DNA of 64,000 nucleotides. It comes from Halobacterium sp. DL1. GTDB taxonomy: Archaea > Halobacteriota > Halobacteria > Halobacteriales > Halobacteriaceae. This document shows, piece after piece, positions 1 to 64,000 of the stretch. Below the pieces are notes generated by a model. That model saw only the letters and a program-made list of their open reading frames with translations, was not told where the DNA came from and ran no database searches. The stretch is from positions 2,610,216 through 2,674,215 of the forward strand of contig CP007060.1 of NCBI GenBank assembly GCA_000230955.3. The letters run 5' to 3'. The position numbers were made by a program, and so were the translations under genes. The stretch's first letter is position 1. Each line of letters opens with the position of its first letter.

Positions 1-2
1 TC

Positions 3-347
3 TTCCCGCGTCTGGAGGAGCGCCACAGCCAGGACGCGGAGACGCTCTCGGGCGGCGAGCGACAGATGCTCGCGATGGCGCGCGCGCTGATGCCCGACCC
101 CGACGTGTTGCTCATCGACGAGCCCTCGGCGGGGCTGGCGCCCCAGCTCATCGAGCGGACGTTCGAGCACGTCGACCAGATCCGGCAGACGGGCACGGCG
201 GTGTTGATGGTCGAGCAGAACGTCGACGCCGCGCTCGACGTCACCGACCGCGCCTACGCCCTCGACATGGGCGAGAACAAGTTCGAGGCCGACGCCGAGA
301 CCATCCGGAGCTCCCAGCGCGTGCGGGACCTCTACCTCGGCAAGTAG
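3..347 (+). CDS. livF: Branched-chain amino acid-type ABC transporter ATPase (LivF), C-terminal part
   Basis: The reading frame enters from the left edge and gives about 114 residues of an ABC ATPase. Visible are the signature LSGGERQ, the Walker B segment LLIDEPSAGLAP and the H-loop region (here MVEQN), followed by the short C-terminal tail ending in LYLGK that is usual for LivF. LivF and LivG energise uptake of branched-chain amino acids or other organic acids. The upstream part of its operon lies outside the window. It is distinct from the complete livF at 58349-59062, which has the same signature order but a different sequence. The LivF assignment is firm; the substrate is unknown. Confidence 0.9.
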   Translation, partial: FPRLEERHSQDAETLSGGERQMLAMARALMPDPDVLLIDEPSAGLAPQLIERTFEHVDQIRQTGTAVLMVEQNVDAALDVTDRAYALDMGENKFEADAETIRSSQRVRDLYLGK

Positions 348-404
348 GTCGCTCGCGTCCGGACTTTCAGAACACCTTTTGCCGCCGCCCACGACCCACC
401 GGAC

Positions 405-2159
405 ATGTTCATCGCTTTCCGCCGGGAGGTCGAGACGGCCCTCGCGGCCGCACTCGACGACCTCGGCTACCCGACCGGGGACCTCGGCATCGAGGAACCA
501 CCCGCGGACGTTCCCGCCGTACTCGCGTCCAGCGCGGCGTTCCGGCTCGCGGGCGAGGCGGGGGCACCGCCGCCGCAGGTCGCCGCCGAACTCGTCGACG
601 CGCTCGACTTGACAGAGGCGGACTACGTCGGCGGCGTTAGCTCGCAGGGCCCGTACGTGAACTTCACGCCGAGCGAGGAGTACTACGCAGCCACGCTGGA
701 GTCCGCGCAGGCCGACGACTGGGGGCGCCTGCCCGACACCGGCGACTCCGTCGTCGTCGAGCACACGAGCGCGAACCCGACCGGCCCCGTCCACGTCGGG
801 CGCGCCCGCAACCCCATCCTCGGCGACGCCGTCTCCAGGGTCCTCGACTACGCCGGCTACGACGTCACCCGCGAGTACTACGTCAACGACGCGGGCCGCC
901 AGATGGCCGTGTTCACCTGGGCCTACGAGCACTTCGACGAGGACGACCTCCCGGAACCCGGCCGCGACAAGCCCGACTACGACCTCGTTCGCTACTACCG
1001 GGCGGGCAACGAGTTCTTAGAGGAGGGCGAACCGGAGGCCGTCGAGGAGGCCGAGACGGAGATCGCGGCCATCATCGAGGGCCTCGACCGGGGCGACGAG
1101 GAGACCTACGAGCGCGTCGGCGAGGTCGTCGAGGGCGTGCTCGGCGGGATGCGCCAGACCCTCGAGCGCCTCCCCGCGGAGTTCGACGAGTTCGTCCGGG
1201 AGACCGAGTTCCTCCGGGACGGTTCGACCGACGAGGTGGTCGAGGACTTGAAGACGTCGGCACACGCCTTCGAGGAGGAGGACGCCTGGCAACTCGACCT
1301 CGAGGAGTGGGACATCGAGCAGTCGTTCGTCTTCCTGCGCTCGGACGACACGACGCTGTACACCACCAGAGACCTCGCCCACCACGAGTGGAAGTTCGAC
1401 ACGTTCGACCGCGCTATCACCGTGCTCGGCGAGGACCAGGAGCTCCACGCGAACAAGCTCCGTGCCGCCCTCGACATCCGCGGCAACGACACCGACCAGC
1501 TCGAGGAGCTGTTCTACGCGTGGGTGAACCTCCCGGGCGGCGAGTCGATGAGCACCCGACAGGGCACCGGCGTCGACATGGACGACCTGCTCGACGAGGC
1601 CGTCCTGCGCGCCGAAGAGGCGGTCCGCTCCCGGCTGGACGACCGCATCCGCGACGACGACCTGACCGAGGACGACGTCGAGCGCATCGCCCGCCAGGTC
1701 GGCATCGGCGCGGTCCGCTACGACATCGTCTCGAAGCAGCCGACGAAGGCCATCACGTTCGACTGGGAGGACGCCCTCGACTTCGAGGGGCAGAGCGCGC
1801 CGTACGTCCAGTACGCCCACGCTCGTGCTTGCGGAATTCTGGGTGAAGCTGGCGACGCGAACGCGGCGCTCGACGCGGACCTCCTCACGACGGACGAGGA
1901 GCAGAACCTCCTGCAGGCGGTGGCGCGGTTCCCGGTCGTCGTCGAGTCCGCGGCGGACGAACTCGAACCCCACCAGGTCGCGACGTACGCCCGCGACTTC
2001 GTGGACACGTTCAACGCGTTCTACCGGTCGTGTCCGGTGCTCGCCGACGACGTCGACGACGACCTGCGGGACGCGCGCCTGGCACTGGTCGAGGCGTCGC
2101 GGACCACGCTCGCGAACGCGCTGTCGGTCCTCGGCATCGAGGCGCCAGACTCTATGTGA
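405..2159 (+). CDS. argS: Arginyl-tRNA synthetase
   Basis: This 584-residue class I aminoacyl-tRNA synthetase charges tRNA-Arg. The HIGH-type motif appears as HVGR (residues 130-133) after a conserved SANPTGP segment, and a KMSKS-like stretch reads MSTRQG. The N-terminal additional domain and a C-terminal anticodon-binding domain ending in LSVLGI are present, so the length is complete for the family. The ATG at 405 follows a 57-bp gap after the livF fragment, so it may have its own promoter. The TGA at 2157-2159 lies two bases from the stop of a small minus-strand gene. Confidence 0.96.
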
Positions 2160-2160
2160 C

Positions 2161-2262
2161 CTACAGCGCGCCGACGAACGCCAGCGAACCGTAGAGGACG
2201 GCGAGCGCCAGCAGGACGTAGAGAATCAGCCAGCCGGTCGAGATCGAGTTGTCGGTTGCCAT
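2161..2262 (-). CDS. 33-residue single-span membrane peptide
   Basis: A very short frame from ATG at 2262 to TAG at 2161 encodes 33 residues: a polar N-terminus (MATDNSISTG) followed by about 21 hydrophobic residues (WLILYVLLALAVLYGSLAFVG). Hydrophobic start-to-end layout, an ATG start and exact fit between argS and the minD-like gene support a real small membrane protein. It lies 25 bp downstream of the MinD-like gene on the same strand and may be cotranscribed with it. No function can be assigned. Confidence 0.6.
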   Translation of the reverse strand: MATDNSISTGWLILYVLLALAVLYGSLAFVGAL

Positions 2263-2287
2263 ACCCAACCTCCGTCGTGCCGTTCGC

Positions 2288-3139
2288 TTAATCCTTCCCG
2301 TTCGACCCGAGGAAGCCGCCGGTCACCCGGGAGAGCAGCGACGGACTCCCGGTTTCGGACTCGTCTGTGACCTCCGCGAGCGCGGCGCCGGCGGCCGCCG
2401 ACGCCTCCTCGTCGTCCTCCTGGAACGACAGCGGCGGCGACTCCCCGAGCAGTTCGTAGCCGAGTTCCCGGTAGGACTGGGCCGCGGGGCTCTCCTCGGC
2501 GTGGACGACCAGCGGTTCGCCCGCGTCCTCGCTGTCGGCGACGCCGCTGTCCTCCGGGATGGCGGCCAGCAGCGGGACGTCGAGGTCCGCGACCGCGTCC
2601 TCGGTGTCGGCGCTCCCGCCCTCCCGCGTCAGCACGAGTCCCGCCACCTCGCCACCGACGCGCTCGGCGAGCGCCAGCGTCTTCGCGGTGTTCTCGAGGG
2701 CCGCGACCTGCGGCGTCGACACCAACAGGACGTCGTCGGCGAGGCCGAGTGGCACCGTCGTGTCGTGGCTCAGGCCGCCGCCCGTGTCCACGACCACCAC
2801 GTCGTAGGCCTCGCGGAGGTCCGCGGCCACGTCCCTGAGCTTCGAGGGGTCCGCGCGCCCGAAGTCCTCGATGTCCGTCCCGCCGACCATCACGTCGATG
2901 CCACCCGGCGCCGACCCGACAGCGTCCAGCGTCTCGGCGTCCCCCGCGAGGACGTCGTGGAGCGTCGCGTCGGCCGGTTCGACCTCGAGGACGGTGCCGA
3001 GGTTCGCCATCCCGAGGTCGTAGTCCACGAGCACCACCGACCGGCCGGCCTCCGCCATCGCGGCCGCGGCGTTCACCGCGGTCGTCGTCTTGCCGACGCC
3101 CCCCTTCCCGGAGGCGACGGCGAACACGTGCCCTGTCAT
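2288..3139 (-). CDS. MinD/ParA-like P-loop ATPase
   Basis: This 283-residue protein begins with a deviant Walker A motif, GKGGVGKT (residues 11-18), typical of the MinD/ParA/Mrp ATPases that dimerise on ATP and position partner proteins. A switch segment VDYDLGMANL and a later VVVDTGGGLS follow. The C-terminus is variable, charged and Ala-rich and ends near TGGFLGSNGKD, without a clear membrane-targeting amphipathic helix. Haloarchaea carry several MinD paralogues, some placing chemotaxis and motility machinery; no such genes lie nearby, so the partner is unknown. The 33-residue membrane peptide immediately downstream could be linked. Confidence 0.88.
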   Translation of the reverse strand: MTGHVFAVASGKGGVGKTTTAVNAAAAMAEAGRSVVLVDYDLGMANLGTVLEVEPADATLHDVLAGDAETLDAVGSAPGGIDVMVGGTDIEDFGRADPSKLRDVAADLREAYDVVVVDTGGGLSHDTTVPLGLADDVLLVSTPQVAALENTAKTLALAERVGGEVAGLVLTREGGSADTEDAVADLDVPLLAAIPEDSGVADSEDAGEPLVVHAEESPAAQSYRELGYELLGESPPLSFQEDDEEASAAAGAALAEVTDESETGSPSLLSRVTGGFLGSNGKD

Positions 3140-3184
3140 GTGCCCGCATACGCAGAGCGCGACTTAAAGCGTTGGGCGCGAGTG

Positions 3185-3205
3185 GGGGTCAAAGCTTACT
3201 TACAC
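3185..3205 (+). promoter_or_regulatory. TATA-like promoter of prf1
   Basis: An A+T-rich stretch (AAAGCTTACTTAC) lies about 25-35 bases upstream of the prf1 ATG in otherwise G+C-rich DNA. This spacing is what a haloarchaeal TATA box gives for a leaderless or short-leader transcript. No Shine-Dalgarno sequence precedes the ATG. Confidence 0.45.
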
Positions 3206-3227
3206 GCTGGCCGGCTACTTCCGAGCA

Positions 3228-4478
3228 ATGAGCGAGCAGGAGGGCGTACCGTCCGAGGACCGACGAAAGTACGAGTTCCAGAAGGTCATCGAGGAGCTCA
3301 AGGACTACTCCGGGAGCGGCACGCAACTCGTCACCATCTACATCCCCCCGGACAAGCAGGTTTCGGACGTCGTCGCCCACGTCACGCAGGAGCACTCCGA
3401 GGCGTCGAACATCAAGTCGAAGCAGACCCGGACGAACGTCCAGGACGCGCTCACCTCCATCAAGGACCGCCTCCGCTACTACGACACCTTCCCGCCGGAC
3501 AACGGGATGGTCATCTTCTCCGGCGCCGTCGACTCCGGCGGCGGCCGCACCGACATGGTCACGGAGGTCCTCGAATCCCCGCCCCAGCCCATCGAGTCGT
3601 TCCGCTACCACTGCGACAGCGCGTTCCTCACCGAGCCGCTCCAGGAGATGCTCGGGGACAAGGGCTTGTATGGCCTCATCGTCCTCGACCGCCGGGAGGC
3701 CAACGTCGGCTGGCTGAAGGGCAAGCGCATCGAGGCCGTCAAGTCCGCGAGTAGTCTCGTTCCCGGGAAGCAGCGGAAGGGGGGCCAGTCCGCACAACGG
3801 TTCGCCCGACTCCGCCTCGAGGCCATCGACAACTTCTACCAGGAGATCGCGGGGATGGCCGACGATCTCTTCGTCCCGAAGCGCCACGAGATCGACGGCA
3901 TTCTCGTCGGCGGCCCCTCACCGACCAAGGACGAGTTCCTCGACGGCGACTACCTCCACCACGAACTCCAGGACCACGTCCTCGGCAAGTTCGACGTCTC
4001 CTACACCGACGAGTCCGGCCTGAAGGAGATGGTCGACTCCGCCCAGGAGACGCTCGCCGAAGCCGACCTGATGGACGACAAGGCGGACATGGAGGAGTTC
4101 TTCCAGGAGCTCAACGGCGGCGACCTCGCCACCTACGGCTTCGACCAGACCCGCCAGAACCTCATCATGGGCTCCGTCGACCGCCTGCTCATCTCCGAGG
4201 ACCTCCGCAAGGACGTCGTCACCTACGAGTGTCCGAACGACCACGACGAACGGGAACTGATCGCCCAGCGCGCGGACACCCCCGAACACGAGTGCGCGGA
4301 GTGTGGCGAGGAGGCCGAGATCCTCGAGCGCGAGGACGCCATCGACCACCTGATGAACATCGCCGAACAGCGCGGTACGGACACCCACTTCATCTCCACG
4401 GACTTCGAGAAGGGTGAACAGCTCCTCACCGCCTTCGGTGGGTTCGCCGGGCTGCTGCGGTACGGAACGGGCGTCTAA
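3228..4478 (+). CDS. prf1: Peptide chain release factor aRF1
   Basis: Archaeal release factor 1, 416 residues, recognises all three stop codons and triggers peptide release. The stop-codon recognition motif NIKS is at residues 61-64, the YxCxxxF motif at 127-133 (YHCDSAF), and the catalytic GGQ loop at 185-187. The C-terminal domain carries a Cys-rich segment (YECPNDHD...HECAECGEE) that resembles a zinc ribbon. It is transcribed divergently from the MinD-like gene and followed by a hairpin with T-runs on both sides. Confidence 0.98.
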   Translation: MSEQEGVPSEDRRKYEFQKVIEELKDYSGSGTQLVTIYIPPDKQVSDVVAHVTQEHSEASNIKSKQTRTNVQDALTSIKDRLRYYDTFPPDNGMVIFSGAVDSGGGRTDMVTEVLESPPQPIESFRYHCDSAFLTEPLQEMLGDKGLYGLIVLDRREANVGWLKGKRIEAVKSASSLVPGKQRKGGQSAQRFARLRLEAIDNFYQEIAGMADDLFVPKRHEIDGILVGGPSPTKDEFLDGDYLHHELQDHVLGKFDVSYTDESGLKEMVDSAQETLAEADLMDDKADMEEFFQELNGGDLATYGFDQTRQNLIMGSVDRLLISEDLRKDVVTYECPNDHDERELIAQRADTPEHECAECGEEAEILEREDAIDHLMNIAEQRGTDTHFISTDFEKGEQLLTAFGGFAGLLRYGTGV

Positions 4479-4483
4479 GACGC

Positions 4484-4536
4484 ACTTTTTGCGCTGCACG
4501 GGGTAGCCTGCGGCCACCCCGTTCGGCAAAAACTTG
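4484..4536. terminator. Bidirectional hairpin/T-run terminator between prf1 and the ferredoxin gene
   Basis: Directly after the prf1 stop there is a run of five T (4486-4490). A perfect 7-bp inverted repeat follows (ACGGGGT at 4498-4504, ACCCCGT at 4516-4522), and then runs of A (from about 4528) that read as T-runs on the minus strand. The arrangement suits termination of both convergent genes. A second 8-bp inverted repeat (CCGAGCGC/GCGCTCGG) occupies 4578-4604. Confidence 0.5.
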
Positions 4537-4673
4537 TGGAAAAAGCACAGCGTCGCTCCCGATGGTCGCTCCTCGGCCCGAGCGCTCACTTCGTTCGCGC
4601 TCGGTGAACCGCGACCCTTCCGGGGTCTTCGACCCGCTCGGGTCGCGGATGCTCGCAGCCGGCTCTTTCTCGG

Positions 4674-5321
4674 TCAGTCGTCGGCGTGGGCCAGTTCGAA
4701 CGGGTACGGCGGGAGCCGTAGTTCGTCGAGGCCGGGGAGGTGTTTGACGTCGTAGACGACTTTCAGTTCGTCAGTGACGGGGACGCCGTTGCAGGAGAGG
4801 CGGAACCCCTGGTCGAGGAGGTCCGGCGAGAGGATGTGGTCGATGGGCTGGGAGAGGTCGCCCTCCGTGACGGCCACCGCGCAGTTCGCGCAGGCGCCGC
4901 CGCGGCAGGCGTACGGCCACGCCCACCCGCGGCCCTCCGCGGCCTCGAGGAGGGACTCGCCGGGTTCGACGACGAACGTGCCGTGGTCGACGGGGCCGAG
5001 GTCCGCGTTCGCGGCCTTCTCGAAGAGGTCCGCATCGTCGAGGGCCCAGCCGCGTTCGTCGAGGGCCGTGTGGCTCAGGTACTCGACGGTCGTCTCCGCG
5101 GACACCGGCTGGTCGTCGACGTCCGCGGCGCTGTCGACGTCGCGGGGTTCGATGGCCTCGTCGCTCTCGATTGCCTCGTAGGCCGCCCGAACGAGCTTGA
5201 ACTCCTCGACGGACCCGCCCTGGTCGGGGTGGGTCTGGATGACGCGGCGGCGGTAGGCTTCCCGGATCTCGTCGTCGTCCGCGCCGGGGTCGACGCCGAG
5301 AATCTCGTGTGGGGAGTCCAC
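4674..5321 (-). CDS. J-domain/[2Fe-2S] ferredoxin fusion protein
   Basis: A 215-residue protein joins two modules. Residues 1-50 form a DnaJ-type J domain with the diagnostic HPD at 31-33 (start HEILGVDPGADDDEIREAY). Residues 110-205 are a plant-type ferredoxin with cluster cysteines C139, C144, C147 and C177 (CRGGACANC...SCNG). A linker of about 60 acidic residues separates them. The start is GTG at 5321. J domains stimulate Hsp70/DnaK; the ferredoxin module carries electrons. Similar fusions are known from haloarchaeal genomes, but no role follows from the sequence. It could tie redox state or Fe-S assembly to DnaK. Confidence 0.92.
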   Translation of the reverse strand: MDSPHEILGVDPGADDDEIREAYRRRVIQTHPDQGGSVEEFKLVRAAYEAIESDEAIEPRDVDSAADVDDQPVSAETTVEYLSHTALDERGWALDDADLFEKAANADLGPVDHGTFVVEPGESLLEAAEGRGWAWPYACRGGACANCAVAVTEGDLSQPIDHILSPDLLDQGFRLSCNGVPVTDELKVVYDVKHLPGLDELRLPPYPFELAHADD

Positions 5322-5362
5322 AGAGGGGGTTACGGCCAGAGCAGAATAAGTCTCACCGCTCC

Positions 5363-6433
5363 CTACACCATCGCGTCACTGGAAATATCGGGGTTGGCGT
5401 CGACGTAGGCGGCGAGTGTCTCGACGTAGCTCTCGAATGCCGGGCAGGCGGCGCCGCTGCCGGCGAGCGCCCGACGCGCGTTCGGGTTCACGTACCGCGT
5501 CGGGTGGGTGAAGTAGTCCAGCGTCTCCGGCGGGATGCCCGTCAGCGACCGGCCGAGCCCGGTGCCGAGCAGGCGCTTCGAGAGGCCGGGGGTCGACGGA
5601 ATCGGCAGCACGCGCGTGTCCGTCGCTGCGGCGAGCAGGCGGGTGAGTTCCGGAATCGTCGGCGGGTTCGGGTCGCAGAGCTGGTAGACCGCGCCGGCGT
5701 CGCCGTGCTCGGCGAGGTAGTCGACGGCGTCCACGACGAAGTTCCGCGGAACGACGTTGAGTTCCGTCGAGCGCGCGCCGGGGAAGACGGGCAGCGGCGC
5801 GACGCCTGGACAGCGCCGAAGCCACCGAAGTACGAAGTACGGGCCGTCGTACTTCTGCGTCTCGCCGGTCTCGCTGTCTCCGACCGTGATGGCGGGGCGG
5901 TAGACGGTCGCCGGCAGCCCCTCGGCCATCCGCTCCTGGACCAGCACCTCCGCTTCGAACTTCGTCGCCTCGTAGTGGTTGTTGAACGACTGCCCGACGT
6001 CCAGGTCGCCCTCGCCGAAGACGCCGTCGTGGCGCCCGCTGACGTAACACGTGCTGACGTACTGGAAGCGACGCAGGTCGCAGTCCGCCGCGAACGCCAG
6101 GACATTGCGGGTGCCCTCGACGTTGACCGCTTCGCCGACCGCGCGGTCGACGGCGAGGTCGTAGACCGCGGCGAGGTGGAACAGTTCCTCGACCTCCCGC
6201 TCGAGCGCGGCGCGCGCGCTGGCGTCGAGGCCGAGGTCCGGGTCCGTGATGTCGCCCTCATGGACGACGATGCTGTTCTCCCACTCCCCGCCCGCGAGTT
6301 CCCGCGCCCGGGATGCCGCGGCGTCCCGGTACTTCGGCTGGACGAGGCAGTGGACGGTGTCGGTCCGGTCGAGCAGTCGATCCACGAGCGCGGACCCGAG
6401 GAACCCCGGGAAGCCGGTGAGGAAGACGCTCAC
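5363..6433 (-). CDS. NAD(P)-dependent SDR of the acyl/thioester reductase (NAD_binding_4) type
   Basis: Counted from GTG at 6433 the protein has 356 residues and begins directly with the Rossmann motif TGFPGFLG. The catalytic Tyr-Lys pair is in YEATKFEAE, preceded by an YVSTCYVSG strand; LFHLAAVYDL and NVEGTRNVL are typical of the extended-SDR branch that includes fatty acyl-CoA and thioester reductases. The frame is open further upstream, but that part only mirrors the aldehyde dehydrogenase. The GTG overlaps the aldehyde dehydrogenase TGA by four bases, indicating translational coupling. A shared pathway acting on acyl or aldehyde intermediates is inferred; the substrate is unknown. Confidence 0.85.
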   Translation of the reverse strand: MSVFLTGFPGFLGSALVDRLLDRTDTVHCLVQPKYRDAAASRARELAGGEWENSIVVHEGDITDPDLGLDASARAALEREVEELFHLAAVYDLAVDRAVGEAVNVEGTRNVLAFAADCDLRRFQYVSTCYVSGRHDGVFGEGDLDVGQSFNNHYEATKFEAEVLVQERMAEGLPATVYRPAITVGDSETGETQKYDGPYFVLRWLRRCPGVAPLPVFPGARSTELNVVPRNFVVDAVDYLAEHGDAGAVYQLCDPNPPTIPELTRLLAAATDTRVLPIPSTPGLSKRLLGTGLGRSLTGIPPETLDYFTHPTRYVNPNARRALAGSGAACPAFESYVETLAAYVDANPDISSDAMV

Positions 6434-7986
6434 CGCAGCCACCCCGGGAACCGGGAGAGCGTACGCGTCCCCGCGGTCATCAGGCGCGTCCACAGTTCTG
6501 TCGGGAGCGGTCCGGGGTCGATGCGGGCGCCGCGCTGGACGGCGACGGTCTGCGATTCGGTGTACTTCAACAGCCCTTCGTCGCCGTGCCGGCGGCCGAT
6601 GCCGGAGTCGCCCATCCCGCCCATCGGCGCGTCCGTCGAGGCCCACGCGGCGGCGTACCCCTCGTTGACGTTGACGGTCCCACAGTCGACGCGCCGGGCG
6701 ACGCGCTCGCCGTGCTCCCCGTCGCCGGTCCAGACGGACGCGTTCAGGCCGTACGGGGAGTCGTTCGCGAGCGCGACCGCCTCGTCCTCACCGCCGACCC
6801 GGTAGAGGCTCACCACCGGGCCGAACGTCTCCTCGGCGTAGGCTGCCATCTCCGGCGTGACGTCCTCGAGGACCGTCGGTTCGTAGAAGTACGGCCCGAG
6901 GTCGGGGCGCTCGCGTCCGCCCACGAGCACCGACGCCCCCTGCTCGACGGCGTCCTCGACGTGCCGGGTCGTCTTCGCCAGCTGGTCGGCGTTCTGAAGC
7001 GACCCGATGTCGGGAGCGTAGTCGAAGCCGGTGCCGAGACGGAGCGCCCGGGTTTCGCCGACGAACGCGTCGCAGAACTCGTCGTAGACGGCGTCGTCGA
7101 CGTAGAGCCGCTCGGTGCTGATGCAGAGCTGTCCGGCGTTCGCGAAGCAGGCACGGACCGCGCCGCTGGCGGCCCGCTCGGGGTCCGCGTCGTCGAGGAC
7201 GAGCAGCGGGTTCTTCCCGCCGAGTTCCATCGAGCAGTCCACGAGGTTGCGGCCGGCGCGCGCGGCCACCTCGCGGCCCGTCGCCGTCGACCCCGTGAAG
7301 CAGACGTAGTCCGTGTGGTCGACGAGCGCCGTGCCGACCCGGTCGCCCTCCCCGGAGACGACGGCGAACAGTTCCGGCGGCAGCCCGGCCTCGACGAGCA
7401 GGCGGCGCACGAGCAACGCGACGTGTGTCGTCTGCTGGGCTGGCTTGAGGACGACGCCGTTCCCAGCCGCGAGCGCCGGCAGCGCGTCCGAGATGGCGAG
7501 CGTTACCGGGTAGTTCCACGGCGAGATGACGCCGACTACGCCCACCGGCCGGTGGTGGACCGTCGTCTTCGTGAGCCCCGGGAGCGCGCCCCGCCGGCGC
7601 TCGCTCGACAGCAGGCCGGGCGCCGCGTCGGCGTAGTGGCTCGCCGTCGCCGCGACGTCCAGGACTTCCTCGAAGGCGTCGCGGCGGGCCTTCCCGGTCT
7701 CCAGTTGCGCGAGGTCCATCACTGCGCCCTGCTCGTCGAGTACGTCGTCGGCGTACCGGTCGAGGACGGCGACGCGATCTTCGACCGGACGGTCGGCCCA
7801 CTTAGCCTGGGCCTCCCGGACCCGTGTAACGGCGGCCTCGACGTCCGCCTCAGTGCCCGCAGGAATCTCGGCCAGCGGCTCGCCAGTGTACGGCGCTTCG
7901 ACCGTGATTCGTGGCCGCTCGCCCGTGACGACGAGGTCCTCGCGGAGGCCGGCGAGCGTTTTGGCGTCCGTCCACTCCGTGTCCAT
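6430..7986 (-). CDS. Aldehyde dehydrogenase (succinic semialdehyde dehydrogenase-like)
   Basis: A full-length NAD(P)-dependent aldehyde dehydrogenase of 518 residues. Active-site residues are all visible: N158 in PWNYP, the general base E254 in MELGGKNP, and the nucleophile C288 in FANAGQLC. The family oxidises aldehydes to carboxylic acids. The 'succinic semialdehyde' label rests on general resemblance of the GQLC region and is only indicative. It is the first gene of a two-gene unit with the SDR at 5363-6433 (GTGA overlap). The pair may interconvert fatty or aromatic aldehydes and acids. Confidence 0.93.
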   Translation of the reverse strand: MDTEWTDAKTLAGLREDLVVTGERPRITVEAPYTGEPLAEIPAGTEADVEAAVTRVREAQAKWADRPVEDRVAVLDRYADDVLDEQGAVMDLAQLETGKARRDAFEEVLDVAATASHYADAAPGLLSSERRRGALPGLTKTTVHHRPVGVVGVISPWNYPVTLAISDALPALAAGNGVVLKPAQQTTHVALLVRRLLVEAGLPPELFAVVSGEGDRVGTALVDHTDYVCFTGSTATGREVAARAGRNLVDCSMELGGKNPLLVLDDADPERAASGAVRACFANAGQLCISTERLYVDDAVYDEFCDAFVGETRALRLGTGFDYAPDIGSLQNADQLAKTTRHVEDAVEQGASVLVGGRERPDLGPYFYEPTVLEDVTPEMAAYAEETFGPVVSLYRVGGEDEAVALANDSPYGLNASVWTGDGEHGERVARRVDCGTVNVNEGYAAAWASTDAPMGGMGDSGIGRRHGDEGLLKYTESQTVAVQRGARIDPGPLPTELWTRLMTAGTRTLSRFPGWLR

Positions 7987-8030
7987 ACGCGGTCTTGGGA
8001 GGCCAGCCTGTTAACTGCGGGCGCCGGCAG

Positions 8031-8477
8031 TCACTCGCGGCGCGCCACCGCCGCTGCCGCCAGCGCGGCGACGACTGCGGCACCGACGTCGAGTCCGGGA
8101 ACGTCGGTCCCTGTCGCCTCTCCGGACGTCGACGGCGTTCGACTCGACGTGGGCGTCCTGGGGTTTGGCGTCGTGGACCCCCGTGTCGTCGTGGTCGTAG
8201 TCGTCGGCGGTGTCTGGAGCCTGAACTCGACGCTCGCAGTCGCCTCGACGGGGTCGCCGTCCACCCGGTATGCGGCGTCCGTCTCCCGGTCGAACTCGCC
8301 GTCGTCGTCGGTGTCGTGGACGACGGTCGCGGTGAACTCGCCGTCCGTGGCGGCCGCCCGCGGAATCTCTACCTGGGGGTGGGCGGCGCCCGCCGCGAAG
8401 TGGTCGCTGACGCCGACCACGCGCCCGGACTCGTTGCGCACCACGACGAACCCGCCGTCAGTCGTCACGAGCCCCAC
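8031..8477 (-). CDS. DUF7282-like surface module with Thr-rich stalk and C-terminal anchor; probable 3' half of a split gene
   Basis: A 148-residue frame. It opens with a haloarchaeal beta-domain (GGFVVVRN ... SDHFAAGAAH ... VVHDTDDDGEFD) resembling DUF7282, then a run of seven Thr in a Thr/Pro/Ser stalk, then a hydrophobic C-terminus (PGLDVGAAVVAALAAAAVARRE) like a PGF-CTERM archaeosortase signal, with PGL in place of PGF. There is no N-terminal signal peptide, which an exported anchored protein needs. The frame continues exactly from the upstream gene after its TAG (8478-8480). It is best read as the C-terminal part of that protein; independent initiation at GTG 8477 or 8468 is possible. 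Confidence 0.6.
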   Translation of the reverse strand: MGLVTTDGGFVVVRNESGRVVGVSDHFAAGAAHPQVEIPRAAATDGEFTATVVHDTDDDGEFDRETDAAYRVDGDPVEATASVEFRLQTPPTTTTTTTRGSTTPNPRTPTSSRTPSTSGEATGTDVPGLDVGAAVVAALAAAAVARRE

Positions 8478-9458
8478 CTAGTAGAGGTCCAGTTGCTCGG
8501 TCTCCTGGTCGGGGAACCCCAGGGTCGCGCCCGAGGCGTCCCCGGCAGCGACCAGCAGGTCCGTCGGTACGATGCTCGAGGCGTTGACCGCGTACACCCC
8601 TCTCGGTACGTCCAGGGTCACGGAACCAGTGCGGTTCGCCGTCACCACTGCGCTGTCGCTGCGGGTGACGTTCCCGTCGAGCGAGCGGAGTTCGACCGTC
8701 AGCTCGGTTCCGGGCGCGACCGTGGTCTCGAAGGCGAACGGCTGGGTCTCGCCGGCGTCGGTCCACAGCAGGTCGTCGTCTGCCGCCTCGAAGGACACGG
8801 TGCGTGTGTCCGTGTGCCACTGCGTCTCGCCGGCGGCGTCTACCTCGTGGCCCTGGACTGTCCCAGCCTCCAGGGAGAGCGAGTGCGGGCCGTAGTTCCA
8901 GCGGTCGGCCCGCGGGTTCGAGGCGGACTGTCCGACGAGGTACCGCTCGGAGTCGAAGACCAGGTACAGCGTCTCCCGGTCGACGTCGGGGACGACGCGA
9001 ATCGCGTCCGCGGCGAGCGACGCGTTCAGTGCGAGCTCCGGCGGGCACGCGGTCGGCCCGCGGAACGAGAGGTCCACGCCGTCGCCCGCGACGAGTGCGC
9101 GGAAGTTCGCCGCTGGCGACCCCTCACCCTGCGTGGACATCGCGTCCAGGACCGCGGTGGCGTTGCCGGCGAACGACACCCGGTGCAGGACGACGTCTCC
9201 GTACGCGACCCTGTTCTCGGCGTATTCGGCCTGTGCAGGTTCGACGAGCGTCCCGTCCGCCACAGCGTCCCGGATCGCGGACGCGTTCGCCAGGCGCGCG
9301 TACGTTCGCCCGGGGGCCGTCAGCGTGGTAATCGTGAGGTTGTCGCCCGTCGAATCCGCGGCGGACGGGGTGCCGCAGACGGGGGTACTGTCGGTGGTCC
9401 CTGTGGTGTCGACGGTTGTCGCTGCTGTCGGCACCGCGACCCCGGCGACGGCTGCCAC
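8478..9458 (-). CDS. Secreted or surface protein, probable 5' part of a gene split by an in-frame TAG
   Basis: A 326-residue frame with a hydrophobic N-terminus (AAVAGVAVPTAAT) and many extracellular-type features: Thr-rich segments, several N-glycosylation sequons (NAS, NGT-like, NRT) and beta-rich sequence. No known enzymatic motif is seen. The first available start is GTG at 9458. Upstream the frame stays open and reads a signal-peptide-like segment (RRNALQSHSGRLLLA) but offers no ATG, GTG or TTG. It ends at a TAG followed in the same frame by a DUF7282-like module with stalk and anchor. A lost start together with a nonsense codon would make this a decaying gene; a sequencing error or readthrough are alternatives. 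Confidence 0.6.
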   Translation of the reverse strand: MAAVAGVAVPTAATTVDTTGTTDSTPVCGTPSAADSTGDNLTITTLTAPGRTYARLANASAIRDAVADGTLVEPAQAEYAENRVAYGDVVLHRVSFAGNATAVLDAMSTQGEGSPAANFRALVAGDGVDLSFRGPTACPPELALNASLAADAIRVVPDVDRETLYLVFDSERYLVGQSASNPRADRWNYGPHSLSLEAGTVQGHEVDAAGETQWHTDTRTVSFEAADDDLLWTDAGETQPFAFETTVAPGTELTVELRSLDGNVTRSDSAVVTANRTGSVTLDVPRGVYAVNASSIVPTDLLVAAGDASGATLGFPDQETEQLDLY

Positions 9459-9538
9459 GGCGAGGAGCAGACGGCCAGAATGGCTCTGGAGGGCATTTCG
9501 CCTGACTTCTGGCGGGTCGAAAATAAGCCTTGGCCAGA

Positions 9539-9931
9539 CTAAATCAGTTGTTCGAGCTGATCGCGGCGCCGCTCGACGTCGAGTTCCGGGTCGACGGACT
9601 GGTCGGCGGCGACCCTGTCGAGGAACAGCAGCACGTCCACGCCGCGGCGCTCGGCCTCGGTGGCCACCCTGTCGGCGTCCTCACGGTGGAGGACGAGGCG
9701 GTCGAGGAGCGCGAGCAGCACGGCGAGGACGGCGCTCGTCTCGCCGTCGTCCGGAAACGCCTCGCTGACGGTCGAGAAGTCGGGGTAGTCCTCGGGGGCC
9801 TCGTCGGCGGGCGAGACCCGCAGGCAGTGCGCGCAGATGGTCGCCCCGACGCGGTCGTCCGGCAGGTGCTCGCGGACCGCTTCGAGGACGGGGAAAACAA
9901 CTTCGTCGCCGCCGCAGTTCGGACAGGTCAT
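9539..9931 (-). CDS. DUF6276-like zinc-ribbon protein
   Basis: A 130-residue protein with an N-terminal zinc ribbon formed by C3/C6 (MTCPNCGG) and a second pair in ICAHCLRV. An acidic segment and a helical, Leu-rich C-terminus follow. It resembles the haloarchaeal DUF6276 family, whose function is unknown. It follows atpD by 39 bp on the same strand and is probably cotranscribed with it. Confidence 0.8.
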   Translation of the reverse strand: MTCPNCGGDEVVFPVLEAVREHLPDDRVGATICAHCLRVSPADEAPEDYPDFSTVSEAFPDDGETSAVLAVLLALLDRLVLHREDADRVATEAERRGVDVLLFLDRVAADQSVDPELDVERRRDQLEQLI

Positions 9932-9970
9932 GGCTCGACGTGGGGCGGACGGCGACTTAGCCGACCCGGA

Positions 9971-10672
9971 CTAGTCGTCCGAGGACAGCTCGGCCTCGGC
10001 AGCGGCTGCTTCCTGCTCCAGGCGCTCCTCCTCCTCCTCTTCCTCGCTCTCCTCCTTCTTCGCCTTCACCTTCTTCATGCGGAAGATCTCCTCGCGCTCC
10101 TGCTCCTCGAGTTTCTGCTCGATGTACTCCTGGCCCTCGTAGAGGTCCGGGAGGAGCTTGAACTCCAGGGCGTTGACGCGGCGCTTGGTCGTCTCGATTT
10201 CGGTGAGCATCTTCTTCATCGCGGTCTCGACCTCCGCGGCGAGCACGATGGACTCGAGGAGTTCCTCGTAGGCCTCGGCGGCCTCGTCGATGCGGGCGCT
10301 CGTCCCGAGGATGCCGTAGCCGCGCTCGTCGAGGCTCTTCTTCACCTTCGAGGACTCGATCTGGGGGACGACGACGCCCATGATGTTGCGGGACTCGACG
10401 GTGATCTCGGGGTGCTCCTCGAGGGCCGCCGCGGCGCCGCGGACCGTGATGTCGCCCTCCATCGCGCGCGCCATGTTGATCTTCTTCTGGGCGGTCTCGT
10501 AGTTCCCCTCCAGGTCCTCCCGGACGTCCTGTGCCTGGTCGAGAATGTCCATGAACTCCATGATGAGGCCGTCACGCTTCTGCTCGAGCGTGTCGTGGCC
10601 CCGCTCGGAGAGTTCGATGCGGTCCTCGATCTCCATCAGATTCTTGCGGGTCGGCTTGATGTCCTGAGCCAT
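9971..10672 (-). CDS. atpD: A-type ATP synthase subunit D (central stalk)
   Basis: This 233-residue coiled-coil subunit forms the rotor shaft that transmits torque between the A3B3 head and the membrane ring. It starts with the family-typical segment [13 protein letters not shown], is strongly helical throughout, and ends in an unusually acidic tail with a run of Glu ([16 protein letters not shown]), an adaptation to high salt. It is separated from atpB by 150 bp with an AAACGTTT-type A+T stretch near 10708, so it may also have its own promoter. Confidence 0.97.
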
Positions 10673-10822
10673 GCTGTCTCTTGGACGGGGCTAGTTCTCG
10701 CAGGGAGGTAAACGTTTTCAGTCCCGCCCGAGAGCGACCCGCGAACGGCCGACGAAGACGACGCCTCCTCCCGGCGAACGCGTCGCTAGTGGTGCGGGAG
10801 AACAGAGAGAACGGGGAGAGCC

Positions 10823-12241
10823 TCAGTCGGCTGCCGCGGCTTCCTCGGCCTCGGCGTCCTCGACGTAGTACTCCTCGATGAGCTCCTCGTCGACGCGGTT
10901 GAGCTCGTCCTTCGGGAAGATGGAGAGGAGGTCCCAGCCGATGTCGAGGGTCTCCTCGACGGAGCGGTCCGTGTCGTAGCCCTGGTCGACAAACTCGTCC
11001 TCGAAGCTGTCCGCGAAGTCGAGGTAGAGGTTGTCGCGCTCGGAGAGCGCCTCGCGTCCGACGATGTTCACGAGGTCGCGGAGGTCCTCACCTTCCGCGT
11101 ACGCCGCGTACAGCTGGTCGGAGACGTCGCCGTGGTCCTCGCGGGTGAGGCCCTCGCCGATACCGTCGTCCATGAGCCGGGAGAGGCTCGGGAGGACGTT
11201 GACCGGCGGCGTGACGCCCTGGCTGTTCAGGTCGCGGTTCATCATGATCTGGCCCTCGGTGATGTAGCCGGTGAGGTCCGGAATCGGGTGGGTGTCGTCG
11301 TCGCCCGGCATCGTGAGGATGGGGATCTGGGTGACAGAGCCGTCCCGACCCTTGATGCGGCCGGCGCGCTCGTAGAGCTGCGCCAGGTCCGTGTACATGT
11401 AGCCGGGGTAGCCACGCCGACCCGGCACCTCTTCGCGTGCCGCGCCGATCTCGCGGAGCGCCTCACAGTAGTTCGTCATGTCCGTGAGGATGACGAGCAC
11501 GTGGTAGCCCTTCTCGAAGGCGAGGTACTCGGCGGTCGTCAGCGCCAGCCGCGGCGTGATGGTCCGCTCGACTGCGGGGTCGTCCGCGAGGTTCATGAAG
11601 ACGACAGACCGTTCGAGTGCGCCGGTGCGCTCGAAGTCGTCCATGAACTCGTTGGCCTCCTCGGCGGTGATACCCATCGCGCCGAAGACGACTGCGAACT
11701 CGCTGCCCTCCTCGTCGCCGCCTTCCTCCTCCTCCGGCACGGAGGCCTGGCGGGCGATCTGGAGCGCGAGGTCGTTGTGCGGCAGGCCCGAGGCCGAGAA
11801 GATCGGTAGCTTCTGGCCGCGGACGAGCGTGTTCATCCCGTCGACCGCGGAGACACCCGTCTGGATGAACTCCTCGGGGTACTCGCGGGCGTGGGGGTTG
11901 ATTGCCTCGCCGACGATGTCCTGGCGCTCCTCGGGAACGATGTCTGGACCGCCGTCGATGGGGTCGCCGGAGCCGTCGAGGACGCGACCGAGGAGGTCCT
12001 CGGTCACGGGCATCTTCAGCGTCTCGCCCAGGAACCGGACGGACGCGTCCTGGCCGATACCTTCGGTGCCCTCGAAGACCTGAATGGCGACGAACTCGTC
12101 GCTGGACTCGAGCACCTGGCCGCGCTTCACGTCGCCGTTAGGGGTCTCGATCTCGACGATCTCGTCGTAGGCGACTGGCTCGTCGACGTCGACGAACACC
12201 AGCGGGCCACTGATCTCGGTGATTGTCTGGTACTCTTTCAT
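10823..12241 (-). CDS. atpB: A-type ATP synthase subunit B (non-catalytic head subunit)
   Basis: A 472-residue regulatory nucleotide-binding subunit of the A1 head. It begins [18 protein letters not shown] and contains the expected [19 protein letters not shown] and [23 protein letters not shown] segments. As in the family, the P-loop is degenerate. The ATG shares one base with the atpA stop (TAATG), so translation is coupled. The C-terminus ends in an Ala/Glu-rich tail. Confidence 0.98.
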
Positions 12242-13992
12242 TAGTACTTGTCACGCAGTTGCTCGGTGAGCTCTGCCTTGAGGTCCTCGATGTACGTCTC
12301 CCAGTCCTCCTGGACGCCCATCCGGTTCAGCTTCGGCGCGGCGTCGACGTCCTGGATCTCCTCCGGGGGAACGCCGGCGTCGAGTGCGTCGAAGGCCTCG
12401 TCACTGAACGTCTGGATGGCCGTGAGCATCTTGTACGTCTTCGCGGGCTCGCAGTTCGTGTCCACGTCGTGGAGCGCGTTCTGCTGGAGCCACGCCTCAC
12501 GGAGGTAGCGAGCCACCTCGAGGGTGAGCTGCTGGTCGTCGGGCAGCGCGTCCTTGCCGACCAGCTGGACGATCTCCTGGAGTTCGGCCTCCTCGTCGAG
12601 GACGTCGACGGCCCACTGCCGGACCTCCGGGAAGTCCTCGGAGACGTTCTCGCGCCACCAGTCGTCGAGCTGGTCCTTGTACAGCGAGTACGACTCGGTC
12701 CAGTTGATGGCGGGGAAGTGCCGGCGCTCGGCGAGGTCCGCGTCCAGCGCCCAGAACGTCTTCACGATGCGCAGCGTGTTCTGGGTGACCGGCTCGGAGA
12801 AGTCGCCGCCCGGCGGGCTGACCGCACCGACCACGGACACCGACCCCTCGTCGTCGTTGAGGGTGGTGAAGAGGCCGGCGCGCTCGTAGAACTGCGCGAG
12901 GCGGGCGGCGAGGTACGCGGGGTACCCCTCCTCGCCCGGCATCTCCTCCAGTCGGGAGGAGATCTCGCGCATCGCCTCGGCCCACCGCGAGGTGGAGTCG
13001 GCCATCAGCGCCACGTCGTAGCCCATGTCGCGGTAGTACTCCGCGATGGTGATGCCCGTGTAGATGCAGGACTCGCGGGCCGCCACCGGCATGTTCGACG
13101 TGTTCGCGATGAGGCAGGTGCGGGCCATCAGCGGGTTCCCGGTCTGGGGGTCCTCCAGTTCCGGGAAGTCCTCGATGACCTCGGTCATCTCGTTGCCCCG
13201 CTCGCCACAGCCGATGTAGACGACGATGTCCGCGTCGGACCACTTCGCCAGCTGCTGCTGGGTGACGGTCTTCCCGGAGCCGAACGGCCCCGGAATCGCG
13301 GCCGTGCCGCCCTTCGCGAGTGGGAACAGACCGTCCTGGATGCGCTGGCCCGTCACGAGCGGCGTCTTCGGCGTGTGCTTGTCTGTGGTCGGTCGCGCAC
13401 GGCGGACCGGCCACTCCTGATGCATCGAGATCTCCTCGCCGGAGTCGAGGACCGCGACCGGCTCCTCGACGGTGAACGAGCCGGCCTCGATCTCGGTGAC
13501 CTCGCCGCCGTCGCTGCGGGGCGGCACGAGCACCTTGTGCTCGATGCTGACCGTCTCGTCGACGGTGCCGAGCACGTCGCCGGCCGAGACCTCGTCGCCG
13601 ACCTCGACGGTGGGCTCGAACGCCCACTCCTTCTCGAGGTCGATACCGGGCGCGTCGACACCGCGGTCGAGGAATGCGCCCATCTCCTCTTCGAGCACGT
13701 CGAGGGGGCGCTGGACGCCGTCGTAGATGGAGTCCAGCATCCCGGGTCCGAGGTCCACGGTGAGGGGTTCGCCCGTGTTGTCCACGGGACCGCCCGGGCT
13801 GACGCCCGAGGTCTCCTCGTACACCTGGATGGTTGTGATGTCGTCTTCGATTTCGATGACCTCGCCCATCAGACCCTCGTCGCCCACGTAGACGACGTCG
13901 TTCATCTGGGCGTCGAGGCCCGTGGCGGTCACGACCGGACCACTCACGCTCTCGATTTCGCCGGAGTCAGTGATTACTTCTGCTTGGCTCAT
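12241..13992 (-). CDS. atpA: A-type ATP synthase subunit A (catalytic head subunit)
   Basis: This 583-residue catalytic subunit synthesises ATP. The Walker A motif GPFGSGKT is at residues 235-242, and the archaeal/vacuolar non-homologous insertion lies before it (about 115-190). The protein is continuous, so no intein is present at the P-loop, a known intein site in A-ATPases. Its ATG overlaps the atpF stop by four bases (ATGA). Confidence 0.98.
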
Positions 13993-14336
13993 TCGTTCTC
14001 ACTCTCACCTTCCTCGTCGGCCATCAGGTCGATCCCGATGGCGCGCTTGATCTGGTCGCGCAGTCCACTGCCGCCGGCGGCGCCGCCGCCGATAGTCACG
14101 AACGTCGGTTCGACGCTCGTCTCGACGCTCTCACGGACCTTCCGCGAGAGGTGGTCGAGGTCCTCGTCGTGCATCACGGCGATGCCAACGTCTTCGTCGC
14201 CGAGGACCGACTCGACTGCGTCGTCGAGGCTCTCGTCCTTGTCGTCCTGGGGGACGTTCTCGAACTTCCGAACGCCCGCCAGTCGGAACCCGGTGGTGAA
14301 CTCCGGGCTCCCGATGACGGCTATCTCCTGGCTCAT
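13989..14336 (-). CDS. atpF: A-type ATP synthase subunit F
   Basis: A 115-residue small central-stalk subunit. It starts with the conserved strand [19 protein letters not shown] and contains the [11 protein letters not shown] segment of the Rossmann-like fold, followed by a glycine-rich stretch and an acidic C-terminus. It overlaps atpC upstream and atpA downstream by four bases each, matching the tight operon structure. Confidence 0.97.
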
Positions 14337-15385
14337 AGGATGACGAGTTCCTCCTGAATTTCGTCCTCGCTCAGGCCGGCTTCCCGGCCGCGAGCGATGG
14401 CGCGGATGTTGTCTACTTCACGTTCCTTCGCGAGTACGTATGCGAGCACCGGACAGACCGACAGCGGGTAGACGTACGAGAGGTGGTCGGAGTACTCCAG
14501 CAGCGCCCGGTCGAGGGCGTGCTCGAAGCCGATGAGGCTCTCGGCGGTCTCCAGGTCGTCCAGTGCTCCCGAGAGTTCGTCGCCGTAGCGGCTCTCGCGG
14601 ATGCGAGTGACGAGCTCCGAGCGGTTGCCCACGAGCTGATTCATCTCCGAGCGCGAGAACAGCGTCCCGCCCTCGATGAAGTACTCGCCGGGGTCGACGT
14701 CGGCGCCCGAGCGGGCGAGTCGGAGCGCGTTCCGGGCGTTCCGGAAGTCGATCTCGGCCTGCAAGAACTCCGCGTACAGCGCCTGCGGGCTGTCGCTGTC
14801 CCCCACCGTCCGGGGGACGAGATTCTCGTAGTACGCACGGTCCACGGCGTTCTCCAGGGGGACGAGTGTTCCGGTGGCCTCGTAGTCGCCGAACGCGGGT
14901 TCGACGTACGGACCGAACATCGTTCCCTCGAGCAGGTCGACGACCGCCTCGATGTTCTCGGCGGCGACCAGTCGGTCGAGGAACGTCTCGTCGAACTCGC
15001 CCGCGTCGATGAGGTCGGTGCGGATCTCGTCGTTGGTCGCGTCGGAGTACCGACCGCGGAGCACCGTCTTGACGTTCCACGCGTCGAACTTCCGGAGGTA
15101 GCGGGCGACCTGCTCGTACAGGCGGCCCTCGCTCCAGCGGAGCAGGTCGTCGAACGTCTGTGCGAGCGTCTCGTTGAGTGCGTACTCGATGAGGTCGACG
15201 CCGCTGTGGCGCGACCCGAGCGCGTTCACCGCGTCCTCGTACACAGACTCCTCCATGAAGCGGGCGATCTCGCTCGTCCCCATGCGGAGGAGCTTCCGGT
15301 AGTCGTCGTCGCTGAAGAGGCTGGCGCGGCGGTGACGGACGCGGGCGACCACGTACTCGTAGTTTGCCGTGCCGGACGCGCTCAT
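14333..15385 (-). CDS. atpC: A-type ATP synthase subunit C
   Basis: This 350-residue all-helical subunit links the central stalk to the membrane rotor ring. The N-terminus (NYEYVVARVRHRRASLF) and the repeated V/A-ATPase subunit C pattern, with three similar helical units, are as expected, and the length is normal. It overlaps atpE and atpF by four bases each. Confidence 0.97.
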   Translation of the reverse strand: MSASGTANYEYVVARVRHRRASLFSDDDYRKLLRMGTSEIARFMEESVYEDAVNALGSRHSGVDLIEYALNETLAQTFDDLLRWSEGRLYEQVARYLRKFDAWNVKTVLRGRYSDATNDEIRTDLIDAGEFDETFLDRLVAAENIEAVVDLLEGTMFGPYVEPAFGDYEATGTLVPLENAVDRAYYENLVPRTVGDSDSPQALYAEFLQAEIDFRNARNALRLARSGADVDPGEYFIEGGTLFSRSEMNQLVGNRSELVTRIRESRYGDELSGALDDLETAESLIGFEHALDRALLEYSDHLSYVYPLSVCPVLAYVLAKEREVDNIRAIARGREAGLSEDEIQEELVIL

Positions 15386-15969
15386 TGGTCCTCGTCGAAC
15401 AGTTTGGTGCTGATCTCCTTGAGGTTGTTCTCCCAGACGTCCTCGAGCACCGAGTCGAACGTGTTGTTCACTCGGACGCGAGACGCCTCGCTCTCTACAA
15501 CCACGCCGCCGAGACAGTCGTACTCGCCGGCGTACTCGTATCCGTCGTAGTCGTCGAGGATCTCCGAGATGAGCGCCTCGTCGTCCGAGCGGCCGTGGAC
15601 GCGGACGTCGTCGCCCTCGTCGAACTCCTCGGCGGCGGCGGCGAGCAGGTCGCGGGTGAGCGCGTCGCGCTGGTCGCCGTCGATGGCGGCGATGCGCTCG
15701 CGGACGGTCTCGCGGACCTCCTCGAGGGCGTCGCGGCGCGCTTCCAGGCGCATCTGCTTGGCCTCCAGTTTCGCACTGGATAGCTGCTGTTCGCGCTCGC
15801 GCTCGATCTCGCGGTCGGCCTCGGCTTCGGCCGCCTCGAGGGTGGCTTCGGCGTCAGCCTCGGCCTCCGCGACGAGTTCGTCGGCGCGCTCTTCCGCGTC
15901 TGCGCGAATCTCCTTCGCGCGCTCGCGGGCTTCGTCTCGGATGTCCTCAACTACTGTTTCCAGGCTCAT
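15382..15969 (-). CDS. atpE: A-type ATP synthase subunit E (peripheral stalk)
   Basis: A 195-residue peripheral-stalk subunit. The first 110 residues are a long Ala/Glu/Arg coiled coil that pairs with subunit H. The globular C-terminal domain carries the VVVESEASRVRVNNTFD segment that contacts the head. It is followed by atpC with a four-base overlap and preceded by atpK with a gap of 22 bp. Confidence 0.97.
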   Translation of the reverse strand: MSLETVVEDIRDEARERAKEIRADAEERADELVAEAEADAEATLEAAEAEADREIEREREQQLSSAKLEAKQMRLEARRDALEEVRETVRERIAAIDGDQRDALTRDLLAAAAEEFDEGDDVRVHGRSDDEALISEILDDYDGYEYAGEYDCLGGVVVESEASRVRVNNTFDSVLEDVWENNLKEISTKLFDEDQ

Positions 15970-15991
15970 GGAATAGGGGAAAACGGGGGAG

Positions 15992-16249
15992 TTACGCCGC
16001 GAACACGACGACGAGCGCGAGAATGACGAGAGTCTCCGGGAGGACCGTCAGAATGAGGCCCGTACCGAAGAGGTCGCGGTCCTCGGCGATTGCGCCGACG
16101 GCCGCGCTACCGATACCGCGCTCCGCGTACCCTGCGCCGAGAGCCGCGAGGCCGACTGCGAGTGCTGCGGCGGCGCCCTGCGGGATTGCCGGAGCTGCGC
16201 CACCGTCCTGTGCAACGATCGAAGCGATCTGAGCGAATGTGTCGAACAT
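15992..16249 (-). CDS. atpK: A-type ATP synthase proteolipid subunit K (c-ring)
   Basis: An 85-residue proteolipid with two membrane helices (about 26-52 and 62-85). The ion-carrying carboxylate is E72 in the second helix (VLPETLVIL). The short periplasm-side loop after residue 10 contains the QDGG segment. It is a single hairpin of normal bacterial/haloarchaeal size, not a fused multi-hairpin form. It lies 5 bp downstream of atpI. Confidence 0.97.
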   Translation of the reverse strand: MFDTFAQIASIVAQDGGAAPAIPQGAAAALAVGLAALGAGYAERGIGSAAVGAIAEDRDLFGTGLILTVLPETLVILALVVVFAA

Positions 16250-16254
16250 TTTAC

Positions 16255-18453
16255 TTAGTCCTCAGTGGTGTAGTTTCGCGTGTAACCGAACGGGTTGTAC
16301 TTCTCGCCACCGCCCTCATAAAACTTGTTAAAGAACTCCACGTATTCGAGGCGTAGAGACTGTAAGCCGGCCGATGTGACGCCCAGCCCAAGTACGAGAG
16401 CGTGGCCTGCGACAAGCACGATGACGCCGCCGAGAATGCCGGCGGGGCCCTGCCAGAGCAGACCGGGGAACAGCACCTCGCCGTGCGAGACGCCGTTCAG
16501 CATGAAGTGTGTCACGTGTCCGGGCATCTCGATAGTCCACAGCCCGAAGAAGTACGATACTGGTTCGCCCGCGTTGGCGGGCACCTCCTCGTAGGCGCCG
16601 AACACGAGCAGGTTCACGACGTACGCCATCGCCGCCTTGGCGAGGAGCACCGCCGCGAGCCGCGTGTACGACACCGTGTGGACGAGGGCGTACGTCGGGC
16701 TCTCGACGAACCCGACCGCGCCCTCGCCGATGGTCAGCAACACGAGACCGACGAGCGCCACGACGAGGGCAGCCAGCCCCACTTCGGGGGAGAACTGCGC
16801 GACCTCGTAGAGGAACTCGGGGCGCGGACCGCCCTCGCCCTGCACGTGCGTGCTGAACAGCCAGACGGTGACGCCGGCCATCAGCATCAGCTTGGCACCG
16901 GACTCCGTCATCGCGGTCTTCACGCCGTGTGCGCGGCTCTCGTTGACGAACCCGAACACGTACGCGACGACGAGGTGGAGTGCGCCCGCGACGAGGCTGA
17001 GCGTGAGCCACAGACTCGCGAAGGCGCTGACGTGGAGCCCCTTCTTCATGGGCGCGTCTTCGAGACCGACGACACCGTGCCACAGGTACTCCGTGATCAG
17101 GTGGAGTCCGAAGAACTCACCGTAGAGCACGCCGAAGATGGCGGTCGCGATGCCAGCGAGCATCGCCACGCCGCCGAGCTTGTTGATCATGTCGCTGTCG
17201 AAGCCCGCGTACAGCCAGTAGCCGATGGCCGTGTACAGAATCCCGTAGCCGAGGTCCCCGATCATGAAGCCGTAGAACGCCGGGAACGTCAGGAACAGGA
17301 TGACCGTCGGGTCGATCTCGGTGTACTTCGGTCGGTTGATGACCTCCGTGAGCGCCTCGAACGGCTTCACGGGACCAGGGTTGTCCTGGACAACCGGCGG
17401 GCTCTCGTTGGATTCGAAGTCGACGGTCGTCCCGCCGTCGGCGGCCGCTGCCGGAGCGTCACCGTCGTCCTCGGCGGCCTCCGCGGCCTCCTCGTCCGAG
17501 GGCTGGTGGTGTTCCTCCGGTTCGTAGTCCGCCTGCTCGAGTTCCTCCACGGCGGCGTGCTCGCCGACCGCGGTCTGGACCGCGTCCTCGAACGTCGCGT
17601 ACTCCTCGGTGGGAATCCAGCCCTCGGCGACGAACGCGTGGTCCGTCGTCGCGAACTGGAGCGGCACCTCGGTCTTCTGGACGTCGATGGAGAGCTTCTC
17701 CTCGGCGGCCAGCAGGAAGCCGGCGTGCTCCTTGCGGAGCTCGTCGAGTTCGCTCTCGACGCGCTCGAGGTCCGCCTCGACGTCCCGGCGCTCGGCGCGC
17801 AGGTCGTCGAGGTACGCCTCGGGGCGACCCTCGGCGTCCGGAATCTCCAGTCGTGCGAAGTCGACGCCGACGAGCGCGTCGTCGAGCGCCTCCGGGTTGC
17901 CGTCGCGCGGGTAGACGAAGACGCCGACCGTCTCGTCCCCCTCGAACACCTCGTACGCCTCGACGGCGTCGCTGGCGTCGAGTTCCGCGCGGATGTCCTC
18001 GGCGTCCCCGTGGCCGACGGCGACCTGCAGGCTGTCGTAGCCCGACAGCAGGTCGAGGTCGAGGCCCAGGTCGGCGAACGGCGCGACGCTGTCGATGCGC
18101 TCCTCGACCGACCGGAGGTCGTCCTCCAGTGCGGCGCGCTCGTCGTCGAGTTCGTTCACCTCGACGCGGATCTCCTCGAGTTCCGTCTCGAGGGCCTCCT
18201 CGCTGACGATGCGGGTCGGTCCCGCGTCCTCCGGCGAGACGTCCAGCATCGACTCCAGCGAGCGGACGGTGACGAGCTTGTCCGAGGCCTCGTCGGCGCC
18301 CGCGAGCGGGTCGCCGACGTCGAAGCCCTCGATGGAGCCGTCGTAGTCCGAGAGGTGGACCAGGTCGAGGTCGTGGATGGCCTCGATGACGTCCCCCTGC
18401 ACGCGCTGGGAGCCCGCCACCGACACCTTGCTCATCTGCTCAGGTCTGAGCAT
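16255..18453 (-). CDS. atpI: A-type ATP synthase subunit I (membrane stator)
   Basis: This 732-residue stator subunit forms the ion half-channels next to the c-ring. The N-terminal half is cytoplasmic and coiled-coil rich (about 1-290). An acidic Ala/Glu/Asp insert occupies about 300-345. The C-terminal half carries about seven or eight membrane helices (for example FLTFPAFYGFMIGDLGYG and LSLVAGALHLVVAYVFGF). Its start overlaps the end of atpH by 14 bases. Confidence 0.97.
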   Translation of the reverse strand: MLRPEQMSKVSVAGSQRVQGDVIEAIHDLDLVHLSDYDGSIEGFDVGDPLAGADEASDKLVTVRSLESMLDVSPEDAGPTRIVSEEALETELEEIRVEVNELDDERAALEDDLRSVEERIDSVAPFADLGLDLDLLSGYDSLQVAVGHGDAEDIRAELDASDAVEAYEVFEGDETVGVFVYPRDGNPEALDDALVGVDFARLEIPDAEGRPEAYLDDLRAERRDVEADLERVESELDELRKEHAGFLLAAEEKLSIDVQKTEVPLQFATTDHAFVAEGWIPTEEYATFEDAVQTAVGEHAAVEELEQADYEPEEHHQPSDEEAAEAAEDDGDAPAAAADGGTTVDFESNESPPVVQDNPGPVKPFEALTEVINRPKYTEIDPTVILFLTFPAFYGFMIGDLGYGILYTAIGYWLYAGFDSDMINKLGGVAMLAGIATAIFGVLYGEFFGLHLITEYLWHGVVGLEDAPMKKGLHVSAFASLWLTLSLVAGALHLVVAYVFGFVNESRAHGVKTAMTESGAKLMLMAGVTVWLFSTHVQGEGGPRPEFLYEVAQFSPEVGLAALVVALVGLVLLTIGEGAVGFVESPTYALVHTVSYTRLAAVLLAKAAMAYVVNLLVFGAYEEVPANAGEPVSYFFGLWTIEMPGHVTHFMLNGVSHGEVLFPGLLWQGPAGILGGVIVLVAGHALVLGLGVTSAGLQSLRLEYVEFFNKFYEGGGEKYNPFGYTRNYTTED

Positions 18454-18772
18454 CTACCGCCTCCGTGAACCGTTCGAGGGCGAACTCGACCGCGTCGTCG
18501 ACGTTCTCCTCGGCCTGCGCCTGCAGCGCCTCGCGCTCGGCCTCGCCCTCCTCGAGGATGTGGTCGCGTTCGGCCTCGATGTCTTCCCGTGCCGATTCGA
18601 TCCGTTCGTCCTTCAGTTCGCGAGCCTCCGCCTCCGCGTCGCTGCGGATTTCATCGGCTCGCGACCGGGCCTCGGACAGCCGCTTCTCGCGGTCCCCCTC
18701 GGCCTCCGCGACGATTTGGTCGGCGTCCGATTCTGCCGATTTGATATCTTCGAGAACCTCTGCTCTTGGCAT
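18440..18772 (-). CDS. atpH: A-type ATP synthase subunit H (peripheral stalk)
   Basis: The first gene of the operon encodes a 110-residue, almost entirely coiled-coil protein rich in Ala, Glu, Arg and Asp with heptad spacing, the partner of subunit E in the peripheral stalk. Weak sequence conservation is normal for this subunit; identity rests on composition, length and position. The ATG at 18772 is about 30 bases from a TATA-like ATATAGG element on the minus strand. Confidence 0.92.
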   Translation of the reverse strand: MPRAEVLEDIKSAESDADQIVAEAEGDREKRLSEARSRADEIRSDAEAEARELKDERIESAREDIEAERDHILEEGEAEREALQAQAEENVDDAVEFALERFTEAVDAQT

Positions 18773-18794
18773 GCGCTCTACCGGTTGAGGGTTT

Positions 18795-18850
18795 GCCCAC
18801 GGCCTATATGGTAGTTGCGAAGTCCAGGCCGTAACGCAAGCTATTATGCT
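18795..18850. promoter_or_regulatory. Divergent promoter region: ATP synthase operon and methyltransferase
   Basis: Two TATA-like elements lie back to back between the divergent genes: CCATATAGG read on the minus strand (about 18803-18812), some 30-35 bases before atpH, and GCTATTATGCT on the plus strand (about 18839-18849), some 30 bases before the methyltransferase ATG. Both imply short or absent leaders. Confidence 0.55.
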
Positions 18851-18873
18851 GGTACGGAGTCAATTCGGCGCCA

Positions 18874-19512
18874 ATGGGAGTCCTGGAGAACAAGTCGCGG
18901 GCCCGCACCTTCTACAAGTACCTCTCGAAGGTGTACGACCGCGTCAATCCGTTCGTCTGGAACGAGGCGATGCGCGACGAGGCGCTCTCGATGGTCGACA
19001 TCGGCGCCGACGACCGCGTCCTCGACGTGGGCTGTGGCACCGGCTTCGGCACCGAGGGGCTGCTCGAACACACCGAGCACGTCTACGGGCTCGACCAGAG
19101 CCGCCACCAGCTACAGCAGGCGTGGAAGAAGCTCGGGAAACACGACCCGGTGGCGTTCCACTTCGGCGACGCGGAGCGCCTCCCGTTCAAGGACGGGAGC
19201 TTCGACGTGGTCTGGTCCTCGGGCTCCATCGAGTACTGGCCGAACCCGGTGGCCGGTCTGCGGGAACTCCGGCGCGTCGTGAAACCGGGCGGGCAGGTAC
19301 TGGTCGTCGGCCCGGACTACCCGAACTCGGCGGTGCTCCAGCGGGTCGCCGACGCCATCATGCTGTTCTACGACGAGGCGGAGGCCAACCGGATGTTCGC
19401 CGAGGCCGGCTTCGTCGACGTCGAACACCGCGTGCTGCAAGCCAAGCCTGGCAGCCCGCGGGCCATCGCGACCGTGGCCCGAGCGCCCGACCAACGGGAG
19501 GGCGCAGACTGA
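18874..19512 (+). CDS. SAM-dependent methyltransferase (quinone-methyltransferase-like)
   Basis: A 212-residue class I methyltransferase with the SAM-binding motif VLDVGCGTGFG (residues 49-59), an acidic residue ending strand 2 (YGLDQSRHQ) and the motif FDVVWSSGSIEYW. Overall it recalls the membrane-associated methyltransferases that act on prenylated quinols (MPBQ/MSBQ and MenG types); haloarchaea make methylated menaquinones. The quinone role is inference from family resemblance. It is divergent from the ATP synthase operon and followed by a 7-bp hairpin at 19545-19568. Confidence 0.82.
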   Translation: MGVLENKSRARTFYKYLSKVYDRVNPFVWNEAMRDEALSMVDIGADDRVLDVGCGTGFGTEGLLEHTEHVYGLDQSRHQLQQAWKKLGKHDPVAFHFGDAERLPFKDGSFDVVWSSGSIEYWPNPVAGLRELRRVVKPGGQVLVVGPDYPNSAVLQRVADAIMLFYDEAEANRMFAEAGFVDVEHRVLQAKPGSPRAIATVARAPDQREGAD

Positions 19513-19544
19513 GCGAGCGGTGACCGGAGGGAACCGCGAGCCGC

Positions 19545-19568
19545 GTTGTCCGACGAAAGGAGGACAAC
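19545..19568 (+). terminator. Hairpin downstream of the methyltransferase gene
   Basis: A perfect 7-bp inverted repeat (GTTGTCC at 19545-19551, GGACAAC at 19562-19568) with a 10-base A+G-rich loop lies 33 bases after the stop. There is no T-run behind it, so a role in termination or RNA stability is only possible. Confidence 0.3.
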
Positions 19569-19663
19569 GGAACGCTCGAACGGCGACCAGCGGGAGCCGT
19601 GAGAGTCGCGCGCCCGAGCAAGGAGTTGCCGAGTAACGCGACGGGCAGGCAGCACGAACACGT

Positions 19664-20125
19664 CTACGACCCTTCTTCGACTGTCGTCGTGGCGCCGGCG
19701 ACGGGGCTACCGCGGACGCGCAGTTCGACCGCTACCTCGGCGCCCGTAGATAGCGCCGGGTCGTTGGTGGCTGCAACGCGGAACGATGCGGCCTCCCCCA
19801 CCTGCCAGGTCGGGTCGGCGGCGAAGTTGAACGGGCCCGTCGGGCCGCCACGGAACCCGCGTGCCGCGAAGAACGGCACCGGCGGCTGGTGGCGCAGGGG
19901 CTCTCCGCCGACGACGACGCGCACGTCGAGGTCGCGGGTGTCTACCTCCGCCCCCGAGACGAGCGTCAGCGACACCCGTCCGTCGGCGGTCGCCTCGGCT
20001 ACGACGCCGCGTTTCGGGGGCGGTTCGGCCGAGAGCTCCGGGAGCGCGAGCGCGACGCCTGCCGCGGCCACCACCGTGACGGCGAGCAGCAGGACGACGG
20101 CGACGGGTGCGTAGCCGCGAGCCAC
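19664..20125 (-). CDS. Type IV pilin-like protein
   Basis: A 153-residue protein with a short basic N-terminus (MARGYAP) followed directly by a long hydrophobic helix (about residues 7-28), the layout of haloarchaeal type IV pilin N-terminal domains. The rest is a beta-rich extracellular domain with the segments DLDVRVVVGGEPL and FNFAADPTWQVGEAASF, characteristic of a haloarchaeal pilin family. It would be cleaved by a prepilin peptidase and exported. No assembly ATPase or membrane platform gene lies nearby, so it could be a minor pilin or a pilin-like anchored protein. Confidence 0.75.
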   Translation of the reverse strand: MARGYAPVAVVLLLAVTVVAAAGVALALPELSAEPPPKRGVVAEATADGRVSLTLVSGAEVDTRDLDVRVVVGGEPLRHQPPVPFFAARGFRGGPTGPFNFAADPTWQVGEAASFRVAATNDPALSTGAEVAVELRVRGSPVAGATTTVEEGS

Positions 20126-20219
20126 GCGGTCGGGTGGTCCCGTCCTCCGACAAGAACTCTCGCGTCGCTCGTGGTCGGAAGTGGACGTCTAGAACTGAGA
20201 AGTGGCGTCGGTCGTCGGG

Positions 20220-21422
20220 TTACGGCGCTGGGGTGGCAGTCACGTTCACTTCGAGCGTGACGTTATCGTAGGACGCCGTCACCGCGTACTCGCCCGCGGG
20301 GCTGAGCGTCCACAGCTCACCGTCGGCGCCGGTCGGACCGACCTCGTTATCGGCCAACGTGACGGTTGCGTCGACGGGCGCGCCCGTCGTGTTCTCAACC
20401 CGGACCTGGAGCGGACCGCCCGTGTACGTCTGCGAGACGAGCATCGTGGTGTTGTTCGCCGATGCGGTCGCCTGGACCTCCGCTGGGAGCTGGGAGAGGG
20501 TCTTCCACTGGCGCTCGACGAATATCCGCTCGGTCGTCGAGTCGCCGAAGACGACGAGACGGCCGTGGGCGTGGTCGACGCTCGATTCGAAGGCGTACCC
20601 CCGGAACACTCTCGTCGACGACGGGCCGCCGGAGGTGTTCCAGATCCACGGGTAGAGGTCCTTGATCATCGCTCTCGCGTCGGGGAGCGTGTTCGTGACC
20701 TCCGAGTCGAGGTTCCCCGGGCGGTAGGTCTCCCGGACGTACTGGCCGTCGATGGTCGAGAGCATCACGCCGTTCCCCACGGTGACGTGCAGCCGGAGGC
20801 TGGCCCGGTCGCCGGTGACGACCGCAGCGACCCGCTCGCGGACCGGCCCCTGAACGGTCGCGAGCTGTGCGCGGAGGTGGCTGATCCGCGTCCGGATGGA
20901 GTCGTCGACGATGGCGTAGGCGTAGAGCGTCCCCTCGCTCGTGGGGCGGCCGAGGTAGTCGCGCAGGCTCTCGGCCTCGGCGTGAATCACACCGATCTGG
21001 GTGACGTACGCCCTGGCGCTGATGTCGCCGGCGGCGAACGCAGCCCGCGCGTTCTGCTCGCGTTCACGGAGCGAGGCGACGCGCTCGGCGGCCCACGAGG
21101 TGGCGTTGTCGAGGATGGCGCGCTTGGCCGCCTGGTTCCCGGCAGAGTCGAGGCGCTGTTCGACGCGTTCGAGGCGGAACGACGCCTCGAAGTCGTCGTA
21201 ACCGGCGTCGAGGGAGTCGGTCACCGAGGCGTTCGGCGACTGGAACCCGGCGGCCTGCGCGTCCGTCAGGAGGAGGACGCGGGTCGTGTTCTCGGAGACG
21301 CCGACGACCGGGTCGTCAGCCGGTTCGACGGGCGCCGTGACGGCCCCGCCAGCGGCGAGGGTGACGGCCGCGCTGGCGACGACGAGGAGGAGCGCAGCGA
21401 GCACGGGGCGGACGCGAGACAT
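20220..21422 (-). CDS. Secreted haloarchaeal protein (DUF7096/DUF7094-like)
   Basis: Counted from ATG at 21422 (MSRVRPVLAALLLVVAS) the protein has 400 residues with a clear signal peptide. An Ala-rich helical region (about 70-200) is followed by a beta-rich C-terminal domain with many NTT/NVT sequons. The sequence resembles a haloarchaeal family that I associate, from memory, with the DUF7096/DUF7094 names. An earlier ATG at 21449 would add nine basic residues ahead of the signal. It is divergent from the membrane-tethered winged-helix protein at 21527, a pairing that suggests a functional link such as surface sensor and regulator. Confidence 0.75.
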   Translation of the reverse strand: MSRVRPVLAALLLVVASAAVTLAAGGAVTAPVEPADDPVVGVSENTTRVLLLTDAQAAGFQSPNASVTDSLDAGYDDFEASFRLERVEQRLDSAGNQAAKRAILDNATSWAAERVASLREREQNARAAFAAGDISARAYVTQIGVIHAEAESLRDYLGRPTSEGTLYAYAIVDDSIRTRISHLRAQLATVQGPVRERVAAVVTGDRASLRLHVTVGNGVMLSTIDGQYVRETYRPGNLDSEVTNTLPDARAMIKDLYPWIWNTSGGPSSTRVFRGYAFESSVDHAHGRLVVFGDSTTERIFVERQWKTLSQLPAEVQATASANNTTMLVSQTYTGGPLQVRVENTTGAPVDATVTLADNEVGPTGADGELWTLSPAGEYAVTASYDNVTLEVNVTATPAP

Positions 21423-21526
21423 AGGGTGCCGTTCGGGGCGCCGGGTCAAAAACGATGCGGACGTGCCGTCGTTGAATTAACACGGATGGAAAGGACTTTG
21501 CCCGAGCGGGGTGGACGCAAGGACGT

Positions 21527-22609
21527 ATGCGACAGGCCGCCCTCCTCGTCGCCCTGCTCTGCGTCGTCGCCGTGCCGGTGGCCGGTGCGGTAGGAGCGAC
21601 GGGTGGGCTGTCGGCGGTCCAGCAGGACGGCCCGGCGAGGAACGGGACGGAGATCACGATCAACCTCCAGCCCGACGGGGACGCCCGCTGGAACGTCTCC
21701 GCCCGGTACCAACTGGACGACGAGAACGACACGGCGGCGTTCGGCCGGGTCGCCGAGCAGTTCAAGTCCGGCGAGACTGACAACGGCTTCTCCATCGACG
21801 TCTTCCGGGCGGTCGCGCCCCGGGTGAGCGAGCGTGTCGGGCGGCCGATGGAGATCCGGGACGCCCACCGGACCGCGAGGCGGGTCGAGCACGTCAACAA
21901 CTCCACGGGCGTCCTCACGCTCCAGTTCACGTGGACGAACTTCACCCAGGTGAACAACGAGTCGCTGGTCGTCGACTCGTTCGCGGGGTCGTGGTTCGGC
22001 GACCTCAGCGAGGGCCAGACGCTAACCATCCGGCCGCCTGAGGGCTACGACACGCAGAGCGTCCAGCCGGCACACAGCACGGTCGGCGGCGCCTACCAGT
22101 GGGTCGGCCCGCAGGAGTTCGAGGGCGGGGAGCCGGTCGCAGAGTTCAGAGTGGCGACGTCGGGACCCGGTCTCCCGATCGGCAGAACGATGATGATGAT
22201 GCTGCTCGGTGGGGCCGTGCTCCTGCTCGGCGGTATCTTCGCGTGGGCGTACGTCCGCCGGCAGCCGCCGTGGTTCGACAGCGGGGACGCCGACGAGGTG
22301 CACGCGGACGGCGACGGGGCGGCGACAGAGGCCGCAGTGGCGGGGGCGGCCGGCCGTGGGACGAGCGGTGACGGCGGCGAGGCTGCCATCGACCCAGAAC
22401 TGCTGAGCGACGAGGAGCGCGTCGAGCGCCTGCTCCGCGACCACGGCGGCCGGATGAAGCAGTCGAAGATCGTCGAGGAGACGCGGTGGTCGACGGCGAA
22501 GGTCTCCCAGCTGCTCTCCGCGATGGACGACGAGGGGCGCATCGAGAAGCTCCGCATCGGCCGGGAGAACCTCATCTCGCTGCCGGGCGAGGGCGTCAAC
22601 GACGAGTAA
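21527..22609 (+). CDS. Membrane-anchored winged-helix regulator (DUF7345/DUF7343-like)
   Basis: A 360-residue protein in four parts: a signal peptide (1-23), an extracellular beta-rich domain (about 35-215), one transmembrane helix (about 224-243, MMMMLLGGAVLLLGGIFAW), and a cytoplasmic winged-helix domain at the C-terminus (about 300-355, KQSKIVEETRWSTAKVSQLL). A one-protein sensor that binds DNA from the membrane is inferred. Its divergent neighbour encodes a secreted protein that may be its ligand or target. A low-complexity Asp/Gly/Ala linker joins the membrane helix to the DNA-binding domain. Confidence 0.82.
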   Translation: MRQAALLVALLCVVAVPVAGAVGATGGLSAVQQDGPARNGTEITINLQPDGDARWNVSARYQLDDENDTAAFGRVAEQFKSGETDNGFSIDVFRAVAPRVSERVGRPMEIRDAHRTARRVEHVNNSTGVLTLQFTWTNFTQVNNESLVVDSFAGSWFGDLSEGQTLTIRPPEGYDTQSVQPAHSTVGGAYQWVGPQEFEGGEPVAEFRVATSGPGLPIGRTMMMMLLGGAVLLLGGIFAWAYVRRQPPWFDSGDADEVHADGDGAATEAAVAGAAGRGTSGDGGEAAIDPELLSDEERVERLLRDHGGRMKQSKIVEETRWSTAKVSQLLSAMDDEGRIEKLRIGRENLISLPGEGVNDE

Positions 22610-22633
22610 ACAGCTCTCGTCGCCCCGGCTGTT

Positions 22634-22650
22634 CCGAAAACGTTTACGTC
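22634..22650 (+). promoter_or_regulatory. TATA-like promoter of etfBA
   Basis: A stretch CGAAAACGTTTACG lies about 25-38 bases upstream of the etfB start in G+C-rich surroundings, at the distance expected for a haloarchaeal TATA box. Confidence 0.45.
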
Positions 22651-22672
22651 CGTCCTACCGATTCACGGAGTG

Positions 22673-23473
22673 ATGAAGGTTCTCGTCACCGTCAAGGAGG
22701 TGGCCACCGTCGAGGACGACTTCGAGATCTCCGGCACGGAGATCGAGAGCACGTACCTCGACTACGACCTCAACGAGTGGGACGACTACGCCGTCGAGGA
22801 GGGCGTCCAGCTGGCCGAGGCCGGCGACGACGTGGAGGTCGTCGCTGTCACCATCGGCCCGGAACGCGCCGAGGAGACGATCCGGATGGCGCTCGCGAAG
22901 GGCGCTGACCGCGCGGTCCGCGTCTGGGACGACGCCATCGCGGACGTCGAACTGCTCGACGTCGAGACGAAGGCCCGCCTGCTCGGCGCGGTCGTCGAGG
23001 CCGAGGAGCCCGACATCGTGCTGTCGGGCGTGCAGGCCAACGACGACAGCTTCGGCGCGACCGGCGTCGCGCTCGCCGAGCAGGTCGGCTTCCAGTGGGC
23101 GGCGGTCGTGAACGCCCTCGACACCGAGACGGTGCTCGACGAGGGCCTCGCGTCCGTGCGCCGCGAACTGGAGGGCGGCGTCGAGGAGCTCACGGACGTG
23201 GAGCTCCCGGCGGTGCTCACCATCCAGACCGGTATCAACGAGCCGCGGTACGCCAGCCTGCGGGGCATCCGCCAGGCCCAGTCGAAGGAGATCGACCCCC
23301 AGAACCTCGACGACCTGGGGCTCGACGCGAGCGCCGCCGAGAGCAGCCTCGACGTGACCGCGATGTACGAACCGGAGAGCGAGAGCAACGCCCAGTACCT
23401 CGAGGGCGACGCGCGCGAGCAGGCCGCGAAGCTCGCTGACGTGCTCCGCGAGAAGGGGGTGGTCGGCGAATGA
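22673..23473 (+). CDS. etfB: Electron transfer flavoprotein beta subunit
   Basis: Small subunit of an ETF heterodimer, 266 residues, that passes electrons from acyl-CoA dehydrogenases to a quinone or ferredoxin system. It begins KVLVTVKEVATVEDDFEI and contains the AMP/nucleotide-binding region LSGVQANDDSFGATGVALAEQ and the recognition segment GINEPRYASLRGIRQAQSKEI. GTG at 22670 precedes the ATG at 22673; ATG is preferred. It overlaps etfA by four bases. No fixC or fixX quinone reductase genes lie next to it here. Confidence 0.95.
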   Translation: MKVLVTVKEVATVEDDFEISGTEIESTYLDYDLNEWDDYAVEEGVQLAEAGDDVEVVAVTIGPERAEETIRMALAKGADRAVRVWDDAIADVELLDVETKARLLGAVVEAEEPDIVLSGVQANDDSFGATGVALAEQVGFQWAAVVNALDTETVLDEGLASVRRELEGGVEELTDVELPAVLTIQTGINEPRYASLRGIRQAQSKEIDPQNLDDLGLDASAAESSLDVTAMYEPESESNAQYLEGDAREQAAKLADVLREKGVVGE

Positions 23474-24438
23474 CCGTGCTGGCCGTCGCCGACCACCGCC
23501 GCGGCGACCTCCGGGACGTCAGCTTCGAGCTGCTGACCGCGGGCCGCGAACTCGCGGACGCCGCGGGGACGGAACTCCACGCGGTGGCCGTCTCCGGGGA
23601 TACCGAGGAGTTCGCCGACGACCTGAACCGCGAGGGCGTCGACGCCGTCCACACCGTCGAGTACGGCGAGGAGTTCAATCACGACGTCTACGCCCAGGCC
23701 GTCACCGCGCTCACGGAGGACCTCGACGCGGAGTTCCTGCTCGTGCCCAACAGCGTCAACGGCCTCGACTACGCGCCCGCCGTGGCGACCAGACTCGACC
23801 GCGCGTACGCTTCCGACGCGGTCGGCCTCGACTACGACGGCACGCTCGAGGTCACCCGCGAGATGTACGGCTCGAAGGTCGAGACCACCGTCGACGTCAC
23901 GGAGAGCCCCTACGTGGTGTCCGTCCGCAGCGGCGAGTTCCCGCCCGCGGAGGGCGTCGGCGACGCCGAGATATCGGCGTTCGACTTCACGCCCGACGAG
24001 GACGCCATCGGCTCCACCGTGCGCGGCTTCGAGGAGGTCGGCGGCGGCGACGTCGACATCAGCGAGGCGGACTTCCTCGTCTCCATCGGCCGCGGCATCG
24101 AGGAGGAGGAGAACCTCCCGCTCATCGAGGCGCTCGTGGAGGCGACCGGCGCGACGCTCTCCTCCTCGCGCCCCATCGTGGACAACGAGTGGCTCCCGAA
24201 GAACCGGCAGGTCGGCCAGTCCGGGAAGCAGGTCACCCCGGACGTCTACCTCGCCATCGGCATCTCCGGCGCCGTCCAGCACGTCGCCGGGATGAAGGGC
24301 GCCGAGACCATCATCGCCATCAACACGGACCCGAACGCGCCCATCTTCGACATCGCGGACTACGGTATCGTCGGCGACCTCTTCGAGGTCGTCCCCGCGC
24401 TCATCGAAGAGTTCGGCGGCGAAGCGCCGAGTATCTAG
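23470..24438 (+). CDS. etfA: Electron transfer flavoprotein alpha subunit
   Basis: Large ETF subunit, 322 residues. The FAD-binding C-terminal domain shows ASSRPIVDNEWLP-type sequence (here SSSRPIVDNEWLPKNRQVG), QSGKQVTPDVYLAIGISGAVQH and INTDPNAPIF, all diagnostic. Translation is coupled to etfB through an ATGA overlap. A hairpin and T-run terminator follow. Confidence 0.96.
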   Translation: MTVLAVADHRRGDLRDVSFELLTAGRELADAAGTELHAVAVSGDTEEFADDLNREGVDAVHTVEYGEEFNHDVYAQAVTALTEDLDAEFLLVPNSVNGLDYAPAVATRLDRAYASDAVGLDYDGTLEVTREMYGSKVETTVDVTESPYVVSVRSGEFPPAEGVGDAEISAFDFTPDEDAIGSTVRGFEEVGGGDVDISEADFLVSIGRGIEEEENLPLIEALVEATGATLSSSRPIVDNEWLPKNRQVGQSGKQVTPDVYLAIGISGAVQHVAGMKGAETIIAINTDPNAPIFDIADYGIVGDLFEVVPALIEEFGGEAPSI

Positions 24439-24469
24439 GCTAGCATCCACGCCCGCAGGCCGCGGTTCA

Positions 24470-24545
24470 CTCGCCTGAACGCAGTGAAGGCGAGAAGTTT
24501 TTAGCCCAGATTTTTGCGAGAAGCGGTCGCCGCAGGCGACCCGAC
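24470..24545. terminator. Double hairpin with T-runs after etfA
   Basis: A 7-bp inverted repeat (CTCGCCT at 24470-24476, AGGCGAG at 24488-24494) is followed at once by GAAGTTTTTAG and a second T-run (GATTTTTGC). A tight perfect hairpin comes next (GGTCGCC at 24525-24531, three-base loop, GGCGACC at 24535-24541), then A-runs. The layout resembles the element after prf1 at 4484-4536 and suits convergent termination. Confidence 0.5.
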
Positions 24546-24614
24546 GAGTAAAAAGGTGGTCGACCAGAGTTCGGCGGCGAACCACCGAGCATCGGAGCTA
24601 GCGGACAGTTCTTC

Positions 24615-25295
24615 TCACTCGCGCAGACCGTCTTCGAGACACTCCAGCACCAGCGGCCAGGCGTCCTCACCGGCGTGGGCGGTGGCGCGCTGGCGCGTCT
24701 CGTCACCCAGCGCGCCGAGTGGTGCGTACGGCGTGCCGACGTAGTGGCCGACGTCGTCGTAGGTGCGGTGCTCGAACTCGTGTGGGAACTCGTGCTCGCG
24801 GAGGCGCTCGGCGACGGCCTCGGAGAGCCGCCGGGCGTTCCAGACGTGATCGTCGCCCCCGGAGAGCAGGAGCACGGGGCCACCAGTCCGCTCGACGGCG
24901 GGGACGACGTCGGCGACGGGTTTGTCGTCGAGGTCCTCGAATCGCGGGGCTTTCTCGGCGGTGATATGGGGGACCACCTCGCCATCGTCGAGCCACGCGG
25001 GTTCGTCGCTCGGGGTGTCCCAGGGGACGCTCCCCGAGTAGGAGACGACGGCGCCGACCCACTCACGACGGGCGCCCAGCAGGAGCGCGAGTTCGGCGCC
25101 CCGGGAGACGCCGACGAGGGCGAGGCGGTCGCCCGCGACCGCCTCCTGGTCGCGGAGCCAGTCGGCGGCGGCGTCCACGTATGACAGTGGGATGCCTTCG
25201 AGTTCGTCGGGGAGTGCGTCGTGGTCGCCGAAGTAGTGGAGTGCGAGCGTCGCGAACCCCTTGTTCGCGAGGCGCCGCGGGCCGTTGTCGGACAT
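24615..25295 (-). CDS. BAAT/dienelactone hydrolase-like alpha/beta hydrolase, start uncertain
   Basis: From ATG at 25295 the protein has 226 residues. It carries the nucleophile elbow GVSRGAE, a LLLSGGDDHVW acid strand and a late GHY segment with the catalytic His, the triad of acyl-CoA thioester hydrolase and dienelactone hydrolase-like enzymes. Family alignment expects an N-terminal strand with HGS-type oxyanion residues. That sequence (AAVVDLHGSAGR) is present in frame just upstream, in 25296-25415, but this stretch holds no ATG, GTG or TTG before a TGA at 25416-25418. Either a non-canonical start is used or the 5' end was lost when the prenyl synthase promoter moved next to it. Confidence 0.65.
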   Translation of the reverse strand: MSDNGPRRLANKGFATLALHYFGDHDALPDELEGIPLSYVDAAADWLRDQEAVAGDRLALVGVSRGAELALLLGARREWVGAVVSYSGSVPWDTPSDEPAWLDDGEVVPHITAEKAPRFEDLDDKPVADVVPAVERTGGPVLLLSGGDDHVWNARRLSEAVAERLREHEFPHEFEHRTYDDVGHYVGTPYAPLGALGDETRQRATAHAGEDAWPLVLECLEDGLRE

Positions 25296-25451
25296 GCGGC
25301 CGGCGGAGCCGTGGAGGTCGACGACGGCCGCGTCCAGTCGAAGGTCACTGACTACTGATTCTGTCCCGTGGCCGGGAACGCGTCCCGCCGCTGGGCGCGC
25401 TCGCGGCGAATCCCGTCATATATTTCCGCGCGAGTCCCCGAGGGGCGGGTA

Positions 25452-26294
25452 ATGGAGTACGTGGAGGCGCGGCGTGACGCCATCGAGGAGCGCCTCGAGG
25501 AGACCGTCGCCGCGGTCGAGCCCTCGGAACTCGGCGCGGAACTCGAACACGTCGTGCTCGCGGGCGGGAAGCGCGTGCGGCCGACGCTCACGGTGCTCGT
25601 CTGCGAGGCCGCCGGCAGCGAGGGCGAGGACGCCCTGGACTTCGCGGTCGGCGTCGAACTCGTCCACAACGCTTCGCTGGTCGTCGACGACATCATCGAC
25701 CAGTCGGACGTCCGGCGGGGGAAGCCGAGCGCGTGGGCGGCCTTCGATTACGGCCCCGCCATCGTCGCGTCGAACGGCCTGCTCGGGGAGGCGTTCGCGC
25801 TGTTCTCGCGGGACCCCCGGGCGATGGAGTGTGTCACCGACGCGCTCGTCGAACTCGGCGAGGGCGAGGCCATCGAACTCGTCGACCGCCCGGAGACCGA
25901 GACGGAGTACATGGAGCTCGCGCGCCGGAAGACGGGGGCGCTGTTCCGCGCCGCCGCGGAGCTCGGCGCCATCGCGGCGGGCGCCGACGGGCGCACGATA
26001 GAGGCGCTGGGCGAGTACGCCGAGCGCGTCGGCGTCGCGTTCCAGATCCGCGACGACGTGCTGGACGCGACGGCCGCTTCCGAGGACCTGGGGAAGCCGG
26101 CGGGCACCGACGAGGCGATGGACCGCCCGAGCATCGTCCGCGTGACCGACCGCTCGCCCGCGGAGTTGAACGCGCTCGCGGAGGCCGAGTCCGAGCGCGC
26201 GATGGAGGCCCTCGACAGCCTCGACCTGCCGGCGGGCGAGGCCTACGACTACCTGGAATATCTCGCGGAGTTCGTCGTTTCCCGGGAGGCCTGA
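25452..26294 (+). CDS. Short isoprenyl diphosphate synthase
   Basis: A 280-residue trans-prenyltransferase of the GGPP/FPP synthase fold. The first Asp-rich motif is DDIID in LVVDDIIDQSDVRRGKP, the second is DDVLD in FQIRDDVLDATA, and GGKRVRPTL binds isopentenyl diphosphate. It is shorter than typical archaeal GGPP synthases (about 330-350). After the second motif the usual basic GKKT-type segment is replaced by DEAMDRPSIV, which may alter substrate binding. The first Met, counted upstream from an open frame, is at 25452 with a CATATATTTCC A+T-rich box about 25 bases before it. It is a likely paralogue of the main lipid GGPP synthase. Confidence 0.85.
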   Translation: MEYVEARRDAIEERLEETVAAVEPSELGAELEHVVLAGGKRVRPTLTVLVCEAAGSEGEDALDFAVGVELVHNASLVVDDIIDQSDVRRGKPSAWAAFDYGPAIVASNGLLGEAFALFSRDPRAMECVTDALVELGEGEAIELVDRPETETEYMELARRKTGALFRAAAELGAIAAGADGRTIEALGEYAERVGVAFQIRDDVLDATAASEDLGKPAGTDEAMDRPSIVRVTDRSPAELNALAEAESERAMEALDSLDLPAGEAYDYLEYLAEFVVSREA

Positions 26295-26300
26295 GGCGGC

Positions 26301-27386
26301 TCAGGCCGCCTCCGGGTTGCCGCGCCACGACTCGACGACGGCGAACGTCAGCGTCGACAGCACGCTCACCAGCGTCCCCGCCGTCAGCACCGCGGCGAGC
26401 TCCGTGAGCGTCACGTAGTCGAGGAAGAACGCTGACAGCATGTGGAGCACCGCGGCTATCGAGAGCACGTAGAACGGCGCGTTGAGGTAGCGCCAGCGGA
26501 AGCGGTCCGCGAGATACTCGTCGGTGACCTGCCCGAGACTGGTGGTGAGCCCGGCGGCCGCGAACCACCGGACGGCGCCGAACGTGAGCGCCGCCAGCAC
26601 CGTCGAGGGGGCGAGCGAGCCGCCCGCGGCCTGGCGCACGTCTTCCAGTTGTCCGAGCCCCTCGACGCCGCCGATGACGAGCAGCGCCGCCGCGACGACG
26701 TACGTGATGAGCGTCACTCTGCCCGTGTACAGCCCCGAGCGCACGCGCTCGACGGACCTGTCCACCGTGGACTCGAGGCCGAGCCCCCGGAACAGCACGT
26801 AGAGCCCGAACGCCGCCGAGGAGACGCCCAGCACCGCACCCGGCAACCCGAGCAGGTCCGCGAGCACCGCGAGCGGATAGATGAGCAGCAACACGCCGAG
26901 CGGGACGAGAATCGTCCCCCGCGTCTCGGGGTCGTTCATCACCTGTTTGAGCGTGTAGTACATCGACTCGAGGTCCTGGGCCTGCCGCACGACGACGCGC
27001 TTGACGGCGTCGATGGGGACCCGCGAGCGGATGACCGGGACGACGGACTCGTCCTGGGCGCCGTCCGTGACGACCACCGCGCGCACGGGTTCGTCCGTGC
27101 GGAGGGTGGCGAGCACCTCGTCGACCTCGCGGCCGACCTTCCGGTTGGCGGCGACGTCGCCGCGTTCGAGCCCCGTAACGGCCGCGACCTCGACGTTCTC
27201 CTCCGTGCTGTACTGGTCGTGGAGGTGGACGCCCTCGAAGAGGACGTTCACGTCGCTGTCCTCGGGGTCGGCTTCGGCGAGCGACACCGCGGCGTGTTCG
27301 ACCTCGTTGCGACCGACCACCGGCGTCGGCACCCCCGTCTTCCGACCGAGGTCGTCGTCGAGGTCGACACACAGCACGAGCAGCAT
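26301..27386 (-). CDS. DUF373 family membrane protein
   Basis: A 361-residue protein starting MLLVLCVDLDDDLGRKTG, the hallmark of the archaeal DUF373 family. Residues 1-160 are a soluble alpha/beta domain (VEVAAVTG, VRAVVVTDGAQDE, IDAVKRVVVRQAQDLES). About six membrane helices follow (from about residue 170). ATG at 27386 is chosen because upstream in-frame codons lack any conserved character. Family function is unknown. It is convergent with the prenyl synthase gene with only 6 bp between stops. Confidence 0.88.
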   Translation of the reverse strand: MLLVLCVDLDDDLGRKTGVPTPVVGRNEVEHAAVSLAEADPEDSDVNVLFEGVHLHDQYSTEENVEVAAVTGLERGDVAANRKVGREVDEVLATLRTDEPVRAVVVTDGAQDESVVPVIRSRVPIDAVKRVVVRQAQDLESMYYTLKQVMNDPETRGTILVPLGVLLLIYPLAVLADLLGLPGAVLGVSSAAFGLYVLFRGLGLESTVDRSVERVRSGLYTGRVTLITYVVAAALLVIGGVEGLGQLEDVRQAAGGSLAPSTVLAALTFGAVRWFAAAGLTTSLGQVTDEYLADRFRWRYLNAPFYVLSIAAVLHMLSAFFLDYVTLTELAAVLTAGTLVSVLSTLTFAVVESWRGNPEAA

Positions 27387-27598
27387 TCGCTGTACGGTAC
27401 GGGAGGGCGGTATAACTGCTTTCGGGAGACTGTCACTCTGCGGGAGGGGGTGCTCGGCGTATCCCGAATCCGTGACGGTAGCGACCCGGGCCGGCAACCA
27501 CGCGGCAAACGTCGGGCCGCCGGTGGATACGCCCGGCCGACCGCGAACGCCGTTTCGCACGCTTTTTGAGTCTGCGCGGAGTACGACTGCGTCAACGA

Positions 27599-28594
27599 AT
27601 GATTTCCAAGGGCTGTGAGCAGTGCGCGGAAGGGGGGAAGATGGTCCTCTTCGTCTACGGCTACTGCGACCAGCGCGACTGCTTCTACTGCCCGCTGGGG
27701 GAGAACCGGAAGAACGTTCGGCAGGTGTACGCCAACGAGCGCCCCGTCGAGGAGGACGAGGACGTCGTCCGCGAGGCGAAGGCGATGGACGCCCTCGGCA
27801 CCTCCATCACCGGCGGCGAACCCCAGGAGGCGATGAACAAGACGTGCCGGTACCTCCGCCTCCTCAAAGAGGAGTTCGGCGAGGACCACCACACGCACCT
27901 CTACACCGGCATCACGGGCGGCCGCGAGAACATGCGCCGCCTGAGTGAGGCGGGCCTCGACGAGATTCGGTTCCACCCGCCGTACGAGCAGTGGGGCGAC
28001 CTCCACGGCACGGAGTGGGAGGAGATTCTGTACATCGCCCGCGAGGAGGGGCTCACCCCCGCCTTCGAGATTCCCGGCATCCGCGCCGAGGAGGAGTTCC
28101 TGGAGTTCCTCGACGAGGGCGCCGCGGACTTCTGCAACGTCAACGAGTTCGAGATGAGCGACGGCAACTACGAGCGCATGCAGGAGGAGGGCTTCGAACT
28201 CCAGGAGGACCACATGAGCGCCGTCGACGGCTCGAAGGAAGCGATCCTCGAGGAGATGGGCGACCACGAGCGCGTCTACTTCTGCACGAGCGTCTTCAAG
28301 GACGCCGCCCAGCACCGCTCGCGCCTGAAGCGCATGGCCAAGAATGTCCGCCGGGACTTCGACGAGGTGACCGAGGACGGCACGCTCGTCTACGGAAAGA
28401 CGACGGTGAGCGCCGAGCGCATCCGGAACCTCGGCGTCCCCGAGGAGTTCTACACGGTGAAGACCAACCACGTCGAGGTGGCGTGGTGGCTCCTCGAGGA
28501 GATGGTCGAGAACGGCGACATCGACAGCGGCGAAATCGTCGAGCAGTACCCGACCTACGACGGCCAGGTCGTCGAGCGGACGCCGCTCGCGTAG
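27599..28594 (+). CDS. Radical SAM protein with CX4CX2C cluster motif
   Basis: A 331-residue archaeal radical SAM protein. The iron-sulfur ligands appear as C23, C28 and C31 in YCDQRDCFYC, giving CX4CX2C, not the standard CX3CX2C. An extra Cys pair (C6, C9: GCEQC) precedes it. SITGGEP is the SAM-binding GGE motif, and HLYTGITGG and EIRFHPPYEQ are later barrel strands. The protein recalls archaeal proteins annotated as pyruvate-formate lyase-activating-like. Its substrate is unknown. ATG at 27599 is chosen because the CEQC motif begins right after it. Confidence 0.85.
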   Translation: MISKGCEQCAEGGKMVLFVYGYCDQRDCFYCPLGENRKNVRQVYANERPVEEDEDVVREAKAMDALGTSITGGEPQEAMNKTCRYLRLLKEEFGEDHHTHLYTGITGGRENMRRLSEAGLDEIRFHPPYEQWGDLHGTEWEEILYIAREEGLTPAFEIPGIRAEEEFLEFLDEGAADFCNVNEFEMSDGNYERMQEEGFELQEDHMSAVDGSKEAILEEMGDHERVYFCTSVFKDAAQHRSRLKRMAKNVRRDFDEVTEDGTLVYGKTTVSAERIRNLGVPEEFYTVKTNHVEVAWWLLEEMVENGDIDSGEIVEQYPTYDGQVVERTPLA

Positions 28595-28643
28595 CGGTCG
28601 TTTCCGCGGATTTCGTGGCGGAGGCTCCGAATATCGTCAGAAA

Positions 28644-28668
28644 CGAGTACTCTCCAGAGCAGTACTCG
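28644..28668. promoter_or_regulatory. Perfect 8-bp inverted repeat upstream of the OsmC gene
   Basis: CGAGTACT (28644-28651) and its exact reverse complement AGTACTCG (28661-28668) are separated by nine bases. It sits about 50 bases after the radical SAM stop and about 40 bases before a TATA-like GTTTTATCG near 28708 that precedes the OsmC gene. An operator for OsmC or a terminator hairpin for the radical SAM gene are both possible. Confidence 0.4.
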
Positions 28669-28751
28669 GTCCGGAACGGCGCGCAAGCGGACACCAGGTG
28701 CTAGTATCGTTTTATCGCCTCTCCGAGCGTCTACAGTAACGGTGATAGATA

Positions 28752-29315
28752 ATGTCAACCACAGACCGAACGATGCTGAACGGTGTCGATGTCTCCGCCC
28801 TCGAGGGAGCGGTCGAGACGATCAGCGACGACCACGACGTGGGTGCGTTCACGTTCCGGGCCGAGACGGAGTGGCAGAACTCCCTGCGGAGCGTGACCAC
28901 TATCGACGAGTTCGACCAGGCCGGCGAGACGGTCCACAGTCGCAAGTTCACGCTCCAGGGTGACGAACCGGAGCAGATCCTCGGCGAGCGGACGGGTCCG
29001 AACGCCGTCGAACTCCTGCTCGGAGCGCTCGGCTCCTGCCTGACCGTGGGCTACGCGGCGAACGCCGCCGCCATGGGCATCGAACTCGACGACCTGCGCT
29101 TCGAGATGGAAGGCGGCGTCGATCTCCGTGGGTTCCTTGGCATCGACGAGGCCGTCCGTCCCGGCTACGAGACGATGACCTGCTCCGTCTACGTCGACGC
29201 CGACGCAACCGAGGAGCAGCTCCGGGAGCTACAAGAGCACGTCGAGTCCACCTCGCCGCTCGTGGACGCGATTACGAACGAGGTCCCCCTCGAGACCAAT
29301 CTCGTCGTGGAGTGA
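28752..29315 (+). CDS. OsmC family protein lacking the second active-site cysteine
   Basis: A 187-residue OsmC/Ohr-superfamily protein. The first Cys is present in the usual place (C96, LLLGALGSCLTVGYA). The second, normally in a CPV-like motif, is replaced: ESTSPLVDAITN has SP where CP is expected. Thiol peroxidases of this family reduce organic hydroperoxides using both Cys, so this paralogue is probably not a classical Ohr enzyme, though single-Cys OsmC-like proteins are common. It has its own promoter region with a perfect inverted repeat upstream. Confidence 0.86.
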   Translation: MSTTDRTMLNGVDVSALEGAVETISDDHDVGAFTFRAETEWQNSLRSVTTIDEFDQAGETVHSRKFTLQGDEPEQILGERTGPNAVELLLGALGSCLTVGYAANAAAMGIELDDLRFEMEGGVDLRGFLGIDEAVRPGYETMTCSVYVDADATEEQLRELQEHVESTSPLVDAITNEVPLETNLVVE

Positions 29316-29401
29316 CCCGAACACCCCCCTACTTCTTCCCCAGCCGGTCGGGCGGGACACTATCACGAGGAGCGCGGTCCGCGGTTTCGCTCCCACGGGC
29401 G

Positions 29402-31690
29402 TCAGTCCTCGTAGCAGGTGAGGTTCGTCGCCGCGCAGGCAGCCTCTGGGTCGACGCTGTAGATGGTGACAGCGTCGTTCTGGAACACCTGCTCGACGCC
29501 GGGGCCGCCGAAGGTAGCGTCGGGGTAGCGCTCGCGCTCGACGGGGCCGTAGTAGACGTACTGGACGTCGTACTTGTCGAACAGGAGCGCCTGCGTCGCG
29601 CGGTCACCGGTGTACATGAACTGGACGTCCGTCGCGCGCTCCTCGTATGCGCCCTCGGGGCGGTAGCCCTTCTCGTGCTCCCAGCCGACGACAGTCGGGA
29701 TGCCGGTGAACACCGAGGGTGCGCCCACCCAGGTGTAGATGGGTTCGCCGACAGCCGTCACCATCGCGGGCTGGCCGTCGACGTTCGCGCGGAGCCACTC
29801 GTACGCCTCGGCCTCCCGGGGGTGGTACGTCTCGACGAACCGCGTGGCGTCGAGTGTGGTGTCCCCTGAGTCGAGGACGCGGTCGCTGCCGAAGTGGTCC
29901 GACAGCGCGAGCGCGGGGAACGTCACCGCCGAGAGGACGACGAGCACGGCGACGGCCGCGCCCGCCACGTCGGACGCCGAGACGCGGCTAGTGGCGCCGC
30001 GGAGCCGGCCGGCGACGGGTTCTAGGAGCGCGGCGGTGGCGACGCCCGCACCGAGCCCCCAGAGCACCGATATCTGCATCGAGACCTTGTAGACGGTGTT
30101 CCAGCGGATGGCGTTCGGGTCGTGGGGCCACACCTTCGCGTAGGCGAGTTCGATGGCGACGAGGAGGCCGACGCCCGCGGCGGCGAGCACGGCGGCGAAC
30201 CCGGCGCGGTCGGTGCGCCGGAGGTACCACGCGCCGGCCAGCAGCGGGAGCAGGACGGCGACCGAGGCAGCGTCGAGCAGCAGGCCGACGGCGGTGACGG
30301 CGACCCAGCCGACGGCAGCGAGGGCCGTCCGGCGTCCGGTGAGGCGGGCGCTGCGCGCGGGGGAGGGGGCGAAGACGGCGACGAATCCACCCCACGCGAG
30401 CAGGTAGGGACCGAGCGGACTGCGCGGCGGGAGCCAACCAATACCGTCGTTCGGCGGCGCCTGGAACAGCAGGAACGGCGACGCGAGCGCGGCGCCGCCG
30501 AGCGCGACCAGCACGCCGGCGACGGCGGCGAGGGCGTACCGCGACAGTTCGCCGCCCGGGCCCGCCGTCGGCACCCGGTTGCGGAGCCGTGCGGGCAACG
30601 AGCCGGCCGGATGGGCCGTGGCGAGCGCGACGGCGAGAAAGCCGATACCGGCGGCCGTCGGGAGACTCCACGTGCTCGTGATGGCGAGCGCACCCGCGAA
30701 GACGGGGAGCGCGCCGAACAGGAGCGCGACGCGGCGCCGGCGGTCCGTCGCGCGCCACCCCGCGAACGCGACGGCGACGGCGGGCAGCAGGAACGTGGGC
30801 GCGAGGACGTGGGCGTGGAGGTCCCCGTTGAGGTACGACCAGAACGGGTTGACGACGATGGTGTCCGGGACGACGTAGCGGGCGATCCAGTAGTTCCACG
30901 GGGCGAGCGTCGTGGCCTCGCGGAACGCGTCCGCGGTCGGCGCGCGGATGCCCGCGACGAGGAACCGGCCCCACTCGGTGACCAGTGACGCCGGGAGGAA
31001 GCCCGCGAGAATGCGGACGGGCGTCGCGAGGAAGCCGCCGAGGCAGACGAAGACGACACCAAGGACCCCCGCCAGCGAGCGCGAGCGGCCGCGGTCGTCA
31101 GCGATGGCGGCGGCGAGGCCGTAGGCGCCGGACGCGAGCGCCGCGTAGAACGTCGCGAGGCCGAGGTTGTAGGCGTACGACGGGGCGACGCCGACTGCGT
31201 CCGCGAACGCGGCGACCGAGAGGATGCCGCCGTAGTAGTAGCGCACCGGCCGGCCGGCGAACCAGATGTCCGGCGGCGGCAGGCGGTCCGCGAGCGTCAT
31301 CGAGCGCAGCAGCCCGAAGTCGAGGAACTTCTCGCCGGCCGCGGCGTGGGCGGCCGGGTCGACGGCGCGCACGGCGACGAAGAACGCGAACGCCAGGACG
31401 AAGACGGCGAGCGGCGCGGCGACCGCACGCGGCTCGGGGAGGTCGGCGTCTCTGGCAGCGAATCCACCGACGGCGAAGACGGCGAGAATGCAGAGCGCTG
31501 CGACTGTCGTTCCCCAGCGCAGGTGTCCGACCCAGTAGGCGAGGAGGGCGAGGAGGGCGAAGGCGACGCCCGGCGCGAGTCCGGCGCCGCGGTCGGGGAA
31601 CCCGGCGAAGAGGCGCGCGCAGATGGGGACCGCGGCCGCGGCGAACGCGACTGTCGCCAGCAGCCAGTAGGCGGCGATGGCGTACTCCAT
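29402..31690 (-). CDS. DUF2298 (Chlor_Arch_YYY) polytopic membrane protein
   Basis: A 762-residue protein with roughly 16-18 hydrophobic helices. The segment DIWFAGRPVRYYYGGIL contains the Tyr triplet that names the family, and FWSYLNGDLHAHVLAPTF is another conserved block. A soluble extracellular C-terminal domain (about 640-762) carries PREAEAYEWLRANVDG and VVGWEHEKGYRP. The fold is reminiscent of GT-C-type membrane glycosyltransferases, so a lipid-linked sugar transfer role is plausible but not shown. ATG at 31690 immediately precedes the first membrane helix. It is convergent with osmC. Confidence 0.85.
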   Translation of the reverse strand: MEYAIAAYWLLATVAFAAAAVPICARLFAGFPDRGAGLAPGVAFALLALLAYWVGHLRWGTTVAALCILAVFAVGGFAARDADLPEPRAVAAPLAVFVLAFAFFVAVRAVDPAAHAAAGEKFLDFGLLRSMTLADRLPPPDIWFAGRPVRYYYGGILSVAAFADAVGVAPSYAYNLGLATFYAALASGAYGLAAAIADDRGRSRSLAGVLGVVFVCLGGFLATPVRILAGFLPASLVTEWGRFLVAGIRAPTADAFREATTLAPWNYWIARYVVPDTIVVNPFWSYLNGDLHAHVLAPTFLLPAVAVAFAGWRATDRRRRVALLFGALPVFAGALAITSTWSLPTAAGIGFLAVALATAHPAGSLPARLRNRVPTAGPGGELSRYALAAVAGVLVALGGAALASPFLLFQAPPNDGIGWLPPRSPLGPYLLAWGGFVAVFAPSPARSARLTGRRTALAAVGWVAVTAVGLLLDAASVAVLLPLLAGAWYLRRTDRAGFAAVLAAAGVGLLVAIELAYAKVWPHDPNAIRWNTVYKVSMQISVLWGLGAGVATAALLEPVAGRLRGATSRVSASDVAGAAVAVLVVLSAVTFPALALSDHFGSDRVLDSGDTTLDATRFVETYHPREAEAYEWLRANVDGQPAMVTAVGEPIYTWVGAPSVFTGIPTVVGWEHEKGYRPEGAYEERATDVQFMYTGDRATQALLFDKYDVQYVYYGPVERERYPDATFGGPGVEQVFQNDAVTIYSVDPEAACAATNLTCYED

Positions 31691-31859
31691 GGGCTGTATT
31701 TTCCACCGCCAGCCGGTATGTGTTTTGCGGCACGAGTCGCCCACGGGCGCCGACTCGCGGGTGGCGGTCCGCCGGCGCGTCGTCGAATGCGGCCCGGCAC
31801 GGCCGGATTTTGCGAGTACGTGCCGCAAGGGTTTAGGCTGCCGGTCAGTAATCGCCAGT

Positions 31860-32324
31860 ATGGCCGACTGCCCACTCGCCGACGAATGCCCCAGTTTCCA
31901 GGAACAGATCGAGGGGATGGGGTGCCAGCACTACGGCGACCGAGGGGGGATGGAGTGGTGTAACCACTACAGCCAGCCCATCTCGGACCTGAAGACCGCG
32001 CCCGTGGTGCACGGCGAGGAGGTCGTCGTCACTGTCGACGACATGCACGAGAGCGGCGCCGGCGTCGGTCGGCAGGCCGACAGCGGCTTCATCGTGATGG
32101 TCGACGGGGTGCTGCCGCCGGCTCGCGTCCGCGCCGAAATCTCGGAAGTGAAGTCGAACTACGCCCGCGCCGACCTCATCGAGAAACTCCCCGAGGAACC
32201 CGACGACGAGGACGAGGAGGAGGGCGAAGCCGACGACGACGGCGAGAACGACGAGGAGAGCGACGAGGAGGACGACGGTGGCATGCAGCGACTCGGCAGT
32301 CGCGACAACTTCTGGGGTAACTAG
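31860..32324 (+). CDS. TRAM-domain protein with N-terminal Cys motif and acidic tail
   Basis: A 154-residue protein. The first 35 residues hold four Cys (C4, C10, C22, C34; pattern of a small metal-binding knuckle). Residues about 48-108 form a TRAM domain (GEEVVVTVDDMHESGAGVGR ... GFIVMVDGVLPPARVRAEI), an RNA-binding beta barrel found in RNA-modifying enzymes and small archaeal RNA chaperones. A very acidic Asp/Glu stretch and the end LGSRDNFWGN follow. ATG at 31860 begins right at the Cys motif. An RNA-binding role is inferred. Confidence 0.85.
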   Translation: MADCPLADECPSFQEQIEGMGCQHYGDRGGMEWCNHYSQPISDLKTAPVVHGEEVVVTVDDMHESGAGVGRQADSGFIVMVDGVLPPARVRAEISEVKSNYARADLIEKLPEEPDDEDEEEGEADDDGENDEESDEEDDGGMQRLGSRDNFWGN

Positions 32325-34366
32325 CGGAAGTCTTCGACCGAGAGGTCGTCAGTGAGGTGGAGGTCGTCGTCGAGTAACGTGGGCATGGTCACCGACTCGA
32401 GGTACTCTGCGAGGTTCTCAAACGACATCGCCGTCGACGTGGCCGACGCCGAGAGCAGATTGTGGCTGTCCGCCGTGTGTACCGACATCAACAGCGAGGC
32501 GAGACCGGTCTCCTTCCCGGGATAGCTGTGGCTGGTGAGCGGTACCGCGTCCGACGCGTCGGCCGTCTCGTCGGTCGCGAACTCGTACAGAACGGGGCTG
32601 CCCGTGAGTGGTTTCCGGAGCTGGAGCGTGGGGTCCCCGAGCACGGTGTACCGCTCGGTGCCGACTCCGGCGTGTGAGAACACGTCCAGCACCGCGTACA
32701 GCGGGAAGCCGTTGCCGAGGAGCACCGCGGCGTGGCGGCCAGCGGTACTGGCCACCGTGTCCTCGATGTCGTCGGTGGTGACGATGCCGCCCGTTGCGCC
32801 CGCGGTCAGCAGCGCGAATCCCTGCTCGTAGGACCGACAGCCGTTCAGGAAGAACGCGCCGACGCCCGTCGTGGGGAGCGTCCGGACGTCCAGGGTGCCG
32901 TCGGAGCACTCCATCCCGCGCTCGGTGACGTGACCGATGAAGTGCAGGAAGTCCGTCTCTGCCAGCAGCGCGTTCCGCAGTTCAGCCGTCGACAGTGACC
33001 GGGACACCTGCAGGTTCGTCTCCTCGGTCGCGTGGGTGTCGTAGGGCACCTCGTCGGGCGCGTCGATGCTGTCGTCGTTGTACACGACGTGGACGTCGAG
33101 GGGGCCGTCGTCGCGCGGCCACTCGAGCGCGCGCCGGAGCGACCCGAGCGTGGAGTTGATGGCGTTCGCGACGAACCCGTCCCCGAGCCAGACGTGGCCC
33201 GGAGTCTCCACGGGGTCGAGCGTACGGAGAGCGGTGGACTGCTCGGCGATAGACGTACGAACGGCAGCGTCGGGAGTGGAGCGCTCCGGCCCGTTATCGG
33301 GGGTCGGTGGCGGGCTGCGGACGGCGGCGAGTTCCGCGACGACGTGCGGGAGCGCGGGAGCGTACCGCGGGTCGGCGACGACGTCCGCGGTGAGGTGCCA
33401 GTCGATGAGACCGCGGGTCGCCGACCGCGGGACCTCCAGATACGCGGCCGTCCGCTCGTCGAGTGACAACTCGAAGAGGCGTTCGTAGTCGAGGGTCACG
33501 CGGTCGTCCAGTCGGTCGGCCTGCTCCGTCCGGAACGGGTAGCGGCCGACGGACCGCACGACGCTGTCGAGCGTGAACACGTGTTCGAGGCAGTCGCGGA
33601 CGTCCGCCGCGAGCGCGTCGGCGTCGAACTCGCGGGTGGCGCCGGCCGCGCGGAGGCGGGGGGTGGTGCTCCGTTCGACGGTCGCGCCGAGGTAGTAGGC
33701 GAGCGGTGCGACCGTGAATATCGGTCCGTAGTCGGGTGGAACCTCGACGGTGACGCCCGACTCGGGGGGTTCGGCGGCCTCGGGGACCGCGAGGCTCTCC
33801 CCCAGTTCCAGGGCGGGTGGGTGGCCGCGCAGGGACGGCCACGAGCGGTCGGGGGTGAGGGTCTTCAGCGACGACCCGAACGTGGAGACCGCTCGCGCGA
33901 GGTCCTCCGGGTCGCTCGTCGTCCGAACCGTCGCTGCTGGGCGCTCGTGGTGGGAGCGGATACCGACCAGCACTCGCGTCGGCCTGCCAGCGTCGATGGA
34001 GACCTCGTCCGCATCGTCGTAGCGCGCGGCGACGGTCGCGTCCGTTACCTTCACGAACGTCTTCGCTGCGGGCACTGTCACTTCGATCTCGTACGTATCC
34101 CGAGGGAGGCGTTCGGTCGCGGCGGGGTCGTCCGTGTGGTGGACGACCTCGCCGTCCCGCATGAAGATGGCAGCGGCGAACACGGGGAAGTGGAGTTCGC
34201 CGGCCTCGATGGCGACGACTGCGTCGACCGGCATCGCGAACTCGTCGGTCGACGCGGGGGTCGGGTCGACGGTGCGGTCGGTCCGGAGCGTGAACTGTTC
34301 GCCCTCGGCGGCGTCCCGGACCACGAGCCCGTCACCGTCGTCGAGTGCGTCGATGTCGATCGTCAC
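32321..34366 (-). CDS. CHAT-domain cysteine peptidase-like protein
   Basis: A 681-residue protein whose C-terminal half is a CHAT-type caspase-like domain. The catalytic His is H479 in LHFIGHVTERG and the Cys is C510 in AFFLNGCRSYEQG, followed by the GGIVTTDDIEDTVA and LLGNGFPLYAVLDVF helices usual in CHAT. The N-terminal 350 residues contain beta-rich and helical sequence with no TPR or WD repeats. No signal peptide or membrane helix is seen, so it acts in the cytoplasm. Such proteins cleave unknown partners and in bacteria occur in defence and cell-death modules. No obvious substrate gene is adjacent. It overlaps the TRAM gene stop by four bases, tail to tail. Confidence 0.85.
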   Translation of the reverse strand: MTIDIDALDDGDGLVVRDAAEGEQFTLRTDRTVDPTPASTDEFAMPVDAVVAIEAGELHFPVFAAAIFMRDGEVVHHTDDPAATERLPRDTYEIEVTVPAAKTFVKVTDATVAARYDDADEVSIDAGRPTRVLVGIRSHHERPAATVRTTSDPEDLARAVSTFGSSLKTLTPDRSWPSLRGHPPALELGESLAVPEAAEPPESGVTVEVPPDYGPIFTVAPLAYYLGATVERSTTPRLRAAGATREFDADALAADVRDCLEHVFTLDSVVRSVGRYPFRTEQADRLDDRVTLDYERLFELSLDERTAAYLEVPRSATRGLIDWHLTADVVADPRYAPALPHVVAELAAVRSPPPTPDNGPERSTPDAAVRTSIAEQSTALRTLDPVETPGHVWLGDGFVANAINSTLGSLRRALEWPRDDGPLDVHVVYNDDSIDAPDEVPYDTHATEETNLQVSRSLSTAELRNALLAETDFLHFIGHVTERGMECSDGTLDVRTLPTTGVGAFFLNGCRSYEQGFALLTAGATGGIVTTDDIEDTVASTAGRHAAVLLGNGFPLYAVLDVFSHAGVGTERYTVLGDPTLQLRKPLTGSPVLYEFATDETADASDAVPLTSHSYPGKETGLASLLMSVHTADSHNLLSASATSTAMSFENLAEYLESVTMPTLLDDDLHLTDDLSVEDFR

Positions 34367-34481
34367 GTCCTGCCACGACCGGTGCGCGGGGCCCGGTGCA
34401 TGGTCGAGGGTATCGGCGTTTCAGCAAAAACGTTCTGCCCCAGGCCCAGGGATTTTTGCGCCACGGCGACGAGCAACGGGT

Positions 34482-34961
34482 ATGGATGGGGAGGTTCCGG
34501 ACGCGGACGCGGTGCTGACCCGGGTCGGCTTCGACGCCGACGAGAGCGTGTTAACGCGCCGGCAGGCGGAGGTGCTGGCGCTCCGGGAGCGTGGCGCCTC
34601 GCAGGCGGCCATCGCCGACAGACTCGGGACGTCGCGGGCGAACATCTCGAAGGTGGAGTCGAGCGCCCGCGAGAACGTGCGGAAGGCCCGCGAGACGGTG
34701 GGGTTCGCGGAGGCCCTCGACGCCCCGGTCCACGTCGAGGTCGAACCGGGAACCGACCTCTACGACGTGCCTGACGCGGTGTACGCGGCGGCCGACGACG
34801 CCGACGTGAAGGTGCCGCTGTCGGCGCCCGAGGTGATGAAGCGCGTGAGCGACGTCAGCGAGGACGCCGTGACCGACCGCGAGGTGCACCGCCACCTGCT
34901 AGTCACGGTGACGGCCAACGACGAACTCCGCGTGCGGGTCGGCCCCGACGAAGCGCCTTAG
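34482..34961 (+). CDS. Tfx family DNA-binding protein
   Basis: A 159-residue archaeal transcription regulator. The N-terminal helix-turn-helix (residues about 24-60) reads LTRRQAEVLALRERGASQAAIADRLGTSRANISKVES, typical of Tfx, first described as a regulator of molybdenum-dependent formylmethanofuran dehydrogenase genes in methanogens. The C-terminal domain (about 75-155) is the Tfx-specific alpha/beta fold. The ATG is at 34482 after a GATTTTTGCG box. Its targets in haloarchaea are unknown; it is divergent from the CHAT gene. Confidence 0.88.
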   Translation: MDGEVPDADAVLTRVGFDADESVLTRRQAEVLALRERGASQAAIADRLGTSRANISKVESSARENVRKARETVGFAEALDAPVHVEVEPGTDLYDVPDAVYAAADDADVKVPLSAPEVMKRVSDVSEDAVTDREVHRHLLVTVTANDELRVRVGPDEAP

Positions 34962-34984
34962 GCGGTCGCCCGCCGAGAGAGGGT

Positions 34985-35062
34985 ATGGAACGCCGACTCG
35001 ACAGCGAACACTCGGGGCGCGCGAACGCCGCGACCCACTTCGACGGCGGGCGCAGGCGGTGA
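34985..35062 (+). CDS. Candidate 25-residue leader or small protein
   Basis: ATG at 34985 opens a 25-codon frame rich in Arg and His, ending in GGRRR with a TGA that overlaps the GTG start of the PP-loop gene by four bases (GTGA). The overlap has the same geometry as true coupled gene pairs in this window, and it would give ribosomes access to the GTG start. The sequence itself shows no domain, so it may be only a leader or chance. Confidence 0.3.
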   Translation: MERRLDSEHSGRANAATHFDGGRRR

Positions 35063-35721
35063 CGGTCGCGGTCTCCTGGAGCGGCGGGAAGGACTGCGCG
35101 GTGGCGCTGCGGGAACTGCGCGCGACCCGCGGCGTCGACGTCGCTGAACTCCTCACCACGGTCCGCGAGGACGTCCAGCGCTCCTCGATGCACGGCGTCC
35201 GGCGCGAGCACCACGAGGCGCAGGCCACCGCGGTCGGCCTCCCGCTCCATGTCGTCGAACTGCCCGCAGACGTCGATAACGACGAGTACGAGGCCCGGAT
35301 GCGGGCGGCCCACGACGCGATGGCGGGCGGCGGCGTCGAGCGCGTGGCGTTCGCGGACCTGTTCCTCGAAGACGTCCGCGCCTACCGCGAAGCGAACCTG
35401 AATGACTCTCCTATCGACGGCGTCTGGCCGCTCTGGGGCCGTGACACGAGGGAACTGGCCCGTGTGTTCGCCAACGACTTCGACGCGGTCGTCGTCTGCG
35501 TGGACGACGACGCACTCGACGCCGACTTCGCCGGGCGAACGTTCGACCGCGGGTTCCTCGCCGACCTCCCCGACGACGTGGACCCCTGTGGCGAGCACGG
35601 GGAGTTCCACACGTTCGTCCGGGACGGCCCGGGCTTCGAGGAGCGCGTTCCCGTCGAACCGACGGAGCGCGTCACGAAGACGGTCGGCGACGGCACGTTC
35701 CACTACTGCGAGCTAGAATAG
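35059..35721 (+). CDS. Dph6-like PP-loop ATPase (diphthine-ammonia ligase family)
   Basis: A 220-residue N-type ATP pyrophosphatase with the PP-loop SWSGGKDC (residues 6-13). It continues with RSSMHGVRREHHEAQA and the family motif GEHGEFHTFVRDGP near residue 177. The eukaryotic relative Dph6 amidates diphthine on elongation factor 2, the last step of diphthamide synthesis, and archaeal homologues are thought to do the same. The start is GTG at 35059, chosen because the PP-loop strand begins immediately. It is convergent with the nucleotidyltransferase gene with a nine-base overlap. Confidence 0.85.
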   Translation: MTVAVSWSGGKDCAVALRELRATRGVDVAELLTTVREDVQRSSMHGVRREHHEAQATAVGLPLHVVELPADVDNDEYEARMRAAHDAMAGGGVERVAFADLFLEDVRAYREANLNDSPIDGVWPLWGRDTRELARVFANDFDAVVVCVDDDALDADFAGRTFDRGFLADLPDDVDPCGEHGEFHTFVRDGPGFEERVPVEPTERVTKTVGDGTFHYCELE

Positions 35722-36705
35722 CTCCTCCTCGCGGAGTTCGGCGACGACTTCGCGGACGCGCTGGGCGTCGTCCGTGGGGACGACCAGCACGCGGTCGTCG
35801 AACGCCGCGACGACGAGGTCGTCGGCGCCGACGACGGAGACGTGTTTGTCGTCGCTGGCGAGCACGTTCCCCGACGCGTCGATGGCGAGCGAGTCGCCCA
35901 GCGTGGCGTTCTCCCCGTCCAGCAGGCGGGCGAGCGCGTCCCAGGCGCCCACGTCGTCCCAGTCGAAGGCCGCGGGGACGACGCGCACGTCCGCCGCGCG
36001 CTCCAGCACCGCGTAGTCGACGCTCACCGGGTCGACAGCCGCGAAGGCCGCGCCGGGGTCACCCGACTCCAGGCCATCCACGACGGGTGCGAGCGGGCCG
36101 TTGCGGGCCTCGGCAAGGAACGTACTGGGCGTCCACGCGAACATCCCCGCGTTCCAGAGACAGCCCCGTTCGAGCAGTCGCTCGGCCGTCTCGGCGTCGG
36201 GTTTCTCGCGAAACTGCTCGACGGCGAAGTGGTCGCCACAGTCGTCGCCGGGTTCGATGTAGCCGTACCCCGTCGCGGGCCGGTCGGGTTCGACGCCGAG
36301 CGTGACCAGCGCCTCCGTCCGCTCGGCGACGTCGACGGCTGTCTCGGCCGTCTCGCGGAAGCCCTCGCCGACGACGTGGTCGCTCGGGAGACAGAGCATC
36401 GTCGCGTCCGGCGTTCTGTCCAAGACTTCACTGGCCGCGTAGGCGAGCGCCGGTCCCGTGTCGCGGCCCTCGGGTTCCACGAGGACGGTGGCCTCGGGGA
36501 CTTCCTCGCGGACGCGGTCGGCGTACGACTCGCGAGTGACGACGAACAACTCGTCGGCGAACGCGGCGCGGTCGGCGGTCCGTCGGAGCAGGCTCCGGTC
36601 GTCGTCACCGAGCGCGAGGAACTGCTTCGGGCGGTGGCTCCGACTCGCGGGGTAGAGGCGGGTGCCGGTGCCGCCCGCGAGCAGGACGGCGGCGGTCCTG
36701 GTCAC
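35713..36705 (-). CDS. Mannose-1-phosphate guanylyltransferase-like sugar nucleotidyltransferase
   Basis: A 330-residue protein with the nucleotidyltransferase signature GGTGTRLYPASRSHRPKQF near the N-terminus. FREKPD-type and LWNAGMFAW segments are specific for mannose-1-phosphate guanylyltransferases, and the metal/substrate Asp is in FDWDDVGAW. It would make GDP-mannose for surface glycans. GTG at 36705 is the best start; the frame runs on upstream but without homology. No other glycan genes flank it except the DUF2298 protein some 5 kb away. Confidence 0.88.
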   Translation of the reverse strand: MTRTAAVLLAGGTGTRLYPASRSHRPKQFLALGDDDRSLLRRTADRAAFADELFVVTRESYADRVREEVPEATVLVEPEGRDTGPALAYAASEVLDRTPDATMLCLPSDHVVGEGFRETAETAVDVAERTEALVTLGVEPDRPATGYGYIEPGDDCGDHFAVEQFREKPDAETAERLLERGCLWNAGMFAWTPSTFLAEARNGPLAPVVDGLESGDPGAAFAAVDPVSVDYAVLERAADVRVVPAAFDWDDVGAWDALARLLDGENATLGDSLAIDASGNVLASDDKHVSVVGADDLVVAAFDDRVLVVPTDDAQRVREVVAELREEELF

Positions 36706-36807
36706 GCGCCGACGCCTCCGCGGGGTGCAGGGGTCACACCGGGACGTTGACGGGCCCAGGTGATAGGGCTGTCTCACCCGCCATCCACGTCCACTTTCAC
36801 CCCGCTA

Positions 36808-36830
36808 CCAAGGGATTAAATACGATAGGG
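36808..36830 (+). promoter_or_regulatory. TATA-like promoter of rpa3
   Basis: GGGATTAAATACGATAGG is a strong A+T-rich box about 55-70 bases upstream of the rpa3 ATG, in the intergenic gap shared with the divergent nucleotidyltransferase gene. It implies a leader of roughly 30-40 bases, longer than most here. Confidence 0.45.
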
Positions 36831-36882
36831 AACCAACCCCGATACGTCTCCCATCGAAAACACGCGGAGACGGAATACGACC

Positions 36883-37815
36883 ATGAGCGACCTTTCAGAC
36901 ACCGCTCAGGAGATCCACGACGAGTTCTCCGAGCACGTCGACGCAACCGTCGACGACGTAGAAGAACGGCTACAGACACTGGTTACCGAGTACAAAGTCC
37001 CGGTCGACGAGGCCCGGCGCTCCGTCGAGAACCACTACCTCGACGAGGCCGGCCTCGACCGCGACGACCTCGCCGGCGGGGGCGGCAACGAGACCGTCCA
37101 GGTCGAGGACGTCGACGAACCCGAGCAGTGGGTGGACCTCACGGCGAAGGTCGTCGAACTCTGGGAGCCGCGTTCGGACTCCGTCGGGCAGGTCGGCCTG
37201 CTCGGCGACCCGACGGGCACGATCAAGTTCACGAAGTGGGCGAAGTCCGACCTCGCGAACCTGGAGGAGGGCAAGACCTACCGCCTCGGAAACGTCGTCA
37301 CCGACGAGTACGAGGGGCGGTACTCCGTGAAACTGAACAAGACCACGTCCATCGAGGAGGTCGACGAGGAGTTCGAGGTCGGCGACAACGAGGACGAGGT
37401 CGAGGGCGCGCTGGTGGACATCCAGTCCGGCAGCGGCCTCATCAAGCGCTGCCCGGAGGAGGACTGCACGCGCGTCCTCCAGAACGGGCGCTGTTCGGAG
37501 CACGGCGAGGTAGAGGGGGAGTTCGACCTCCGCATCAAGGGCGTGCTCGACGACGGCCGCGACGTCCACGAGGTCATCTTCGACGAGGAAGCCACCGAGG
37601 CCCTCACGGGCATCGACCTCGAGGCGGCCAAGCAGATGGCCAAGGACGCCCTCGACACCACAGTCGTCGCGGACGAGATGCGGAGTTCGATTCTCGGACG
37701 CTACTACCGCGTCACCGGCCCGACGTTCGGCCGGTACGTGCTCGCCAACGACACGGAGGAACTGGACGCGCCGGCCGACCCGGAGGCCGTGCTGATCAAA
37801 GCGAGGTCGATCTGA
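36883..37815 (+). CDS. rpa3: Replication protein A (RPA3-type single-stranded DNA-binding protein)
   Basis: A 310-residue single-stranded DNA-binding protein. A helical N-terminal region (1-65) is followed by an OB fold (about 78-160, VDLTAKVVELWEPRSDSVGQVGLLGDPTGTIKFTKW is its core). A zinc finger of the CxxxxC...CxxH type follows (CPEEDCTRVLQNGRCSEH), then a C-terminal domain. Length and one OB fold match RPA3 of Haloferax rather than the three-OB-fold RPA1. It works in replication, repair and recombination and is cotranscribed with its partner gene one base downstream, as described for the rpa3-rpap3 operon. Confidence 0.93.
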   Translation: MSDLSDTAQEIHDEFSEHVDATVDDVEERLQTLVTEYKVPVDEARRSVENHYLDEAGLDRDDLAGGGGNETVQVEDVDEPEQWVDLTAKVVELWEPRSDSVGQVGLLGDPTGTIKFTKWAKSDLANLEEGKTYRLGNVVTDEYEGRYSVKLNKTTSIEEVDEEFEVGDNEDEVEGALVDIQSGSGLIKRCPEEDCTRVLQNGRCSEHGEVEGEFDLRIKGVLDDGRDVHEVIFDEEATEALTGIDLEAAKQMAKDALDTTVVADEMRSSILGRYYRVTGPTFGRYVLANDTEELDAPADPEAVLIKARSI

Positions 37816-37816
37816 A

Positions 37817-38410
37817 ATGAGTAACGCACCAACCCGCGAGGTCGCCCGCCGCGTCTTCGCCAGCGAGTTCAACGACGCCGAGTTCACGTTCAAGGAGTCC
37901 GACGACGAGCGCGCGCCGCTGTACGCGCTCCTGCCGACGGGGGAGCGCGCCAACCGCGTGTTCGTCGTAGGGACGCTCACGGAGACGGAGGACATCGGCG
38001 AGGACTCGGAGTACTGGCGAGGCCGCGTCGTCGACCCCACCGGGACGTTCTTCGTCTACGCCGGGCAGTACCAGCCCGACGCCGCGTCGGCGCTCCGCGA
38101 GATGGAGACGCCGACGTACGTCGCCGTGGTCGGGAAGCCGCGAACCTTCGAGACGGACGACGGCTCCGTCAACGTCTCCCTCCGGCCGGAGTCCATCACG
38201 CCGGTGAGCGAGGCCACCCGCGACCGCTGGGTCGTGGAGACGGCCGAGCGCACGATGGAGCGCCTCGGTGCCTTCGACGAGGAGGGCAACGAGTACGTCG
38301 AGCGCGCGAGAGCCGAGTACGGCGAGGACGTCTCCGAGTACCGGCAGGCCGTCCTCCAGGCGCTCGAGGACTTCGACGTTCAGGAGACGGAATCGGCGCC
38401 TGACGCCTGA
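37817..38410 (+). CDS. rpap3: RPA-associated protein (RPAP3)
   Basis: A 197-residue protein of the COG3390 family that accompanies RPA in haloarchaea. It starts SNAPTREVARRVFASEFNDAEFTF and has an OB-fold-like core with VFVVGTLTETEDIGED, WRGRVVDPTGTFFVYAGQYQPDA and VAVVGKP. In Haloferax volcanii the protein partners specifically with RPA3 and both are needed for DNA repair. The start follows the rpa3 stop by one base, so the two are translated together. Confidence 0.93.
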   Translation: MSNAPTREVARRVFASEFNDAEFTFKESDDERAPLYALLPTGERANRVFVVGTLTETEDIGEDSEYWRGRVVDPTGTFFVYAGQYQPDAASALREMETPTYVAVVGKPRTFETDDGSVNVSLRPESITPVSEATRDRWVVETAERTMERLGAFDEEGNEYVERARAEYGEDVSEYRQAVLQALEDFDVQETESAPDA

Positions 38411-38498
38411 CGGCGGCCACGGAGCGCCGCCCTCACGCGGGGCGTGCGAGCGTCTGACAAATCCTTATTACGCTCCGCCCGAATAGCGTAGTAGACAG

Positions 38499-38903
38499 AT
38501 GGGGAACAAGAACAAGACAATCTCGTTCCGCGTGAACGAGGACACGTTCGACGCGCTCCGCGACATCGCAGAGGAGCGCGACCTCTCGCTGTCCGCGGTG
38601 TTCCGGGACTACGTCGACTCGCTCGTCGCCCACGACGGCAAGGTCCGGGTCGTGCCCGAGAACCAGGCCGAACCGACGGACGGCGAGGAGTTCCCGCCGA
38701 AAGTCGAGGTCTCGAAGAGCTTCGTGCGCGAACACGAGCGCCTCGAACTCGAGGCCCAGCACCTGCGCGACCAGCTAGAGGAGCACAAGGGCTACATCGA
38801 CCACCTCCGCAGCCAGGTCGAATCGGACGGCGACGTGGAGGAGGTCATCCAGCTCGAAGAACTGGACGAACAGAACGACGACGAACCGTACCAGCTGGGC
38901 TGA
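38499..38903 (+). CDS. Ribbon-helix-helix protein with coiled coil
   Basis: A 134-residue protein. The N-terminus (KTISFRVNEDTFDALRDIAEERDLSLSAVFRDYVDSLV) is a ribbon-helix-helix DNA-binding domain of the CopG/Arc type. After an acidic linker, residues about 74-115 form a coiled coil (ERLELEAQHLRDQLEEHKGYIDHLRSQV), and the tail is acidic. It probably acts as a dimeric regulator or nucleoid-associated protein. A CCTTATTACG box about 35 bases upstream of the ATG gives it its own promoter, despite lying only 88 bp after rpap3. Confidence 0.82.
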   Translation: MGNKNKTISFRVNEDTFDALRDIAEERDLSLSAVFRDYVDSLVAHDGKVRVVPENQAEPTDGEEFPPKVEVSKSFVREHERLELEAQHLRDQLEEHKGYIDHLRSQVESDGDVEEVIQLEELDEQNDDEPYQLG

Positions 38904-38919
38904 CGCACCGCCCGGCGGG

Positions 38920-39102
38920 TCAGGCGAACGCGGTCCTGTTTCTGGCCGTCAGCGCGACGAACCCGAGCAGCAGCGCCGCCGCGACCCCGAGCAGCACCGA
39001 CACCCACCAGTTCCCGGGGTGAGCGAGGTAAGCGCTCGTCGCCGCGGCAACCGAGAGGAACGCCGTCCCGAGGGCCATCACGGAGACCGTCTCGAACTCC
39101 AT
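38920..39102 (-). CDS. Small two-helix membrane protein
   Basis: A 60-residue hydrophobic protein with two predicted membrane helices (about 7-25 and 32-52) separated by AHPGNWW and ending with a short basic tail (ARNRTAFA). It is complete with an ATG start and lies convergent to the ribbon-helix-helix gene. No function can be assigned. Confidence 0.6.
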   Translation of the reverse strand: MEFETVSVMALGTAFLSVAAATSAYLAHPGNWWVSVLLGVAAALLLGFVALTARNRTAFA

Positions 39103-39406
39103 CGTCCATCCGTCTGCGGGCCACCGGTAAAACGTTGTCCAGATGATTGTATCGTAGCGATAGGTTGGTGGCCAGTAGCACGGGCCGGGAGCGCATTTGT
39201 GCCGCTGAACGAGGTGAACGGACGCGATGACGGCGAACTACCGAGAGTCGAAGACGGCTCGTGGACGCGTTCCGAGCGACGAATAGCCTGTTTTCTCCGA
39301 CCGTAGACAAAGTATCCGACAGCGACGTCACCGCCAACGGAGGTGAGGCACGTGCGGCGTAGCGAGGCGTTCCTGCCCGCCAGCCGGGAGACGGTCACCG
39401 CGGGCG
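39103..39406. other. Gene-free gap between the small membrane protein and the DUF5814-like gene
   Basis: About 300 bp hold no frame that I can support. Local base composition is less G+C-rich in 39140-39180 (GATTGTATCGTAGCGATAGG contains a short inverted repeat, ATCG...CGAT). Frames on either strand lack conserved or haloarchaeal-type protein sequence. Confidence 0.4.
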
Positions 39407-39865
39407 CTACCGAGTGAGTTCGCGCTTCCGGTCTGTCGCGCGCTGGCGGGCGTCCTGGCGCCCGTCCACGTCAGCGAGGTCCTCGACGGCTTCGAGCGTG
39501 CGCACGGCGTTGTCGAGGAACGAGTAGAGGTCGCCGGGGTAGGCGTACACCATGTAGTCGTCGGTCATCACGCTCACCATCGACTCGGGGTCGAGGCCCT
39601 CCGCGCGCAACTCGAGGAGGTAGCGGATGAACTTCCGCTCGGGGTGGCCGCAGTACGGGTTCGACTGGCAGCCGCAGTCGAGGAAGTCCTGAGAGAAGTC
39701 CAGAACCTTGTCCCGGGTCGCCTCGTTCAGCTCCGAGAGGTCGCCGCTGAACAGCACGTCGAGGGTCGCGCCGCTGAACGCGCCCTTCGGGAACCGGGTG
39801 TCGAGCTGGGAGGCGATCTGCCGGTGGTTCTTGACGTAGATCTTGTCCGTGACGGCCACAGTCAC
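39407..39865 (-). CDS. DUF5814-like protein with CxCxnC metal motif
   Basis: A 152-residue haloarchaeal protein. It opens DKIYVKNHRQIASQLDTRFPKGAFSGATLDVLF, and a compact Cys cluster follows (DFLDCGCQSNPYCGHPERKF). Its C-terminal third is helical (FLDNAVRTLEAVEDLADV). The same module is found, as far as I recall, with the name DUF5814 and sometimes attached to helicase-like proteins; here it stands alone. The start is GTG at 39865 or 39859. Function unknown; the Cys cluster suggests zinc binding. Confidence 0.75.
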   Translation of the reverse strand: MTVAVTDKIYVKNHRQIASQLDTRFPKGAFSGATLDVLFSGDLSELNEATRDKVLDFSQDFLDCGCQSNPYCGHPERKFIRYLLELRAEGLDPESMVSVMTDDYMVYAYPGDLYSFLDNAVRTLEAVEDLADVDGRQDARQRATDRKRELTR

Positions 39866-39983
39866 CCCGAAGTAGGCCGCTGGCCCGCAAAAGCGTGTCG
39901 TCTACGTCCCCGGCGACTCGTTGGCACGGCCGCCCCCATGTCGTAACGTATTTGAATTTCAGTACGCTACCGTTGGATGCAGT

Positions 39984-40057
39984 GTCCGGGTTGGGGTAGT
40001 GGCCTATCCTTCAGCCTTGTGGAGGCTGAGACGCGGGTTCAATTCTCGCACCTGGAC
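39984..40057 (+). tRNA. tRNA-His (anticodon GTG)
   Basis: The cloverleaf folds fully. The acceptor stem is TCCGGGT (39985-39991) with ACCTGGA (40050-40056). An extra 5' G at 39984 pairs with C73 at 40057, the G-1:C73 identity element unique to tRNA-His. The D arm is GGGTAGTGG...ATCC. The anticodon arm is CAGCC-TTGTGGA-GGCTG with anticodon GTG, and the T arm is GCGGG-TTCAATT-CTCGC. No intron and no encoded CCA are present. Its 3' end is repeated at 40197-40220. Confidence 0.96.
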
Positions 40058-40059
40058 CT
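40036..40059 (+). repeat. Attachment-site-like repeat, copy 1 (3' end of tRNA-His)
   Basis: The 24 bases from the T arm through the 3' end of tRNA-His and two bases beyond are identical to 40197-40220. Duplicated tRNA 3' ends are the usual footprint of tyrosine-recombinase integration at a tRNA gene, in which the element restores the tRNA end. Confidence 0.7.
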
Positions 40060-40078
40060 CGTTCTTCGAACGGTCAAC

Positions 40079-40103
40079 CGACGAGCACCTCGTGTGCTCG
40101 TCG
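40079..40103. repeat. Perfect 10-bp hairpin inside the duplicated interval
   Basis: CGACGAGCAC (40079-40088) and GTGCTCGTCG (40094-40103) are exact reverse complements with a five-base loop, 21 bases after the tRNA-His 3' end. No T-run follows. It may end the tRNA transcript or be a recombination-linked structure. Confidence 0.5.
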
Positions 40104-40196
40104 TAACCGTGAGCTGTCGTGGATCCTGCGAGATTGAACCCTGTTAGCGGTAGCCCGCACAGCGACTGAAGGGAGCGAGCAGGACCCGCTGGCTCC

Positions 40197-40220
40197 GGTT
40201 CAATTCTCGCACCTGGACCT
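40197..40220 (+). repeat. Attachment-site-like repeat, copy 2
   Basis: An exact 24-base copy of the tRNA-His 3' end (from GGTTCAATTC to CTGGACCT) lies 161 bp downstream of the first copy. No matching 5' half of a tRNA precedes it, so it is not a second gene. The 137 bp between copies carry a hairpin and a degraded inverted copy of the T-arm sequence at about 40127-40142. Confidence 0.7.
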
Positions 40221-40294
40221 TCTCCGACGCCGAACCCAGGAGCGTGGAGCCCAGCGGGTGAGCGTTTTAGTGGATTCCCCGAGAACAGTGGACC

Positions 40295-40960
40295 ATGAGC
40301 GTCCAGCACGACGACCTCACGTTCGAACGGCTCGGCCACGCGAGCGTCCGGATAGAGACCGGTGACGGCCTCGTCGTCTACGTCGACCCGTGGAGCGAGG
40401 TCCTCGAAGACGACCGCCGGGACGGCGACGTCGTGTTCGTGACCCACGACGACTTCGACCACTACGACCCCGACGCCATCGACGCGGTCGCCAGCGACGA
40501 CGCCGATATCGTGGTGTACGATGCCGTCGACACCACCGACCTCGACCGGAACCAGACCGCGCTGGCCTACGACGAGTCCATCACCGTCCGGGGAGTCGAC
40601 GTGCAGGCTGTGCCGGCGCACAACCGCGCCGACGGCGAACACGTCGACGACGACGGCGAGCCGTTCCACGCCGAACACGAGGGCGTCGGCCTCCTGCTCG
40701 GGTTCGACGGGACGACCGTCTACTTCACCGGCGACACGGACTTCCTCCAGGCCCACAACCACCTCGAGGCCGACGTGTTCGTCCCGCCGATCGGGGGGCA
40801 CTACACGATGGACCGCCACGAGGCCGCCGAGTTCGCGGAGTCCGTCGACCCCGACCTCGTGCTGCCGGTGCACTACGACACCTTCGACGCCATCGAGACG
40901 GACGCGGGGGCGTTCATCGAGGACGTGGAGGCCAGGGGCATCTACGCCGAACTGTTCTGA
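40295..40960 (+). CDS. UlaG-like metallo-beta-lactamase fold hydrolase
   Basis: A 221-residue metallo-hydrolase. The metal motif HxxxDH is seen as H51, D55 and H56 in THDDFDHYD. Later ligands include H119-type AHNRADG, the GDTDF Asp in YFTGDTD, and a C-terminal LPVHYDTF. This matches the UlaG/YycJ-like branch of the MBL superfamily. Substrates range from lactones to nucleic acid derivatives and none is implied here. It begins 75 bp after the tRNA-His repeat scar. Confidence 0.88.
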   Translation: MSVQHDDLTFERLGHASVRIETGDGLVVYVDPWSEVLEDDRRDGDVVFVTHDDFDHYDPDAIDAVASDDADIVVYDAVDTTDLDRNQTALAYDESITVRGVDVQAVPAHNRADGEHVDDDGEPFHAEHEGVGLLLGFDGTTVYFTGDTDFLQAHNHLEADVFVPPIGGHYTMDRHEAAEFAESVDPDLVLPVHYDTFDAIETDAGAFIEDVEARGIYAELF

Positions 40961-41061
40961 CGGCGCCACCGCCGCTGCCGGTGGTTCACCGCCGGGCAGT
41001 TCGCGCTCCTCCGTGCGAACGTCGAAACACCTAATCCGTCCACCACGTTCAGTCGATACGT

Positions 41062-41826
41062 ATGCACCGCAGAGCCCTCCTTGCCAGCGTCACGGCTGGC
41101 GCAACCGCAGCGCTAGCGGGCTGTACCGGCCTGCTGGGCGACGAAGTCGTCCGGAACGACAGCCACGCGTTCGAAGCGTCGGGCGACAGCCCGCTGGACG
41201 TCAGGAACCGGAACGGCGACGTCGCGGTCGGGAGTCACGACGGAGAACAGGTCGAGGTGGACGTCGAGCTACGAGGACCCTCCGACGACGCAGTCGAGGG
41301 CGTCTCGGTCACCGGCGAACAGCGTTCGGACGCGTTCGTCGTGGCCGCGCAGGGCGACGGCACCGCCGAGTGGTGGACGAGCGTGAGCGTCGACCTCTCC
41401 ATCCGCGTTCCAGCGGCGATGGCCGTCGAGCGCGTGCGGACCAGGAACGGCGACGTGGAGGTGACGGACGTGGCTGGCGGGGGCGCGTTCCGCACCGAGA
41501 ACGGCCAGGTGACCGTCCGAGACGTCGAGACGTTCGCGAGCGCGGCCACGACGAACGGCGACGTGAACGTCGACGTGCCCGCGCCGCTGGACGGGGACGC
41601 CACGATAGAGACGGTGAACGGCAGCGTCGACGCCTCGCTGTCGCCGGACCTCGACGCCACAGTTGCCGCGTCGACGACCAACGGGGGCGTCGCACTCCAC
41701 GAACTCCAGCTGGCGGACGCCGACGTGAACGAGACGCACGTGTCGGGGACGCTCGGTGACGGCACGCACGGCCTCTCCGTTGAGACGACGAACGGCCACG
41801 TCGACCTGCGAGCGCTCGAGAGGTAG
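41062..41826 (+). CDS. DUF4097-like lipoprotein with beta-strand repeats
   Basis: A 254-residue exported lipoprotein. The lipobox is LAGC with the lipidated Cys at C21, after a twin-Arg-less HRR start. The mature part is a right-handed beta-helix-like array of DUF4097 repeats, visible as recurring NGDV/NGQVTV/NGSVDA/NGHVDL motifs about every 20-30 residues. Function is unknown; related proteins are envelope-associated. It is convergent with the reductase gene, with one base between the stops. Confidence 0.85.
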   Translation: MHRRALLASVTAGATAALAGCTGLLGDEVVRNDSHAFEASGDSPLDVRNRNGDVAVGSHDGEQVEVDVELRGPSDDAVEGVSVTGEQRSDAFVVAAQGDGTAEWWTSVSVDLSIRVPAAMAVERVRTRNGDVEVTDVAGGGAFRTENGQVTVRDVETFASAATTNGDVNVDVPAPLDGDATIETVNGSVDASLSPDLDATVAASTTNGGVALHELQLADADVNETHVSGTLGDGTHGLSVETTNGHVDLRALER

Positions 41827-41827
41827 C

Positions 41828-42871
41828 CTACTCGTCGGTTCGCTCGACGCCGTCCAGGGAGAGGACGAAGTCGGCGCCGAACGCCGTCGACGGCGTCTGG
41901 AACCCGTCGGGAGCCTCGCCGTCGAGCGCGCGCTGGGCGGTGGCGGTGGCAGCGTCCACGGTGAGCGCGTACGTCTCGGGAGTGACGAGCCGTGAGACGA
42001 CCGTCTCCCCGGTCCGTTCGTCGCGGGCTTCCCCCCAGACGAACGCCCGACCCGAGGCACGCGTCTCGGCGTCCGGGCCGGAGACGAACCGGCGGACGAC
42101 GCGCTGCAGGAGGTCGTTGACCGGGTCGAGGTCGAGGACAGGTGCGACGTAGCGAACACCCCGCAGGAGGCGGCGCGCGTTCGTCGGCACCGGGACGTAC
42201 ACCTCGACGTTCTCGACGCCCGTCGAGTGGTAGGCCGTCGACACGTCGCCCCACGGGAACGTGACCGCCGTCCGCTCGCCGTTCCCGAAGTCGATGCGGC
42301 GCTCGCGGTGGGCGGGGGGTACGGAGACGATACGACCGTCCCGGCGGACCGCGCCGCCGTCGCCGGCCTGACGCACCGCGGTCACCGCAGTCCCCGGCGA
42401 GAGGCCCCCGTGGGGCTCGAATCCGAGGGCGAGGTGGGTCGCGTCCGGGAGTCGCTCCACGAGGTGCGCGGCGAGACAGTCCGTCGGCACCACGTCGAAG
42501 CCGACGCCCGGGAGGAGCGTCACGCCGGCGTCCGCAGCGTCGTCGTCGTGGGCCGCCAGCGACTCGAACACCGGGAGTTCACCGGTGATGTCGAGGTAGT
42601 CCGTGCCCGTCGCGAGACAGGCGCTCGCCAGCGGGCCGGCGGTGTCGACGAACGGCCCGGCGCAGTTCAGCGCGACGTCGACACCGTCGAGGTGTGACTC
42701 GGGGCTCTCGTCGAGGGCGAAGGCTCGCGACTCGCAGTCGAGGCGGGCGGCCACCTCGCCGAGTTTCCTCGCGTTGCGCCCCGCGAGCACGGGGTCGAGG
42801 CCGCGCTCGACGGCCGTCTCGGCGACCAGTTCACCCGTGTAGCCGTACGCGCCGTAGACGAGCAGCGTCAT
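41828..42871 (-). CDS. Saccharopine dehydrogenase-like/trans-acting enoyl reductase family oxidoreductase
   Basis: A 347-residue protein with an N-terminal Rossmann fold (VYGAYGYTGELVAETA). The block CAGPFVDTAGPLASACLATGTDYLDITGE is characteristic of the family that includes mycobacterial trans-acting enoyl reductases. In haloarchaea such proteins are often annotated saccharopine dehydrogenase. A lipid-modifying role is possible but not shown. ATG at 42871 starts the Rossmann strand directly. Confidence 0.85.
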   Translation of the reverse strand: MTLLVYGAYGYTGELVAETAVERGLDPVLAGRNARKLGEVAARLDCESRAFALDESPESHLDGVDVALNCAGPFVDTAGPLASACLATGTDYLDITGELPVFESLAAHDDDAADAGVTLLPGVGFDVVPTDCLAAHLVERLPDATHLALGFEPHGGLSPGTAVTAVRQAGDGGAVRRDGRIVSVPPAHRERRIDFGNGERTAVTFPWGDVSTAYHSTGVENVEVYVPVPTNARRLLRGVRYVAPVLDLDPVNDLLQRVVRRFVSGPDAETRASGRAFVWGEARDERTGETVVSRLVTPETYALTVDAATATAQRALDGEAPDGFQTPSTAFGADFVLSLDGVERTDE

Positions 42872-43043
42872 ACCACCGGCTATGCTCTCGGGCTCCTTAC
42901 CAGTAGTTGCTAGCGCGGCTTCTTCACCCAGAATCTCCCGAATCGAATGGGCTGAATCGGTGAGTCGGCCTGCACAAATGGGCGCTGCGGCTTGTTGCCG
43001 TTCGAGCAGCGCTAACGGGCCACGACTGTTCGCTCGGCCACCG

Positions 43044-43457
43044 TCAGTTCCGCAGCCACTCTGGTGCCTGCACAGACTGCGAGGAGTTCTCGTGTAACTG
43101 CTTCAGGCACCGCGTGATGAACTGGACGATGTCGCGGCCGGCCTCCGGCGACATCGTGATGACCATGCCCGCGGCGTCGTCCTCGATGAAGTGGAACAGG
43201 ATGGCGTCGTCGTAGAAGTTCACCGTGCAGTGGTTGTTGCCCAGGTCGAACGGCGCCACCCCCACCTGCTTGCGGTTCTGGTCGCGGTAGTACGCGAACA
43301 GCTCCGTAAGCTCCGCCTCAGTGTAGAGGTCTGCGACGTCGTCACGCAGGAACAGGACGTCGTGGTCGGTCTCCGTGTACGCAATCGCGCCACGCAGGTA
43401 CTCGCCGGCCTCACTCCGCAGGAAGGACACCAGTTCTTCAGCTGCAGTATCCGCCAT
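43044..43457 (-). CDS. Uncharacterised haloarchaeal protein
   Basis: A 137-residue soluble protein (from ATG at 43457, MADTAAEELVSFLRSEAGEYLRGA). It has mixed alpha/beta character: a DVLFLRDDVADLYTEAELTELFAYYRDQ block, then a hydrophobic beta segment (CTVNFYDDAILFHFIEDDAAGMVITM) and a final helix containing ITRCLKQL. The pattern resembles small haloarchaeal proteins often found with signal-transduction or roadblock-like domains, but I do not recognise the family with certainty. Confidence 0.72.
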   Translation of the reverse strand: MADTAAEELVSFLRSEAGEYLRGAIAYTETDHDVLFLRDDVADLYTEAELTELFAYYRDQNRKQVGVAPFDLGNNHCTVNFYDDAILFHFIEDDAAGMVITMSPEAGRDIVQFITRCLKQLHENSSQSVQAPEWLRN

Positions 43458-43650
43458 GCCACCCCTTCGGCTGGCGGGAGGTATCACTGTTCGTACTCCT
43501 GCATTGGTTGCCTCGATTCTACCGCCCGCTTGCGAACTCACGGGACTGGATTCTCCCCGTGGTCCGTCAACGAGCGGAACACTCGCCTCCTGTCCCGACC
43601 GGCTGATTCGACCTCCGCTCTGGATAACGAACCAGTGTTGGGAGCTACAG

Positions 43651-45897
43651 TTACAGTTGTGCGTGCTCGACGCCGTTCATCTCGACGAGCGTCTCGTAGA
43701 GGTCGGCGTACGTGTCGGCGCAACTGTCTGCAGGGTCGCGGTGGGCCGCGCGGCTACGCAGGGTGTCCCAGTCGCCAACGAGCGCGAGGTGCTTGCGGGC
43801 GCGAGTGAGCGCGACGTTCAGGCGCCGCGGCCCTTCGGCGGAATGTTCGAGGAAGCCTGCGTTCCCCTCGGGGTTGCTGCGCGCGAACGAGACGACGATA
43901 GCGTCGCGCTCGCCGCCCTGGAAGGAGTCGACGGTGTCCACCGTGAGGCCGTCGGTTTCCCGGTCGAGAGTCCCGAGGCGGGACCGTATCTCGCGCACCT
44001 GGCCGCTGTACGCCGCGATGACGCCCACGTCGGCGGGCGAGACGCCTGCGTCGAGCAGGCGGGTGACGCGATCGACGACAACCTCGGCCTCCTGGGGGTT
44101 GCGGACTGACGCGCCGCGCTCCTCGCGACGTTCCTCACCGGCGACATCCACCAGCGATACGGGCGGGAAGCCATCCAGGGTCCAGTCGGCGTTCCGGTCC
44201 GCGGTCTCCAGTCGGCCGTCGTAGAACGCCTCGTTCGGGAACGTTGCTATGGCCTCGTGCATCCGGTACTGGCGGCAGAGGAGAACGGCCACCCGGTCGC
44301 CGTAGCGCTCGACCAGGGTCTCGAACAGCGACGGCCGCATCTCCCCCTCGCCTGCCTCCGTGACGCTGTACGGCGGGAGCTGTCGGTGGTCGCCCGCGAG
44401 CACGAGTTTCTCGGCGCAGGCGTGTGCGATGGCGGTGGCCGCGCGGCTCGCCTGCGTCGCCTCGTCGACGACGGCCACGTCGAAGGCGTCCCGGTCGAAC
44501 GCCGCTGCGCCGTTCGTCGTCGCCGCCACCACGTCGGCGCCGTCCACGGGCGTCCCCCGGTACTGTTCGGCGACGACGCGGTTCCGCGAGTGGCGGCCGT
44601 ATCGGGCGACAGTCACGTCCGAATCGGCGGCGACGGCCGCGTGGAGCGTCCCTTCCTCGGCGTCGTCTGGCGTGCTGTCGCCGACGAGGAGGTTGTCCAC
44701 GGCCTGGTTCGAGTGGGCGGTGACGAGCACGCGCTCGCCGCGCGCGACGGCGTGGGCGACGAACGCGACGAGCGTCCGGGTCTTCCCGGTGCCCGGCGGC
44801 CCGTGGATGCAGACCACGTCGTCGGCGGCGACGGCCCAACCGAGCGCCCGGCGCTGGTAGCCGTTCAGTTCGACGCCGGAGCGCTGTCCGCTCGGCAGCG
44901 CGCCGAAGGCGAGGTCGCGCTCGCCGGTGAGCAGGCGGCGCTTCGCGGGCGTCTCCCAGACCGCGTCGAGGGCGTCCAGCCGCCGGTCGTACGGCACCGG
45001 GTTGAGCAGCGTCCGCAGCCAGAACGGCTCCGCGTCGTCGAGCGCTGCGGCGACCCGGCCGGAGTCGTCCACCCGTTCCCACTCCGGCTGGAGCGTCACC
45101 ACCGGGCCGTCGACGTCAGTGACACGCGCCGGAATCGGAAACGCCGCGTCGAAGGCGTCCACCACGACGCTGTTGTCGGGGTAGAGGTCGAAGGCGCCCA
45201 CGAGGTCAACGTCGCCCGAGACGCCGTCGTCGGGCGCGTACTGCACGAGGAGTTCCGCCGGGTGGTCCGCGCCGTAGTCGGTCGTGCTCACGAGGACGAA
45301 CGGGCCGTCGACGGCGCCCTCGCCGACTAGCTGGCCGAGATCGCCGTCCGCGTGGTCGGCCCAGGTCGCGTCGCGTTCGGCGTCACGCTCCCCCGCGACC
45401 ACCGAACGGAGGTCGTCGAAGAACGCGCGGCGCTCCCGGCCCGCGAGGGGGTCGGCTGCGGTCACGGTCTCGGGAGGGGCGTCAACGTCCGCGAACGGGT
45501 CGCCGTCTGGTGCCTTCTCGGGATGCCAGAACCGGACGCGCCACGCGACCGCCGTCGCGACGACGTCGTCGACGGGCGTGTAGCGGTCGGTGCCGTCGAG
45601 ACCGAACGCCTCGTCGTGCCACCCCACCGTGCCGGCGTCGGGGTTCCAGCGCACGTACTCCGCGGACGGCTCCGGGTCGTTCTCGCGGTGGAGTGGGACG
45701 ACGCGGCCGCGGCCGTCCGGCGCGTCCACGTCCACGACGCTCGCGGCGTGATCGAGACACGCCCGCACCGCCTCGGCGTCCACGCCGTAGTACGCGCTCT
45801 CCGGGCGGAGCGTCCGCTCCGACGCGGCAAACAGGTCGGCGTCGTGGAGCGACCACTGCTCGTACAGGGCTTCGGTGTCCGGCGAGGACGCTGGCAT
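43651..45897 (-). CDS. Superfamily 1 DNA/RNA helicase (Dna2/NAM7-like)
   Basis: A 748-residue SF1B helicase. Helicase motifs appear in order: a Q-motif-like LNGYQRRAL (about 344-352), Walker A GPPGTGKT (366-373), motif Ia VLVTAHSNQAVDNLL, Walker B VVDEATQ, motif III GDHRQLPPYS, motif IV LCRQYRMHE, motif V VDTVDSFQGGERDAIVVSFARSN, and motif VI LNVALTRARKHL. The N-terminal 340 residues form an OB/beta-barrel-containing region of the SMUBP2/UPF1 type. It unwinds nucleic acid 5' to 3' by analogy. Confidence 0.92.
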   Translation of the reverse strand: MPASSPDTEALYEQWSLHDADLFAASERTLRPESAYYGVDAEAVRACLDHAASVVDVDAPDGRGRVVPLHRENDPEPSAEYVRWNPDAGTVGWHDEAFGLDGTDRYTPVDDVVATAVAWRVRFWHPEKAPDGDPFADVDAPPETVTAADPLAGRERRAFFDDLRSVVAGERDAERDATWADHADGDLGQLVGEGAVDGPFVLVSTTDYGADHPAELLVQYAPDDGVSGDVDLVGAFDLYPDNSVVVDAFDAAFPIPARVTDVDGPVVTLQPEWERVDDSGRVAAALDDAEPFWLRTLLNPVPYDRRLDALDAVWETPAKRRLLTGERDLAFGALPSGQRSGVELNGYQRRALGWAVAADDVVCIHGPPGTGKTRTLVAFVAHAVARGERVLVTAHSNQAVDNLLVGDSTPDDAEEGTLHAAVAADSDVTVARYGRHSRNRVVAEQYRGTPVDGADVVAATTNGAAAFDRDAFDVAVVDEATQASRAATAIAHACAEKLVLAGDHRQLPPYSVTEAGEGEMRPSLFETLVERYGDRVAVLLCRQYRMHEAIATFPNEAFYDGRLETADRNADWTLDGFPPVSLVDVAGEERREERGASVRNPQEAEVVVDRVTRLLDAGVSPADVGVIAAYSGQVREIRSRLGTLDRETDGLTVDTVDSFQGGERDAIVVSFARSNPEGNAGFLEHSAEGPRRLNVALTRARKHLALVGDWDTLRSRAAHRDPADSCADTYADLYETLVEMNGVEHAQL

Positions 45898-46353
45898 CGG
45901 GAGCTACGACTTGGGGCCTGTCGGGTCAAGTGCGTAGCGGTCTGGCCACGTCCGATCCACGCGGCCCGGTGTGCGTCGGCAACGTCCGCGAAGGCGACGC
46001 GACGTCGAATCCCCCGGCCACACTCAAGTAAGCAACATGGTAGATTATAGATAAAGACAGAATTAATATGTATTCGGATGCCTCTCCCTGTAATCTCAAA
46101 AACACCAGTAGGCACACTAACACCCACGTAATCACGAGGTTTGGCCCGAAGCTGAAATTTCCGGATTTAGAACCGCCTCGAACCAAAATTTGGCACTCAA
46201 AGGACATCTAACGCCGTGAGTATGCATTTTGGAGCGTAGATAGTCCAAGACAGGCCGGTACAACCAACCAGTATAGACGACAGTAATTCTATCCGTGTGG
46301 TTTCTATCAGACCGGTCGAATGGGCGTGGAGCCGGAACTGTTCGGCAGCATCC

Positions 46354-46377
46354 CATTACAGGCATACATTTGTAATG
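46354..46377. promoter_or_regulatory. Hyphenated palindrome in the A+T-rich island
   Basis: CATTACA (46354-46360) and TGTAATG (46371-46377) are exact reverse complements separated by ten bases, the geometry of a dimeric regulator site. It lies about 380 bp upstream of the hydrolase gene and near the two CTGTTCGGCAG repeats. Confidence 0.35.
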
Positions 46378-46717
46378 TGTAGGGCAAACCATGTGGGGTC
46401 TTGCCACACCTGTTCGGCAGGGTGGAACAAATATTTTCAGACGTGTCGTTGGGAGCGGACAGTGACCGCAGAGGTGAACAGCTGCCGTTTATTCCCGCAC
46501 CCATACGTGGTATTTTCCGGCGATTCCGCAATTCCTCCGGAGCGGGCGCCGGGAGCGACCGAACTGTCCTGACCTGGTGAACGAGAGTGCGAGTGAGTTC
46601 AAACTGCCAGCAAATCGTTCCGCTCTAGTGAATACGGTTCCTCGGACCGTTTTCGGCCTTGTTTCGCTATCTCTGAGGCGGCGCTAGTCGGCCGGGACTG
46701 GCGAACTTCGGGGCGAC

Positions 46718-46732
46718 CCGCAGTTATTTGGT
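46718..46732 (+). promoter_or_regulatory. TATA-like promoter of the meta-cleavage hydrolase gene
   Basis: GCAGTTATTTGGTG lies about 25-38 bases before the ATG at 46756, the right distance for a leaderless haloarchaeal transcript. Confidence 0.45.
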
Positions 46733-46755
46733 GGGCGACACAGACTGTTGTCGTG

Positions 46756-47664
46756 ATGACGCAGACAGCTTGGGTACACATGCTCGGCGGGAGCGTCGAG
46801 TACGTCGAGAGCGAGAACTACCGGACGCGAACACTGAAGGCCGGCGATGGCGAGAAGCCGCCGCTCGTCCTCCTGCACGGCATTGGCGGGCACGCCGAGA
46901 CGTACGTCAGGAACATGCTACCGCTCGCGGAGGCACTCGAGGACCGCGCCGTCTACGCCATCGACTTCATCGGGCACGGCTACTCCTCGCGCCCCACCGA
47001 CATCGACTACCACATCACGGACTACATGGACCACGTCGAGGAGTTCGTCCACGCGCTCGGCCACGACTCCGCTCACATCCACGGCGAGTCCCTCGGTGGC
47101 TGGGTCGCAGGCCGCCTCGGCCTCGACCGCCCGGAGCTCGTCGAGACGGTCGGACTCATCACGACCAGCGGCGTCTACCACATCGACACCTCCGGGAGCG
47201 TCGAGGAGGACGCCAAGGCCGAGAGCATCGAGGGCATCGAGGACCTCTACGAGCGCAGCATGGAGATGCTCGACGAGGAACTGACCCGCGAGCGCGTCGC
47301 CGACCGCCTCCAGTGGCTGTTCGTCGAGGACGTCGACGACGAGCTCGTCGACATCCGCCAGGCGATCTACTCCCAGCAGGCCAACCAGGACGCGATGCGC
47401 ATCATCTACGAGACGTTCGTCGAGGACGTGAAGGACGAGGAGATGTACTTCACGACAGCGGAGCTCCGGGAGATGGACGTTCCGACGCTCGTCATCCACA
47501 CCGAGCACAACCCGAGCGCCCAGAAGGAGCTCGTGGAGTACGTCCACGAGCAGCTCCCGGACTCCGAGTACCACCTCTACGAGCACTCCGCGCACTGGCC
47601 GCAGTGGGAGGAACAGGACCGGTACGAGGCGGACACCATCGACTTCCTGCAGCGCCACACCTGA
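46756..47664 (+). CDS. Meta-cleavage product hydrolase (alpha/beta hydrolase, MhpC/DmpD/HsaD-like)
   Basis: A 302-residue alpha/beta hydrolase. It shows the oxyanion strand LVLLHGIGGHAET, the IDFIGHGYSSRP turn, the nucleophile S112 in HGESLGGWVAG, and the late His in YEHSAHWPQWE (H280). This matches C-C bond hydrolases that split ring-fission products such as 2-hydroxymuconic semialdehyde. The position of the acid residue is unusual: VIHTEHNPS has Glu (E250), where family members have Asp in a GxDD-like motif. GTG at 46753 just precedes ATG 46756. Context with C23O, hydratase, aldolase and acetaldehyde dehydrogenase supports the role. Confidence 0.8.
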   Translation: MTQTAWVHMLGGSVEYVESENYRTRTLKAGDGEKPPLVLLHGIGGHAETYVRNMLPLAEALEDRAVYAIDFIGHGYSSRPTDIDYHITDYMDHVEEFVHALGHDSAHIHGESLGGWVAGRLGLDRPELVETVGLITTSGVYHIDTSGSVEEDAKAESIEGIEDLYERSMEMLDEELTRERVADRLQWLFVEDVDDELVDIRQAIYSQQANQDAMRIIYETFVEDVKDEEMYFTTAELREMDVPTLVIHTEHNPSAQKELVEYVHEQLPDSEYHLYEHSAHWPQWEEQDRYEADTIDFLQRHT

Positions 47665-47710
47665 GTCGAACGCCGGCCATCAGTCACCCCCGGTTCCTCT
47701 CCGACTACCG

Positions 47711-48682
47711 CTACGGGGTGAGGACGATCTTCCCAACGAAGCTCTCCTCCAGCACCGCACGGTGGGCCTCGGCCGCGTCCTCCAGCGGGTAGGTGCGGTC
47801 GACGACGACCTCCAGGCGGTCCTTCGCGAGGAGCTGTCCGAGGCGGGCGAGAATCGGACCGATGTCGGGGGCCTCGGGACGGGACGCGAGGTTCGACATG
47901 CTCAGCAGGTGGACGTCGAGTTCCTTCGACCGCGCCGCCGTGACGTCCGGAATCGTCGCCTCGTCGCCCGTGATGACCGCGACGTCTCCGCCGAACGCCG
48001 CGAGTTCGACGTCCGTCCCCAGGTACGTGTCGGCCATGTGGTCGAGCACGACATCCGCGCCGCCCGTCGCCTCGACGGCGGCCTCGGTGAAGTCCTCGCG
48101 CGTGTAGTCGAGGACCGTCTCGGCGCCCAGGTCCCGCACTGCGTCGTGGTACTCCGGGCGCGCCGTCGCGACGGGCGTGGCGCCCAGGGCGGCAGCGAGC
48201 CCGACTGCCACGTGGCCCACGCCACCGCTCCCCCCGTGGACGAACGCCGTCGCCCCGGGTTCGAGGCAGCCGTGGTCGACGAGCGCGCGCCAGGCAGTGA
48301 CGCCGACGAGCGCGACGGCGGCCCCCTCCTCGAAGCTCACACCGTCGGGCAGGGGTGCGAGCAGGTCCGTCGGAACGACCGCGAAGTCGGCGAAGGAGCC
48401 GCCCGCGAACCGCCCGACGTGCAGGCCGGTCGCGAACACGCGGTCGCCCGCCTCGTACCGGTCGACGTCGGCACCCACGTCGGCGACGATTCCCGCGATA
48501 TCCGACCCTGACGTCTTGGGCAAGCGGGGCTTGCCCATCTCGCGGAACTTCGCGTCCACGGGGTTGACGCTCGCCGCACGCATCTCGACGAGCACCTCGT
48601 CGGGTGCGGGTCCGGGACGGTCGAGGTCCTCGACGCGAAGGACGTCTGGGCTACCGCTCTCGTGGTATCGGACGGCCCTCAT
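47711..48682 (-). CDS. Zinc-free medium-chain reductase (NADPH:quinone reductase-like)
   Basis: A 323-residue MDR-superfamily oxidoreductase. The substrate domain begins MRAVRYHESGSPDVLRVEDL; the cofactor domain carries VHGGSGGVGHVAVGLAAALGA. Zinc-binding Cys/His residues of alcohol dehydrogenases are missing, so it belongs to the quinone reductase/crotonyl-CoA-reductase-like branch. It lies 52 bp downstream of the catechol dioxygenase gene on the same strand. Quinone detoxification or reduction of a pathway intermediate are both possible. Confidence 0.85.
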   Translation of the reverse strand: MRAVRYHESGSPDVLRVEDLDRPGPAPDEVLVEMRAASVNPVDAKFREMGKPRLPKTSGSDIAGIVADVGADVDRYEAGDRVFATGLHVGRFAGGSFADFAVVPTDLLAPLPDGVSFEEGAAVALVGVTAWRALVDHGCLEPGATAFVHGGSGGVGHVAVGLAAALGATPVATARPEYHDAVRDLGAETVLDYTREDFTEAAVEATGGADVVLDHMADTYLGTDVELAAFGGDVAVITGDEATIPDVTAARSKELDVHLLSMSNLASRPEAPDIGPILARLGQLLAKDRLEVVVDRTYPLEDAAEAHRAVLEESFVGKIVLTP

Positions 48683-48733
48683 AGTTCGACGTCGAGAGGA
48701 GCGGGCAAGACTGTTTCCCCGACGTCCGGGAGC

Positions 48734-49666
48734 CTAGTCCTCGAACTCGTCGCTGTGTTCGCGTGACCCGCTGAACTTCCGTCCCTTCCCCCACCAGTAG
48801 AGCGCCTCGGGCATGTCCTCCTCCGTCCACGTCACTGTCTCCCAGTCGGGTTCGAAGATGAGGTAGCCGCCCGCGAAGATCTCGACTTCGTGGCCCGCGG
48901 GGTCGTCCTGGTAGATGTAGTTCGCCTGGCTGATGCCGTGGTGGCCGGGTCCGCCCTTGATCTCGATTCCGTGTTCTTTCAGCACGTCGGCCGCCCGGAA
49001 CAGGTCGCCGCGGGACTTCAGGTAGTAGGCGACGTGGTTGAGCGACGCCTCCGGCTCCTCGACGAACGCGATCTCGTGGACGAGCGGAGAGACGCTGAGC
49101 CACTTCCCGACGTCCTCGCCCTCGATGACGAGTTCCTCGCGGAGGTCGAAGTCGAGGACGTCCTGGAACCACTCCGAGCACGCCGTCACGTCGGGGACGT
49201 AGCAGTTCACGTGGTCGATACGGCGCGCGCCAACCCCACGGTCAACGTACTTCTGGGGCTGGTTCTTCAGGCGGGAGCGCTGCTCCTTCGGGACGTCGGG
49301 TGTCTCGATGTCGTAGAACAGTTCGAACGGCTGCTCGGCCGGTCCGGTAAACCGGATGGACTCGCCGTGCCCGGGTTCGGCGCCGGCCTCGCGCCACTCG
49401 ACGTCGTAGCCCGAGTCCTCGACGCGCTCGGCGTACCGTTCGAGGTCCGCGGGCTCCTCGACGCGGAACGCGATGTGACCGACGCCGCTCTCCTCGGCTT
49501 CGGTCAGCGTGAGCGAGAACTTGTTGAAGTCGCCCCAGCCGCGCAGGTAGACGCTGTCCCCTTCCCTGCACTCCTCCTCCAGTCCGAGGACGTCGTGGTA
49601 GTAGTCGTACGTCTCCGCGAGGTCCGGCACTAGTAGCTCTACGTGACCGAGGGTGCAGACAGCCAT
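48734..49666 (-). CDS. Catechol 2,3-dioxygenase (type I extradiol, two VOC domains)
   Basis: A 310-residue two-domain vicinal-oxygen-chelate enzyme. The Fe(II) ligands of the C-terminal domain are H152 (RRIDHVNCYVPD), H211 (LNHVAYYL) and E262 (GHEVEIFAGGY), a spacing almost the same as in the Pseudomonas enzyme XylE. The active-site segment GPGHHGISQANYIYQDDP is also intact. It opens catechols next to the diol to give a yellow semialdehyde or ketone. ATG at 49666 starts at the first domain strand (CTLGHVELLVPD). A CGCATATATC box about 25 bases upstream on its strand fits a leaderless transcript. Confidence 0.92.
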   Translation of the reverse strand: MAVCTLGHVELLVPDLAETYDYYHDVLGLEEECREGDSVYLRGWGDFNKFSLTLTEAEESGVGHIAFRVEEPADLERYAERVEDSGYDVEWREAGAEPGHGESIRFTGPAEQPFELFYDIETPDVPKEQRSRLKNQPQKYVDRGVGARRIDHVNCYVPDVTACSEWFQDVLDFDLREELVIEGEDVGKWLSVSPLVHEIAFVEEPEASLNHVAYYLKSRGDLFRAADVLKEHGIEIKGGPGHHGISQANYIYQDDPAGHEVEIFAGGYLIFEPDWETVTWTEEDMPEALYWWGKGRKFSGSREHSDEFED

Positions 49667-49750
49667 GGGAGAGACTGGTCGGCACGGCCGCATATATCTT
49701 ACTCCGAGTCCGGGACGCTGGGACGCGAGATGGCTCGACCCGTCGGGGAG

Positions 49751-49766
49751 GGCAAACCTATTTGCC
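49751..49766. promoter_or_regulatory. Dyad overlapping the hydratase promoter
   Basis: GGCAAACCTATTTGCC has perfect 6-base arms around a four-base centre. It covers the A+T-rich box 23-38 bases upstream of the hydratase ATG, in the divergent promoter region shared with the catechol dioxygenase gene. A repressor bound here would block the TATA element. Confidence 0.45.
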
Positions 49767-49788
49767 GCCAGCGGCGCCACTCCGTGGC

Positions 49789-50568
49789 ATGACACTCGAC
49801 AGTGAGACAGTCGCGGAGATCGCCGACGACCTCTACGACGCGCTTCGCTCCGGGGAGCCGATCGCGCCGCCCACGGACGACCACGACATGGACATCGAGG
49901 ACGCATACGACGTCCAGTCCGCGTTCGTCGACCGCCGCCTGGACGACGGCGCGTCGGTCGTCGGCCACAAGATCGGACTGACGAACGACGGCATCCAGAG
50001 CCAGCTGGGCGTCGACGAACCGGACTTCGGACGCCTGCTGGACACGATGGTCGTCGAGGACGGCGTCGTCGACAGCGAGGCCCTCCTCGCGCCGCGCGTC
50101 GAACCCGAACTCGGCTTCCTGCTCGCGGCGGACCTGGCGCCGCCGGTCACGACGCTCGACGTGCTGCGCGCGACCGAGGCAGTCGTCCCCGTCGTGGAGG
50201 TCATCGACAGCCGGGTCCGGGACTGGGACATCGGCATCGAGGACACCGTCGCGGACAACGCCTCGAGTGCGCTGTTCGCGACCGGCGAGTCGACGCACCC
50301 CGTCGAGGGCCGGGACCTCTCGCTGGAGGCCGTGAAGCTGTACAAGAACGGTGAGGTCGTGGACTCGGGGGCTGGTGCGGCGGTGCTCGGCCACCCGGCC
50401 CGGGCCGTCGCGTGGCTGGCCAACACGCTCGAGGGCGTGGACGACCGACTGACAGCGGGCGAGGTCGTTCTCAGCGGGTCGATAACGCCCGCGGTGGACG
50501 TCGAGGCGGGCGACGTCGTGACTGCGGAGTTCGGGAGGACGGGGACGGTCACGCTCCGTGTGGCGTGA
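49789..50568 (+). CDS. 2-oxopent-4-enoate (2-hydroxypenta-2,4-dienoate) hydratase
   Basis: A 259-residue member of the fumarylacetoacetate hydrolase superfamily, hydratase branch. It shows VGHKIGLTN (substrate loop), the metal-binding VEPELGFLL with E in PRVEPELGF, VVEVIDSRV and a final GEVVLSGSITPAVDV strand. It adds water to 2-hydroxypenta-2,4-dienoate to form 4-hydroxy-2-oxovalerate. ATG at 49789 is preferred over an upstream in-frame ATG (49762) that lies in the promoter. It begins the long rightward catabolic and transport run. Confidence 0.9.
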   Translation: MTLDSETVAEIADDLYDALRSGEPIAPPTDDHDMDIEDAYDVQSAFVDRRLDDGASVVGHKIGLTNDGIQSQLGVDEPDFGRLLDTMVVEDGVVDSEALLAPRVEPELGFLLAADLAPPVTTLDVLRATEAVVPVVEVIDSRVRDWDIGIEDTVADNASSALFATGESTHPVEGRDLSLEAVKLYKNGEVVDSGAGAAVLGHPARAVAWLANTLEGVDDRLTAGEVVLSGSITPAVDVEAGDVVTAEFGRTGTVTLRVA

Positions 50569-50577
50569 ATTCACGCC
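50562..50577. promoter_or_regulatory. Perfect 16-bp palindrome before hpaB-like gene
   Basis: GGCGTGAATTCACGCC is a perfect palindrome spanning the hydratase stop codon, about 45 bases upstream of the TATA-like TAGGTATAAG that precedes the monooxygenase. It is a strong candidate operator, for instance for the IclR protein of the cluster. Confidence 0.5.
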
Positions 50578-50620
50578 CGTGAGGTGATGAATCGACTGTC
50601 CTGCCCGGGAAAGGAGGCAG

Positions 50621-50632
50621 TAGGTATAAGTG
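50621..50632 (+). promoter_or_regulatory. TATA-like promoter of the monooxygenase gene
   Basis: TAGGTATAAGTG sits 27-38 bases upstream of the ATG at 50659, giving a very short or absent leader. It lies in the only gap (90 bp) within the rightward run between the hydratase and the acetaldehyde dehydrogenase genes. Confidence 0.5.
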
Positions 50633-50658
50633 AACGACCGTGAATGTTACAGTCGCGC

Positions 50659-52182
50659 ATGCCAGTTAGAACCAAGGAGGAGTACCGACAAGGTCTCCGA
50701 GACGGCCGAGAGGTCTACTACAAGGGTGAACTCGTCGAGGACGTCACGGAGCACCCGGCCACGCGGGGAATGGTCGAGACGCAGGGCGAACTGTTCGACC
50801 TGCAGAGCGACCCCGAACACGAGGACCTGCTCACGTTCGAGTCGCCGTCGACCGGCGACCCGGTTCCCATCTTCTACAAGAAGCCGATGTCGGAGGCGGA
50901 CCTCGAGCAGCGCCGCAAGGCGTCGAAGCTCTGGATGGACTACACCTGCGGGATGTCCGGGCGTGCCAACGATTTCCTCGCGAACGGCGTGACGGGGATG
51001 GCCATCGGCCGTGAACTGTTCGCCGACGAGGACGCCGACCACGACTTCGCGCAGAACGTCGAGGACTACTACGAGTACTGCCGCGAGAACGACGTCTGCC
51101 TCACGCACGCGCTCATCGACCCCCAGATCGACCGCTCGGAGGCGTCGTCGTTCCGCCTCGAGGACGACAGCGCCGACCGACCGGGCGCGGTCCGGAAGGT
51201 CGAGGAGGACGACGACGGCATCGTCGTCAGCGGCGCGCGCATGCTCGCCACGCTCGGCCCACAGGCCGACGAGATCCTCCTCTACCCGTTCGGCTACTAC
51301 GGCGAGGGTGAGGAGGACCAGGCGCTGGCGTTCGCCGTTCCCGCCAACGCCGACGGCGTCCGGCAGATCTGCCGGCCACAGCTCTCGCGCAACGACGAGC
51401 GCAACCACCCGCTGTCCAGCCGCTTCGACGAGATGGACACGTTCGTCGTACTCGACGAGGTCCACGTCCCGTGGGAGCGCGTGTTCATCGACGGCAACAT
51501 CGAGGCCGCGAACGCGTGGCGGGACAAGACCGAGACCGCGTACGCGGGGCTGACGTACCACCAGACCGCCATCAAGGACCTCGCGAAAGCGGAGTTCGCG
51601 TTCGGCGTCGCGACGATGCTCGCCGAGAGCACGGGCATCGAGGAGTACTTCCACGTCCAGGCGAAGCTCGGCGAGATCTCGACGATGGTCGAGCAGATCC
51701 GGGCCTGCGTGCAGGCCTCGGAGGCACAGGCGTACGAGTTCGGCGACTGCCTCATCCCGGAGCCGCGCCCGCTGTTCGCGGTGACCGCGTCGTTCCCCGA
51801 CCAGTTCCCGCGCATCGTCGACATCATCCGGGACCTCGGCGGGAGCGGCCTCATCGGCGTCCCCCACTGGGAGGACCTCGAGGCGGACGATCCGCTGGGC
51901 GGCGACGTGGAGACGTACTTCCGCGGGAAGGACATCGAGGCCAACGAGCGCCTCGGCGTCCAGAAGCTCGCCTACGAGATCGCCATCGGCTCGCTGGGTA
52001 GCCGCGAGGAGCTGTACGAGCGGTTCTACACCGGCGGCCCGATGCGCGTGAAGTCGAACATGTGGAAGAACCACCCGGACAAGGAGGCACTGAAAGAGCG
52101 CGTCAGGGAGTACGGACTCCAGGGCGCCGACGAACCTGCGGCGTCCGCCACCGAGCAGTCCGCCGCGGACGACGACGACTGA
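50659..52182 (+). CDS. HpaB-family flavin-dependent aromatic monooxygenase (4-hydroxyphenylacetate 3-monooxygenase-like)
   Basis: A 507-residue oxygenase component of two-component flavin monooxygenases. It opens RTKEEYRQGLRDGREVYYKGELVEDV, typical of HpaB. HALIDPQIDRS, the acyl-CoA-dehydrogenase-like core (GARMLATLGPQADE) and DEVHVPWERVFIDG follow. Relatives hydroxylate 4-hydroxyphenylacetate, phenol (PheA of Geobacillus) or chlorophenols to catechols, using reduced flavin from a separate reductase. No HpaC-type reductase is adjacent; the reductase at 61334 is a candidate. Together with catechol 2,3-dioxygenase it supplies the ring-cleavage substrate. ATG 50659 was chosen over 50644, which lies too close to the TATA box. 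Confidence 0.9.
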   Translation: MPVRTKEEYRQGLRDGREVYYKGELVEDVTEHPATRGMVETQGELFDLQSDPEHEDLLTFESPSTGDPVPIFYKKPMSEADLEQRRKASKLWMDYTCGMSGRANDFLANGVTGMAIGRELFADEDADHDFAQNVEDYYEYCRENDVCLTHALIDPQIDRSEASSFRLEDDSADRPGAVRKVEEDDDGIVVSGARMLATLGPQADEILLYPFGYYGEGEEDQALAFAVPANADGVRQICRPQLSRNDERNHPLSSRFDEMDTFVVLDEVHVPWERVFIDGNIEAANAWRDKTETAYAGLTYHQTAIKDLAKAEFAFGVATMLAESTGIEEYFHVQAKLGEISTMVEQIRACVQASEAQAYEFGDCLIPEPRPLFAVTASFPDQFPRIVDIIRDLGGSGLIGVPHWEDLEADDPLGGDVETYFRGKDIEANERLGVQKLAYEIAIGSLGSREELYERFYTGGPMRVKSNMWKNHPDKEALKERVREYGLQGADEPAASATEQSAADDDD

Positions 52183-52192
52183 TACCCCACGA

Positions 52193-53122
52193 ATGTCACA
52201 ACTGAGCGCAGCAATCGTCGGTCCCGGCAACATCGGGACCGACCTGATGTACAAGATACTCGACCGCGGTGAACGCGTCGAACTGGAAGCGATGGTCGGC
52301 ATCCTCCCCGTCGAGGAGTCCGACGGCCTGCAGGCCGCCCAGGAGGCGGGCGTCGCCGTGGGCACCGAGGGCATCGACAGCGTCAGGGAGCGCGCCGACG
52401 ACCTCGACCTCGTCTTCGAGGCGACGAGCGCGAGCATCCACGCGGACCACGCGCCCGTCTACGACGAACTCGGCCTGTTCGCCGTGGACATGACGCCCGC
52501 CGCCATCGGCCCGCTCGCGGTCCCCGTCGTGAACATCGACGACGTGGCCGACGAAGCGAACAACGTGAACATGATCACCTGTGGGGGGCAGGCGACCATC
52601 CCCCTCGTCCACGCCGTCGACCGCGTCTCGGACGTCAAGTACGCCGAGATCGTCGCGACCATCGCGTCGAAGAGCGCGGGTCCCGGCACCCGGCACAACA
52701 TCGACGAGTTCACGCAGACGACGTCCAGCGGCATCGAGCAGGTGGGCGGCGCCGACGAGGGGAAGGCCATCATCGTGTTGAACCCCGCAGAGCCACCCAT
52801 CATGATGCGAAACACCGTCTACACGGAGGTACCGGCGGACGCCGACGTCGACGCCATCCGCGACTCCGTCTCGCGCATCGAGGCGGAGGTGCAGGCGTAC
52901 GTGCCCGGCTACGAGGTGACCCTCGACCCACTCGTCAAGGAGAACCACGACATCGACAGCGACGACACGAAGGTGCTGACGACGATGCTCCAGGTCGAAG
53001 GCGAGGGGCAGCACCTCCCCGAGTACGCAGGGAATCTCGACATCATGACGAGCGCCGCGCTCGGAGCCGCCGAGCGCGTGGCCGAGCGTCGCGGCGCCGA
53101 CACCGCGGAGGTGGCAGAGTGA
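52193..53122 (+). CDS. Acetaldehyde dehydrogenase (acylating)
   Basis: A 309-residue enzyme converting acetaldehyde, NAD+ and CoA to acetyl-CoA. It has the Rossmann start AAIVGPGNIGTDLM, the catalytic C130 in NVNMITCGGQAT and the RNTVYTEV segment. DmpF/MhpF/HsaG relatives form a channelled complex with the aldolase. It starts 10 bp after the monooxygenase stop and overlaps the aldolase by four bases (GTGA), the same gene order as in bacterial meta pathways. Confidence 0.95.
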   Translation: MSQLSAAIVGPGNIGTDLMYKILDRGERVELEAMVGILPVEESDGLQAAQEAGVAVGTEGIDSVRERADDLDLVFEATSASIHADHAPVYDELGLFAVDMTPAAIGPLAVPVVNIDDVADEANNVNMITCGGQATIPLVHAVDRVSDVKYAEIVATIASKSAGPGTRHNIDEFTQTTSSGIEQVGGADEGKAIIVLNPAEPPIMMRNTVYTEVPADADVDAIRDSVSRIEAEVQAYVPGYEVTLDPLVKENHDIDSDDTKVLTTMLQVEGEGQHLPEYAGNLDIMTSAALGAAERVAERRGADTAEVAE

Positions 53123-54150
53123 GCGACGACATCCGGCTGGTGGACATGACGCTTCGCGACGGCATGCACGCCGTCGACCACCAGTTCACGCCCGGCCAGA
53201 TGGCGGACATCGCGGGCGCACTCGACGCCGCGAACATGGACGTGGTGGAGGTGTCCCACGGCGACGGCATGGGTGGGTCCTCTATCAACTACGGCTTCGC
53301 GGCCGCGTCCACCGGGGAGTACCTCGACGCCGTCCGCCCGGAGCTCTCGGACACCGAACTCTCGGTGCTCCTGCTCCCTGGCATCGGCACCGTCGAGGAC
53401 CTCGAACTCGCGGCGAGCAAGGGCGCGGACGTGCTCCGCATCGCGACGCACGTCACGGAGGCGGACGTCTCCGCGGAGCACTTCGACTACGCGACGGACA
53501 TGGGCCTGGAGGCCAACGGCCTCCTGATGCTGTCGCACATGGCCGACCCCGAGACCGTCCTCGAACAGGCCAGCCTGATGGAGGAGTACGGCGCGGACGC
53601 CGTCTACGTGATGGACTCCGCGGGCGCGCTACTCCCCGACGGTGTGCGGGAGCGCGTGAGCCTGCTCGACGAGGAGCTCTCGATAGACGTCGGCTTCCAC
53701 GCGCACAACAACCTCGGACTGGGCATCGGGAACACGCTTGCTGGCCTCGACGCGGGCGCCGTCACCGTCGACGGCTGTCTGCGCGGCCTCGGCGCGGGTT
53801 CCGGCAACGCCCAGATGGAGGTGCTCGTTGGCACGCTCGAGAAGGCCGGCTACGACGTCGGCCCCGACCTGTTCGGGACGATGGACGCCGCCTCCGACGT
53901 GCTGGAACCGATGCTGACCGAAGAGACGATGCCGGAACTCGACAACGACTCGCTCATCCTCGGCTACGCCGGGGTGTACTCGTCGTTCCTCCGGCACACC
54001 CGGCGCGCCGCCGAACAGTTCGACATCGACCCGCGGGACATCCTCGTGGAACTCGGCGAACTCGGCGTCGTCGGCGGACAGGAAGACATGATCACGGACG
54101 TCGCGGCGCGTCTCGCGGAGGAGCGAGAGGACGCCGCGGAGGCAAACTAA
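53119..54150 (+). CDS. 4-hydroxy-2-oxovalerate aldolase
   Basis: A 343-residue class II aldolase of the HMG-CoA lyase-like superfamily that splits 4-hydroxy-2-oxovalerate into pyruvate and acetaldehyde. The TIM-barrel start MTLRDGMHAVDHQF holds R13, D14 and H17. Metal ligands H194 and H196 lie in FHAHNNLGLGIGNT. The C-terminal communication domain that contacts the dehydrogenase is present (DPRDILVELGELGVVGGQEDM). GTG start at 53119 is coupled to the preceding gene. Confidence 0.95.
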   Translation: MSDDIRLVDMTLRDGMHAVDHQFTPGQMADIAGALDAANMDVVEVSHGDGMGGSSINYGFAAASTGEYLDAVRPELSDTELSVLLLPGIGTVEDLELAASKGADVLRIATHVTEADVSAEHFDYATDMGLEANGLLMLSHMADPETVLEQASLMEEYGADAVYVMDSAGALLPDGVRERVSLLDEELSIDVGFHAHNNLGLGIGNTLAGLDAGAVTVDGCLRGLGAGSGNAQMEVLVGTLEKAGYDVGPDLFGTMDAASDVLEPMLTEETMPELDNDSLILGYAGVYSSFLRHTRRAAEQFDIDPRDILVELGELGVVGGQEDMITDVAARLAEEREDAAEAN

Positions 54151-54194
54151 TGCAAATACGTAAGATTACAGGTACAAGTACGACACGAAAATCC

Positions 54195-54226
54195 ATTAAC
54201 TATAATACCGGCCCCACGGGAGGTGT
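54195..54226 (+). promoter_or_regulatory. Promoter and Shine-Dalgarno of the ABC transporter operon
   Basis: ATTAACTATAATACC (about 54195-54209) is a strong TATA-like box, followed by GGGAGGTG (54218-54225), a good Shine-Dalgarno match six bases before the ATG at 54232. This SD sequence is unusual in the window, where most first genes appear leaderless. Upstream, GTACAAGTAC forms a 10-bp palindrome around 54171-54180. Confidence 0.5.
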
Positions 54227-54231
54227 GGCGT

Positions 54232-55545
54232 ATGCCAACACGGCGTAGACAGTTCCTCAAGTCCGGACTGGCGGGTACGGCTGCTGTGCTCGTTGCGGGC
54301 TGCACGACGGGAACCACGGATGAGGAGACCACGACCACCACCGCGAGCGGCGGCGACGAGACGACGACGACCAGCGGCGGCGACCCGGACGGCGACAGCA
54401 GCGAGCAGGTTCGCATCGGGTTCATCCACCCGCTTTCGGGGGGCTACTCCACGCTCGGTGAGCCCCAGGAGGAGGGCGGAAAGCTCGCCGTCGAACAGCT
54501 CAACGCCAACGGCGGCATCGACGGCAAGGAGGTCGTCGGCTTCCACGAGGACTCCGGCGGCAGCGCGAGCACCGCCCAGCAGAAGGCGCGACTGCTCATC
54601 GACTCCAAGGACGTCGACGTGCTGACCGGGCTCGCGAACAGTTCGGCCGCGCTCGCCGTCCAGGAGATCGCCGCCGAGGAGGGCATCGTCTTTGGGAACC
54701 AGGCCGGCGCGGACCCGATCACGAAGTCCCGGTGTAACGAGTACACGTTCCGCTACGAGCTCCGCACCGGCCAAATCGCGCGCGCGGCGGCCCCGTGGGC
54801 CATCCAGAACCTCGGGACGAAGGTCTGGTTCCACGTCGCGGACTACGCGTACGGTAACGCGTTCCTCAACGGCTGGAAGGAGGTGCTCTCGGACTACGAC
54901 TACACGGAGGTCAACACGACGAAGTCCCAGCTCGGCGCGAACGACTTCTCGTCGTACATCACCCAGATCCAGAACTCCGACGCGGACTTCCTCGCCCTCG
55001 GGATGGCCGGCGGCGACCTGGTGAAGTTCAACCAGCAAGCGTCGTCGTACAACCTCCGCGACTCCGTCGACATCATCGCCGGCACGAACGACTTCCGCTC
55101 CGTGCGTCTCGGCGGCGGGAGCGGCGTGGTCGGCACGTACTCCGGCGTGCGTTACTTCGAGGGCCTGGACAACGAGATGAACCGGCAGTTCGTCACGGAC
55201 TACATCAACGCGTACGACAAGGTGCCCGCCAACCACGCGGAGTCCCAGTGGACGATGGTCCACGAGATCCTCGCGCCCGCTATCGCGTCCGCGGGGACGA
55301 CGGACCCCGACCCCCTCATCTCCGAGCTCGAGGGCATGGCCTTCGACTCCCCGATGGGCGGCGGCAACCTGCGCGCCTGCGACCACCAGGCCGAACGCGA
55401 CGTCCCCGTCGCGCGTGTCACCGAACCCCAGGACACGGAACTGCTCCAGGGGCACGGCAAGAACCTGCCGAGCCTGGAAATCCTCCAGACCATCTCCGGA
55501 CCGGAAGCCATCGAGGCCTGCGATAGCATCGACTGCTCGCTATAA
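54232..55545 (+). CDS. Branched-chain-type ABC substrate-binding lipoprotein (LivK-like)
   Basis: A 437-residue exported binding protein. It starts with a twin-Arg-type segment (RRRQFLKSG) and the lipobox VAGC (C24), then a Thr/Gly/Asp-rich linker of about 35 residues and a periplasmic binding fold type I (IGFIHPLSGGYSTLGEPQEEGG ... FVTDYINAYDKVPANHAESQW). Proteins of this family bind amino acids but also aromatic acids and amides. Position right after the aromatic genes suggests the ligand is the pathway substrate. ATG 54232 has a good SD; an upstream ATG at 54223 overlaps that SD. Confidence 0.9.
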   Translation: MPTRRRQFLKSGLAGTAAVLVAGCTTGTTDEETTTTTASGGDETTTTSGGDPDGDSSEQVRIGFIHPLSGGYSTLGEPQEEGGKLAVEQLNANGGIDGKEVVGFHEDSGGSASTAQQKARLLIDSKDVDVLTGLANSSAALAVQEIAAEEGIVFGNQAGADPITKSRCNEYTFRYELRTGQIARAAAPWAIQNLGTKVWFHVADYAYGNAFLNGWKEVLSDYDYTEVNTTKSQLGANDFSSYITQIQNSDADFLALGMAGGDLVKFNQQASSYNLRDSVDIIAGTNDFRSVRLGGGSGVVGTYSGVRYFEGLDNEMNRQFVTDYINAYDKVPANHAESQWTMVHEILAPAIASAGTTDPDPLISELEGMAFDSPMGGGNLRACDHQAERDVPVARVTEPQDTELLQGHGKNLPSLEILQTISGPEAIEACDSIDCSL

Positions 55546-57608
55546 TGAGCACGCTGGCCTCTGGCAGCGTACGTCGAGCGGGAGCCGTCGTTGGCGGACT
55601 GGTCGCCGTCCTAGTGGCGACGTTTGCGACGATAACGTACTTCGGCATCGACCCGGTGACGTTCGGCGTCCAGGTGCTCAACGGGCTCACGCTCGGGGGC
55701 ATCTACGTCCTCATCGCCATCGGCCTGTCGCTCATCTTCGGCGTGATGAACGTCGTGAACTTCGCCCACGGGTCGCTGTGGATGCTCGGCGCGTACCTGG
55801 CGTTCGCCGTCGTCACGACGAGCATCGCGGTGCCCGGGTTCGGCGTCATCGTCGGGTCGTTCTGGCTCGCGCTACTCGTCGTGCCGCTCGTCGTCGGCGC
55901 CGTCGGCTTCGGCATCGAGTACGCGACGTTCCGGCCGCTGTACGGACGCAACCCCCTCTACCACATCCTGTTGACGTTCGGGTTCACGCTCGTGTTCGTC
56001 GACGTCGTGGAGTTCTTCTGGGGGAGCGGCTACAACTCTGTCTCGACGCCCGCATTGTTCCGTGGCGCAGTCCAGATGGGGCCGGCGTACTTCCCGAAGT
56101 ACCGTCTGTTCGTGCTCGGCGCTGCGCTCGGCCTGTCGGCGCTCGTCTGGGTCGTTCTGAAGTTCACGAACTTCGGACTCGTCGTGCGCGCTGGCTCGCA
56201 GAACCGGATGATGGCGCGCTCGCTCGGCATCAACGTCTCCTGGTACTACACGGGCGTGTTCGTGCTCGGCGCTGCGCTCGCGGGCATCGCCGGCGCGCTG
56301 TCGGCGCCGCTGTTCCCCATCGTGCCGTCGATGTGGACGCGCGCCATCATCCTCGCGTTCATCATCGTCATCGTCGGCGGCCTCGGGTCGTTCCGGGGCG
56401 CCGTGGTCGCCGGCTTCGGCGTCGGCATCGTCGAGAGCCTCGGGTCGACGTACCTCCCGTCGCTGTCGGGGTACCTCGTCTACCTCCTGATGTTCACGGT
56501 GCTGCTCGTGCGGCCCTACGGCATCTTCGGCCGCGAGGAGAGCGTCGAGGCCGCGGAGACGAACGTCGAAATCGACCGCTCGCTCCCCATCATCGGCGCG
56601 AAGAGTCCGATATTCCTCGGGGCACTCGCGCTGTTCGCCGTCTTCCCGTTCGTCACCCAGGCGCTCGTCGGGACGTACTACGTCGGCGTGATGGTGCAGG
56701 CGCTCGCACTCGCGACGCTCGTGCTCGGTCTCGACCTCGTCACGGGCTACACGGGCCTCATCTCGTTCGGCCACGCCATGTTCATCGGCCTGGGCGCGTA
56801 CGTCACCGCGCTCGTGCTGGTGAACGTCACGGGGCTGCTCCCGGTCGCCATCCTCGTCGCCATCGTCGTGACGGCGCTGCTGGCGTGGGCGGTCGGCTTC
56901 CTCGGCGTGCGCGTCGGCGGCGTCTACTTCGCCATGCTGACGCTCGCAGTAGCGCAGATCGTCCACGAACTCGTCTTCGACTTCGGGGGAATCACGGGCA
57001 GCAACGACGGCCTCGGATTCGCGATACCGCCGGTGCCTTTCCTCGAGCTCGGGGACACCACGACGCTGTACTACGTCAGCCTCGTGACCCTCGTGGCGCT
57101 GTACCTGCTGGCCGTGCGCGTGCTCCAGTCGCCGTTCGGCACGTCGCTGGTCGCCATCCGCGACAGCGAACACCGCATGGAGGCGCTGGGCTACGACGTG
57201 GACAAGTACAAGCGGCGTGCGTTCATGCTCTCGGGCGCCTACGGCGGCATCGGGGGCGTGCTGTACGCGCTGTACTTCACGTTCGTCGACCCCTCGATCC
57301 TCACCTGGACGGTGAGCGGCGACGCCATCGTGATGATGGTGCTCGGCGGCATGGGGACGCTGTACGGCCCCATCGTCGGCGCCATCGCGTTCGTCTTCCT
57401 GCGCAACGGGCTCTCCATCTACGTCTCCCACTGGGAGTTCGTCGCGGGCGCCATCTTCATCCTCGCGGTCATCTTCATGCCGCGCGGCCTCGTCTCGCTC
57501 CCGTTCAACCGCTTCCGTGGCGACGGCGCCGAAGGAGCGGGCGCCGAACAGGAGCCGCCGGAGCCAGCGGCGAACCCGCAGTCCGGGGGTGACAGCGATG
57601 TCGAGTGA
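55545..57608 (+). CDS. Fused LivH-LivM ABC permease
   Basis: A 687-residue protein in which two permeases usually encoded separately are joined. Residues about 35-310 are LivH-like (LTLGGIYVLIAIGLSLIFGVMNVVNFAHGS; IVIVGGLGSFRGAVVAG). After an acidic linker (about 325-345), residues about 360-665 are LivM-like (LDLVTGYTGLISFGHAMFIGLGAY; MVLGGMGTLYGPIVGA). Both EAA-type loops are present. Together about 18 membrane helices form the complete channel in one chain. It shares one base with the binding-protein gene (TAATG). Confidence 0.92.
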   Translation: MSTLASGSVRRAGAVVGGLVAVLVATFATITYFGIDPVTFGVQVLNGLTLGGIYVLIAIGLSLIFGVMNVVNFAHGSLWMLGAYLAFAVVTTSIAVPGFGVIVGSFWLALLVVPLVVGAVGFGIEYATFRPLYGRNPLYHILLTFGFTLVFVDVVEFFWGSGYNSVSTPALFRGAVQMGPAYFPKYRLFVLGAALGLSALVWVVLKFTNFGLVVRAGSQNRMMARSLGINVSWYYTGVFVLGAALAGIAGALSAPLFPIVPSMWTRAIILAFIIVIVGGLGSFRGAVVAGFGVGIVESLGSTYLPSLSGYLVYLLMFTVLLVRPYGIFGREESVEAAETNVEIDRSLPIIGAKSPIFLGALALFAVFPFVTQALVGTYYVGVMVQALALATLVLGLDLVTGYTGLISFGHAMFIGLGAYVTALVLVNVTGLLPVAILVAIVVTALLAWAVGFLGVRVGGVYFAMLTLAVAQIVHELVFDFGGITGSNDGLGFAIPPVPFLELGDTTTLYYVSLVTLVALYLLAVRVLQSPFGTSLVAIRDSEHRMEALGYDVDKYKRRAFMLSGAYGGIGGVLYALYFTFVDPSILTWTVSGDAIVMMVLGGMGTLYGPIVGAIAFVFLRNGLSIYVSHWEFVAGAIFILAVIFMPRGLVSLPFNRFRGDGAEGAGAEQEPPEPAANPQSGGDSDVE

Positions 57609-58356
57609 CCCGGTCCTCGAGACCCACGACCTGACGAAAGCCTACGGCGGACTGGTCGCCGTGGACAACGTCGACCTCGACGTCGGCCGGACGGAGGTCC
57701 GGAGCGTCATCGGGCCGAACGGCGCCGGGAAGTCGACGCTGTTCAACCTCGTCAACGGGTTCCTCGAACCGACCTCCGGCACCGTCGAGTTCGACGGCCG
57801 CGACATCACGGGACTGCCCGCCTACGAGCGCTGTCAGATCGGCATGGGCCGGTCGTTCCAGGTGAACGACTTCTTCGGGAGTCTCACAGTCCGGGAGAAC
57901 GTGCGAATCGGCGTGCAGGCGACGTCGGGCAAGCGGACGAACCCGATCACGCCCGCACAGAGCCTCGAACCGGTCAACGACCGCACCGGGGAGATACTCG
58001 AACGGGTCGAACTCGCGCAGTTCGCCGACGAGCAGGCGAGCGCGCTCTCCTACGGGGACCAGCGCAAGCTGGAACTCGCGCTCGCGCTCTCCTCGGACCC
58101 GACGCTGCTGTTGCTCGACGAGCCCACCGCGGGCATCGGGCCCGACGAGACCCAGGAGATAGCGAGTCTCATCCAGCGCATTGCCGCCGACAAGGCAGTG
58201 CTGCTCACCGAACACGACATCGACATGGTCATGTCCATCTCCGACCGCATCACCGTCATCCACCTCGGCCAGGTGATCGCCGAGGGAACACCCGAAGAGA
58301 TAGCCGCGAACGAGGACGTCCAGCAGGCGTACATCGGAGGGATGGACGATGACTGA
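57598..58356 (+). CDS. Branched-chain-type ABC transporter ATPase (LivG-like)
   Basis: A 252-residue ATPase. It has Walker A GPNGAGKST, a Q-loop in FQVNDFFGSLTVREN, and Walker [14 protein letters not shown] with the H-loop in LLTEHDIDMV. The signature is altered to LSYGDQRKLE where the family usually has LSYGQQR or LSGGQ-type sequence. The ATG lies inside the end of the permease gene (11-base overlap). It pairs with the LivF ATPase that follows. Confidence 0.93.
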   Translation: MSSDPVLETHDLTKAYGGLVAVDNVDLDVGRTEVRSVIGPNGAGKSTLFNLVNGFLEPTSGTVEFDGRDITGLPAYERCQIGMGRSFQVNDFFGSLTVRENVRIGVQATSGKRTNPITPAQSLEPVNDRTGEILERVELAQFADEQASALSYGDQRKLELALALSSDPTLLLLDEPTAGIGPDETQEIASLIQRIAADKAVLLTEHDIDMVMSISDRITVIHLGQVIAEGTPEEIAANEDVQQAYIGGMDDD

Positions 58357-59062
58357 CCCGCTGCTCGAAGTGGACGGCGTCAGCGCCGGCTACGAGAGCA
58401 ACGTCGTCCTCCGTGACGTCTCACTCGACGTCGACGAGGGCGAGGTCGTCTCCATCGTCGGCCGGAACGGCGCCGGGAAGACGACGACGCTGCGCACCAT
58501 CATGGGCCAGCTCACCGTCGACTCGGGGCACGTCCGCTTCCGCGGCGAGGACATCACGAACGCCGCACCGAACGAGGTGTACCGTCGCGGTATCGGCCTC
58601 GTCCCGGAACACCGAGAGATCTTCCCCGACCTTACCGTCGCGGAGAACCTGGAGGTCGGCGGCGTGACGACCGACGACAACTGGCTCTCGATGGACGAGG
58701 CCTACGACTACTTCCCGCGCTTGCGGGAGCGCCGCTCGAACCGCGGCGCACAGCTCTCGGGTGGCGAACAACAGATGCTCGCCATCGCGCGGAGCCTCAG
58801 AGGCGCGACCGACCTACTGTTGCTCGACGAACCGACCGAGGGGCTCGCCCCCCAGATCGTCGAGTCCATCCTCGACATCATCGACCAGTTGCGCGCTGAC
58901 GGCGTCACTGTCCTGCTGGTTGAGCAGAACCTGCAGGCGGTGCTCGAGGTTGCGGACCGCCACTACGTACTGGCAGACGGCGGCATCGTCTTCGAAGGCA
59001 CGACTGAGGAACTAGAAGCAGCAGACGACGTCCGACAGCGCTACCTCGGCGTCTCCGACTAG
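58349..59062 (+). CDS. Branched-chain-type ABC transporter ATPase (LivF-like)
   Basis: A 237-residue ATPase, the last gene of the transporter operon. It has Walker [10 protein letters not shown], the signature LSGGEQQML, Walker [14 protein letters not shown], and the LLVEQNL H-loop variant usual for LivF (Q/N instead of His). It overlaps livG by eight bases. Its stop overlaps the 3' end of ribL on the other strand by four bases. Confidence 0.94.
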
Positions 59063-59538
59063 AGGGGGCGCTGGCGGAGCGTCGGCGGCCGCATCTTCGC
59101 GGCCGCGCGGTGCTGGCGCGCGTCGAGAATTCTACGCAGAATCGTACTCGTCGAGAGCACCGCGCCCTCGAAGTCGAGGTCGGCGGGGGCGGCCCGCTCG
59201 ACGCCGCAGTCGAGGCCGTGGGCGTCGAAAGCGGCGGCGAGGTCGTCCTCGTCGTGGTGCTGGTCGTGACCGAGGACGACGACGTCGGGGTCGATCTCCT
59301 CGAGGGGGACGAAGATGTCCGAGGGGTGGCCCACGTGGGCCTCGTCGACGGGGTCGAGGGCGGCCACCATGCGGCGGCGCTGCTCGTCGCCGAGCACCGG
59401 CGACGGCTTGTGCGTGACGTTCTCCGAGCGGGCGACGATGACGTGGAGTTCGTCGCCACGAGCGGCCGCCTGGGCGAGGTAGTCCACGTGCCCGGGGTGG
59501 AGCACGTCGAAGGTCCCCTGCGCGAGTACTCTGGTCAT
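59059..59538 (-). CDS. ribL: Archaeal FAD synthase (FMN adenylyltransferase RibL)
   Basis: A 159-residue nucleotidyltransferase that makes FAD from FMN and ATP. The HxGH motif is H14-P-G-H17 in [10 protein letters not shown], followed by [13 protein letters not shown] and a [11 protein letters not shown] segment in place of the ISSTxI motif. The tail of about 20 basic residues ([19 protein letters not shown]) extends beyond the usual end. FAD would serve the flavin-dependent oxygenase nearby, but ribL is a housekeeping gene and its position may be coincidental. Confidence 0.92.
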
Positions 59539-59596
59539 GGGGCAGTGTGTGCGTGTCGAGTAGGCCGCGCGCCCATTTCACGGTTGTGGTGTGGTG

Positions 59597-60364
59597 TCAC
59601 GTGTACGTGGCGTTGATCTCGATGATGTTCGCTACGCTGACGACGCGGTCCGGGAGTTCCTCCCGGAAGTAGTCGCCCTTCAGGCGGCCCGCGGGCCCGG
59701 AGACGCTGATTGCGCCTGCCACGCGGCCGTCCGTCGTGGTGAGCGGCGCCGCGACGCAGCGCATGCTGTCGAGGCGCTCCTCGTCGTCGAAGGCGTAGCC
59801 GCGAGCGCGGATCTCCTCCAGTTCGGCCTCCAGTTCGTCGCGGTCGGTGGTCGTCCTGGGCGTGACCGCGGGGAGGCCGTGGCGTTCGTAGATGGCCTCC
59901 CGGGTGGCCTCGTCCATGTTGGCGAGCATCGCCTTCCCGAAGCCGGTGGTGTGGAGGTACACCCGCTTGCCCGGGTAGGAGTCGAGTTTCACGGCCTTCT
60001 CGCCGGTCGCCTTGTGGACGTAGACGCCGTAGCCGTGCTCGTGCATCGCGAGGTTCGCGTGCTCGCCGGTCTCCTGGGCGAGTTCCCGGATCTCGGGTTT
60101 CGCGATCTGGTAGAGCGTCTGGTTGCGCGCGTGCTCGCCGAACGTGAGGTGTCGGAGGGCGATTCGATACTCGTTTTTCGTCTCGTCCTTGACGACGTAC
60201 TCCTCCTCGACGAGCGTCCGCAGGTGGTTGTGGACGGTGCTCTTCGGGAGGCCGAGGTGGTCGGCGAGTTCGGTGACGCGCGCGCCGCCGAGAGCCTCCA
60301 GCCCTTCGAGGACGCGGAACGTCGTGCGGACGGCGTCGACAGTGTTCTTGCCCCGGGTTGTCAT
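59597..60364 (-). CDS. IclR family transcriptional regulator
   Basis: A 255-residue regulator. The N-terminal winged helix (about 10-70) contains ARVTELADHLGLPKSTVHNHLRTL. The C-terminal effector domain (about 80-250) has VHKATGEKAVKLDSYPGKRVYLHTTGFGKAMLANM and the SVSGPAGRL segment usual for IclR proteins that sense small organic acids. IclR proteins often control aromatic catabolic operons. It lies at the end of the catabolic island and is divergent from the lactonase-like gene. It is the most likely regulator of the cluster. Confidence 0.93.
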   Translation of the reverse strand: MTTRGKNTVDAVRTTFRVLEGLEALGGARVTELADHLGLPKSTVHNHLRTLVEEEYVVKDETKNEYRIALRHLTFGEHARNQTLYQIAKPEIRELAQETGEHANLAMHEHGYGVYVHKATGEKAVKLDSYPGKRVYLHTTGFGKAMLANMDEATREAIYERHGLPAVTPRTTTDRDELEAELEEIRARGYAFDDEERLDSMRCVAAPLTTTDGRVAGAISVSGPAGRLKGDYFREELPDRVVSVANIIEINATYT

Positions 60365-60486
60365 TGTGCGGAACTATCCGTACGTTTGGTCACCACCACT
60401 ATCAATGTTCGGCCATACTGAACGATTCCGGGGGTCGAAGCGTCACTGGCCCTAGATTTATCGGCCGGCGGAGCGACCTTCGACGT
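60365..60486. promoter_or_regulatory. Divergent control region of iclR and the lactonase-like gene
   Basis: This 122-bp gap holds an imperfect dyad (GTTCGGCCATACTGAAC, 60404-60420, arms GTTC/GAAC), a CCGTACG palindromic core near 60378, and a TAGATTTATCGG TATA-like box about 27-35 bases before the plus-strand ATG. TGTTCGGC also occurs twice in the island at 46340 and 46410. IclR binding here is inference. Confidence 0.4.
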
Positions 60487-61305
60487 ATGTCCGCCGGCAC
60501 GACGGCAGACGGCGTCTACCGGTTCAACACCGCGGACTGGACGCTCGACTACAGCATGATGGTCCAGATGCAGCGCCCCGGCGAACCGTACGAGGGCCCG
60601 TGCCCGTTCTTCCTCGTCAAACACCCCGAGGGAACGGTGCTCTTCGACACCGGCGTCAGCCTCGAGATGGTCCAGAGCCCCGAGCAGTACGGCCAGCACG
60701 GCGCGCCCCACATGACCGAATTCGTCCAGACCTGCGAGACCGACGAGTCCCGGACGCCAGCCGCCCACCTCGCGGACGTCGGCTACGAACCCGGCGACGT
60801 CGACTACGTCGTGATGAGTCACCTCCACACCGACCACGCGGGCAACGTCGACACGTTCCCGGACGCCGAGTTCCTCGTCCACGAGGACGAACTCAAGTAC
60901 GCCATGTGGCCCACCGCGACCGCCCAGGCGCTGTTCTACCTCGACGGCGACCTCGAACCGTTGCGCAGCCACGAGTACGACGTCACCGCGCTCACTGGCC
61001 GCCACGACCTCTTCGGCGACGGCAGCGTCGAGGTGTTCCCGACGCCCGGGCACTCGCCCGGCCACCAGTCCCTGCGCGTCGAACTCCCGGAGTCGGGGAC
61101 GGTCGTTCTCGCGGGCGACGTAGCGAACCTCCGCGCGGGCTACCAGCAGGAGCTCCCCGCGGCGTTCAGCTGGTCGCTCGACGACGCCACTCACTCCATC
61201 CGGGCGGTCCGCCGGGAGACCGGCGGCGACGGCGGCGCCGTCTACCTCCACCACGACCAGGAGGACGGGGAGCGCTTCCCCGACCCGCCAGAGAAACTGG
61301 TGTGA
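60487..61305 (+). CDS. Metallo-beta-lactamase-fold lactonase-like hydrolase
   Basis: A 272-residue enzyme. The metal motif HxHxDH is complete: H112, H114, D116 and H117 in MSHLHTDHAGN. Further ligands are in TPGHSPGHQS and VLAGDVAN. The sequence resembles the N-acyl-homoserine lactonase branch (AttM/AiiA-like). A lactone formed during ring cleavage or from the substrate is as likely as a signal molecule. Adjacent divergent iclR and the catabolic island suggest pathway membership. Confidence 0.87.
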   Translation: MSAGTTADGVYRFNTADWTLDYSMMVQMQRPGEPYEGPCPFFLVKHPEGTVLFDTGVSLEMVQSPEQYGQHGAPHMTEFVQTCETDESRTPAAHLADVGYEPGDVDYVVMSHLHTDHAGNVDTFPDAEFLVHEDELKYAMWPTATAQALFYLDGDLEPLRSHEYDVTALTGRHDLFGDGSVEVFPTPGHSPGHQSLRVELPESGTVVLAGDVANLRAGYQQELPAAFSWSLDDATHSIRAVRRETGGDGGAVYLHHDQEDGERFPDPPEKLV

Positions 61306-61333
61306 CAGCCGGCGGGAGCGGCGCGGCCCCCGC

Positions 61334-61963
61334 TCAGCCGAAGTTCTCCGCCTTCGCCTCGTCCGGGTCCCGGTCGGCCGCCGCGAGCACGTCTCGGGTC
61401 TCGTCGAGGAACTCCGCGAACCCGTAGACGAACACCTGGGCGTCCGCCGGGAACGAGACCGCGGCGTCCTCCACCGCCTCGTCGGCGTCCAGAACCTCGA
61501 CGGTAGCACCGTCGTCCTCGAGGGCGCCCAGACGCTCCTCGTGGACCGGGTCGTCGTCCCGGTAGACCAGCACCACGCGCCCGCCGTCTTCGGCGACGCG
61601 CTCCGCGATGCCGACGCAGGGACCGATACCCGGTCCGCCGGCGAACAGCACGACCGAATCCTCGCCCTCGTAGTGGGTCTCACCCAGGGGACCCATGAGC
61701 TCCACCTCGTCGCCTGCGTTCCGTTCGGCCAGCCACTTGCCGAGGGTCGCGTCCTCGTCGGCGCCGACGGTGATCTCGAACGTCTCGCTCACCCGCGGCG
61801 AGGAGATGGTGTAGAACGCGTTCTCCGTCTCTCCGTCGAGGTCCGCGGACAGTTTGACGAACTGCCCGGGTTCGGCGTCGAACTCCCTGGGCGTCTCGAG
61901 TTCGACGACGACGGTGTCTGGTCCGGCCTGCGCGACGCTGGCTACGCTAACCGCTGTCTCCAT
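61334..61963 (-). CDS. Ferredoxin-NADP reductase-like flavoprotein (FAD/NAD-binding)
   Basis: A 210-residue protein with an FAD-binding beta barrel (EPGQFVKLSAD; FYTISSPRV at 50-58) and an NAD(P)-binding domain (VVLFAGGPGIGPCVGIAERV; VFVYGFAEFLDE). The usual FAD motif RxYS reads AFYT here (A49, T52), so the Arg that binds the FAD phosphate is missing. No Fe-S motif is present. It may supply reduced flavin or electrons to the monooxygenase, which lacks a dedicated reductase in the cluster, or be an unrelated housekeeping protein. ATG at 61963 starts at the first conserved strand. Confidence 0.82.
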   Translation of the reverse strand: METAVSVASVAQAGPDTVVVELETPREFDAEPGQFVKLSADLDGETENAFYTISSPRVSETFEITVGADEDATLGKWLAERNAGDEVELMGPLGETHYEGEDSVVLFAGGPGIGPCVGIAERVAEDGGRVVLVYRDDDPVHEERLGALEDDGATVEVLDADEAVEDAAVSFPADAQVFVYGFAEFLDETRDVLAAADRDPDEAKAENFG

Positions 61964-62399
61964 ACAGACGCAGTCTCGGCCAACCCCCAAAGGCGTTCCG
62001 TCGGTGACCGTCATCGGCCGCTCAAGAAGTATTAGTAACCCGCCCAATTCCCCGAAGTGACATCTTTATTATTTATCCTGGTCGAGGTTCCAGTTGTTAT
62101 GCACGCAGCAGCTAAGACGACCATCGAACCACTCTAGAAGAGCTCTATCGAAATTACCAGAGGTGTTCGGAGAATCAGTTGCAGCTAGGGTGATTCTATC
62201 GGAACCCCCCACTCTTGCCCTCCTTATTCGTGTTTTATGGCTTTTCCCAGGTCTGCGGATCGATAGCCTATATGGAAACTATCGTTCTACAGCCATACCA
62301 GTTGTTCTGATATACGCAGCCTCCTTCGGCAAACCATGCGCCGCTCGTCGCGCTGGATTGTCGAGGAGCGGGGCGCGGGCCTTCAGAACGGCGACGGCC
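61964..62399. other. A+T-rich gap with a possible decayed gene
   Basis: 436 bp with lower G+C than the flanks, especially 62020-62340, where runs such as TCTTTATTATTTATCC occur. One frame reads a short MHAAAKTTIEPL then stops at 62136-62138. A shifted frame continues LEELYRNYQ, and a third reads GESVAARVILSEPPTLALL onwards, as if a gene were broken by small indels. I do not recognise the family; a decayed mobile-element gene is possible. No terminal inverted repeats were found. Confidence 0.4.
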
Positions 62400-63569
62400 T
62401 CAGTCTATCCGTGCGTCGACGGGCGGCGACGCCCCGGTGGCGCCGGTGGACTGGATGATGTCGAAGGCGGTCATGAGGTCCGTGCGGGAGATGAGGCCGG
62501 CCATCTCGCCGTCGGCGTCCACCACGACGAGACGGCCGATGCCGTGTTCCTGGAGCGCGTCGATGGCGTCCATCGCGTTGCTGAACCGGGGGATGCTGTG
62601 GACCTCGCGGGTCATCACGTCCTCGACGCGGATGGCGTCGCGCTCGACCTGGTTGACCGACCGGGCGTCGTCCAGGGTCACCATCCCGACGACGTCGCCG
62701 TCGCGCGTGACGGGGTAGCCGGTGTGGCGCTGCTCGAACATCCGCTCCATCAGTTCGGCGACCGACGCGGTGGCCTCGACGGTGTGGACGTCCTCGGCGG
62801 GCGTCATCACGTCCTCGACGGAGACGTCCTGGAACGCCGCGTTCATCACCGTGCGCTGGGCCTCACCGGAGGCGCCGATGTAGATGAAGAAGGCGACGGC
62901 GATGAGGATGAGGTTGAAGCCGATGAGGCCGATGATGCCGAGCACCAGCGCGAACGCCTTCCCGACCTCGGCGGCGATCTGGGTCGCGCGGGCGAACGAC
63001 CGCCTGCGAGCGAGGAGCGCGCGGAGGACGCGGCCGCCGTCCATGGGGAACCCCGGGAGCAGGTTGAACGCGGCGAGCGCCACGTTCATCAGCGCGAGGT
63101 AGCCGAAGACGAAGCGGACGAGGGTCAGCGCGTCCGGGAGCGCGAGCAACGCGACGTAGGAGACGGCGCCCAGGGCGATGCTCACGACGGGGCCGGCGAT
63201 GGCGATGAACAGCTCCTGGCTCCACTCTTCGGGCTGCTCGGAGAGGCTGGCGATGCCGCCCAGCAGCCACAGCGTGATGGAGTCGATGGGGAAGCCGTAG
63301 CGCATCGCGACCAGGGAGTGGCCGAGTTCGTGAAGGACGACGCTGAGGAACAGCCCCACGGCGGCGACGGCGCCGAGCACCCACTCCGTGTTGCCGGCGG
63401 TGAGCGCGGCGGTGTCGAGGCCCGCGTCGAACGGCACCGCGTTCAGCGTGTCCGTCCACAGCTCGACCTGGGTGCCGATGAGGTAGGCGAACACCGGGAG
63501 GATGAGCAGGAACGTGACGTCGAGCTTGATCGGGATGCCGAACGCGCTCCCGATCCTGAAACTGCGCAT
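62400..63569 (-). CDS. Site-2 protease family zinc metalloprotease with CBS pair
   Basis: A 389-residue M50 membrane protease. The zinc motif HExxH is H80-E-L-G-H84 in VVLHELGHSLVAMRYGF; the third ligand Asp lies in NLLPGFPMDGGRVLRALL. Around six membrane helices occupy residues 15-220, and two CBS domains (about 245-300 and 315-370, ending MAGLISRTDLMTAFDII) bind adenosyl compounds. Such proteins cleave membrane-bound regulators. The N-terminal start MRSFRIGSAFGIPIKLDVTFL is typical of archaeal homologues. Confidence 0.94.
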   Translation of the reverse strand: MRSFRIGSAFGIPIKLDVTFLLILPVFAYLIGTQVELWTDTLNAVPFDAGLDTAALTAGNTEWVLGAVAAVGLFLSVVLHELGHSLVAMRYGFPIDSITLWLLGGIASLSEQPEEWSQELFIAIAGPVVSIALGAVSYVALLALPDALTLVRFVFGYLALMNVALAAFNLLPGFPMDGGRVLRALLARRRSFARATQIAAEVGKAFALVLGIIGLIGFNLILIAVAFFIYIGASGEAQRTVMNAAFQDVSVEDVMTPAEDVHTVEATASVAELMERMFEQRHTGYPVTRDGDVVGMVTLDDARSVNQVERDAIRVEDVMTREVHSIPRFSNAMDAIDALQEHGIGRLVVVDADGEMAGLISRTDLMTAFDIIQSTGATGASPPVDARID

Positions 63570-63664
63570 ACGCCCTCTTGGGACGAAACACGCTTAAAAG
63601 CGGGGGCGGGCAGGCTCCTCGCCAGCGAGTGAACTGTTAACGGGTTCCGCGCCGAAGCGGGGGT

Positions 63665-63853
63665 ATGACCTGTCCGTACCTGGCCTACCGCAGCGAGGGC
63701 GACGGCCAGTCCTTCGACACCGAGCGGGCGTACTGCACCGCCGCTGACCGGTTCGTGCAAGCGATGCGCGCCGACGTCTGCAACGACCGCTACGACCTCG
63801 ACCACGCCGAGGACTGCGAGATATACCTGGCACATGCCGACGGGGAGTCGTGA
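63665..63853 (+). CDS. Small four-Cys protein
   Basis: A 62-residue soluble protein with Cys at 3, 24, 39 and 51 (TCPYLAYR, AYCTAAD, DVCNDR, EDCEIYL), which suggests one metal site. It is acidic and resembles short haloarchaeal proteins commonly annotated as hypothetical. It is translationally coupled to the following gene by a GTGA overlap, so it may work with the keto-acid cleavage enzyme. Confidence 0.7.
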   Translation: MTCPYLAYRSEGDGQSFDTERAYCTAADRFVQAMRADVCNDRYDLDHAEDCEIYLAHADGES

Positions 63854-64000
63854 GTTACGAATCGTTCCTCGCCGGCAACCCCCTCGTCGTCACCGCGGCG
63901 CTGACCGGCGGCGTCCACGGGAAGGAGGCCAACCCGAACCTCCCGGAGACGCCCGAGGAGATCGGGCGAGCGGCGGCCGCTGCGGAGCGGGCCGGCGCGG
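63850..64000 (+). CDS. Beta-keto acid cleavage enzyme (BKACE/KCE family), N-terminal part
   Basis: The first 50 codons of a gene cut by the window edge. From GTG at 63850 the sequence reads LVVTAALTGGVHGKEANPNLPETPEEI, the signature start of the DUF849/3-keto-5-aminohexanoate cleavage enzyme family. These Zn enzymes condense a beta-keto acid with acetyl-CoA to give a CoA ester and acetoacetate. The start overlaps the preceding gene stop by four bases. Confidence 0.85.
   Translation, partial: MSYESFLAGNPLVVTAALTGGVHGKEANPNLPETPEEIGRAAAAAERAGA

Follow-up and report, generated by a model that had tools for sequence, protein, structure and literature searches.

In integrons, attC cassettes form an array behind a fixed anchor, and a folded, imperfect hairpin is found at the end of the cassette. 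The Escherichia coli tyrT locus (rtT RNA), a single bacterial locus, provides an example in which the tail of a tRNA is repeated in tandem behind that tRNA. In archaea, the 3' ends of tRNA genes are favoured by integrases (PMC8371274), and the casposase of A. boonei reads the sequence TCAAATC upstream of its tRNA target site (PMC6614799), in so far as the excerpts of these two publications on which we draw cover the matter. Both serve as precedents for enzymes that recognise such a region of tRNA genes, with no action on the DNA units considered here implied.

The DNA that we analysed (the window) is a stretch of 64,000 nucleotides from Halobacterium sp. DL1, and it contains a tRNA-His gene whose 3' tail is repeated a short distance downstream. 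On balance, we regard this feature as one unit of a family of gene-free DNA hairpin cassettes that are anchored to tRNA tails, occur throughout the Halobacteria, and are either mobile or recombining. No description of such units was found in the titles and abstracts of the literature that we searched, most subscription journals being outside its coverage.

The tRNA-His Locus

The tRNA-His(GTG) gene that hosts the unit occupies positions 39985 to 40058 on the forward strand (ARAGORN; Rfam RF00005, 46.2 bits), the orientation of all features of the unit, and tRNA is the sole Rfam 15 family matched in the 8 kb around it at E-values up to 1. The 3' tail of this tRNA, from about tRNA position 52 to position 73 plus two bases, constitutes the first direct repeat (T1; 40036 to 40059). 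The exact 24-mer GGTTCAATTCTCGCACCTGGACCT recurs, at an offset of 161 bp, as the second direct repeat (T2; 40197 to 40220). When a 23-mer of the tail was searched for with up to three mismatches, only these two places in the window were recovered, and none was expected from 100 dinucleotide shuffles. The spacer between the tail copies (40060 to 40196) comprises 137 bp, for which the six-frame list of open reading frames contains no convincing gene. An exact 24-bp duplication of the tRNA-His 3' end and a gene-free spacer of this size with a perfect 10-bp hairpin had already been pointed out in a first-pass annotation of this DNA, and our repeat searches, the shuffling and the ORF list bear out both observations.

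The spacer consists of three parts. Its leader (L; 40060 to 40120) separates the tRNA from the inverted copy described below, and holds the perfect hairpin (40079 to 40103; arms 40079 to 40088 and 40094 to 40103, with a loop of 5 nt); comparable leaders are found at other tRNAs, where the match of the covariance model R1 to a first unit mostly begins about 44 or 72 nt past the tRNA. The leader is followed by T* (GGATCCTGCGAGATTGAACC; about 40121 to 40140), an imperfect inverted copy that spans most of the tRNA-His tail and whose alignment score of 29 is higher than those of all 300 shuffles. A degraded inverted copy of the T-arm had initially been assigned to positions 40127 to 40142 of the spacer, where TGCGAGATTGAACCCT is located; an inverted copy is indeed present, but it is longer than had been assumed. 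The core hairpin (C; 40141 to 40196) is a long variant of the family core and is closed below by the pairing of T* with T2. Model R1 matches this unit at G000:C1:2650346-2650421, which corresponds to positions 40131 to 40206 of the window, with 35.6 bits and an E-value of 5.8e-6.

Architecture and Covariation of the Units

Across the family, the order of elements is T1 (the tRNA tail), L (the leader hairpin), T* (the inverted tail), C (the conserved hairpin) and T2 (the tail copy). Most units form one long hairpin in which T* pairs with T2 and C lies between them, while L separates T* from the tRNA; they are gene-free and measure roughly 90 to 180 bp. The inverted T-arm copy of the tRNA-His locus, taken at first for a degraded copy, is a regular part of the family unit. 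The core is built from two stems, one of 5 to 7 bp and one that is variable, an asymmetric internal loop that is conserved (GTCGCAGC / GACCGTC) and lies between them, and an apex of the form GA-NC-GNA-GN-GA.

RNAalifold recovered only 7 pairs from the raw MAFFT alignment, and the structure used in the model was written by hand from the fold of one unit and then checked by pair counts. Model R1 is based on alignment A2, which contains 14 cores hand-picked from the 21 in alignment A1; strongly differing units (Lys, Gly-gcc, Arg-ccg, short forms, others, and the window's own unit) were left out. In the 14-core alignment, 86.8% of the cells are paired, compared with 74.3% after shuffling and at most 45.2% when the alignment is slid. 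Among 116 model matches (alignment A3), 94.0% of the cells are paired and there are 310 double changes, versus 97 in shuffles (0 of 500), pair counts biased toward the model, to which A3 had been fitted. In selecting the 92 loci behind these matches, units or tRNAs had been expected there.

Distribution

A search of the DL1 genome with the tRNA-His locus also matched a tRNA-Gly gene with an identical downstream layout. A census was then taken of tail copies, defined as at least 18 of 21 nt of a tRNA's own tail within 450 bp downstream or upstream. Such copies occur downstream of 17 of the 43 tRNA genes of the DL1 genome, of 10 of the 44 tRNAs of its congener G012, and of 13 of the 51 tRNAs of G141 (30 best tRNA loci); in none of these three genomes is there a copy upstream. 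In the halobacterial genome G024, which has no model matches and a GC content of 41% behind its tRNAs, and in G200, a genome from outside the class, 0 of 29 tRNAs each carry a tail copy. Genome G141 also contains two dense clusters of tRNA-like genes (G141:C1:6995-11080 and G141:C2:586079-588480), many members of which are low-scoring.

Model R1 gives 22 matches in the DL1 genome at E-values up to 1, 17 of them with an upstream tRNA detected by ARAGORN. In a sample of the class, matches are present in 191 of 194 Halobacteria genomes and in 63 of 65 genera. In a sample of the phylum, 78 of 392 genomes have matches, all of them members of the same order as DL1, of which three further genomes have none; outside this order there are 0 matching genomes among 311, the kinship of 294 of the genomes without matches being deduced from sort order. 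A pattern scan of genome contigs yielded at least 119 stretches, 80 of them listed; all 30 haloarchaeal loci among the matches listed are matched by R1, and 0 of the 10 bacterial loci tested from that list are.

Viruses were covered by three pattern scans, the first two of which used loose patterns and returned mostly chance matches, while one scan gave at least 120 stretches, of which 80 were listed and tested; R1 had 0 matches among the 92 viral loci (12 and 80) taken from these scans. Two comparisons with phages revealed no units. Two comparisons with plasmids matched only two tRNA-His genes, again with no unit. The plasmids concerned, NZ_CP084474.1 and NZ_CP084882.1 from Natrinema, carry a stretch that is 83.5 and 89.3% identical to the tRNA-His of the window and for which no feature is annotated.

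Fit of the Tail Copies to the Local tRNA

A tRNA gene on the same strand lies within 1200 bp upstream of 108 of the 116 matches, and 28 tRNA types are represented. In 75 of the 108 cases, all 21 nt of the tail copy are identical to the tail of its host; in 89, at least 19 nt are. R1 itself contains no information on the acceptor stem. Identity between T1 and T2 drops sharply before tRNA position 52 (with a limit at about 52/53) and after position 73.

The inverted copy is also adapted to its host, to a lesser degree. The acceptor part of T* matches the local tRNA at 4.89 of 7 positions and other tRNAs at 4.39 (p 3e-8), a modest difference. In 12 of 76 first units, the core is preceded by an exact complement of the final six nucleotides of the tail, against an expectation of 0.6. 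In a strict test of the whole inverted arm, the local tRNA ranks first in 18 of 108 cases, which is likewise a modest signal.

At the tRNA-Asn and tRNA-His loci of congeneric species, the two tails change in concert. There are three T1 variants for Asn (6 species) and three for His (7 species), and at all 13 loci T2 is identical to the T1 beside it, with spacers that are 76 to 95% identical in gap-excluded alignments. Some process holds the second tail, which is non-functional, to the sequence of the first.

Turnover and Signs of Movement

In genome G009, the units behind tRNA-Gly-ccc and tRNA-Arg-ccg are 83% identical over 125 bp and have nearly identical cores, and T1, T2 and T* each match their own tRNA at both loci. 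Leader and core are further shared between the tRNAs Thr and Asp, and between Arg-cct and Arg-ccg. A comparison of the tRNA loci of the DL1 genome with those of G012 shows tail copies shared by the two at 6 loci, confined to DL1 at 11, and confined to G012 at 4; the flanks match a precise empty site at Asn, Ser-cga, Arg-gcg, Arg-tct and His, and several comparisons of this kind are ambiguous. Behind tRNA-Glu and tRNA-Gly-gcc, these two congeners bear different units, and the remains of an older leader or unit apparently lie behind the newer one. Perfect copies are found in 59 of 76 first units and in 16 of 32 distal units (p 0.006). Together, these comparisons suggest a gain of units at the tRNA-proximal end and decay at the distal end, though each single case may also be a loss. 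At Asn, the unit is old: orthologues are present in 6 of 13 genomes of the genus, and the empty site in G012 therefore probably represents a loss and not a gain.

The most durable rival to our reading is that the arrays are old and non-mobile, being inherited vertically, losing units through recombination between tail copies, and keeping their tails alike through gene conversion and template switching in the hairpin, with no transposition at all. The orthologous Asn units agree with this proposal, as does the fact that T2 tracks T1 at all 13 loci, which is compatible with gene conversion without transposition; moreover, repeat-mediated deletion has been described for Haloquadratum in the portion of PMC3119063 used here. 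What this explanation handles poorly are the near-identical leaders and cores at different tRNAs of one genome, and the differing Glu and Gly-gcc units of two congeners with apparent older remains behind the newer ones. We give it a minor, if still appreciable, chance of being correct, and consider that the cassette family probably moves as mobile DNA.

A few loci deviate from the common layout. One match in the DL1 genome (L087, 1501 to 1565, minus strand; G000:C1:381555-381619) is a unit without an adjacent tRNA, the tail copies of which resemble the tail of tRNA-Phe; a tRNA-Phe gene is located on the same strand 77.5 kb upstream of it, an arrangement reminiscent of the insertion of a large element between tRNA and unit. 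A second orphan unit (L088, 1501 to 1560, plus strand; G000:C1:2075143-2075202) stands behind a tail copy of the Val type, with no complete tRNA. Behind the tRNA-Asn genes of G004, G005, G006 and G008 (L519 to L522, first 60 bases downstream), smaller hairpins have been inserted, several of them with C(GTA)G loops; they end with the final bases of the tail (GACGGCG), and in G005 the unit core itself is broken by another hairpin.

DNA or RNA

The tandem G.A and the C(GNA)G apex of the core brought an H/ACA or K-turn guide RNA into consideration. A structured non-coding RNA or a processing signal co-transcribed with the tRNA would be in keeping with the strong covariation and with the position of 108 of the 116 matches downstream of a tRNA on the same strand. 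The types of mismatch that the helices tolerate tell otherwise. Counted over 109 tRNAs of the same genomes, the acceptor and T stems contain 55 G.U and 0 A.C pairs, while the core helices contain 14 G.U and 12 A.C pairs (Fisher 4e-7 versus the tRNA stems). Because A.C is nearly as frequent as G.U, unlike in the tRNA stems, we read the core as DNA and not RNA; judging from these sequences, it would be kept at the DNA level, either through selection on the folded strand or through copying across the hairpin. The arms, in which one strand is the tRNA tail, have 72 G.U and 28 A.C pairs, an excess of G.U that is less clear in its meaning, since it either points to RNA or results from one strand being fixed as the tail. 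Rfam 15 matches no family over the units at E-values up to 1 or 0.1 apart from tRNA, the sole extra being a sub-threshold match antisense to a tRNA, and many tRNAs of the same genome lack a unit. A structured RNA is thus disfavoured by the pair counts and the Rfam searches, and we regard it as quite improbable.

The Proposed Single Integration Scar

The first-pass annotation had interpreted the tRNA-His locus as an integration scar in which the element is nearly gone: a larger element would have been inserted once by an integrase and then mostly deleted. The direct repetition of the tRNA 3' end accords with such an event, and part of the interpretation stands: in G012, the tRNA-His gene abuts sequence resembling that beyond the second copy of the window (score 185 versus 94 for the alternative), an empty site by which the repeat behaves as the footprint of an insertion or recombination. 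The locus is not a solitary scar: 17 of the 43 tRNAs of the genome show this architecture, for which reason the account is rejected as a full explanation. Rather than being the residue of something larger, the 161 bp make up an intact unit of a family that occurs at many tRNAs and in almost every genus of the sample; the tail copies of the family are regularly spaced, and the inverted arm recurs. The tail is directly repeated, as in an integrase att scar; the gene-free 137 bp contain no integrase gene. Within the first 420 bp downstream of tRNA-His in 12 genomes of the genus, including that of DL1, there is no larger element bounded by the 24-mer repeat. We consider a single deleted element very unlikely. 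It had also been reasoned that a repeat and spacer unchanged across distant genera would imply an ancient structural role in place of integration; this holds by half, as the architecture and the core hairpin are kept, while the spacer sequence and the presence of a unit vary quickly. Chance repetition, with none expected in the window and recurrence across the family, has a negligible probability.

A Possible Mechanism

In our reading of the tRNA-tail cassettes, the hairpin would act as DNA, either as a single strand or as a cruciform. Units would be gained at the tRNA-proximal end and lost through recombination between the direct copies. The local tRNA tail would be the template of these copies or the standard to which they are kept, either through insertion with target duplication or through an att-like exchange together with conversion, and the inverted arm may be re-tailored by copying across the hairpin.

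A Y1/IS200 transposase (of the IS200/IS605 type or as in PATEs) does not fit as the needed host enzyme in its phyletic pattern: 62 of 194 genomes lack Y1_Tnp, two of which (G006 and G010) have 21 unit matches each, and it is present in G024, G030, G061 and G133, which have 0 or 1 unit match. By analogy with integron attC sites and with exchange at tRNA att sites, our favoured, though rather doubtful, candidate is a recombinase that would act in trans on the T-loop region of the folded DNA. It is conceivable, and we offer it tentatively, that the units represent a new class-wide system in which DNA hairpins would jump between tRNA genes, acquire their direct and inverted tails by copying the target, and build polar, gene-free arrays, possibly by means of a conserved host recombinase.

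Tail copies behind tRNA genes are usually taken as traces of viruses or genomic islands; in haloarchaea, many of them would belong to the cassette family and would lead searches for integrated elements astray. Should the cassettes be mobile, they would be minimal elements with a built-in record in the order of their arrays and in their cognate arms, and target copying and hairpin recombination could be tested in an archaeon. They also raise the question of how a tail copy without function stays identical to the functional tRNA tail.

Comparison with Known Systems

Family 2 casposons share with the units a tRNA target, a target duplication and the sequence TCAAATC, read by the A. boonei casposase and equal to the common T-loop sequence; they encode Cas1, have terminal inverted repeats and duplicate 14 to 15 bp, whereas about 21 to 22 bp are duplicated in the units (PMC6614799). 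The tRNA-His unit, in which no cas1 gene lies within terminal inverted repeats and no gene is present, is not a casposon. The SMR elements and PATEs of Haloquadratum are, like the units, transposase-free, palindromic and haloarchaeal, with a size of about 110 bp for SMR; the passages available describe them as not tied to tRNAs and as lacking target duplications, while tail copies of about 21 nt flank the units (PMC3119063). An SMR, with its terminal inverted repeats and no target duplication, was rejected in view of these direct tail copies.

The att sites of archaeal tyrosine integrases resemble the units in the direct repeat of a tRNA 3' end, the intact tRNA and the precise empty sites. The units differ from them in having neither an integrase nor any other gene, in their recurring hairpin core and inverted tail, in their presence at many tRNAs per genome, and in their tandem arrangement. 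The tail repeats of E. coli tyrT are not known to have an inverted tail or a core shared across a whole class, both of which the units possess.

Integron attC cassettes have in common with the units an anchored array, a folded imperfect hairpin and apparent growth at the end next to the anchor. The units possess such a hairpin, together with its covariation; in contrast to integron cassettes, they are gene-free, are accompanied by no identified integron integrase, and carry a tail that differs with the tRNA behind which they lie.
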